Below, one piece after another: positions 1 through 32,532 of a stretch of DNA of 32,532 nt. Source of the DNA: Lachnospiraceae bacterium (GTDB lineage Bacteria > Bacillota > Clostridia > Lachnospirales > Lachnospiraceae). The notes under the pieces are model-generated. The model was not told where the DNA came from. It did no database searches and worked only from the letters and a program-made list of their open reading frames with translations. Where the stretch lies: NCBI GenBank assembly GCA_015057515.1, contig SVED01000017.1:1-32532 (forward strand). Reading direction: 5' to 3'. The position numbers and the translations under genes are program-made. How positions within the stretch are numbered: position 1 is the first letter of the stretch; each line of letters opens with the position of its first letter.

Positions 1-1
1 A

Positions 2-1795
2 GTTCTCGACGAGGTTAAAGATTCTGATGGACAAATAATTCTCTTTATAGATGAACTTCATACAATTGTGGGAGCTGGTAAAACAGAGGGTTCCATGGAT
101 GCAGGAAATATGTTAAAGCCACTTCTTGCCAGAGGCGAGCTACATTGTATTGGTGCGACTACCTTAGATGAGTACAGAAAATATATCGAAAAGGATGCCG
201 CTTTAGAAAGAAGATTTCAGCCTGTTATGGTGAATGAGCCTACAGTGGAGGATACAATATCCATATTGCGAGGAATCAAAAACAGATACGAGTTATTCCA
301 TGGAGTTAAGATAAGTGATGGAGCTATTGTGAGTGCAGCAACCCTTTCTAATAGATATATTACAGACAGATTTCTTCCGGATAAGGCAATAGATTTAGTG
401 GATGAAGCCTGTGCCATGATAAAGACAGAACTTGATTCAATGCCGGCAGAGCTTGATGAGATATCCAGAAGAATAATGCAGCTTGAGATAGAAGAGGCAG
501 CTCTTAAAAATGAGTCTGACAAATTAAGCCAAGACAGATTATCTATTTTAAATCAAGAGCTTGCAGATCTTAAGGAACGTTCTATGCAGATGAAGGCTGT
601 TTGGGAAAATGAAAAGTCGGGAGTGGAAAATGTCCGTAAGTTAAAAGAAGAGATTGAAGAAGTTAATAACCAGATACAGATTGCCCAAAGACATTATGAT
701 TTAGAAAAGGCAGCTAAGCTTCAGTATGGTAAGCTTCCGGCCCTTAAGAAAGAATTAGAAGAGCAGGAACTTAAGATTGCAACAACAACCAATACTTTAG
801 TTCATGAATGTGTTACAGATGAGGAGATTGCCAAGATTGTATCAAAGTGGACAGGTATTCCCGTTGCCAAGCTTACTGAGACTGAGAGGAATAAAACACT
901 TAATTTGGGAAGTTTACTTCACGAAAGAGTTGTTGGTCAAAATGAAGCAGTTGACCTTGTGTCAGATGCTATTATCCGTTCCAAGGCAGGTATAAAGGAT
1001 CCTACAAAGCCAATAGGTTCATTTCTTTTCCTCGGGCCAACAGGTGTAGGTAAAACAGAGCTTGCCAAAACCTTGGCGTCAGCACTCTTTGATAATGAAG
1101 CTAATATGGTTCGTATTGATATGAGCGAATATATGGAAAAACACAGTGTGGCCAGACTTATTGGTGCTCCTCCGGGATATGTAGGATATGATGAGGGGGG
1201 GCAGCTTACAGAAGCGGTTCGCAGAAAACCTTATTCTGTAGTGCTGTTTGATGAAATAGAAAAGGCCCATCCGGATGTGTTTAATGTGCTTCTTCAGGTG
1301 TTAGATGATGGACGTATAACAGATTCTAAAGGTAAAACAGTTGATTTTAAAAATACTATTCTTATTATGACCTCAAATATTGGTTCGCAAATTCTTCTTG
1401 AAGGTATCGATAAGGATGGAAATATCAAAAAAGAAGCTAGTCAGATGGTTATGGATAGTTTGAAAAATCATTTTAGACCAGAATTCCTTAACAGATTAGA
1501 TGAGATTATACTATTTAAACCTTTAGATAAGGGAGCAATATCTGGAATAGTTGACATTCTTTTAAAGGATTTGAATGCCAGAATTAAGGAAAAGGAACTT
1601 AAGCTCACAATTACAGAGAGTGCAAAGACACATATTATAGAGGAGGGATATGATCCTATTTATGGTGCCAGACCTCTTAAGAGATACCTACAAAAGAACG
1701 TTGAGACCTTAGTTGCAAGAAAAATTCTTGGAGGTGGTCTTGGCGCAGGAGATACTATTGTTATCGATTTTGATGGTAAAAGCTTAATTATATAA
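2..1795 (+). CDS. clpB: ATP-dependent chaperone ClpB, C-terminal part (5' end outside window)
   Basis: Hsp100 disaggregase that threads aggregated proteins through a hexameric AAA+ ring together with the DnaK system in the cytoplasm. The frame is open from the first bases and enters at the NBD1 Walker B ([14 protein letters not shown]), so the N-domain and NBD1 Walker A lie outside the window. A long charged coiled-coil middle domain (about nt 440-790) with the [14 protein letters not shown] segment favours ClpB over ClpC. NBD2 is complete: Walker A GPTGVGKT (about nt 1034-1057), Walker [12 protein letters not shown] (about 1238-1270), arginine-finger/sensor region [11 protein letters not shown], and sensor 2 GARPLKR near 1668-1686. 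It ends in TAA and is followed at once by a bidirectional terminator shared with the convergent PurF-like gene. Nothing upstream is available to judge its heat-shock regulation. Confidence 0.95.
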
Positions 1796-1818
1796 AGAAA
1801 TGTGTTGTCTTTATATTA

Positions 1819-1850
1819 AAAAAACCAAGTCTATTAGACTTGGTTTTTTT
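1819..1850. terminator. Bidirectional Rho-independent terminator between clpB and the PurF-like gene
   Basis: An 8-bp stem CCAAGTCT/AGACTTGG with a 3-nt loop is flanked by a run of A on the left and seven T on the right, which extends the stem by A-T pairs. Either strand therefore reads as stem plus U-tract, which suits the two convergent genes that end at 1795 and 1852. Confidence 0.88.
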
Positions 1851-1851
1851 A

Positions 1852-3255
1852 TTATTCCTGTCCGTTCCAACAGTAAGTACATAGATGAGATGGGTCAATT
1901 CCAACTGCATCTAGCATATCATCTAAACGATTAAACTGAAGGGAAGTAAAGTTTAATTTTTCCCCGATTTTTTCTACCATTTTAGCGTACTTAGGTGAAT
2001 TGTAATCTGTGTACTCTCTTAGTATTTCGTCAGTTACATTAGCACCCTCGAGTTCCTCAATTACAACTCTTGTTATAAGTTCCATCTCTGACTTGCTACG
2101 AGAAAAGTTGAGGTATTTACAACCAAATACAAGTGGTGGACATGCAGGTCTTATGTGAACCTCTTTTGCACCATTTTCATATAAGAATTCACTGGTTTCT
2201 CTAAGCTGGGTACCTCTTACGATAGAGTCATCGATAAGAAGAAGCTTTTTGTCCTTGATTAAGTCTTCAACTGGTAACAGTTTCATTTTTGCTATAAGGT
2301 CTCTCTTGCTCTGTATAGTAGGCATAAATGATCTTGCCCAGGTTGGTGAATATTTGATAAATGGTCTGGAGAATGGAATGCCTGATTCAGTGGCATAGCC
2401 TATAGCGTGGGCAGTACCAGAATCTGGAATACCAGCAACGATATCCGGCTTAACAGTATCTCTTTTGGCCATGTTTTTGCCGCAGTTGTATCTTGTTTGT
2501 TCTACGCTCACACCTTCATATGAAGAAGAAGGGAATCCGTAATAAACCCAGAGGAAAGTACATATCTTTAAGTCTGTGCCAGGTGCTACTAATGTCTGGA
2601 AACGGTCGTGATTCATTACAATAATCTCTCCAGGGCCTAATTCTCTAACCTGTGTATAACCTAGATTAAGAAATGCGAAACTTTCAAAAGATGCACAGTA
2701 AGCACCTTCTTTTTTTCCGATAACAATAGGAGTTCTACCGTGTTTATCTCTGGCACAATATATACCCTTTGGAGTAAGTACTAACATAGACATTGAACCA
2801 TCAATAAGCTCTTGAGCATATTGGATACCTTCAATGAAGTTTTCTTTTTGGTCGATAATAGCAGCTACTAATTCTGTAGCGTTAATTTCACCGTTAGACA
2901 TTTCAAAGAAATGTGCTTTGTCTTTCAATATAATATCTATAATCTCATCTGCGTTATTTATTTTGCCTACAGTTGTGATGGCAAAGGAACCGTGATGGGA
3001 TCTGACTAAAATAGGCTGTGCTTCGTAATCAGAAATACATCCGATACCCATATAACCGTGCATTGTGTTGGCGTCTTTGTCGAATTTGGTTCTGAAAGGA
3101 GAATTGGCGATGTTATGAATAGATTTTTCAAAACCATCCTCTCCATAAACAGCCATACCTGCTCGCCTAGTTCCTAGGTGTGAGTGGTAGTCTGTTCCAA
3201 AAAACAAATCAAAGACACAATCTTCTTTTGATGCGACTCCAAAATATCCGCCCAT
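1852..3255 (-). CDS. PurF-like amidophosphoribosyltransferase homologue lacking the N-terminal nucleophile Cys
   Basis: A two-domain protein with the layout of glutamine-PRPP amidotransferase (first step of de novo purine synthesis), 467 aa, close to PurF length. The C-terminal phosphoribosyltransferase domain keeps the PRPP loop LLLIDDSIVRGTQ (residues 338-350). Four Cys in the positions of the Bacillus-type PurF 4Fe-4S ligands are present (C232, C379, C459, C462). The N-terminal glutaminase domain is recognisable (HSHLGTRRAGM; ARDKHGRTPIV), but the protein starts MGGYFGVAS where PurF has MCGVFGI, so the Cys that attacks glutamine is missing. The start is well fixed by GGAGG 7 nt upstream and no Cys-initiated alternative exists. 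It may be an ammonia-dependent enzyme, a regulatory paralogue, or an enzyme with another substrate. The gene is monocistronic by its position. Confidence 0.8.
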   Translation of the reverse strand: MGGYFGVASKEDCVFDLFFGTDYHSHLGTRRAGMAVYGEDGFEKSIHNIANSPFRTKFDKDANTMHGYMGIGCISDYEAQPILVRSHHGSFAITTVGKINNADEIIDIILKDKAHFFEMSNGEINATELVAAIIDQKENFIEGIQYAQELIDGSMSMLVLTPKGIYCARDKHGRTPIVIGKKEGAYCASFESFAFLNLGYTQVRELGPGEIIVMNHDRFQTLVAPGTDLKICTFLWVYYGFPSSSYEGVSVEQTRYNCGKNMAKRDTVKPDIVAGIPDSGTAHAIGYATESGIPFSRPFIKYSPTWARSFMPTIQSKRDLIAKMKLLPVEDLIKDKKLLLIDDSIVRGTQLRETSEFLYENGAKEVHIRPACPPLVFGCKYLNFSRSKSEMELITRVVIEELEGANVTDEILREYTDYNSPKYAKMVEKIGEKLNFTSLQFNRLDDMLDAVGIDPSHLCTYCWNGQE

Positions 3256-3293
3256 ACGAATTCCTCCATAGTTCTAACTATTATGCGCTTTAG

Positions 3294-3299
3294 ATTATA
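3294..3299 (-). promoter_or_regulatory. Extended -10 promoter of the PurF-like gene
   Basis: On the minus strand TGGTATAAT gives TG-N-TATAAT, about 38 nt before the start codon. No good -35 is seen, as expected for an extended -10 promoter. Confidence 0.55.
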
Positions 3300-3411
3300 C
3301 CACAATAATTCAAAAATAAAAGAGAAAAATATAAAATGAATAAATTTTTATTTTTTGGAAAAGCTATGTGTATGTAATCATAAAGGAAATATATTGTGGG
3401 AGGAATGTTTT

Positions 3412-3615
3412 GTGAAGATTTTAAATTGTATATGCCTTACCCTGGTAATTGTAGGTGCTATCAATTGGGGATTGGTTGGTATCTTTGATTTTAATCTGGT
3501 ATCAGGTATTTTTGGTGATGGAACAATCTGGACTAGGATTGTTTATGCACTTGTAGGATTAGCTGGTTTATATTCTATCGGATTCTACGGAAACCTTGGA
3601 AGAGACGACGCATAA
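3412..3615 (+). CDS. DUF378 family small membrane protein
   Basis: Small integral membrane protein of the DUF378 (YuzA-like) family, function unknown. The start is taken as GTG 3412 because GGGAGG lies 8 nt upstream and the resulting protein (67 aa, MKILNCICLTLVIVGAINWG...) has the family's usual size and N-terminus; the frame is open further up to a TTG at 3355, but that extension has no ribosome site. The family signature GAINWGLVGIF is followed by a second hydrophobic helix RIVYALVGLAGLYSI, giving two membrane segments. It stands alone between a divergent gene and a convergent gene. Confidence 0.85.
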   Translation: MKILNCICLTLVIVGAINWGLVGIFDFNLVSGIFGDGTIWTRIVYALVGLAGLYSIGFYGNLGRDDA

Positions 3616-3634
3616 TAGGAGCATACTATAGAAA

Positions 3635-3672
3635 TACCCTCCTGGGGTGTTGCCAGGAGGGTAAAAATTTAT
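3635..3672. terminator. GC-rich hairpin between convergent genes, probable terminator
   Basis: A perfect 11-bp stem TACCCTCCTGG/CCAGGAGGGTA with a 7-nt loop lies 20 nt after the DUF378 stop. On the plus strand the U-rich stretch follows after AAAAA (AAATTTATTTTTT), on the minus strand only TTTC follows, so the U-tract is imperfect in both directions. Confidence 0.6.
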
Positions 3673-4958
3673 TTTTTATGTTTTTGTAATTTGTTTGAAT
3701 CTATTCCGTATAACAATGCAAGTCCTATGCATATCACACTTACCATAAGAACTCTGTAGGTGAAAAAATAGTGCAATGTTGAGTGGTTGTTAAGAATCAT
3801 AAATCTTAGAAGAGGTATTGTTCCTATTACAAACATAAGATTTGAAAAGTAACAGGGCTCTTTTTCTTTCTTGAACAAATAGTAAATGGATAAAATTACT
3901 ATCATACATATAAATACAAATAAGTGTCCGTTTTCCGTAAATGAAAATGGAAAAATACAAGCAAGGTTACTATTTATAGAGGTGAATATGGATTCTATAA
4001 AAGGAATGTTTGCTGTTTCACCACTTATGCGGTAGCCAGCTTGAGACAAAGCCTCTTTAAAACAATTTTTCTGTAAAACTATTGAGGCGATGGACCACTT
4101 TGCAATAAAGCAGGAAGCATAGCCCAATAGCCACATTATGCCAGACCTTACCAGATAAAAAAAACCGTCCTTGAATGATGGGATTTCTTGTCTTTTTTCC
4201 CTAAATAGTAGTATAATAAGCACAGGTATTAATAGTGTGATTGTTTCTGTGGTTAAAAAATCAAAAAAAGCAGTGAAGCTACCCACAATCAGGAAAAAAG
4301 TGGAGAAATCTTTTTTGCCTTTACAACACATAATCATACTAGATATAGAAGCGATAAACATAATTAAGAATGTCCAAGCATATTCCATGGATTGTGGTAT
4401 GTACCATGGCGATATTGAAATCAAACCTATGATAAATATTGCACTGATTTTCCAATTAAATATTTTTCCTAAAAAAAGTGCTTGACATATACATAGTATT
4501 AGTAGTAGTATAAATAGGTTTATATAAAAAACCTTGATGTCCCCCCAAACAAGAAAAGATCTTACAATTGACAGGGAGCCATGCCAGTATCTTGTATAGT
4601 CATAATTGGGTAATAAATTACTGGTCACTGCGGCAAGAAGGTTTTCATTTTCGTTGGCAGTGTCCAGATGATAATAACTGGATTTCATCACTGCAGTGAT
4701 AGGATGTTCGTCATCGTATCCCCATGCAATCCCCAGTATAATAGAGTCGGCATACCTATCTATGACTGAGCTTTTATCTTCTTTATCCACCATGAAAAAT
4801 ACAGGTTTAGATGCAAGGTATTCCGCAGAGCTTTTCATATTATCTTTGATTGATTTTTTTGGTATAACAGCTACACCAACCAAAAGCCCTAACTGTATGA
4901 TGGTAATGAGCAATATAATAGCTATGTATTTACATATTTTGATAAGGTTGTTTTTCAT
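3669..4958 (-). CDS. Polytopic membrane protein of unknown function (GT-C-like topology)
   Basis: 429 aa with an N-terminal membrane helix (residues about 9-32), a roughly 100-residue extracytoplasmic loop carrying DYTRYWHGS, then about nine more hydrophobic segments to the C-terminus. A large first outer loop with acidic and aromatic residues followed by many helices resembles lipid-linked-sugar GT-C glycosyltransferases, and the RYWHG motif recurs from memory in uncharacterised Firmicutes membrane proteins. No catalytic motif is certain, so no function is assigned. The start ATG has a modest SD (GGAAGG). It is divergent from the large signalling operon, whose first product is a secreted protein, and could act on the cell surface, but this is only a positional hint. 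Confidence 0.6.
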   Translation of the reverse strand: MKNNLIKICKYIAIILLITIIQLGLLVGVAVIPKKSIKDNMKSSAEYLASKPVFFMVDKEDKSSVIDRYADSIILGIAWGYDDEHPITAVMKSSYYHLDTANENENLLAAVTSNLLPNYDYTRYWHGSLSIVRSFLVWGDIKVFYINLFILLLILCICQALFLGKIFNWKISAIFIIGLISISPWYIPQSMEYAWTFLIMFIASISSMIMCCKGKKDFSTFFLIVGSFTAFFDFLTTETITLLIPVLIILLFREKRQEIPSFKDGFFYLVRSGIMWLLGYASCFIAKWSIASIVLQKNCFKEALSQAGYRISGETANIPFIESIFTSINSNLACIFPFSFTENGHLFVFICMIVILSIYYLFKKEKEPCYFSNLMFVIGTIPLLRFMILNNHSTLHYFFTYRVLMVSVICIGLALLYGIDSNKLQKHKK

Positions 4959-5092
4959 TAAGACACCTTCCTAGTTTTGCTAATTTGAAGTTTATCATAA
5001 TTAGTTGATAACCTCAAGATTATATAAATTGAATATATAGAGTGTTTTTAGATTCGTTTACAAGTTAAAAAGGAGTGTAAAGGAGGTTACTT
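4959..5092. other. Divergent intergenic region upstream of the signalling operon
   Basis: A very AT-rich 134-bp spacer. On the minus strand TTGAGG-17 bp-TAAACT could serve the membrane protein gene. On the plus strand no convincing sigma-A promoter is seen; TATAAA and TATATA hexamers exist but lack a correctly spaced -35, so an activator or another sigma factor is possible. The first operon gene has a clear AAAGGAGG SD. Confidence 0.4.
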
Positions 5093-7135
5093 ATGAAGAG
5101 GAGGCTAAAAAATTTAATTGCCATTATGGTTGCCGCAATATTGGTGCTAAACTATATTCCGCAAAGTCTTATTGAGGCAGTGGCAGCAAACTATGACATA
5201 ACTGATGGAAATAGTCTGGATGTAGAAGGGGATCACAGCGAGGACTATTATACTGTCATGGGAAGTGGTGCGACAGCTACCTTGAATGTTTTATCAGGAG
5301 CTAATGTTGGAACCATCAGTGTATCAGGTGATATGTCAGTGGTTACAATCAATTCATCTACCACTATTAATGAATTAAGCGTTGGCTTAAATCCAACAGT
5401 ATATTCTGAGGGAACTATTACAACTGCTACCGTAGAGGGTGGAACGGTAACAATTGCCGGTGGCTCAGTCACTAATCTGACGTCAGTAGGTGGTGAAGTG
5501 ACAATTACAGGAGGTTATATATCTAATCTATCTGTTGATTCAGGAATAATGGATAGTGGAGATGTTGATTTTACTGGTGGAACAGTGGATTCCATTCAAG
5601 TTTTTGATGGTGCATTAAATCTTGTCGCAGGTACATATCCTTCCATAGAAGTTAGTGGATACAATGCTGTATTATATCTGCAGGGAGATATATCAATTGC
5701 AGATTTTTCTTATGATGGAATTATAAGTGGTGCGTATAGTGTTACGGTTACTGATTCGCTTTATGTGGGTGTTGATGGATACAGCGATGCTAATATAAAT
5801 GTAACAGAGAGTACACATATTACAACAGATGCAGATTGCTCAGTATTTTATAATGGGGTCGAATATCAGTTGTATGCGGGTTTGATGGATGTAACAATGA
5901 ATGATTTGTTTTATTATGACATTTCAGGAAATAATCTGGATTTTGGTGTGAAAACTGAGGGTTACGATGCTGTAACTGAAAAAACAATTACAATTACAAA
6001 TGGTGGCCAGCTTGATGCAAGTATAACTTTAGGAACTTCCGCAGACTTTACAGTTTCAGCTACTTTGGATTCGGTTGCGGTAACTGGCAATACTTTTTTG
6101 ATTCCTGTAGAAGGTTCAGTGATTCTTACTTTTGCCCCTAAGGGCGGTCTTGAAGTTGGTACATATCAGGAGGAGTTCCCTATCACTGTTGCTGATAAAA
6201 CAGAAATAGTGAATTTGAATTTTAAGGTTAGTGAAAAACCAGCGGGAACAGGAAGCGTAACTATGGCAGATTACTATTATGGAGGAAAGGCTTCTAATCC
6301 TGTAGTTGCATCAACTACTAACGGTGTAGGTAATGTTAAGGTTGAGTATAAGGTATATAAGGCAGCAGATAGTACATACACCACAAAGGTTCCTACTGCA
6401 GTAGGTGATTACACAGTTAGAGTTACCTTCCCTGGCAACGATTCCTACGCAACTGTTTATGCAACTGATGATTTTTCAATAGGCTACTTGCCTATACCAC
6501 AGTCGCCATACAGTATAGAAGGAACAAAGGGTGACAATAACTATTACAATACATCAGTCAATATTATTCCTGCAGAAGGATATTTGGTGTCTACATCCTT
6601 AGATGGAGAATATAAGGAATCTGTTACTTACAATGTGTCAACTTATTTAGAAGAAATATATTTTAAAAAGATAGCTACTGGCGAAAAAACAGATAAGTTG
6701 GTTATTTCAGATATAAGGATAGATGCATATGCTCCTTCAATACCTAGCATAAAAGATAAGGATACATATTATGCTGATGATATGGATGTTATTATAAACG
6801 ATGCAAATCTTTTATCGGTGACAATAAACGGAGAAGACGTGGAGGTTATAGGAACTCGTGCAACAGCTAAGCTTCAGTCTGATGGAGGAATAGAGGAATA
6901 TGAAATAGTTGCAACAGATATAGCGGGAAATGTGACAACAGTCAAAATTACTGTTGCAGCTGAGTGGGTAAAAGACAATATTATTCCAAATGGTAAGGCA
7001 GTTAAACTTTTAGGTGGTAAGTCTTATAAGCTTTCATCCGGACAATGGACAGTAAGTGGTGATGCTACAGTTTACAATGGAAATACAACATTTTATGTAA
7101 GTGGTGATGGAAAATACACTTTTACACAACAGTAA
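5093..7135 (+). CDS. Secreted surface protein with beta-solenoid-like repeats
   Basis: 680 aa. Positively charged start (MKRRLK), a hydrophobic helix and a small-residue cleavage region around AVAA (residues 30-33) make a Sec signal peptide. Residues about 50-240 are short Gly/Ser/Thr/Val repeats (GGTVTIAGGSVTNLTSVGG type) that resemble a parallel beta-solenoid. Residues about 280-380 look like an Ig-like beta sandwich, residues about 388-460 resemble MBG-type bacterial repeats (YYGGKASNPV ... GDYTVRVTFPG), and the rest is further beta-rich modules. There is no LPXTG motif, SLH domain or C-terminal membrane anchor, so attachment is unclear. It is the first gene of a codirectional nine-gene run, 20 nt before the FecR-domain gene, which suggests that it is the output or the ligand partner of that system. 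Exact function is unknown. Confidence 0.75.
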   Translation: MKRRLKNLIAIMVAAILVLNYIPQSLIEAVAANYDITDGNSLDVEGDHSEDYYTVMGSGATATLNVLSGANVGTISVSGDMSVVTINSSTTINELSVGLNPTVYSEGTITTATVEGGTVTIAGGSVTNLTSVGGEVTITGGYISNLSVDSGIMDSGDVDFTGGTVDSIQVFDGALNLVAGTYPSIEVSGYNAVLYLQGDISIADFSYDGIISGAYSVTVTDSLYVGVDGYSDANINVTESTHITTDADCSVFYNGVEYQLYAGLMDVTMNDLFYYDISGNNLDFGVKTEGYDAVTEKTITITNGGQLDASITLGTSADFTVSATLDSVAVTGNTFLIPVEGSVILTFAPKGGLEVGTYQEEFPITVADKTEIVNLNFKVSEKPAGTGSVTMADYYYGGKASNPVVASTTNGVGNVKVEYKVYKAADSTYTTKVPTAVGDYTVRVTFPGNDSYATVYATDDFSIGYLPIPQSPYSIEGTKGDNNYYNTSVNIIPAEGYLVSTSLDGEYKESVTYNVSTYLEEIYFKKIATGEKTDKLVISDIRIDAYAPSIPSIKDKDTYYADDMDVIINDANLLSVTINGEDVEVIGTRATAKLQSDGGIEEYEIVATDIAGNVTTVKITVAAEWVKDNIIPNGKAVKLLGGKSYKLSSGQWTVSGDATVYNGNTTFYVSGDGKYTFTQQ

Positions 7136-7155
7136 TTAGTTAGTGAGGTATACTT

Positions 7156-8082
7156 ATGGGAAGTAAAGCAAAAAAGAAGTTAATAATTATAATATCTGCG
7201 ATTGTTGCTCTCGTTGCAGTTGTAGCAGTTGCTTTGGTACTTTTACTGAAGAAAGATGAAACCTATAGAATTATTAAGGTTTATGAGATTCAAGGTGAAG
7301 CAGTAGTTACACGTGAAGGCACTGGAGAAATGTCCGCATACGAGAATATGGTTTTGGAATCAGGCGACAATGTTCAATTAAAATCTGGTGCTATGACTCT
7401 TAAACTAGATGATGATAAATATGTATATGTTGAACCTGGAACAGAATTTAATATTATAGCTACAGGTTCAAAAGCAAACAGCAAAACTAAGATAGATCTT
7501 CAATCTGGCGCAATTATTAATGATGTACAGCAGGCATTGAGCGATGATTCATCTTATGAGATTAATACACCTAACTCAAATATGGCGGTTAGAGGTACTG
7601 TGTTTAGAGTATATACATATGTTGAAGATGGTATTCGTTACACCAAAGTATCGGTTTTTGAGGGTAAGGTTGATAGTAACTTAGTATATGCTGATGGTAG
7701 GGTTTCGGAGAATAGTGTTGCAGTAGAACAAAATAAAGAGACTATTATATATGAGGACGATGTGACAACAGATTACCTCATTGATGTATCAGATATAGAT
7801 TACAATCAGTTGCCACCAGAGGCTATAAAAGCACTTATTAGTATTTCTGAAGCAGGTTCTGATTTAGGAGTTACTTCCGATGAGTTGAAGGCGATGCTAG
7901 AGGCGGTTGCAGTAGGTCCATTTACTGTTACATTTATGTATAATGGTGCTGTATTTGGAACACAAACTGTTGAGTCGGGACAATGTGCAACAATTCCTTC
8001 ACTTATGCCGGCAAACAGTGGAAACTGGGATTTTGATTTCACGGAGGAGATATATAGCGATACAGTTATTGAATGGAGGTAG
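7156..8082 (+). CDS. Membrane-anchored FecR-domain protein
   Basis: 308 aa. After a lysine-rich N-terminus a single membrane helix spans residues about 9-31, with the rest predicted outside the membrane. Residues about 40-200 match the FecR fold: a motif on an internal or external stress-type sensor in which GEAVVTREG, a LESGDNVQLKSGAMTLKL strand series, the IDLQSGAI segment and the highly typical TPNSNMAVRGTVFRV are visible. The C-terminal about 50 residues (FTVTFMYNGAVFGTQTVESG) look like one Listeria/Bacteroides-type beta repeat. In Gram-negative bacteria FecR passes signals to an ECF sigma factor; no sigma gene lies here, and in Gram-positives the domain is probably a cell-envelope binding module. 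The stop codon is 4 nt before the next start, so translational coupling is likely. Confidence 0.85.
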   Translation: MGSKAKKKLIIIISAIVALVAVVAVALVLLLKKDETYRIIKVYEIQGEAVVTREGTGEMSAYENMVLESGDNVQLKSGAMTLKLDDDKYVYVEPGTEFNIIATGSKANSKTKIDLQSGAIINDVQQALSDDSSYEINTPNSNMAVRGTVFRVYTYVEDGIRYTKVSVFEGKVDSNLVYADGRVSENSVAVEQNKETIIYEDDVTTDYLIDVSDIDYNQLPPEAIKALISISEAGSDLGVTSDELKAMLEAVAVGPFTVTFMYNGAVFGTQTVESGQCATIPSLMPANSGNWDFDFTEEIYSDTVIEWR

Positions 8083-8086
8083 TTCC

Positions 8087-9265
8087 GTGGATGCAGAGAG
8101 ATTAAGACAAATTCCAACTATTCAAGAATTTTTTAAGATTGACCCATGTGAAGAACTCAAAGAGGGGACTCGTATTCTTCTTGAAGCCATGGTAGAAAAA
8201 AACATTCCTCAGGGTGAAGATATTGTTACATTTGGTGCATCAAATGATGATGGTATGTACATAATTTTATCCGGCGTAACAGATGTGTTTGACGCAAAGG
8301 GCAACAAGATAAATACTCTTTTTGAGGGGGATTTTATCGGTGAGCTTGGACTTATCAATGACGATAAACGTGGTGCTACAGTAAGAGCAACAACTGATGT
8401 TTCCTGTGCAAATATATCAAAGGCACTTTTTGAAGAGATTGCTTCCAAGAACAGAAAGATATATGGCACATTTATGAATATGCTCTACACTAAAACCACT
8501 AAGTTGGTGGCAGAACAAGAAAGAATTAAGTCAGAGCTTGCAGTTGCAACAAGAATTCAAGCAGAGTGTCTTGAAAATGATTTTACGTCATTTAATCAGT
8601 ATGACCATGTGAAGCTTACAGCAGCTATGCGTCCTGCTAAGGAAGTGGGAGGAGACTTTTACGATATGTTTATGATTGATGATAAGCGTATGTGTTTCCT
8701 TATAGCGGACGTATCAGGAAAAGGCGTTCCGGCAGCTATATTTATGAGTATGGCAAAGACGCACATAAAGAATTATGCCACTCTTGGTCTGCCTTTGGCA
8801 GAAGTAGCTCAAAGAGTAAATAACCAACTCTGTTACAAAAATGAATCAGGTATGTTTGTGACTGCTTTTATATGTGTTTTAGATTTGGAAACTAACGATG
8901 TTACATTTATAAATGCCGGACACAATAAACCATTCATAATTGACGAGGAAGGTAGGTTTTCTATGATACCTGCCAAAGTTAATATGGCGTTTGGTATGAT
9001 GGAAGGTGTTCCATATAGGGAGCAGCATTTGGATTTACCTAAGGGTAATTGCATATATATGTACACTGATGGAGTTACTGAGGCGTTGAATACAGAAGAT
9101 AAATTCTTCGGTGATGATAGATTGAGACATGTATTAAATGAACATATATCTGAAGCAGGCGATGTAGATTCCTTTGTGAAGTCTATGTATGATGAAGTCG
9201 ATGCTTTTGCAGGTGATGCTGTGCAAGCAGACGATATAACAATGGTATACCTTAGCAGGCGATAA
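8087..9265 (+). CDS. Cyclic-nucleotide-binding domain / PP2C (SpoIIE/RsbU-type) phosphatase
   Basis: Predicted cytoplasmic serine phosphatase gated by a cyclic nucleotide. The start is GTG 8087, set by GGAGG 7 nt upstream, giving 393 aa; the frame is open upstream but lies inside the FecR gene. Residues about 20-135 form a cNMP-binding domain whose phosphate-binding cassette GDFIGELGLINDDKRGATVRA keeps the Glu (E86) and Arg (R95) that contact cAMP in CRP-type proteins. A helical linker with LAVATRIQAECL (about 140-162), the usual lead-in of RsbU-type phosphatases, precedes the PP2C domain (about 175-392) with metal Asp in GGDFYD (D190, D193), DVSGKG (D208), DGVTEA and ADDITMV. The next gene encodes a CHASE2 cyclase, and the kinase and STAS partners follow, so the likely substrate is the phosphorylated STAS protein at 12430. 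Confidence 0.92.
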   Translation: MDAERLRQIPTIQEFFKIDPCEELKEGTRILLEAMVEKNIPQGEDIVTFGASNDDGMYIILSGVTDVFDAKGNKINTLFEGDFIGELGLINDDKRGATVRATTDVSCANISKALFEEIASKNRKIYGTFMNMLYTKTTKLVAEQERIKSELAVATRIQAECLENDFTSFNQYDHVKLTAAMRPAKEVGGDFYDMFMIDDKRMCFLIADVSGKGVPAAIFMSMAKTHIKNYATLGLPLAEVAQRVNNQLCYKNESGMFVTAFICVLDLETNDVTFINAGHNKPFIIDEEGRFSMIPAKVNMAFGMMEGVPYREQHLDLPKGNCIYMYTDGVTEALNTEDKFFGDDRLRHVLNEHISEAGDVDSFVKSMYDEVDAFAGDAVQADDITMVYLSRR

Positions 9266-9282
9266 AGTTGGGAGGATACAAT

Positions 9283-11091
9283 TTGAAAAAAACGCTTAGA
9301 AATATTATAGAATCAATTTTTGTTGCCATATTGGTATTTGTGCTTACTGTAACAAACATGTTTTTTCGCTTGGATTACATGTTAAAGGATGCTTTGTATC
9401 AGATTCCAAGAGGTGTTTCAAGTCAAATTAAAATAATTGCTATCGATGAAAAAACTTTAGAGGAATTAGGCCCAATTAATACATGGTCTAGACAGTACTA
9501 TGCAGATTTGATAGAGATACTCAATTCAAATCAGGATTCTAAACCAGCAGTTATTGCCTTCGATATTCTTTTTTCTGGTTATTTTGGTGAGAATAATACT
9601 ATTACAGAGGGTGACAAGGCTTTTGCACATGCGGCAGAAGAAAGTGGAAATGTAGTTGCTGTTACTCAGTTTAAATATGAGGAAAAAGCTGCTCTTAACG
9701 AAGAAGGACTGGTTTCATATCCTATAGAGGATATTTTTTATCCATATCAGGAGTTGAAGGAAGTTGTTACTTTAGGTTACTCGAATGTGTCACAAGACTC
9801 AGATTCTACTGTACGAAGAATTACTTTAAAGGAAAATTATAATGGACAAGACGTATATACATTTTCAAAAGCTATATATGATATGTATTGCCAGTCTAAT
9901 GGGATAGTACCGAATGAAGTTTCTACTGATAAGTATGGTATGACTATTATAAACTATTCTGGAAAACCAGGTGACTATGAACACATTTCTATGGTGGATG
10001 TTTTAAATGGAAATATAGATCCACGAGCATTTACAAACAGTATTGTTATTGTTGGTGCTTATGCCACAGGTATGCAGGATAATTTTAATGTCCCTAATGG
10101 TTATAGTAATCAGATGTATGGGGTTGAGGTACATGCAAACATACTTCAATCTATGATGGAAGGAAGATTCTCAATAAACGCAAATCCATATTTGGTTGGA
10201 ATTATAACAGGTATCCTGTGTGGAATCATTCATTTTATCTTCAAAAAGGCAAAAATATGGTTATCTACCATATTGCTGATACTTGCTATTGGACTTGAAT
10301 TATTCATAGGAGTGGTCATAAATAACAATGGCAAGGCTATAAGTTTAATATATGTTATTATTGCCTTGGTATTGTCATATATATATGCTCTTGCAGTAGG
10401 GTACATATTAGAAAAGCTTAAGCGTAAAAAGGTGATAAATGCATTCAAAAAATATGTTGCTCCAGAGGTTGTTGAGGAGATATCCAAGAAGGGTGATTTC
10501 ACAATCAAATTAGGTGGAGAAAATAGAGATATAGCAGTTCTCTTTGTGGACATCAGAGGTTTTACAACTATGTCAGAAATTCTTTCGCCTGAGGAAGTTG
10601 TGGCAATTTTGAATAATTATCTCAATCTTACAACAAAAGCAATTTTCAAGAATAAGGGTACTCTTGATAAGTTCGTGGGTGATGCTACCATGGCGGTGTT
10701 TAATTCACCATTTGATTTGGACGATTACGTGTTTAGGGCGGTTTGTACAGCTTTAGATATAGTAGAAGGCTCAAAAGAGTTAGAAGAAAAGCTTATGAAG
10801 GAGTTTGGAAGAACCATAGGCTTTGGTGTAGGCGTAAATTGTGGACCGGCAATTGTAGGAAATATCGGCTGTGAATTTAGAATGGATTTTACAGCTATAG
10901 GAGACACGGTTAATACGGCAGCCAGACTAGAGTCTAATGCTAAAAAAGGTCAGGTTCTTATTAGTCAGGAAGTATACGACAGAGTGAAGGATAGGATTGA
11001 AGTTGAAGAAATAGGAGAGATACCACTTAAAGGTAAATCTAACGGTGTTTTCGTTTATTCGCTTTTGTCGGTTAAGCGAGAAGATGTATAA
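9283..11091 (+). CDS. CHASE2-domain class III adenylate cyclase
   Basis: Membrane sensor enzyme predicted to convert ATP to cAMP. The start is TTG 9283 (602 aa) because GGAGG lies 7 nt upstream. An N-terminal helix (about 8-30) leads into an extracytoplasmic CHASE2 domain (about 35-300, with IKIIAIDEKTLEELG, AFDILFSGYFG, and YGVEVHANILQSM near the end), then three membrane helices (about 305-385) and a cytosolic cyclase domain. The catalytic set is intact: metal Asp D423 (FVDIRGFT) and D467 (KFVGDATM), the adenine-selecting pair Lys463 and Thr537, and the transition-state Asn544 and Arg548 (GDTVNTAARLE). The Lys/Thr pair is the one common in bacterial adenylate cyclases, so cAMP rather than cGMP is inferred. 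The gene follows the cNMP-binding phosphatase by 17 nt. Confidence 0.93.
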   Translation: MKKTLRNIIESIFVAILVFVLTVTNMFFRLDYMLKDALYQIPRGVSSQIKIIAIDEKTLEELGPINTWSRQYYADLIEILNSNQDSKPAVIAFDILFSGYFGENNTITEGDKAFAHAAEESGNVVAVTQFKYEEKAALNEEGLVSYPIEDIFYPYQELKEVVTLGYSNVSQDSDSTVRRITLKENYNGQDVYTFSKAIYDMYCQSNGIVPNEVSTDKYGMTIINYSGKPGDYEHISMVDVLNGNIDPRAFTNSIVIVGAYATGMQDNFNVPNGYSNQMYGVEVHANILQSMMEGRFSINANPYLVGIITGILCGIIHFIFKKAKIWLSTILLILAIGLELFIGVVINNNGKAISLIYVIIALVLSYIYALAVGYILEKLKRKKVINAFKKYVAPEVVEEISKKGDFTIKLGGENRDIAVLFVDIRGFTTMSEILSPEEVVAILNNYLNLTTKAIFKNKGTLDKFVGDATMAVFNSPFDLDDYVFRAVCTALDIVEGSKELEEKLMKEFGRTIGFGVGVNCGPAIVGNIGCEFRMDFTAIGDTVNTAARLESNAKKGQVLISQEVYDRVKDRIEVEEIGEIPLKGKSNGVFVYSLLSVKREDV

Positions 11092-11131
11092 TAATTTTTG
11101 ATTTTCAGTTATATGACCAGGAGGAGTATGC

Positions 11132-11911
11132 ATGAGGATTAACAGATTACTTATTGTTCCCAAACTAGATAAGCTAGAAGAGTATAGCAATTTAGCAAAA
11201 GCATATAATTGTGGTTTTGAATATAATGATTTCTTTCTTCCTGAAGTGCTAGATGATTCACAAGGTTTAGAGCGAAGGGTTGAGAGTTATCTGTCTAGTA
11301 ATATGTTGCCAGAATATACTACTCTTCATGGTGCTTTTTTAGATGTTAACATTGCATCATCGGATAAGGAAATATTTAATGTATCAGATAAAAGAATAAG
11401 GCAGAGTATGGAGGTTGCCTCGAAATTAGGGGTAACAGCAGTTGTATTTCATACAAATTATATTGCTAATTTTTTACAGGAGTCATATAGGGAAAGCTGG
11501 GTGGCTAGCAATGTGGTTTATTGGAAGGAGATTTTAAAAGAGTATCCCAACATAAATATTTACATTGAAAATATGTTTGATATGGATTGGGAACTTTTGC
11601 TAAAGCTAGGACAAGCTATGAAGGATGAAACCAATTTTGGTATATGCCTGGATTATGCTCATGCAGGTGTTTTTGGCGATGAGACAAAGGTGGCAGAATG
11701 GGTTGTGGAGCTGGCGCCATATGTAAAGCACATACACATAAATGATAATGATTTTGTGTCAGATTTACATCAGGCATTAGGTGATGGAAATATTGATTGG
11801 CATTATTTTAAAGAGCTGTATAACACTTACCTAAACAAAGCATCTGTTCTTATTGAAGTTTCGGATATAGAAAAAACCAAAAAGTCCTTGGAGTTTTTGA
11901 GAAATATATAG
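11132..11911 (+). CDS. TIM-barrel sugar phosphate isomerase/epimerase-like protein
   Basis: 259 aa with the fold of the xylose isomerase-like/AP endonuclease 2 superfamily. Candidate metal ligands sit on successive strand ends: TLHGAF, FHTNY, the Glu of IENMFD, the Asp/His of CLDYAHAGVF, KHIHINDND, and the Glu of LIEVSD. These enzymes isomerise or epimerise sugars, or cleave at abasic DNA sites; the short length suits the sugar branch, but the substrate cannot be read from sequence. ATG 11132 follows AGGAGG by a short spacer. It is embedded between the cyclase (40 nt upstream) and the RsbW-like kinase (37 nt downstream) with no hairpin on either side, so it seems to be a true operon member, which is unexpected for a metabolic enzyme. 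Confidence 0.75.
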   Translation: MRINRLLIVPKLDKLEEYSNLAKAYNCGFEYNDFFLPEVLDDSQGLERRVESYLSSNMLPEYTTLHGAFLDVNIASSDKEIFNVSDKRIRQSMEVASKLGVTAVVFHTNYIANFLQESYRESWVASNVVYWKEILKEYPNINIYIENMFDMDWELLLKLGQAMKDETNFGICLDYAHAGVFGDETKVAEWVVELAPYVKHIHINDNDFVSDLHQALGDGNIDWHYFKELYNTYLNKASVLIEVSDIEKTKKSLEFLRNI

Positions 11912-11948
11912 ATGTGGAGTGTGTGAAAGCTTAAATAGGAGATAAGGT

Positions 11949-12374
11949 ATGGGAAATATTTTGAAGGAACTAGTGGTAGAAGCGACCTTGGATAATTTGG
12001 ATAAAGTTACTGGTTTTCTTGAAGAAAATCTAATGGCTGCAGATTGTCCTATGAAAACAACCATGAAGATTTTAGTTTCTGTAGAGGAAGTGTACGTAAA
12101 TGTATCTAGCTATGCCTATGGCAAAGAAACAGGGAAATGCACGATTTTACTCGAAATTGAAACCAATGAAGATAATGGTCTAGCAAGAATAACCATAAAG
12201 GATAAGGGAAAAGCTTTCAACCCATTGGAGCAGGAAGATCCGGACATTACATTGAAGGCAGATGATAGACCTATAGGAGGTTTAGGTATTCTTATGGTAA
12301 AGAAAAGTATGGACAAGGTTGATTATAAATATTTATGCGGAGAAAACATATTAGTAGTGGAAAAAATATGGTAA
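11949..12374 (+). CDS. RsbW/SpoIIAB-like serine kinase (HATPase_c, anti-sigma type)
   Basis: 141 aa, the usual length of stand-alone GHKL anti-sigma kinases. The ATP-binding Bergerat fold motifs are visible: N box VEEVYVNVSSYAYG (E46/E47, N51), G1 box IKDKGKAFNP (D85, G87) and G2 box PIGGLGILMV (110-114). Such proteins phosphorylate a STAS antagonist on Ser and in the unphosphorylated-antagonist-free state bind a sigma factor or another target. The STAS gene follows directly and a PP2C phosphatase lies upstream, completing a partner-switching set. No sigma factor gene is present in the window, so the protein that this kinase binds is unknown. Confidence 0.9.
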   Translation: MGNILKELVVEATLDNLDKVTGFLEENLMAADCPMKTTMKILVSVEEVYVNVSSYAYGKETGKCTILLEIETNEDNGLARITIKDKGKAFNPLEQEDPDITLKADDRPIGGLGILMVKKSMDKVDYKYLCGENILVVEKIW

Positions 12375-12429
12375 ATATGGTAGAATTGGTATAAATATTT
12401 TGTGGAAAAATACTAAAGGAGGGTTATTT

Positions 12430-12732
12430 ATGGAAATAATAAAAAAAGAACATGACGAGGAAGTTACTATGTCCATAGTAGGTCGTTTGGACACTAATAG
12501 TGCACCGACACTGACCAAGGAGTTAGAAGAGTCCTTAGTGGATGGGGTTGAGGTATTTGTTCTTGATATGAGTGAGTGTGATTATGTAGCCAGTTCAGGA
12601 CTTAGAGCTATCCTTAGTGCTCAAAAGAAAATGAATTCCCTACATGGAAAAATGATTGTAAGAAATGTTATCGGAGATGTTATGGAAGTTTTTGAAATGA
12701 CAGGTTTTGCAGATATATTGACATTTGAGTAA
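12430..12732 (+). CDS. STAS-domain anti-sigma factor antagonist (RsbV/SpoIIAA-like)
   Basis: 100 aa single STAS domain. The start is ATG 12430, preceded by AAAGGAGGG; a TTG-initiated version 30 nt upstream has no ribosome site. The core reads VFVLDMSECDYVASSGLRAIL; the conserved Ser that RsbW-type kinases phosphorylate corresponds to S55 or S56. The Asp that normally precedes it (DSSGL or DSTGL) is Ala here. The protein is expected to be phosphorylated by the kinase encoded at 11949 and dephosphorylated by the PP2C protein at 8087, releasing or capturing the kinase. It is followed after 18 nt by the GGDEF gene. Confidence 0.92.
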   Translation: MEIIKKEHDEEVTMSIVGRLDTNSAPTLTKELEESLVDGVEVFVLDMSECDYVASSGLRAILSAQKKMNSLHGKMIVRNVIGDVMEVFEMTGFADILTFE

Positions 12733-12750
12733 GGAACAAGGAGGTAACTT

Positions 12751-14034
12751 ATGGATTTTAGCAAAGAACTAATTGAATTCGTCTCTGAAAAGGTTGGCGG
12801 TGTGGTTGTCATAGCTACAGGCTCAAGTGAGATTATGTATGCTGATACATTCTTTAAAGAAAAGTATGGCAAAGACATTGTGGGTATGGATGCAGACGAA
12901 ATATTTACGTGGATGAATGATTGCCCGGAACTCTCTCCAGGGGCGCCAGCTGTAGAATGGGAGAATATTGATACAGATTCAAAGAAATATTATAAGTTTA
13001 ATTCTGCAATTATTGAAAAGGAAGAAAAAAAATATACTTTCCATCAAGTAGTTGATATTACAGAGTATATGGGGCTTAATCGTGATATCACTAAGTATAT
13101 GTCTTTCTTCAAAAGGCTTGCCAGTTTCCAGACAGCAGTATTAGAAAAATTGTCAGACACTTATCATGAGTTATTGCCAATGCTTACTGATTATTTTAAA
13201 ACAAGCAAGGCTTATATGATGGTTCAGAGAGAGGATAAGCTTGAAGTTGCGGCATATTCAAAGATGGGTAATGCTTATTTTAACGACAGAATCCAAATGA
13301 CAGATGCCATAGATGCAGTATTTGAATTTAGTACTGAGGATGATATCCTTTATGATAGCTTACCAATTGATATTCAAGAAGTGTTTAAACTGAGTGGAAG
13401 TAGTAGTGACAGTTCATATGTGCTTTTGGGAGCAGGTGATGTGTCAGGACAAAAGTATGCTATATTCCTTAATATATGGCCTAATATGGACAGGGAATCA
13501 ATGGCTGAAAAGACATTGATAAACGTTATAAAGTTATACACAGAAAATGCTATTATGCGTGAGAGACTCATATATGAAAATGAGCACGATCATCTTACAG
13601 GACTCTACAATAAGGGTAAATATTTGGCTCGTATAGAAAACAAATATCCAAATCGTAAGTCTATAGCTGTTTATAACTTCGATGTAAATAACCTAAAGAC
13701 TATGAATGATACTTATGGTCATGAGGCAGGAGATAAGCTCATTATCAAAGCAGCTGATAGTATCAGAAAGGTAACAGGAACAGGAATTCATGGTTATCGT
13801 ATGGGTGGAGATGAGTTTCTTATGGTAGCGTGTGATCTTTCGGAGGCAGAGGCAAATAATCTTTTGTCACGTTGGGAAACAGAGTTAGAGAGACTCAATG
13901 ATATAGATGATGGTATAGAGTGTGTGATGGCGGTAGGTATGGTTTACGCAGGCGAGGGATACAATTTAGACGAAGTCCTTGCTAAGGCAGATGAACTAAT
14001 GTATGAAGATAAAAAAGCAAAGAAAAATGTTTAA
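12751..14034 (+). CDS. GGDEF-domain diguanylate cyclase with PAS/GAF-like N-terminus
   Basis: 427 aa, soluble, predicted to make c-di-GMP from two GTP. Residues about 1-110 look PAS-like (IATGSSEIMYADTFFKEKYG) and about 120-270 GAF-like, but these calls rest on pattern only. The C-terminal cyclase domain starts at HDHLTGLYNKGKY, has the metal/nucleotide segment FDVNNLKTMNDTYGHEAGD, and an intact active site MGGDEF (G352-F356). The RxxD inhibitory site expected five residues upstream is absent (IHGYRM instead), so no product inhibition at that site. ATG 12751 has AAGGAGG 7-8 nt upstream. Position between the STAS gene and pilT suggests that it links the partner switch to a pilus or surface output. 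Confidence 0.92.
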   Translation: MDFSKELIEFVSEKVGGVVVIATGSSEIMYADTFFKEKYGKDIVGMDADEIFTWMNDCPELSPGAPAVEWENIDTDSKKYYKFNSAIIEKEEKKYTFHQVVDITEYMGLNRDITKYMSFFKRLASFQTAVLEKLSDTYHELLPMLTDYFKTSKAYMMVQREDKLEVAAYSKMGNAYFNDRIQMTDAIDAVFEFSTEDDILYDSLPIDIQEVFKLSGSSSDSSYVLLGAGDVSGQKYAIFLNIWPNMDRESMAEKTLINVIKLYTENAIMRERLIYENEHDHLTGLYNKGKYLARIENKYPNRKSIAVYNFDVNNLKTMNDTYGHEAGDKLIIKAADSIRKVTGTGIHGYRMGGDEFLMVACDLSEAEANNLLSRWETELERLNDIDDGIECVMAVGMVYAGEGYNLDEVLAKADELMYEDKKAKKNV

Positions 14035-14066
14035 GTATACATAACGAGTATAAGGAGGGTTACAAA

Positions 14067-15110
14067 ATGAATTTTAATGAGCTGATTGACTACGCAAAGA
14101 GTGAAGGTTGTTCTGATGTACATATTACAGTTGGTACTGCTATTGCAATTAGAAAGTTTGGAAAGCTTTTATTGCTTGATCCGGTTCCAACTGCTGAAGA
14201 ATCCGAGACAATGATTTTAGAGTCACTTACTGCAGAACAGAGAAAAAAGGTATTGAATGGTCAGGACTTGGATTTTGCTATGATTACTCCTACAGGAAGA
14301 CTTAGAGCAAATATTTATCATCAGAGAAACAATCTTGCTGCTACGTACCGTATCCTTAAAAATGAAGTTCCAACCTTTGATGAATTAGAAATTCCAGATG
14401 CAGCACGTAAGCTTATTAATGAGCCTAGAGGACTTGTACTCATTACCGGACCTACAGGAAGTGGTAAGACAACCACACTTGCATCTATGATTGATTATAT
14501 TAACAAGAAGCAGGCAAAGCACGTTATGACTATCGAGGATCCTATAGAGTATGTTTATTACCATGCTAAATCTATGATTCATCAGAGAGAAGTTGGAAAG
14601 GATGTTGATTCTTTTGCAACAGCTCTTCGTTCATCACTTAGAGAAGATCCTGATATCATCCTCGTTGGTGAGATGAGAGATTATGAGACAATTAGTGCAG
14701 CTATTACTGCTGCTGAGACAGGACATTTGGTTCTTTCTACTCTTCATACAACTAGTGCTCCACAGACTGTTGAGCGTATTCTTGATGCATATCCTCATCA
14801 TGGTCAGGCACAGGCAAGAACACAGCTTGCTAACGTTCTTAGAGGCGTTGTTACACAGCAGCTTATTCCTAGAGATGATAAGGAAGGTATGACTATAGCT
14901 ACAGAGATACTTATTAACACAGAGGCTGTAGCAGCTCAGATAAGAGACAATAAGACTCACCAGATTTTATCTACAATTCAGGCAGGTACAATGCATGGTA
15001 TGCATACTATGAATGCTGACTTAAGACGTCTTGTTCGTGAGGGCAAGATTACCAACACAACAGCCCTCAAATACTGTACTAACGTAAAGGACTACGAGAG
15101 CCAGCGATAA
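14067..15110 (+). CDS. pilT: Type IV pilus retraction ATPase PilT
   Basis: 347 aa, the typical PilT length. This hexameric secretion-type ATPase depolymerises type IV pili, driving twitching motility. Visible motifs in order: N-terminal SDVHITVG, Walker A GPTGSGKT (128-135), Asp box VMTIEDPIEY, Walker B region DIILVGEMRD (196-205, PilT-type GEMRD), and His box GHLVLSTLHTTSA. The C-terminus ADLRRLVREGKIT is also PilT-like. No pilin, PilB, PilC or prepilin peptidase gene is in the window, so it is an orphan retraction motor placed last in a signalling operon. SD AAGGAGGG precedes ATG 14067. Its stop codon TAA is the first three bases of the 422-bp palindrome that follows. Confidence 0.93.
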   Translation: MNFNELIDYAKSEGCSDVHITVGTAIAIRKFGKLLLLDPVPTAEESETMILESLTAEQRKKVLNGQDLDFAMITPTGRLRANIYHQRNNLAATYRILKNEVPTFDELEIPDAARKLINEPRGLVLITGPTGSGKTTTLASMIDYINKKQAKHVMTIEDPIEYVYYHAKSMIHQREVGKDVDSFATALRSSLREDPDIILVGEMRDYETISAAITAAETGHLVLSTLHTTSAPQTVERILDAYPHHGQAQARTQLANVLRGVVTQQLIPRDDKEGMTIATEILINTEAVAAQIRDNKTHQILSTIQAGTMHGMHTMNADLRRLVREGKITNTTALKYCTNVKDYESQR

Positions 15111-15529
15111 TAACTATTGCCCAGATAAAACACCTGCCTGTCCGGTGGGCTGTGGGTATATAACTATACCAAACCGTTTGAGAACGCGAGTACTTAGCGA
15201 AAAGAAATGGGGATGCACTGGGTGGATATAGACACAGACATACCAAACACGCTCTCGCTCGTCTCGAACGCAGGAGTACTAAATGAAAAAAAATAGAAAC
15301 AGGGAGAAAATATTGTTTTAAAACATTTTCTCCCTGTTTCTATTTTTTCTCATTAAGTGCTCGCGTTCTCAAACGGTTTGTTATTGTCTGTGCCTATATC
15401 CACCCAGTGCATCCCCATTTCTTTGAGGTTAGTACTCCTGCGTTCGAGACGAGCGAGAGCGTGTTTGGAATAGTTATATACCCACATCCCACCGGATAGG
15501 CAGGTGTTTTACCTAAGCAATAGTTATTA
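15108..15529. repeat. 422-bp composite inverted repeat spanning the pilT/ABC-transporter convergent junction
   Basis: The block order on the plus strand is A (15108-15168), B (15169-15198), D (15199-15240), C (15241-15285), a central hairpin (15288-15348), then B' (15351-15380), D' (15381-15425), C' (15426-15469) and A' (15470-15529), where the prime means reverse complement. A/A' and D/D' are near-identical over about 60 and 40 bp. B and C are related to each other (both begin CCAAAC and end AGTACT-A) but are exchanged between the arms, so B faces C' and C faces B'. The outer boundary TAATAACTATTGC contains the stop codons of both convergent genes. No terminal duplication, transposase or ORF of note is inside. 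Confidence 0.9.
15288..15348. terminator. Bidirectional terminator at the centre of the palindrome
   Basis: A perfect 24-bp stem (15288-15311 with 15325-15348) has a GC-rich core CAGGGAG/CTCCCTG and a 13-nt loop containing GTTTTAAAAC. It is flanked by a run of A on the left and of T on the right, so it terminates in both directions for pilT and for the ABC transporter operon. Confidence 0.85.
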
Positions 15530-16291
15530 CTGACGGTTATCTTGAAGCTTTCCGAGGAATTCTTGAATACGCTCGTTAGTGGAGTTGAAGACTTCTTCCG
15601 GAGTGCCTTCTACCGCGATAAGGCCTTTGTCCATAAAGATGACTCTGTCAGAAATATTTCGCGCAAAGTTCATCTCGTGAGTTACGATAACCATAGTCAT
15701 GTGTCGCTCTGCTAAGGATTTGATAACCTTTAGAACTTCACCGGTAAGTTCTGGATCGAGGGCTGAGGTTGGCTCATCAAAGAAGAGAACCTTTGGATTT
15801 AGGGCTAAGGCTCTTGCTATTGCAACTCTTTGTTGCTGTCCGCCAGACAACTGGGAAGGATAGTAATCAGCTTTGTCTGATAGTCCCATTTTTTCTAGAA
15901 GCTCCATTGCCTCGGCCATAACTTCCTTTTTGTTGCGCTTTTGTACATTGATAGGAGCATCTGTAATGTTTTTAAGGACAGAGTAGTGAGGAAAGAGATT
16001 AAAGTTTTGGAAAACCAACCCGAAATTATTCTTGATGTCCTTAAGCTCTTTACCCTTGGCATAGATGGAACGGCCATCTACAAGAGCAACAGCAGGTCGC
16101 TCCAGATAATAAATCTCGCCATAATCTAAGGTCTCCAGCATAGTGGCAATTCTAAGAAGTGTAGATTTACCTGAACCAGATGGACCGATGATTGAAACAA
16201 CCTCACCTTCATTTACGTGAAGGGAAATATCCTTAAGAACCTCCAAGTCTCCAAAGGATTTTTTGATGTTAGACATAGATAAATATTCCAT
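15527..16291 (-). CDS. Polar amino acid ABC transporter, ATP-binding protein
   Basis: 254 aa cytoplasmic ATPase of the GlnQ/HisP type that drives uptake of a polar amino acid. Walker [11 protein letters not shown]-loop [14 protein letters not shown], signature [15 protein letters not shown], Walker [14 protein letters not shown] and H-loop VIVTHE are all present. A modest insertion between the A strand and the Q-loop ([16 protein letters not shown]) is longer than in standard GlnQ. It is the last gene of a three-gene operon (binding protein, permease, ATPase) and begins 11 nt after the permease stop. The stop codon lies inside the palindromic element. Confidence 0.95.
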
Positions 16292-16302
16292 ATGAAGACC
16301 TC

Positions 16303-16950
16303 CTAACCATAGTAGCTGAGTTTCTTCTCGAAACCACGCATTACAACTGAAACAATAAAATTAAATACATAGTAAAATATTGCTGCTACTACAAAAGGTA
16401 CCATAGTAGTATTTGCGGCAGCAATCTGCTGAGCTATATTAAACAATTCTATGTAAGAAATAGTGAATGCTAAGGAAGTATCCTTAACAAGGGTTATAAT
16501 TTCATTGGTCATTGCAGGAAGAATTATCTTAATAACCTGTGGCAAGGTTATCTTAAAAAATTCCTGAGGCTTTGAGTAAAGAAGTATTTGAGCAGCTTCG
16601 TGTTGCCCTTTTGGAATAGCTTCAATTCCAGAACGGTATATCTCAGCAAAATATGCGGCATAGTTAATTGAAAAACCAACTATAATGGCAGGAAAACGCC
16701 AACCTGCTATAGACCAGCCAAATAAGTAGTATGGAAAGTAGTGTACCACCATAAGCTGAAGCATAAGAGGTGTGCCTCTTAATATGGATATAAAAAATCC
16801 AACAATACCACTGACTATTTTATTTTTAGACATTCTGCCGAAGCACATAACCATACCAAGTGGAAGTGCGAACAAAAGGGTAAGGAAGAAAATCCCCATA
16901 CTCTTAAGCATTCCATTGGTAAGTTGTTCAAGCATTACTTCAAAACTCAT
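16303..16950 (-). CDS. Polar amino acid ABC transporter, permease
   Basis: 215 aa HisM/GlnP-family inner-membrane subunit with about five helices. The family's N-terminal [20 protein letters not shown], the central RGTPLMLQL and the EAA-loop region [16 protein letters not shown], which couples to the ATPase, are visible. It lies 18 nt after the binding-protein gene and 11 nt before the ATPase gene, in the standard operon order, and presumably acts as a homodimer because only one permease is encoded. SD is AAGGAG before ATG 16950. Confidence 0.94.
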
Positions 16951-16968
16951 TTGTAAAACTCCTTAATC

Positions 16969-17760
16969 TTATTCAAACTCAAGGCATGTCATATCTGATA
17001 AGCCATACTTTTCAGCTAACTCATCAAAAGTACCATTTTCTTTCAATTCCTTTAGTGCTTCATTAATCTCATCACGAAGCTCAGTATTGCCAAGCTTAAA
17101 ACCAATACCATACTGCTCTGAATTAAGGTGTTCGTCAAGTATTATAAATTCGTCGCCACGGCTACCAATCTGATATTCTGCTACACCGATGTCCATTGCA
17201 ATAGCATCTACAGCACCAGCCTCTAACTCAAGGAATGCAGTGTTGTAATCACCAAACTCCTGAATGTCCTTGAAAGTATCTGCAAGAGCCTTCTGACCTT
17301 CCTCGTCAGAAAGTACTGAAAGAGCAGCAGAAGCAGTCTGAACACCTACAATCTTTCCCTCAAGATCTGCAAAAGACGTAATACCTGAATCTGCCTTTAC
17401 AACGATAACCTGACTGTTATCAACGTAAGGAACTGACCACTCATAGTCATCCTCGCGACCGTTAATTGTAAAACCATTCCAGATACAGTCGATAGAACCG
17501 GAATTAAGCTCGTTATCCTTGTTTGCCCATTCGATAGGCTGCTTTTTTAATTCCCAACCCTTAAGTTCGCATACTGCCTCGGCAAGCTCAAGGTCAAAAC
17601 CAGTATACTCGCCATTTTCGTCCATATATCCGTATGGTGGATATTCTGCGTCAAAACCAACTGTTAAAGTATCTTTTTTCTTTTCTCCGCAACCTGTGAG
17701 AGACATAGCCATTGTGCCTACAAGCAAGAGGCTGCATAATAATTTTTTCTTTAGATTCAT
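16969..17760 (-). CDS. Polar amino acid ABC transporter, substrate-binding lipoprotein
   Basis: 263 aa family-3 extracellular solute-binding protein. The signal sequence (MNLKKKLLCSLLLVGTMAMS) ends in the lipobox LTGC, so it is lipid-anchored on the outer face of the membrane. The ligand-pocket segments YPPYGYMDENGEYTGFDLEL, CIWNGFTINGREDDYEWS and VGVQTASAALSVL are typical of amino acid binders; the exact amino acid (glutamine, cystine or other) cannot be read off. It is the first gene of its operon, with a good promoter and an inverted repeat in the leader. Confidence 0.93.
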   Translation of the reverse strand: MNLKKKLLCSLLLVGTMAMSLTGCGEKKKDTLTVGFDAEYPPYGYMDENGEYTGFDLELAEAVCELKGWELKKQPIEWANKDNELNSGSIDCIWNGFTINGREDDYEWSVPYVDNSQVIVVKADSGITSFADLEGKIVGVQTASAALSVLSDEEGQKALADTFKDIQEFGDYNTAFLELEAGAVDAIAMDIGVAEYQIGSRGDEFIILDEHLNSEQYGIGFKLGNTELRDEINEALKELKENGTFDELAEKYGLSDMTCLEFE

Positions 17761-17778
17761 ATATTTCGCTCCTTGTCT

Positions 17779-17813
17779 ATTACTTTAGTAATATATTAGC
17801 GTGCTAAAGTAAT
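17779..17813. promoter_or_regulatory. Inverted repeat in the leader of the amino acid transporter operon (candidate operator)
   Basis: ATTACTTTAG and CTAAAGTAAT form a perfect 10-bp inverted repeat separated by 15 bp; inside it TTAGCGTGCTAA is a second perfect repeat. It lies between the predicted transcription start and the SD, so it could be a repressor site or an RNA hairpin. It matches no operator known to me. Confidence 0.5.
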
Positions 17814-17827
17814 TTATTTTCTCGAAT

Positions 17828-17856
17828 ATCGTAACATACTGAATATATTTGGTCAA
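17828..17856 (-). promoter_or_regulatory. Sigma-A promoter of the amino acid transporter operon
   Basis: On the minus strand TTGACC (17851-17856) and TACGAT (17828-17833) are separated by exactly 17 bp. The predicted start is near 17821, giving a leader of about 60 nt. Confidence 0.7.
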
Positions 17857-17937
17857 CGAAATAATAGAAAATATATGGCTTTTTGTATGAAAAAAAAAGG
17901 AACTGCACATAACTATATAAACATTATATGGGAAAGG

Positions 17938-17979
17938 AATGTGTAAGCACATTTACAATATAACATGTAGGAATATGTA
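17938..17979 (+). promoter_or_regulatory. Candidate promoter and operator of the PTS gene
   Basis: TTTACA (17952-17957) and TATGTA (17974-17979) with a 16-bp spacer precede the PTS gene. A short dyad AATGTG-TAAG-CACATT (17938-17953) overlaps the -35 and may be a regulator site. No antiterminator (RAT) site or terminator is seen in the short leader. Confidence 0.4.
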
Positions 17980-18001
17980 AATGGATATTATACAAGGGTG
18001 A

Positions 18002-20095
18002 ATGATGAAAGATAAGGTGTTTGGAATTTTGCAAAGAGTAGGTAGATCCTTTATGTTACCTATAGCAATTTTGCCTGTAGCTGGTCTTCTTTTAGGAATA
18101 GGTGGTTCTTTGTCCAACCAAACTATGTTGGCAACCTATGGTTTAGAAGAAATAATGGGACCGGGAACTATCCTAAATGGAATATTTTTAGTTATGAGAG
18201 ATGCAGGGGATATTATATTTGCTAATTTGCCGATAATATTTGCCATAGGTGTAGCTATAGGTATGGCAAAAAGAGAAAAAGAAGTGGCTGCTTTGGCAGC
18301 TGTAATAGCCTTTTTTATAATGCATGCTTCCATCAGTGCAATGATTGAAATCAATGGTGGAACAGATAATCTGCTTAGCGGTGCAGCTACCTCAGTTGTT
18401 GGAATAACATCTCTTCAAATGGGTGTGTTTGGAGGTATAATAGTTGGTCTTGGTGTTGCACTTCTTCATAACAGGTTTTACAAAATAGAATTGCCACAGG
18501 TACTATCTTTTTTTGGAGGAACTAGATTTGTTCCGATTGTATGTGCGCTAGTATATACAGCTGTAGGAATTTTAATGTATTTTGTATGGCCGCCTATACA
18601 AAATGGAATATATGCTGTAGGAGATGTGGTTTTAAATTCTGGTTATTTTGGAACATGGGTATACGGTTTGATGGAAAGACTTCTTATTCCATTTGGGTTA
18701 CATCATGTTTTTTATTTGCCGTTTTGGCAAACTGCTGTTGGAGGAACCATGGAAGTGGCAGGAAGGGTAGTAGAAGGTGCTCAAAACATATTTTTTGCCC
18801 AGCTTGCAGATCCAACTGTGGAAAGGTTTGCAGTGTCGGCAACAAGATTTATGTCAGGTAAATTCCCGCTTATGATATTTGGTCTTCCCGGTGCGGCGCT
18901 TGCCATGTATAAGATGTCAAAGTCAGAAAATAAAAAGAAGGTTGGTGGACTTCTGCTTTCTGCGGCGCTTACATCTATGCTTACAGGTATAACAGAGCCA
19001 TTGGAGTTTACTTTCTTATTTGTTGCACCAATTCTTTATGCAATTCATTGTGTATTTGCCGGTCTTGCTTATATGCTTATGCATTTATTTGAAGTTGGTG
19101 TAGGAATGACTTTTTCAGGTGGACTCATAGATATGTTTTTATTTGGTATATTGCAGGGTAATGAAAAGACGAATTGGATATGGATAGTAATTGTTGGTGT
19201 TTTCTATTTTATTGTATATTATTTTGTTTTTTCATTCTTAATAAAGAGATTAGATTTAAAAACTCCTGGACGTGGAGACGAGGAAGTTAAGCTATATACC
19301 AGAAAGGATGTACAAGTAGGAACAGCAAAACAAGAAAAAGGTAATTCAGAGAAAAATGAGGATGAAATTTCAATAAATATATGTAAGGGACTTGGCGGAA
19401 AGAAGAATATTTCAGATATTGATTGTTGTGCAACAAGACTTAGATGTACAGTTTATGATAAGGAATTGGTAAATGATGCTATTCTAAGAAGTACAGGTGC
19501 ATCGGGAGTTGTTCACAAGGGGCAGGGAGTTCAGATTATATATGGTCCGAGAGTAACTGTTATAAAATCAAATCTGGAAGCGTATATGGAAAGTAGTGAG
19601 GAGGACACAGTAGAAACAAAGAAACGGCTGATAAATAAACGGGATATATTTAGTCCTGTTACTGGTAGGGTGATAGGGTTAGAGGAAGTTTCGGATGAAG
19701 CTTTTGCCAGTGGAGCCCTTGGACAGGGAATTGCCATTGAACCTGAGGAAGAATATATAAAGGCACCGGAGGATGGAGAAGTAACTATGATATTTGATAC
19801 TAAACATGCCATAGGCTTTTTAACCAATACAGGTATATATATTTTGATTCATGTTGGTATAGACACTGTTAAACTTAATGGAAAAGGATTTGAGAACTTA
19901 GTCAATATAGGTGATAAAGTAAAAAAAGGAACGCCTCTTATGAAGTTTGATTTGGACTATATCAAGAAGGAGGCAGTGTCTGCTGTAACCCCTATTATAT
20001 GCACAGAACTTACTGAAAATCAGTCCGTTGAAATAGAGGCTACAGAGTATGTGAAGGCCGAGGATAAGCTTTACTCAGTTTTGGATTATGAGTAG
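18002..20095 (+). CDS. PTS sugar transporter, fused IICBA (glucose/maltose family)
   Basis: 697 aa membrane protein that imports and phosphorylates a sugar. The IIC domain (about 1-415) has FMLPIAILPVAGLLLG, FFGGTRFVPI, FGLHHVFYLPFW and GITEPLEFTFLF, and ends in LKTPGRGDE, features shared with MalX/PtsG proteins. The IIB domain (about 455-540) carries the phosphorylated Cys C476 in DCCATRLR. The IIA domain (about 560-697) carries the phosphorylated His H617 in LIHVGIDTVKLNG. Fusion order is IIC-IIB-IIA, so only HPr and Enzyme I are needed in addition. The substrate is probably glucose, maltose or a related glucoside; which one is not decided by sequence. A second ATG follows directly and either could be used. 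Confidence 0.92.
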   Translation: MMKDKVFGILQRVGRSFMLPIAILPVAGLLLGIGGSLSNQTMLATYGLEEIMGPGTILNGIFLVMRDAGDIIFANLPIIFAIGVAIGMAKREKEVAALAAVIAFFIMHASISAMIEINGGTDNLLSGAATSVVGITSLQMGVFGGIIVGLGVALLHNRFYKIELPQVLSFFGGTRFVPIVCALVYTAVGILMYFVWPPIQNGIYAVGDVVLNSGYFGTWVYGLMERLLIPFGLHHVFYLPFWQTAVGGTMEVAGRVVEGAQNIFFAQLADPTVERFAVSATRFMSGKFPLMIFGLPGAALAMYKMSKSENKKKVGGLLLSAALTSMLTGITEPLEFTFLFVAPILYAIHCVFAGLAYMLMHLFEVGVGMTFSGGLIDMFLFGILQGNEKTNWIWIVIVGVFYFIVYYFVFSFLIKRLDLKTPGRGDEEVKLYTRKDVQVGTAKQEKGNSEKNEDEISINICKGLGGKKNISDIDCCATRLRCTVYDKELVNDAILRSTGASGVVHKGQGVQIIYGPRVTVIKSNLEAYMESSEEDTVETKKRLINKRDIFSPVTGRVIGLEEVSDEAFASGALGQGIAIEPEEEYIKAPEDGEVTMIFDTKHAIGFLTNTGIYILIHVGIDTVKLNGKGFENLVNIGDKVKKGTPLMKFDLDYIKKEAVSAVTPIICTELTENQSVEIEATEYVKAEDKLYSVLDYE

Positions 20096-20096
20096 G

Positions 20097-20933
20097 CTAA
20101 AGCGATTTTATTTTATCTAAAAGTCTTTCGGGTATGCGCATACCACCACGACCTTTGCCTATTTGAATATTAGGTTTTATTATTCCGTGGAAATCTGAGC
20201 CGCCGGATATTTCTAAATCCAGTTTAAGGGCCATAGAACGAAGCTTATCACTCTCATAACAGTTGTTTGAGGAGTGGTAGGCTTCTATGCCTTTTAATCC
20301 CAGAGTTTTAAGGTAAATAAGTAATTCCTCAATCTGTGAATAGCCCATATGGTATAGCAAAGGATGAGCTAAAAAAGCTGCCTTGCTGTAGGTGGTTAGA
20401 ATTTTCATGGCAGTTTCGCAGGTAACCTGCGGCTTAGGCAGATAGTACTTACAACCGATACCAATATATTTTTTAAATGCAATATCTTTGTTTTTGCATA
20501 TGCCGTCTTCTACAAGAACTCTGGCAAAATGTGCTCGGGTAATAACACTGTCAGGGTTGCCGTGAAGTAGCTTTTCCATAGTTATATCAATGCCGTCTTT
20601 TTGCATGAGTTCAATCATTTTTTTGTTACGGCTTTCTCTGGCATCCTTCAAGTATTGAAGCTCTTTTTGTAAACCTGGGTTGGTATAATCCACATAAAAT
20701 CCAAGAATATGAATTTCTCTATTGTTGTAGTAGCAGGATAGTTCAATACCTGGGACAACCTCTAACTCTTTATCTTTTGTATAATCAAGTATTTCAGGTA
20801 CTCCGTCTATAGTGTCGTGGTCTGTAAGAGCAATAGATGAAAGACCCATACGAATAGCTTCGTCAGCCACCTCACTTGGAGTAAGTGAACCATCAGATGC
20901 GTTTGAATGCACATGTAAATCTATTAAATTCAT
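20097..20933 (-). CDS. PHP-domain metal-dependent phosphoesterase
   Basis: 278 aa cytoplasmic hydrolase of the YciV/TrpH (RNase AM-like) family. Metal-ligand motifs are visible: DLHVHSNASDGS (H7, H9), ALTDHDTIDG, PGIELSC, then ITRAHFARVLVEDG, AFLAHPLLY and, near the C-terminus, SGGSDFHG. Homologues cleave 3',5'-bisnucleotides or trim RNA 5' ends; which of these applies here is inference. It is convergent with the PTS gene, with a single base between the stop codons and no recognisable terminator between them. A promoter is present upstream. Confidence 0.9.
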   Translation of the reverse strand: MNLIDLHVHSNASDGSLTPSEVADEAIRMGLSSIALTDHDTIDGVPEILDYTKDKELEVVPGIELSCYYNNREIHILGFYVDYTNPGLQKELQYLKDARESRNKKMIELMQKDGIDITMEKLLHGNPDSVITRAHFARVLVEDGICKNKDIAFKKYIGIGCKYYLPKPQVTCETAMKILTTYSKAAFLAHPLLYHMGYSQIEELLIYLKTLGLKGIEAYHSSNNCYESDKLRSMALKLDLEISGGSDFHGIIKPNIQIGKGRGGMRIPERLLDKIKSL

Positions 20934-20986
20934 AAAAACTCCTTACATATATAATTTAAATAGGTGATTAAGTTTCTGCCCATATA

Positions 20987-21014
20987 ATTTTAACACAAAA
21001 AGGTAGGATGACAA
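20987..21014 (-). promoter_or_regulatory. Sigma-A promoter of the PHP phosphoesterase gene
   Basis: On the minus strand TTGTCA (21009-21014) and TAAAAT (20987-20992) are spaced by 16 bp, about 55 nt upstream of the start codon. Confidence 0.6.
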
Positions 21015-21074
21015 GTGTGAAATAATAGCATATAAGCGCATATAATAGGAGACTAGAATATAATAAAGTATTGC

Positions 21075-21103
21075 TTGACGAAAAAGTATCCTTGTAGTAA
21101 ACT
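21075..21103 (+). promoter_or_regulatory. Sigma-A promoter of the TPP-riboswitch operon
   Basis: TTGACG (21075-21080) and TAAACT (21098-21103) are spaced by 17 bp. The expected start, about 21110, coincides with the 5' edge of the aptamer. Confidence 0.75.
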
Positions 21104-21112
21104 GACTTTGAC

Positions 21113-21205
21113 AATTTAAGGGGCGCTGATAATTGAGTCGGCTGAGATAAGATGTGGTCATCTTGAACCCATGAACCTGATCTGGATAATGCCAGCGTAG
21201 GAAAT
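21113..21205 (+). ncRNA. TPP riboswitch (THI element) aptamer
   Basis: The conserved THI-box parts occur in order: AAGGGGCGCT, the CTGAGA loop of P3 (CTGAGATAAGATGTGG), GAACCCATGAACCTGATC and TGGATAATGCCAGCGTAGGAA. The aptamer binds thiamine pyrophosphate. A terminator hairpin about 25 nt downstream is the expected expression platform, so high TPP should switch off the downstream thiamine/HMP uptake genes. The 3' limit is approximate. Confidence 0.96.
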
Positions 21206-21231
21206 GCTTATTTTTTGTATAAGATTTTTGC

Positions 21232-21256
21232 GCTCGGATTATATCCGAGCTTTTCT
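21232..21256 (+). terminator. Terminator of the TPP riboswitch expression platform
   Basis: Perfect 8-bp stem GCTCGGAT/ATCCGAGC with a 3-nt loop, followed by TTTTCTT. It lies between the aptamer and the first gene. Confidence 0.85.
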
Positions 21257-21312
21257 TGTATTAGGAATATTTTAAGCTAGTCAGGCTCGTAATTTTTGTC
21301 CTATTTTTAAGA

Positions 21313-21348
21313 AAGGAGAGTATGGATAACCATACAAAAAAATTATGA
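21313..21348 (+). other. Distant SD with intervening hairpin / 8-codon leader ORF before the thiamine-binding gene
   Basis: The only good SD (AAGGAGAG, 21313-21320) lies about 25 nt before ATG 21345, too far for direct use. Between them GTATGG-ATAA-CCATAC (21320-21335) can form a hairpin that would bring SD and ATG to normal distance. The same stretch encodes an 8-codon ORF (ATG 21322, MDNHTKKL) with proper SD spacing, whose stop overlaps the gene start as ATGA, allowing coupled translation. Confidence 0.5.
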
Positions 21349-21641
21349 ACGCAAATGTTGCAATTCAAGTCTTGCCTAAGAGTGAGAATGACAGGGAATT
21401 AGTCAGAATAGTGGATGAGGTAATTGACTATATCGCCAGTACAGGCCTTAGCTATTATGTTGGACCATGTGAGACATCCATAGAAGGTGATTATGACCAG
21501 CTTATGGAAATTATTAAGGAGTGTCAGCATGTTGCCATAAGAGCAGGTGCAAAAGAGGTATCTGCCTATGTGAAGATTAGTTATAGACCTGAAGGAGAGG
21601 TATTAACAATTGATGAAAAGGTGTCAAAACATCACAAGTAA
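21345..21641 (+). CDS. MTH1187/YkoF-type thiamine-binding protein
   Basis: 98 aa small cytosolic protein of the Thiamine_BP (MTH1187) family, with a ferredoxin-like fold. Family features include the start NANVAIQVLPK, the segment SYYVGPCETSIEGDYDQLMEII and GAKEVSAYVKISYRPEG. Members bind thiamine or its pyrimidine precursor and commonly accompany HMP/thiamine transporters. It is the first gene after the TPP riboswitch. ATG 21345 is the only plausible start because an in-frame stop lies at 21327. Its 3' end overlaps the permease gene by about 29 nt, so these are co-translated. Confidence 0.9.
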   Translation: MNANVAIQVLPKSENDRELVRIVDEVIDYIASTGLSYYVGPCETSIEGDYDQLMEIIKECQHVAIRAGAKEVSAYVKISYRPEGEVLTIDEKVSKHHK

Positions 21642-22401
21642 ATTGTGGTCTGTGTCAGCTATTGCTTTATTGATTATTATATGGCATGTAGTAACATCCA
21701 TAGGTTTGGTAGAAAAATATCTTTTGCCTGCGCCTGTAGATGTTGTTACTGCCTTTTGTGAGGATTTTTCTGTGCTCATGGAACATAGTGCAATAACCTT
21801 GCAGGAAGCGTTGATTGGTCTTCTTTTTGGTGTGCTAGTGGGATTTTTTGTTGCAGTAGTTATGGATAGATTTTTATATATGTATAAGGCTATATATCCA
21901 CTTATAATTTTAACTCAGACTATTCCTACAGTTGCTGTTGCTCCATTGCTTGTGCTCTGGTTTGGCTATGATATGGCACCGAAGATTATATTGGTAGTTA
22001 TAACAACATTTTTTCCTATAGCTGTAGGTCTGCTTAATGGTTTGAAATCTGTTGATGGGGATTACATAAATTTAATGAAGGCTATGGGTGGAACAAGAGC
22101 TCAAATATTTGTTCATGTCAAGCTTCCGGCCGCTATGCCCCATTTTTTTGGAGCCTTGAGAATATCTGCGTCCTATGCAATAGTAGGGGCTGTTATTTCT
22201 GAGTGGCTGGGTGGTTTTTCAGGCTTGGGTGTGTATATGACAAGAGTGAAAAAAGCTTTTGCCTTTGATAAAATGTTTGCAGTAATATTCCTCATATCTA
22301 TAGTAAGCCTAATGCTAATAAAGCTAGTTGATTTGTTACAAAAGTTTTGTATGCCTTGGGAGAAAAATCTAGAAAATAAAGAGGAAGGATTATTTAAATG
22401 A
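21613..22401 (+). CDS. HMP/thiamine-precursor ABC transporter, permease (ThiX-like)
   Basis: 262 aa permease of the TauC/SsuC-type (BPD_transp_1) with about six helices. The N-terminal helix (ALLIIIWHVVTSIGL), the conserved LLPAPVDVVTAF and TLQEALIGLLFG, and the cytoplasmic EAA loop region LMKAMGGTRAQIFVHVKLPAAMPHFFGALR are visible. ATG 21613 is preferred over TTG 21610; GGAGAGG is 12-13 nt upstream. The stop overlaps the next start as ATGA. The TPP riboswitch and the ThiY-like neighbour assign it to thiamine-precursor uptake. Confidence 0.92.
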   Translation: MKRCQNITSKLWSVSAIALLIIIWHVVTSIGLVEKYLLPAPVDVVTAFCEDFSVLMEHSAITLQEALIGLLFGVLVGFFVAVVMDRFLYMYKAIYPLIILTQTIPTVAVAPLLVLWFGYDMAPKIILVVITTFFPIAVGLLNGLKSVDGDYINLMKAMGGTRAQIFVHVKLPAAMPHFFGALRISASYAIVGAVISEWLGGFSGLGVYMTRVKKAFAFDKMFAVIFLISIVSLMLIKLVDLLQKFCMPWEKNLENKEEGLFK

Positions 22402-23396
22402 AACATAGACAAAAAAATAGTATTGTGAAATTGCTAACAGCATTGATTATTATGATGCTTAGTCTTACAGGCTGTGGAAAAAAAGAAAGTGAGCTTGTAA
22501 AGGTTACCTTAGTTTTGGATTGGACTCCAAATACCAATCACACAGGATTTTATGTGGCAGAGGAATTGGGGTACTTTGAAGAGGCAGGTTTAGAGGTGGA
22601 AATTGTACAGCCACCTGAGGGCGGTGCAGAAGTCTTAGTTGCGTCGAATGAAGCTGAATTTGGTATTAGTTTTCAGGATACAATGGCACCGGCTCTGGTT
22701 GGGGAAGATGCGTTGCCTATAACTGCCGTAGCTGCAATTGTTCAACATAATACCTCTGGAATAATATCAAGAGCGGGAGAAGGTATGGATAGACCAAGCG
22801 GTATGGAAGGACACAGTTATGCAACATGGAATGGTTCCATAGAATTAGAGACCATAAAATACGTGGTTGAAAAGGATGGAGGAGATTATAATAAAATAGA
22901 ACTTGTACCAAGCACAGTAACAGATGAGGTGACAGCTCTTAAAACAAATTCAGTAGATTCAATTTGGATATTTTATGGTTGGGCAGGAGTAAAAACTGAA
23001 TTGGAGGGACTTGATACAGATTATTTTGCTTTTTCTGATATTGATCCTGTGTTTGACTACTATACCCCTGTTATTATCGCTGGAAATGAATTTTTGGAAA
23101 ATAACCCTGAGACAGCTAAGGCATTTCTTGAAGCTGTAAAAAAAGGATATGAATATGCTATTGACAATCCTGATGAGGCAGCAGACATTCTTTGCGAAGC
23201 AGTTCCTGAGTTGGATACTGAATTAGCTCATGCAAGTCAGTTGTACCTGTCAGAACAATATAAGGCAGAGGTGGAACAATGGGGATATATTGACCCAACA
23301 CGTTGGAATAACTTTTATTTCTGGCTAAATGAAAATGGTTTGGTTTCTGAGGAAATTCCCGAAAATACAGGATTTTCTAATGAGTATCTTCCTTAA
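22398..23396 (+). CDS. HMP/thiamine-precursor-binding lipoprotein (NMT1/THI5-like, ThiY type)
   Basis: 332 aa solute-binding lipoprotein. The signal peptide ends in the lipobox LTGC (about residue 26). The mature part begins KVTLVLDWTPNTNHTGFYVA, the hallmark of ThiY-type NMT1/THI5-like proteins that bind pyrimidine precursors of thiamine such as formylaminopyrimidine or HMP. The segments PPEGGAEVLVASNEAEFGIS and VTALKTNSVDSIWIFYGW fit this family. It lacks the Cys cluster of the fungal THI5 enzyme, so it is a binder and not a synthase. The start overlaps the permease stop by 4 nt. Confidence 0.94.
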   Translation: MKHRQKNSIVKLLTALIIMMLSLTGCGKKESELVKVTLVLDWTPNTNHTGFYVAEELGYFEEAGLEVEIVQPPEGGAEVLVASNEAEFGISFQDTMAPALVGEDALPITAVAAIVQHNTSGIISRAGEGMDRPSGMEGHSYATWNGSIELETIKYVVEKDGGDYNKIELVPSTVTDEVTALKTNSVDSIWIFYGWAGVKTELEGLDTDYFAFSDIDPVFDYYTPVIIAGNEFLENNPETAKAFLEAVKKGYEYAIDNPDEAADILCEAVPELDTELAHASQLYLSEQYKAEVEQWGYIDPTRWNNFYFWLNENGLVSEEIPENTGFSNEYLP

Positions 23397-23408
23397 AAGG
23401 AGAATGTA

Positions 23409-24143
23409 ATGAATCTTTTAACTGTTGAAAATATATCAAAAAGCTATGATGGAGAAGAAGTTTTAGAAGATGTATCTATAGAGCTTGGAGAAGGAGAATT
23501 GGTATCTGTTTTAGGTGTTAGTGGAGCTGGAAAAACTACTCTTTTTAACATCATATCTGGTTTGACTATGCCTGATAAAGGTAGGGTTTTTCTTGAAGGA
23601 GAGGATGTTACCGGTAAAACAGGAAGAGTAAGTTATATGCTTCAGAAGGATTTGCTTCTTCCCCATAAAACGATAGTGGATAATGTGGCGTTACCTCTTA
23701 TACTTAAGGGGGAAAATAAAAAAGTTGCAGGCGAAAGGGTAAGAGGTTTATTTGATAAGTTTGGTCTTGTGGGAACGGAAGATAAATATCCTTCCCAGCT
23801 ATCTGGTGGTATGCGTCAGAGAGCAGCCTTGCTCAGAACATATATGTTCTCTGAAAGAGTGGCATTACTGGATGAACCATTTTCCGCTTTGGATATGTTG
23901 ACAAAACAATCTATGCACAACTGGTTTTTAGATGTGATGGAAAAGATAGAGCTTTCTGCAGTATTCGTAACTCATGATATTGATGAAACGATTATGTTGT
24001 CAGATCGAATATATATTATGACAGGAAAACCGGGTAAAATTACTAAGGAAATAGTTATTGATTCACCTAAGCCAAGAGTGGATTTTAATTTGACTGAGGA
24101 GTTTCTTGCATATAAAAAAGACATATTAAACAGTTTAAAATAA
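23409..24143 (+). CDS. HMP/thiamine-precursor ABC transporter, ATP-binding protein (ThiZ-like)
   Basis: 244 aa ATPase. Walker A GVSGAGKTT, Q-loop YMLQKDLLLPHKTI, signature LSGGMRQRAALLRT, Walker B VALLDEPFSALD and H-loop VFVTHDIDE are intact. The overall pattern is that of nitrate/taurine/ThiZ-type ATPases. It is the last of four genes downstream of the TPP riboswitch, 12 nt after the binding protein gene, with AAAGGAG as SD, and is followed by a terminator. Confidence 0.93.
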   Translation: MNLLTVENISKSYDGEEVLEDVSIELGEGELVSVLGVSGAGKTTLFNIISGLTMPDKGRVFLEGEDVTGKTGRVSYMLQKDLLLPHKTIVDNVALPLILKGENKKVAGERVRGLFDKFGLVGTEDKYPSQLSGGMRQRAALLRTYMFSERVALLDEPFSALDMLTKQSMHNWFLDVMEKIELSAVFVTHDIDETIMLSDRIYIMTGKPGKITKEIVIDSPKPRVDFNLTEEFLAYKKDILNSLK

Positions 24144-24152
24144 GGTATATTG

Positions 24153-24224
24153 ATATAGCTTTTATTATACATAGTTTCATTTTTTTATGGGTAAACTATA
24201 GATTTTAAAAGCTATATTTTTTTG
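24153..24224 (+). terminator. Terminator of the thiamine-precursor operon
   Basis: A two-part stem: ATATAGCTTTT pairs with AAAAGCTATAT (24153-24163 with 24207-24217) and inside it ATAGTTT pairs with AAACTAT. A run of seven T follows at once. Confidence 0.75.
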
Positions 24225-24231
24225 ATATAAT
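24223..24231 (+). promoter_or_regulatory. Extended -10 promoter of the Y-family polymerase gene
   Basis: TGATATAAT fits TG-N-TATAAT 26 nt before the start codon, right after the preceding terminator. No LexA-type dyad is visible around it. Confidence 0.55.
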
Positions 24232-24256
24232 AGGTATTGGAGAGGAGGAGTGGTAT

Positions 24257-25525
24257 ATGGATTCAGAAAAGATGTATATATGTATAGACCTTAAATCTTT
24301 TTATGCCTCTGTAGAGTGTGTGGAACGTAACTTAGATCCTCTTACCACTAATCTGGTAGTTGCAGACCCGGGAAGAACTGAAAAAACCATCTGTCTGGCT
24401 ATAACTCCTCCTATGAAAGCTTTGGGATTAAGTAGCAGATGTAGAGTTTTTCAGATTCCGGCTAATATAGATTACATTATGGCACCGCCAAGGATGCAAT
24501 TATATATTGAGTATTCTGCTAATATATATGAGATATACTTAAAGTATATAGCCAAGGAAGATATTCATGTATATTCTATTGATGAGGTATTTATGGATGT
24601 TACAGATTATCTGACTATGTATAACATGACTGCCCGTGAACTTGGCATTATGATTATGAAGGACGTGTATGATTCTACAGGTATAACTGCAACCTGCGGC
24701 ATCGGCACCAATATGTATCTGGCAAAGGTTGCTCTTGATATAACAGCAAAGCATACCTTTGATCATATAGGTGAGTTGAATGAGAAAACTTATCAACAGA
24801 CCCTGTGGAAGCATGAGCCTATTACAGATTTCTGGCGTGTCGGTCCGGGAATCGCAAAAAGACTTTCTAAGTATGGTATAAATAATATGGGACAGATAGC
24901 AACTTGCCATGAGGACTTTTTGTATAGACTATTTGGTATAGATGCTGAGCTTCTTATAGATCACGCATGGGGAAAAGAAAGCACAACTATGGCAGATATT
25001 AAAAATTTTAAGCCTAGACACAATTCCTTGTCTAGTGGACAGGTTCTTGCCAGAGATTATAAGTATGAGGAAGGAATGCTTATTGTAAAAGAAATGGCAG
25101 ATGTTTTGTGCCTTGACTTGGTGGATAAAGGACTTATAACTCAGTCGGTTACTCTTTATGTGGGTTATTCCAATGCCCTAAACAAAGAACCTTCCAGAGG
25201 GAGTATATCAATGACAATGCCAACTAGTTCAGGAAAGACAATGCTGCCGTACATTGAGCAGCTTTATAAGAAGGTTGTAGATCCATACACCCCGATAAGA
25301 AGAGTGAATTTGTCCTTCAATAATGTTATAGATGAAGCTTACCAACAGTATGATATATTTGCAGACCCGGTGGAACTGGAAAAAGAACATAAGATACAGC
25401 AGGCTATGGTTGATATAAAAAAGAAATTTGGGAAAAATGCTATATTAAAAGGTATGAATTTAAGTGAAGGTGGAACCACCATAGAGAGAAATACCCAGAT
25501 AGGAGGTCATAGCAGTGGCGCCTAA
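24257..25525 (+). CDS. Y-family DNA polymerase (UvrX/UmuC-like)
   Basis: 422 aa translesion polymerase. The catalytic carboxylates are present: D11 in YICIDLKSFYASVE, and D109/E110 in YSIDEVFMDVT. The fingers and palm segment VVADPGRTEKTICLAITPPMKALG, the thumb helix-hairpin-helix (VGPGIAKRLSKYGI) and a C-terminal little-finger domain follow. It belongs to the UvrX/YqjW branch, supported by the YolD-like gene overlapping its 3' end by 11 nt, a pair known from Bacillus phages and chromosomes. The last residues (IGGHSSGA) run over the SD and start of that gene. Probably used for damage bypass; SOS control is not visible. Confidence 0.92.
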   Translation: MDSEKMYICIDLKSFYASVECVERNLDPLTTNLVVADPGRTEKTICLAITPPMKALGLSSRCRVFQIPANIDYIMAPPRMQLYIEYSANIYEIYLKYIAKEDIHVYSIDEVFMDVTDYLTMYNMTARELGIMIMKDVYDSTGITATCGIGTNMYLAKVALDITAKHTFDHIGELNEKTYQQTLWKHEPITDFWRVGPGIAKRLSKYGINNMGQIATCHEDFLYRLFGIDAELLIDHAWGKESTTMADIKNFKPRHNSLSSGQVLARDYKYEEGMLIVKEMADVLCLDLVDKGLITQSVTLYVGYSNALNKEPSRGSISMTMPTSSGKTMLPYIEQLYKKVVDPYTPIRRVNLSFNNVIDEAYQQYDIFADPVELEKEHKIQQAMVDIKKKFGKNAILKGMNLSEGGTTIERNTQIGGHSSGA

Positions 25526-25853
25526 AAGTAAAATGTCTAGAGAGGATAGAGCTAAACAGTTTATGCCTTTTGCAGCTTTGAAGGGATATGAAGAGGCTCT
25601 CAGAGAAAAAGAAAGAATTATAGTACCAAAGATTGAACTTTCTGAGGATATGAAGGAAGAGTTAGATAGACGTATGCATCACATAAAAGAAAAAACTATT
25701 GTAATAGTTGTCTTTTATTCCGGGGAAGTTTATGAGAAAAAAATGGGTATGGTGTCTAAGCTTGATACGTCGGGTAGATACATTAAAATAGTAAACACAA
25801 AAATACCTTTTGATGATATATTGGATATCAGAGTAGAAGACAGTGTTCATTAA
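25515..25853 (+). CDS. YolD-like family protein
   Basis: 112 aa. GTG 25515 is preceded by AGGAGG with a 9-nt spacer and overlaps the polymerase gene by 11 nt. The N-terminus SREDRAKQFMPFAALKGYEEALREKE is characteristic of YolD-like proteins, followed by a beta-rich part with VVFYSGEVYEKKMGMVSKLD and IPFDDILDIRV. The family regularly sits next to UvrX/UmuC-type polymerases and is presumed to be a polymerase partner analogous to UmuD, but its role is not established. SD and coupling support co-expression. Confidence 0.88.
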   Translation: MAPKSKMSREDRAKQFMPFAALKGYEEALREKERIIVPKIELSEDMKEELDRRMHHIKEKTIVIVVFYSGEVYEKKMGMVSKLDTSGRYIKIVNTKIPFDDILDIRVEDSVH

Positions 25854-25871
25854 TTATATGGAGATTACATT

Positions 25872-26582
25872 ATGAAAAAAGAATTTTCTAGAACTGAAAT
25901 AATGCTTGGAAATGAAGCTATGAAAAAACTCCAATCCGCCAGAGTTATAGTTTTTGGTATAGGCGGTGTAGGTGGTTATACAGTTGAAGCCCTTGCAAGA
26001 AGTGGAGTTGGCGTTATAGATATAGTGGATAATGACACTGTGGATATAACAAATATAAACAGACAGATAATTGCTACCCAGTCTACCGTCGGCAGGTATA
26101 AGGTTGATGTTATGAGAGAAAGGATACTGGATATTAATCCGGAGTGTAAGGTCAATACACATAGATGCTTTTATTTGCCTGAAACCAAGGGTGAGTTTGA
26201 TTTTAGTGAATACGATTATATTATTGATGCAGTGGATACAATCACGGCAAAGATAGACCTTGTAATGGAGGCAAAGGCAAATAATGTACAAATAATAAGC
26301 TGTATGGGAGCAGGAAATAAAATGGACCCGACAGCGTTTTTGGTATCTGATATTTATAAAACTTCTGTTTGTCCTTTGGCGAAGGTTATGAGAAGAGAAT
26401 TGAAAAAGCGTGGTGTAAATGAGCTTAAGGTAGTTTATTCAAAAGAGGAAACAAAAAAACCTCAGGGAGAGTATGAACTCCCTGAGGGTAAACGTCAAAT
26501 ACCAGGGTCAAATGCTTTTGTGCCATCTGTGGCAGGGTTGGTTATGGCTGCAGAGGTAATTAAAGATTTGACATCCAGTTAG
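25872..26582 (+). CDS. tcdA: tRNA threonylcarbamoyladenosine dehydratase (TcdA, ThiF/HesA family)
   Basis: 236 aa E1-like ATP-dependent enzyme that converts t6A37 of tRNA to its cyclic form ct6A. The nucleotide-binding motif VIVFGIGGVGGYTVEALARSGVG, the acidic strand IVDNDTVDITNINRQ, YIIDAVDTITAKI and CMGAGNKMDPTAFLVSDI are TcdA signatures, as is SVAGLVMAAEVI near the end. It starts 18 nt after the YolD-like gene. An oddity is the segment PQGEYELPEG, whose DNA is a perfect 10-bp inverted repeat that reads as a Rho-independent terminator on the opposite strand and probably ends the convergent clc transcript. Confidence 0.93.
   Translation: MKKEFSRTEIMLGNEAMKKLQSARVIVFGIGGVGGYTVEALARSGVGVIDIVDNDTVDITNINRQIIATQSTVGRYKVDVMRERILDINPECKVNTHRCFYLPETKGEFDFSEYDYIIDAVDTITAKIDLVMEAKANNVQIISCMGAGNKMDPTAFLVSDIYKTSVCPLAKVMRRELKKRGVNELKVVYSKEETKKPQGEYELPEGKRQIPGSNAFVPSVAGLVMAAEVIKDLTSS
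26453..26487 (-). terminator. Rho-independent terminator for the clc gene, embedded inside tcdA
   Basis: Minus-strand reading gives CCTCAGGGAG, an 8-nt loop, CTCCCTGAGG and then seven T. It lies about 110 nt beyond the clc stop codon (26598), wholly within the tcdA reading frame, and no other terminator exists between the two convergent genes. Confidence 0.75.
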
Positions 26583-26597
26583 AGCTTTTTTAGCGGG

Positions 26598-27872
26598 TTA
26601 TTCTTCCGGTTCTCTACGTCTTAGGTTGGAGCTTCTGTACTCAATTCTAAGCTTGGAATATATAAAGTCCTGACCAGGGAAAAGAGTAAAATATCCACTA
26701 AATACAAAGCTTATTGCACTGGCAATGGCAAAGTATATTACTCCTGCACCACCAAATATTTCTGCACCTAAAAGTATACTTGCAATAGGACAATTTACAG
26801 CTCCACAGAAGACGGATATAAGACCTATGGCAGCTGCAAATTGTGGATTAAGACCGAAATATGGTCCAAAGCAGGCACCGAAGGTGCCACCCACTATAAA
26901 TGCAGGAAATACACCGCCACCCTTGAATCCACAGGATAATGTAATAGCTGTAAAAAGTAATTTTAAGGCAAAATCCCAAGGCTTGGCTGAACCTTCCACT
27001 AATGCGTGATTTAGAAGGTCGTTACCTGAACCATTGTAGGTTTGCTCCCCTATCAGTAAAGTTAGACCTATTATGGCGAAGGCACCTATAACAACGCGTA
27101 TATAAGGGTTGGGTATTTTATTTTTTATTACAACGTTAAGTTCTTTTATGGAAGAACAAAACAGTATACTTACAATTGCACAAGCGGTAGCAAAAAGACC
27201 TACCTTTAGGAGTGGTATGGCTGATATTTTAGGAATATTTTCCAAGATGTATTGCATCTGTGTTAAATCAAAAAATTGAGCTACAAAAAAAGCAGTGATA
27301 GAAGTTACCAGGCATGGTAGTAAAGCTGCGTAGTAGATAACACCGACACTAATAACTTCCATTGCCAAAAATGTGGCAGCGAGTGGTGTTCCGAATAGCA
27401 CTGTTACCAGACCGCACATTCCGCACATAATAAAGAGACTACGATCCTTTGGGTTAAGTTTAAAATGTTTACTCATGCCAGAGGACAATCCACCACCGAT
27501 TTGTAGGGCGGCACCAACTCGTCCTGCTGAGCCACCAAAAAGGTGGGTAATAACAGTTGATACAGCACTGGTTATTGTAACCTGAAGTGGAATATGATTT
27601 TGCTCTCTTATGGAGTCGAAGATGAGATCAGGACCTTTGTCTTCTGGAATATCCAGCATGTGATATATTTTGACAATTAATAGTCCTGCAATGGGTAAAA
27701 ACCATATTATGTTGTTGTGCTCACTTCTGAGCGCATTTGCGCCAACAATCATATATGACAGACCCGTGCCAACAAGACCACATAAAAGACCTGTGGCGAT
27801 AGAGAAAAGACACCATCTTAAACTGACGGTAATATAGTGTATACATACTAACCATTTTTTGTTATCAGTCAT
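26598..27872 (-). CDS. CLC-type anion transporter (CLC-F-like), gating Glu replaced by Val
   Basis: 424 aa membrane protein with about ten hydrophobic helices, homologous to CLC chloride/fluoride channels and antiporters. The filter motif normally G(R/K)EGP reads GRVGA (residues 117-121): the external gating glutamate is V119. The segment aligned with GSGIP reads GPDLIFD (80-86), lacking the Ser of chloride CLCs and resembling the fluoride-exporting CLC-F branch. The C-terminal region SCGFKGGGVFPAFIVGGTFG is also CLC. A fluoride or chloride permeating function is inferred; loss of the gating Glu suggests a channel or uncoupled transporter. The start codon and SD lie in a perfect hairpin, and its terminator lies inside tcdA. 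Confidence 0.87.
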   Translation of the reverse strand: MTDNKKWLVCIHYITVSLRWCLFSIATGLLCGLVGTGLSYMIVGANALRSEHNNIIWFLPIAGLLIVKIYHMLDIPEDKGPDLIFDSIREQNHIPLQVTITSAVSTVITHLFGGSAGRVGAALQIGGGLSSGMSKHFKLNPKDRSLFIMCGMCGLVTVLFGTPLAATFLAMEVISVGVIYYAALLPCLVTSITAFFVAQFFDLTQMQYILENIPKISAIPLLKVGLFATACAIVSILFCSSIKELNVVIKNKIPNPYIRVVIGAFAIIGLTLLIGEQTYNGSGNDLLNHALVEGSAKPWDFALKLLFTAITLSCGFKGGGVFPAFIVGGTFGACFGPYFGLNPQFAAAIGLISVFCGAVNCPIASILLGAEIFGGAGVIYFAIASAISFVFSGYFTLFPGQDFIYSKLRIEYRSSNLRRREPEE

Positions 27873-27917
27873 AGTAATACCCCCTTGTTAAATTTTAACA
27901 TAGGGGGTATTACTATG
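27870..27917 (-). promoter_or_regulatory. Leader hairpin that sequesters SD and start codon of the clc gene
   Basis: CATAGTAATACCCCCT and AGGGGGTATTACTATG form a perfect 16-bp inverted repeat, extended by TGTTAAA/TTTAACA after one unpaired base. In the clc mRNA the right-hand strand holds the SD (AAGGGGG) and the AUG. Translation should be blocked unless the hairpin opens. It may instead, or also, be a DNA operator at the start site. Confidence 0.75.
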
Positions 27918-27920
27918 GCA

Positions 27921-27926
27921 ATTATA
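27921..27926 (-). promoter_or_regulatory. -10 element of the clc promoter
   Basis: Minus-strand TATAAT; the -35 position is only T-rich. The expected start at about 27914 falls at the outer edge of the leader hairpin, so nearly the whole 5' UTR is hairpin. Confidence 0.5.
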
Positions 27927-27971
27927 TTGTGCTATAGCTCAGTAAAAAAAGATATACATATGCGGAAGGTA

Positions 27972-27980
27972 TGATATAAT
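27972..27980 (+). promoter_or_regulatory. Extended -10 promoter of the aldo/keto reductase operon
   Basis: TGATATAAT fits TG-N-TATAAT, 40 nt before the start codon; no clear -35. Confidence 0.55.
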
Positions 27981-28020
27981 CGAAACATACAAATTATTCT
28001 AAGGAAAGGTGCGGTTGAAT

Positions 28021-29157
28021 ATGATTTTTAAAGATTTTAAAGGTAAAAAGCTTTCCACTTTAGGTATGGGGGCAATGAGATTACCTATTGTGGGGGGCGA
28101 AAACAATAATATCGATGTAAAAGCTACCGAGGAAATGATAGACTATGCTATGAAAAATGGTGTCAATTACTATGATACTGCATGGGGCTATCATGACGGA
28201 CAGTCGGAGCTTGTGATTGGAAAGATACTTAATAAGTATCCGAGAGATTCATATTATTTCGCTACCAAATTTCCGGGATATGACAAGAATAATATGAACA
28301 AGGTAGAAGAAATTTTTGAGAAACAGCTTGAAAAGACAGGTATGGAATATTTTGACTTTTACTTGTTCCATAATGTATGTGAGCTGAATATAGATGGATA
28401 TTTGGACCCTAAGTATGGAATATTTGAATATCTGATGAAACAAAAGGAAAACGGAAGAATTAGACATCTGGGTTTTTCTGTTCACGGTACATATGAAACT
28501 ATGAAGCGTTTCATGGATGCCTATGGCAAGCATATGGAATTTTGTCAGGTTCAGTTAAACTACATAGATTTGGATTTTCAGGATGCAAAATCTAAGTTGG
28601 AGCTTCTTAAGGAATATGATATTCCTGTATGGGTAATGGAGCCCCTAAGAGGTGGTAAACTTGCATCTATTGGAAAGGAATATGAAGATAGACTCAAGGT
28701 TCTTAGACCAGATGAGACAGTTCCTGGATGGGCATTTAGATTTTTACAGACTATACCAGAGGTTACAGTGACATTGTCTGGTATGTCTAATCAAAAACAG
28801 TTGGTGGATAATATAGAAACATATAAGGATGAAAAACCATTAAATCAGGAAGAATATGATACATTAATGGACATTTCAAAACAGATGGTGAGTAAAATTG
28901 CTCTTGCCTGTACCTCCTGTCGATATTGTACAACCCATTGTCCTAAGGGTATAGATATACCAAAGATAATAGAGTTATACAATGAACATTGCTTTACTGG
29001 TGGAGGTTTTTTGGCACCTTTTGCATTGAAGGCTATGCCACAGGAAAAGTGGCCTCATGCCTGTGTGGGATGTAAAAAGTGCGAGGCTGTGTGTCCACAG
29101 AACATAAAAATCTCTGAAGTTATGAGAGATTTCGCGGATAAGATGAAGGAGGAGTAG
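28021..29157 (+). CDS. Aldo/keto reductase with C-terminal 2x[4Fe-4S] ferredoxin domain
   Basis: 378 aa fusion protein. The barrel domain has the AKR tetrad D52 (YYDTAWG), Y57, K83 (FATKFPGY) and H117 (YLFHNVCE), and the NADPH-side segment VWVMEPLRGG. The C-terminal part carries two Cys clusters, CTSCRYCTTHCPKGIDIP and CVGCKKCEAVCPQNIKIS, each suited to a 4Fe-4S centre. Such fusions are common in strict anaerobes and may exchange electrons between ferredoxin and a carbonyl substrate; the substrate is unknown. ATG 28021 is chosen, 11 nt after AAGGAAAGG; a GTG at 28009 in frame overlaps the SD. It begins an operon with an ECF S-component and DUF1893. Confidence 0.9.
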   Translation: MIFKDFKGKKLSTLGMGAMRLPIVGGENNNIDVKATEEMIDYAMKNGVNYYDTAWGYHDGQSELVIGKILNKYPRDSYYFATKFPGYDKNNMNKVEEIFEKQLEKTGMEYFDFYLFHNVCELNIDGYLDPKYGIFEYLMKQKENGRIRHLGFSVHGTYETMKRFMDAYGKHMEFCQVQLNYIDLDFQDAKSKLELLKEYDIPVWVMEPLRGGKLASIGKEYEDRLKVLRPDETVPGWAFRFLQTIPEVTVTLSGMSNQKQLVDNIETYKDEKPLNQEEYDTLMDISKQMVSKIALACTSCRYCTTHCPKGIDIPKIIELYNEHCFTGGGFLAPFALKAMPQEKWPHACVGCKKCEAVCPQNIKISEVMRDFADKMKEE

Positions 29158-29158
29158 T

Positions 29159-29713
29159 ATGAACAATCAAGGTATTATAACCAGATATAGCATAAAATAT
29201 CAGGCAATAATCAGTACAATAGCTATAGCCATAGCAGTTATATTGCCACAGATTTTCCACCTCGTAGGTATGAAAATTGGGGTTGGAAGCAGCTTGGGGG
29301 AAGTATTTTTACCAATGCATTTTCCTGTTATATTCATTGGCCTTTATGCAGGTACTGTTGCCGGTGTCTTTGTGGGACTTTGCGCACCTATCATAAGTTG
29401 TATAATAACAGGAATGCCAGGTGCCATTATGTTGCCGTTTATTGTAGTTGAACTTGTTGCATATGGTGTTTTCGGAGGTCTTTTGAGAAGTATCAATATA
29501 AATAGTTTGTGTAAGATTTTACTTGTTCAGATATTGGGAAGAGCTGTGAAGGCAATTGCTATTTTAGTTAGCTTTTACGGTTTTGCAGGAAAGGTTGCAC
29601 CAAAGATTATATTAACTTCTTTTGCTTTGGGTATTGTTGGTATAGTTTTACAGCTTATATTGATTTCAACTGTATTTGCAGTTATAGAGAAAAAGCAATA
29701 TGGTGGAGAATAA
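29159..29713 (+). CDS. ECF transporter S-component-like membrane protein
   Basis: 184 aa with about six helices. The segment LGEVFLPMHFPVIFIGLYAGTVAG followed by a GMPGAIMLPFIVVELVAYGVFGG stretch matches S-components of energy-coupling factor transporters, which bind a vitamin or cofactor and dock onto a shared EcfA-EcfA'-EcfT module not encoded here. The ligand cannot be inferred from sequence. ATG 29159 is 1 nt past the aldo/keto reductase stop, with GGAGGAG as SD, so it is co-translated with that gene. Confidence 0.8.
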   Translation: MNNQGIITRYSIKYQAIISTIAIAIAVILPQIFHLVGMKIGVGSSLGEVFLPMHFPVIFIGLYAGTVAGVFVGLCAPIISCIITGMPGAIMLPFIVVELVAYGVFGGLLRSININSLCKILLVQILGRAVKAIAILVSFYGFAGKVAPKIILTSFALGIVGIVLQLILISTVFAVIEKKQYGGE

Positions 29714-29726
29714 AAGGAGCATATCT

Positions 29727-30149
29727 ATGGGTAATGATATGTTAAAAGCAAAATCCATTTTTTTCAACTCCGATTATACTTGTGTTGTAGTTAAAGGTGA
29801 TAGAATATATACAAGTGTAAAAAGAGGTGTTGACCCTTTGTTAGACTGGATAAAAGAAGATTGCGATTTTAAAGATGCATGTGCGGTTGATAAGGTAGTA
29901 GGAAAGGCTGCGGCTTTTTTGTATGAGTGTCTGGGCATTAAACACTTGTATGCATCCATTATAAGCAAACCAGCCTTAAATGTATTGAAAAGGGCTGGCA
30001 TTAAGGCAGAATATAATCTATTGGTTGATGCTATTATCAATAGAACCAAGACTGGCTTATGCCCCATGGAAACAGCGGTATGGGATATTGAGGATATGGA
30101 AACAGCTCTTGATATTATTAAAAGAAAGAAAATAGAAATGACAAAGTAA
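29727..30149 (+). CDS. DUF1893 family protein
   Basis: 140 aa soluble protein of the DUF1893 (TM1506-like) family, with a cytidine-deaminase-like fold. ATG 29727 follows AAAGGAG; upstream codons to 29700 overlap the S-component gene and have no SD. Family marks are DYTCVVVKGDRIYTSVKRGVDPLL, VVGKAAAFLYECLGI, the helix KPALNVLKRAGI and the TGLCPMETAV motif. Its role is unknown; it may act on a small molecule related to the ligand of the neighbouring S-component, which is inference. A strong hairpin follows the stop. Confidence 0.85.
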   Translation: MGNDMLKAKSIFFNSDYTCVVVKGDRIYTSVKRGVDPLLDWIKEDCDFKDACAVDKVVGKAAAFLYECLGIKHLYASIISKPALNVLKRAGIKAEYNLLVDAIINRTKTGLCPMETAVWDIEDMETALDIIKRKKIEMTK

Positions 30150-30160
30150 ATATCTAAAAA

Positions 30161-30199
30161 AAAGACATCACATATTGGTTTAAAATATGTGATGTCTTT
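30161..30199. terminator. Terminator between DUF1893 and the por operon
   Basis: Perfect 16-bp stem AAAGACATCACATATT/AATATGTGATGTCTTT with a 7-nt loop. The minus strand has eight T after the stem, so it is strongest for the por operon; the plus strand has only four T but probably also terminates the DUF1893 operon. Confidence 0.85.
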
Positions 30200-30235
30200 T
30201 GGATTTGTTGTGTTTTATTAACCTTCTTTGAATGT

Positions 30236-31168
30236 TTATCTAGAACATTTGAAGAGTAAATCATCCCAACGTCTGTCAACCTCTTCCTGATACTGAACCA
30301 AAAGGTCCTCATTACCAGGCTTGAAAAGATGTGCGAAACGTCCCTGTGGTCTTAAGAAGTCCTCAATAGGAAGCTTCTTTTTTGGCTCGTAGTTTAATAT
30401 CCACTTGCCTTCAACAACCTCAAACAGTGGCCAGTAGCATGTCTCAACTGCAAGCTTACATATCTTCATAATATCAGGTGTATCGTATCTCCATCCACGT
30501 GGACATGGTGCCATAACGTTAAGGAATGCGGCACCTGGAGTATATATTGCCTTTTCGGCTTTCTCGTATAAATCCTTCATAGTTCCTATGAGTGTAGACT
30601 GAGCAACATATGGAACATCGTGGCTGGCAATAATCGAAGCAAGATCTTTACGATTTTGCATCTTACCAACTGACTGACTGCCAACTGGGGTAGTGGTAGT
30701 ATCAGCATACATCGGAGTTGCTGAAGAACGCTGAATACCAGTGTTCATATAGGCACCATTGTCGTAGCATACATAAACTAAATCATGATTTCTTTCCATT
30801 GCACCTGAAAGTGATTGGAAACCGATATCGTATGTACCACCATCACCACCAAAGGTGATAAATTTGTAGTTGTCAGTAACCTTTCCCTTTTTCTTAAGGG
30901 CATTGTAAGCAGTTTCGATACCAGAGAGGGTAGCACCTGCATTTTCGAATGCATTGTGCATATAGCTGTCCTCCCAAGCTGTGTATGGGTACATAAAAGT
31001 AGAAACCTCCATACATCCGGTTGCATTTCCAATGACTGCTTTATCTTCAGGCTTAAGGGCACGAAGTACTGTTCTTGCAACAATAGTTCCACCACAGCCT
31101 GCACACATTCTATGTCCCGGAGCAAGACGTTCCGGCTTATTCATAACCTCTTTAAAATTAAATGCCAT
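30236..31168 (-). CDS. porB: Pyruvate:ferredoxin oxidoreductase, beta subunit (TPP-binding)
   Basis: 310 aa. It carries the thiamine-pyrophosphate site of the enzyme that decarboxylates pyruvate to acetyl-CoA, CO2 and reduced ferredoxin. The TPP/Mg motif FGGDGGTYDIGFQSLSGAMER and the substrate segment NTGIQRSSATP are typical. Cys ligands for the proximal Fe-S cluster lie in CAGCGGTIVAR, GNATGC and the C-terminal KCSR. Start ATG 31168 lies 14 nt after porA with GGAGG as SD. Together with porA and porD it forms a four-subunit-type enzyme; the gamma gene must be elsewhere, probably just upstream outside the window. Confidence 0.94.
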   Translation of the reverse strand: MAFNFKEVMNKPERLAPGHRMCAGCGGTIVARTVLRALKPEDKAVIGNATGCMEVSTFMYPYTAWEDSYMHNAFENAGATLSGIETAYNALKKKGKVTDNYKFITFGGDGGTYDIGFQSLSGAMERNHDLVYVCYDNGAYMNTGIQRSSATPMYADTTTTPVGSQSVGKMQNRKDLASIIASHDVPYVAQSTLIGTMKDLYEKAEKAIYTPGAAFLNVMAPCPRGWRYDTPDIMKICKLAVETCYWPLFEVVEGKWILNYEPKKKLPIEDFLRPQGRFAHLFKPGNEDLLVQYQEEVDRRWDDLLFKCSR

Positions 31169-31182
31169 CTCGATATCCTCCG

Positions 31183-32364
31183 TTACTTTCTAAGACCAAT
31201 ATACTTGAAGTTCTCAGGCTCCATGGAACCATCAGCAATCTTCATTAAATCATTAAATACTTCAGTAGCTGATTCTACGGTGTAATCACGTCCGCCTATA
31301 CCGTAGAAGTAATTGACAGCCTTAACATTAACACCTGCATCAAACATAGCAGCCTTAAGCTCTGAGCCTACAGGACCGCCACATGCGGAAAAGCTTTCAG
31401 CTCTGTCCATAATTGCGCACGCTTTAACATGCTTAAGTGCCTGAGCAATTTCTTCACCAGGAAATGGTCTGAATACTCTGATTTTAAGTAAACCAGCCTT
31501 GATACCCTTAGCGCGAAGTGCGTCGATGGCATCCTTGGTTGTACCTGCAGCAGAACCCATAATAACTATGGCATACTCAGCATCCTCTAAACAATATTCT
31601 TCAAAGAAACCATAACTTCTTCCGGAAATAGCTTCAAATTCCTTAGCCACATCTAAAATAACCTTTTTAGCATTCTTCATAGCAAGTCTCTGGTTCATCT
31701 TAGTTTCCATATAAAATGGAGAAGTTGCATAAGGACCAACTGCCATAGGCATATCAGCATTGAGAAGGTAGTTCTCAGGGTTATATTCACCCACGAAGGC
31801 TTTAACCTTGTCGTCCTCAATAAGCTCAATGTTTTCTACAGCGTGGCTTGTGATAAATCCATCCTGACAAGCCATAAATGGTAACATAACATCTGGATGT
31901 TCGGAAATTCTAAATGACTGAATAAAGTTATCATAAGCCTCTTGATTATTTTCGGCATAAATCTGAATCCAACCAGCATCTCTTGCGCCCATAGAATCTG
32001 AGTGGTCGCAGTTAATATTAATTGGACCTGTAAGAGCACGGTTTACAAGAGCAAGTACAAGTGGAAGTCTATCAGAGGCTGCTACATAAAGGAGTTCCCA
32101 CATATAAGCAAGACCACAGGAAGAAGTAGCAGTTAAAGCTCTTGCACCTGCTGCTGAAGCACCCATAGTAGCACTCATTGAACTGTGCTCTGACTCTACA
32201 GGTATAAACTCTGTGTCAATTTCACCATTTGCAATAAATGTGGATACCATCTGTGGTATCTCTGTGGAAGGAGTAATAGGAAATGCAGGCATAACATCAG
32301 GGTTAATCTGTTTGATTGCGTAAGCAACTGCCTCGTTTCCAGACATTCTTTCGCGAATAGACAT
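31183..32364 (-). CDS. porA: Pyruvate:ferredoxin oxidoreductase, alpha subunit
   Basis: 393 aa. The N-terminal pyrimidine-binding domain has MPAFPITPSTEIPQ and EFIPVESEHSSMSATMGASAAG, with the active-site Glu in VESEHS. TSSCGLAYMWELLYVAA, the domain II segment YAIVIMGSAAGTTKDAIDAL and FRPFPGEEI fit PorA rather than the indolepyruvate or 2-oxoglutarate paralogues, although the specificity is inferred. It starts 1 nt beyond the porD stop (32366), with AAGGAGGG inside porD as SD, and is followed by porB. Confidence 0.94.
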   Translation of the reverse strand: MSIRERMSGNEAVAYAIKQINPDVMPAFPITPSTEIPQMVSTFIANGEIDTEFIPVESEHSSMSATMGASAAGARALTATSSCGLAYMWELLYVAASDRLPLVLALVNRALTGPININCDHSDSMGARDAGWIQIYAENNQEAYDNFIQSFRISEHPDVMLPFMACQDGFITSHAVENIELIEDDKVKAFVGEYNPENYLLNADMPMAVGPYATSPFYMETKMNQRLAMKNAKKVILDVAKEFEAISGRSYGFFEEYCLEDAEYAIVIMGSAAGTTKDAIDALRAKGIKAGLLKIRVFRPFPGEEIAQALKHVKACAIMDRAESFSACGGPVGSELKAAMFDAGVNVKAVNYFYGIGGRDYTVESATEVFNDLMKIADGSMEPENFKYIGLRK

Positions 32365-32365
32365 A

Positions 32366-32532
32366 TTACATACCCTCCTTCATAGTTATAGCACCGAAGC
32401 TGCAGACTCTTTCACAGATACCGCAACCTTTACAGTGGTCGTAATCGAAATCCTCTCGTTTGCCATCCTTGACAGGAATAGAACTGTCAGGACATACAGG
32501 AGTACAGAGTAAGCAGTGAGTACACTTGTCCC
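32366..32532 (-). CDS. porD: Pyruvate:ferredoxin oxidoreductase, delta (ferredoxin-like) subunit, partial
   Basis: The 3' part of a gene that enters from the right edge. The readable C-terminal part contains two 4Fe-4S motifs, CTHCLLCTPVCP and CKGCGICERVC, and ends SFGAITMKEGM. It passes electrons from the TPP/Fe-S site to ferredoxin. The N-terminus is outside the window. The stop lies 1 nt before porA. Confidence 0.9.
   Translation of the reverse strand, partial: DKCTHCLLCTPVCPDSSIPVKDGKREDFDYDHCKGCGICERVCSFGAITMKEGM

Follow-up and report, generated by a model that had tools for sequence, protein, structure and literature searches.

A conserved gene cassette in Lachnospiraceae that may relay cAMP to c-di-GMP through a phospho-switch

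Architecture and conservation of the locus

The host group of the locus described here consists of gut bacteria known chiefly through metagenomes. The window, meaning the whole 32,532-nucleotide stretch of contig SVED01000017.1 that was analyzed, comes from a genome that is 85% complete and contains nine genes on one strand followed by a repeat structure:

5093..7135, + strand: presumed secreted protein (sec), a variable accessory of 680 aa; no family above cut-off
7156..8082, + strand: FecR-domain protein, presumed extracytoplasmic partner of the CHASE2 sensor; PF04773, 42.6 bits (cut-off 24)
8087..9265, + strand: cNMP-binding PP2C/SpoIIE phosphatase, presumed cAMP receiver; PF00027, 56 bits, and PF07228, 174 bits
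9283..11091, + strand: CHASE2 class III adenylate cyclase; PF05226, 162 bits, and PF00211, 94 bits
11132..11911, + strand: TIM-barrel enzyme of the endonuclease IV superfamily, candidate cAMP phosphodiesterase; PF01261, 89.6 bits
11949..12374, + strand: RsbW-like serine kinase; PF13581, 70.9 bits
12430..12732, + strand: STAS protein, presumed phosphorylated switch; PF01740, 61.5 bits, and TIGR00377 above cut-off
12751..14034, + strand: GGDEF diguanylate cyclase whose N-terminal regions vary around a conserved linker (residues 102-137); PF00990, 90 bits
14067..15110, + strand: PilT paralogue, a usual but not constant member; TIGR01420, 430.4 bits (cut-off 319.1)
15083..15554, no strand assigned: nested inverted repeat with a central terminator-like hairpin, presumed operon end (repeat/hairpin search)

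The domains above the Pfam cut-off are, in gene order, FecR; cNMP_binding with SpoIIE; CHASE2 with Guanylate_cyc; AP_endonuc_2; HATPase_c_2; STAS; GGDEF; and T2SSE. The family assignments of the initial annotation are therefore upheld for eight proteins, but the "beta-repeat" character it gave to the first is not, as that protein has no family above cut-off in Pfam or NCBIfam. A ribosome-binding site marks each of GTG 8087 (phosphatase), TTG 9283 (cyclase) and ATG 12430 (STAS) as the likely start, GGAGG preceding the last; the TTG at 12400 in the list of open reading frames is probably too early. Using these starts, the intergenic gaps are 20, 4, 17, 40, 37, 55, 18 and 32 nt, reproducing the codirectional run with gaps of 4-55 nt that had been reported. 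The run had also been described as lacking an internal hairpin, and terminator-like sites between 4950 and 15600 are at chance level (4 seen, 4.5 expected), with the two on the + strand falling within coding sequence. Only one stem is long; it has 20 pairs, is listed on the - strand and lies downstream of pilT at 15295-15341. The nested inverted repeat has related copies on other contigs of the same genome. A search for Rfam families in five sources (the window, L033, L043, L045 and L064) returned no c-di-GMP riboswitch, the sole match being a TPP riboswitch in the window.

To survey relatives, we compared gene content across 37 genomes of the genus and tabulated gene order at 29 loci, 24 of which are readable for the gene after ggdef. 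A broader search listed 80 loci of at least 455 confirmed; neighborhoods were examined for 16 of these, and at the remaining 64 the match is confined to query residues 10-191 with 25-40% identity. The neighborhood comparison proposed in the initial annotation bears out the run: its core order is retained in related genomes with different flanks, making it more than a chance arrangement, and we conclude that it is a conserved cassette. Adjacency is kept for stas and ggdef in 24/29 tabulated loci, for rsbW and stas in 23/29, and for phosphatase and cyclase in 23, a count that includes one locus (L083) where a cNMP-DUF2225 protein precedes the cyclase. At 21/29 loci fecR lies directly 5' of this phosphatase slot. 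The sec-like reading frame, found at 22 of the 27 relative loci searched, varies in length and is sometimes doubled, and at two loci (L045, L046) it is cut off from fecR by a gene on the opposite strand. The upstream flank of the cassette in G034, compared with the 37 genus genomes, matched over most of its length only in G034 and G021, both cassette-bearing, so the boundaries of gain or loss are not readable.

Mere co-location of genes from separate pathways would fit two observations: sec, fecR, the TIM-barrel gene and pilT are each missing, duplicated or relocated at some loci, and in one genome (G016) the cyclase shares a contig with fecR while the phosphatase lies on another; neither the phosphatase nor an orthologous GGDEF gene was seen on that cyclase contig, the neighbors there being unscanned. 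Nonetheless, the maintenance of the core order in many genomes despite differing flanks, and the joint absence of cyclase, full-length phosphatase and TIM-barrel gene from the same 16 genomes, make this explanation very improbable.

A cAMP maker and its presumed receiver

The cyclase motifs VDIRGFT, LDKF.GD and TAIGDTVNT.AR are invariant in 26 sequences and contain the residue set of a class III adenylate cyclase, in which we take the two aspartates to bind metal, the Lys and Thr/Asp to specify substrate, and the Asn and Arg to stabilize the transition state. This is the only PF00211 match found in its own genome (85% complete). The CHASE2 adenylate cyclase is present in 21/37 genus genomes and, at E 1e-30, the query has a match in 6/24 other families sampled in this order. 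The cyclase is thus not very rare in the order, contrary to the suggestion that cAMP signaling is uncommon in Clostridia; for the phylum, a passage in one report describes adenylate cyclases as absent from most species (PMC5217690).

In the phosphatase, E86 and R95, the counterparts of CRP E72 and R82 by alignment, are invariant in 21 sequences; presumably the Glu contacts the ribose and the Arg the phosphate, as in CRP-type domains. The CRP adenine contacts T127 and S128 align with V141 and A142 in the window's phosphatase, so its ligand is not certain. The phosphatase is the only PF00027 match found in its genome (again, 85% complete), and 17/20 phosphatase-bearing genomes have no further such match, while 14/16 cyclase-less genomes have none. 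Across the 37 genus genomes, cyclase and full-length phosphatase occur together in 20, the cyclase alone in one (G032, which also lacks the TIM-barrel gene), the phosphatase alone in none, and neither in 16. The phosphatase domain alone (residues 115 onward) is matched in five of the 16 cyclase-less genomes (G011, G013, G017, G023 and G029), so the domain itself is not peculiar to the cassette. An RpoB tree, covering 27/37 genomes (nine gave no match and G029 only a 153-base fragment), holds only 4-5 independent pairs, and co-distribution therefore cannot reach p 0.05.

Seven cyclase loci come from genomes that have the CHASE2 cyclase but lack a full-length phosphatase. At six of them a c-di-GMP enzyme is encoded within ~3.5 kb, namely a GAF-GGDEF protein (L051), GAF-HD_5 proteins (L053-L056) and, in another family, a cNMP-GGDEF fusion 1.6 kb from the cyclase (L052); the seventh locus is on a contig of 5 kb. 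Collectively, the sole PF00211 cyclase and sole cNMP domain in the window's genome, their shared presence and absence, and the cNMP-GGDEF fusion near a CHASE2 cyclase make a step from cAMP to the phosphatase well supported by gene content.

A cyclase paired with a cyclic-nucleotide effector, of TIR or membrane type, is also the composition of Pycsar-type anti-phage systems, and in PADLOC both proteins give matches: the cyclase to PycC models (best 6.5e-27), the phosphatase, through its cNMP domain, to Pycsar TIR effectors and PycC. However, these matches are limited to the shared cyclase and cNMP domains, with effector matches spanning the cNMP region of the phosphatase only; no TIR domain is present among the nine proteins (Pfam), the cyclase carries a CHASE2 sensor, and the presumed receiver is a phosphatase beside a kinase and a STAS protein. 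We rejected a defense role, which is extremely improbable.

The presumed partner switch and the diguanylate cyclase

The PP2C phosphatase, kinase, STAS-like substrate and GGDEF protein are encoded together, as in a SiaABCD-type layout. The kinase has the motifs EE..vN, D.G and GGlGI (25 sequences; capitals invariant, small letters at least 80%) and the STAS protein the motif YvaSsGLR (24 sequences; capitals invariant). SiaB and SiaC belong to Pfam families other than HATPase_c_2 and STAS, and assignment of the cassette proteins to the SiaB and SiaC families was rejected, as Pfam yields HATPase_c_2 for the kinase, STAS/STAS_2 for the substrate, and nothing else.

RsbW and STAS families are also those of sigma-factor switches, and the GGDEF protein has ~270 residues ahead of its catalytic domain; the switch could act on a sigma factor or another unlinked target while the N-terminal regions of the GGDEF protein govern its activity, giving two parallel cAMP outputs. 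We consider this unlikely, as no sigma factor occurs among the nine proteins (Pfam), stas and ggdef stay neighbors at most loci, and conservation in the GGDEF linker far exceeds that of its flanking regions. Mean pairwise identity in 13 sequences is 0.79 in the linker (residues 102-137), as conserved as the GGDEF region (0.71), versus 0.46 in residues 1-95 and 0.45 in residues 146-265. In the SiaABCD type the substrate docks on the cyclase stalk and switches the enzyme on; the linker is at most an indirect sign of such contact here. From conserved gene order and published cases in which a partner switch acts on a diguanylate cyclase, as the passages on SiaABCD, Hsb and Bgr describe (PMC7647112, PMC8457831), a putative step from phosphatase, kinase and STAS protein to the GGDEF protein is supported.

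The TIM-barrel enzyme

The initial annotation inferred no role for the TIM-barrel enzyme, which by gene content is among the most tightly linked parts of the cassette. Its gene is present in 19/20 phosphatase-bearing genus genomes and 0/17 others; on this co-occurrence, an agreement in 36/37 genomes that holds even where the gene has moved, we rejected a chance passenger. In 24/24 TIM sequences the nine ligand positions of the trinuclear zinc site of E. coli endonuclease IV (Nfo), the only protein used for this comparison, are all retained; the letters at these positions were confirmed on the E. coli Nfo sequence. The enzyme scores far below the cut-offs of its best named NCBIfam families, deoxyribonuclease IV (47.2 versus 244 bits) and the cobamide phosphodiesterase CbiR (41 versus 105 bits). 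The best solved relatives by sequence are the uncharacterized MJ1311, TTHB071 and several endonucleases IV.

We regard the enzyme as a candidate cAMP phosphodiesterase. Slightly the better bet is a different substrate (c-di-GMP or pGpG, DNA, a sugar phosphate, or a cofactor such as a cobamide) and some other reason for the gene to accompany the cassette: those sub-threshold families are its nearest named ones, and in five genomes its gene lies away from the cassette, flanked by SpoIID- and M23-type neighbors (with a phosphorylase in four). Additionally, the TIM query, which matched 19 genus genomes, found nothing at E 1e-6 in 24 genomes of other families, a search that had no positive control in those families. 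Pointing back toward cAMP are the agreement with the phosphatase, moved copies included, and the metallo-beta-lactamase (MBL)-fold gene that stands in at CHASE2-cyclase loci of TIM-less genomes (the 26 cassette loci in this comparison exclude the window itself). A non-cAMP substrate is compatible with our main reading of the remaining genes.

PilT and the pilus

The window's PilT is not the one encoded in the canonical pilus operon, to which it is ~48% identical. Its gene directly follows ggdef in 18/24 readable loci and is absent there in 6/24; across the 37 genus genomes, PilT (counting fragmentary matches in G016 and G022) and phosphatase occur together in 18, each without the other in 2 and 2, and neither in 15. 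Other PilT and T2SSF proteins occur in cassette-bearing and cassette-free genus genomes alike, and pilus assembly genes of the window's genome (85% complete) were matched weakly. The chain first proposed, from envelope signal through cAMP, phosphatase and STAS/kinase state to c-di-GMP and pilus, is thus partly supported, in its cAMP-to-phosphatase and switch-to-GGDEF links, and the pilus output is its weaker link.

A proposed two-messenger relay

Taken together, the conserved cassette, the co-distribution of cyclase and phosphatase, the sole PF00211 cyclase and sole cNMP domain found in the window's genome, and the cNMP-GGDEF fusion suggest a self-contained two-messenger relay, in which cAMP would act via phosphatase, kinase and STAS protein on the diguanylate cyclase; we put the probability of this best reading at roughly 0.65. 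Its biochemical steps, their signs and the signal itself are all inferred. The FecR and CHASE2 domains would sense envelope state, with CHASE2 adjusting adenylate cyclase activity, and cAMP would occupy the cNMP domain of the neighboring phosphatase. The RsbW-like kinase would phosphorylate the STAS protein and the PP2C phosphatase strip that phosphate; one phospho-form of the STAS protein may dock on the conserved GGDEF linker, tuning c-di-GMP synthesis as SiaC does on SiaD. The TIM-barrel enzyme is the best candidate for hydrolyzing cAMP and closing the signal, and in most lineages the switch may also reach pilus retraction through PilT. A complete private cAMP circuit, with one cyclase, one receiver and a trinuclear-zinc TIM-barrel eraser carrying an envelope signal through the partner switch to c-di-GMP, is a doubtful extension.

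If correct, the relay would couple cAMP directly to c-di-GMP via a phospho-switch in Clostridia, within a phylum where most species are described, in the passage cited above, as lacking adenylate cyclases (PMC5217690). As maker, receiver, switch and output are encoded together, it could be rebuilt and measured in a laboratory strain of E. coli without a cyclase of its own. The TIM-barrel enzyme, if confirmed, would add a fold to the known cAMP-removing enzymes.

Comparison with known systems

We found no description of such a cassette in the open-access literature with the terms used, in line with the initial annotation, although one pairing within it has been described: a CHASE2 cyclase beside a FecR protein in Campylobacterota. 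According to the relevant passage, that cluster also encodes a cAMP phosphodiesterase and a TPR protein (PMC9239204), whereas the cassette has the cNMP-phosphatase, partner switch, GGDEF protein and TIM-barrel enzyme, and no TPR match among its nine proteins at E 0.01 (Pfam). HmpU/HmpV/HmpW of Nostoc punctiforme likewise form a partner switch, at a locus named for hormogonium motility and polysaccharide; the passage on it names no cAMP or diguanylate cyclase part and states the target of HmpV to be unknown (PMC8256260). The TIM-barrel enzyme resembles the endonuclease IV superfamily in its zinc-ligand positions, and differs in scoring far below the deoxyribonuclease IV cut-off and in tracking the cNMP-phosphatase. 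SiaABCD and Hsb of Pseudomonas aeruginosa and Bgr of Sinorhizobium meliloti, as described in passages of two reports, encode in a single operon a phosphatase, a kinase, a STAS-like protein and a diguanylate cyclase, and set c-di-GMP through partner switching (PMC7647112, PMC8457831). Relative to SiaABCD, the cassette has a cNMP domain on its phosphatase and its own adenylate cyclase alongside, uses HATPase_c_2 and STAS families rather than those of SiaB and SiaC, and adds a FecR/CHASE2 front end, the TIM-barrel enzyme and PilT.

Organization and conservation of the nine-gene run

The run under study and two further features of the window are as follows.

5093-15110, + strand: nine codirectional ORFs, encoding in order a putative secreted protein, a FecR-domain protein, a cNMP-PP2C phosphatase, a CHASE2 adenylate cyclase, a TIM-barrel enzyme (TIM), an RsbW-like kinase, a STAS protein, a GGDEF diguanylate cyclase and PilT
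15083-15554: nested inverted repeat of ~380 bp with a central terminator-like hairpin, flanked by convergent genes
21109-21221: TPP riboswitch, the window's sole Rfam match at gathering score

Using the likeliest starts (GTG 8087, TTG 9283 and ATG 12430), the intergenic gaps measure 4 to 55 nt. Terminator-like sites occur across the region at chance frequency, and its sole long stem lies downstream of pilT. The functions assigned to the proteins are all predicted ones; the domain calls of the initial annotation were recovered for eight of them, while the first protein scores below every family cut-off. Relatives of the inverted repeat (about 71-87% identity) lie on eight or more further contigs of the window's genome, and it is possibly a mobile intergenic element.

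Close relatives of the cyclase (63-83% identity) are present in 20 of the 36 congeners, the window's own genome not counted. The initial annotation had read these genes as one candidate operon, and related genomes show a conserved cassette: across 29 tabulated loci (the window included, with genomes G009 and G016 contributing two each) the core order phosphatase, cyclase, (TIM), kinase, STAS, GGDEF is retained, usually with FecR ahead, whereas locus L083 has a different arrangement of STAS, kinase and phosphatase. The flanking genes mostly differ from genome to genome, and those downstream in the window are common to G009 and G033 only. The cassette of G016 is divided between two contigs (FecR-cyclase and phosphatase-kinase-STAS-GGDEF-PilT), and G023 holds a remnant consisting of pilT, a GGDEF gene broken into two frames, STAS and a piece of FecR. 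On an RpoB tree covering 27 of the 37 genus genomes, cyclase presence and absence require five changes, gains and losses undistinguished, four of them forced by well-supported branches; some absences may be assembly gaps. Among the matches listed, the close named relatives number 15 (L069-L083), all metagenome-assembled genomes, several being the same contigs as loci of our genome set; their titles name Lachnospiraceae (13), Eubacteriales (1) and Clostridia (1), and six name an animal, deer or goat gut.

Predicted synthesis and reception of cAMP

The window's genome (85% complete) contains one PF00211 match and one cNMP-binding match, the latter being the phosphatase of the run. Of the 37 genomes of the genus, 20 carry both the cyclase and the full-length phosphatase, one (G032) has the cyclase without the phosphatase, none has the phosphatase without the cyclase, and 16 have neither; five of these 16 encode proteins matching the phosphatase domain without its cNMP part. 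No additional cNMP domain was found in 17 of the 20 phosphatase-bearing genomes, and none of any kind in 14 of the 16 cyclase-less ones. Among independent pairs on supported branches of the RpoB tree, cyclase and phosphatase were concordant in 3.9 of 4 on average and phosphatase and TIM in 5 of 5; with only 4-5 such pairs available, co-distribution cannot reach p 0.05. Fisher values calculated from the genome counts take no account of relatedness among the genomes.

Phosphatase positions equivalent to E72 and R82 of CRP are invariant in 21 sequences. The adenine contacts of CRP, T127 and S128, are not retained in the alignment, and for this reason we only infer that the ligand is cAMP rather than another cyclic nucleotide. 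The initial annotation called cAMP signalling uncommon in Clostridia. Outside the genus, the cyclase query finds a match at E 1e-30 in 6 of 24 genomes from other families of the order, so within the order the capacity to make cAMP is not unusual. Eight cyclase-bearing genomes (loci L029, L030, L031 and others) have a second protein whose match to the cyclase query is confined to the CHASE2 sensor portion. In the more distant cassette of L083, a cNMP-DUF2225 protein (L083:5347-6555) adjoins the cyclase and is a possible second cAMP receiver.

A candidate cAMP phosphodiesterase

The TIM gene is present in 19 of the 37 genus genomes, each with a full-length phosphatase; that is, in 19 of the 20 phosphatase-bearing genomes and 0 of the 17 others, the exception (G022) being 75% complete with a contig end inside pilT. 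It immediately follows the cyclase in 16 of the 29 loci, lies just past pilT on the opposite strand in G015 and G026, sits on a third contig in G016, and in G003, G008, G012, G018 and G031 is found away from the cassette beside SpoIID- and M23-type neighbours, with a phosphorylase on its other side in all of these but G003 (neighbour domains were scanned in L176 alone, the remaining loci being assigned by BLAST). The TIM gene thus changes position, yet only G022 has the phosphatase without it. The adjacent phosphorylases (L176, L177, L179 and L180) share about 99% identity between species, and the TIM genes of the same species just 64-79%; the near-identity may be due to a recent transfer or to strong conservation.

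In 24 of 24 TIM sequences, each of the nine positions that bind zinc in E. coli endonuclease IV is retained, the residue letters having been verified on the E. coli sequence. The enzyme scores far under the cut-offs of deoxyribonuclease IV and CbiR, so its substrate likely differs from theirs. At CHASE2-cyclase loci of genomes lacking TIM, an MBL-fold gene is present in six of seven, the seventh contig measuring 5 kb. The MBL profile matched none of 26 cassette loci, the TIM profile matched none of these seven, and the MBL protein of G032 had no match in the other 36 genus genomes at E 1e-8. Class II cAMP phosphodiesterases have an MBL fold. A CHASE2 cluster of Campylobacterota includes a cAMP phosphodiesterase, as described in PMC9239204. 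The simplest reading is that one candidate cAMP eraser has been swapped for another. The nearest solved relatives of the L052 MBL protein include RNase Z-type enzymes, and those of the L051 protein an unnamed hydrolase, Apyc1 trailing by a wide margin; the MBL proteins are therefore candidates only.

A proposed route from cAMP to c-di-GMP and pili

Where the full-length phosphatase is absent, a c-di-GMP enzyme, counting HD_5 as a presumed c-di-GMP phosphodiesterase, is encoded near the cyclase at six of seven loci (the seventh, G058, is a 5-kb contig): a GAF-HD_5 protein in four other families (G047, G048, G052 and G053), a GAF-GGDEF protein in G032, and in G040, from another family of the order, a cNMP-GGDEF fusion starting 1.6 kb downstream of the CHASE2 cyclase, in which the two ends of the proposed relay are connected directly and the phospho-switch is missing. 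Over 13 sequences, residues 102-137 of the window's GGDEF protein have a mean pairwise identity of 0.79, against 0.46 and 0.45 in the flanking regions and 0.71 in the GGDEF region, which would fit a putative binding site resembling the SiaD stalk.

On the pilus output proposed initially the results point both ways. PilT co-occurs with the phosphatase across the genus (both 18, PilT only 2, phosphatase only 2, neither 15), which speaks for it, but although pilT follows the orthologous ggdef in 18 of 24 readable loci (one being the G023 remnant), it is missing there from six (L042, L070, L076, L077, L080 and L083). The next large ORF at the five of these that were scanned (all but L077) is unrelated: tRNA synthetase, glycosyl hydrolase 43, DUF815, aminotransferase and nucleoside phosphorylase family. 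G020 and G032 encode this PilT elsewhere. The run encodes a PilT paralogue that shares about 48% identity with the PilT of G030's canonical pilus operon, and many congeners have a second PilT like it. In the window's genome nothing else matches at E 1e-20, and the hits to PF00482 are weak (best 6.6e-10); the incompleteness of the assembly may explain this. The MshEN domain binds c-di-GMP in other bacteria; since the canonical PilB of G030 carries one, c-di-GMP could reach pili independently of the run's PilT.

Comparison with known systems

The pairing of FecR and CHASE2 is an already known association, and matches of the run to Pycsar reflect common cyclase and cNMP domains. A PP2C/STAS/RsbW-like cluster in G052 (L067) is adjoined by an eCIS_core protein. 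In SiaABCD, Hsb and Bgr, a partner switch controls a diguanylate cyclase (PMC7647112, PMC8457831). Because its kinase and STAS protein come from other families, we rejected membership of the run in SiaABCD, the partner switch of Pseudomonas aeruginosa; its layout would nevertheless work similarly, with a cAMP input added.
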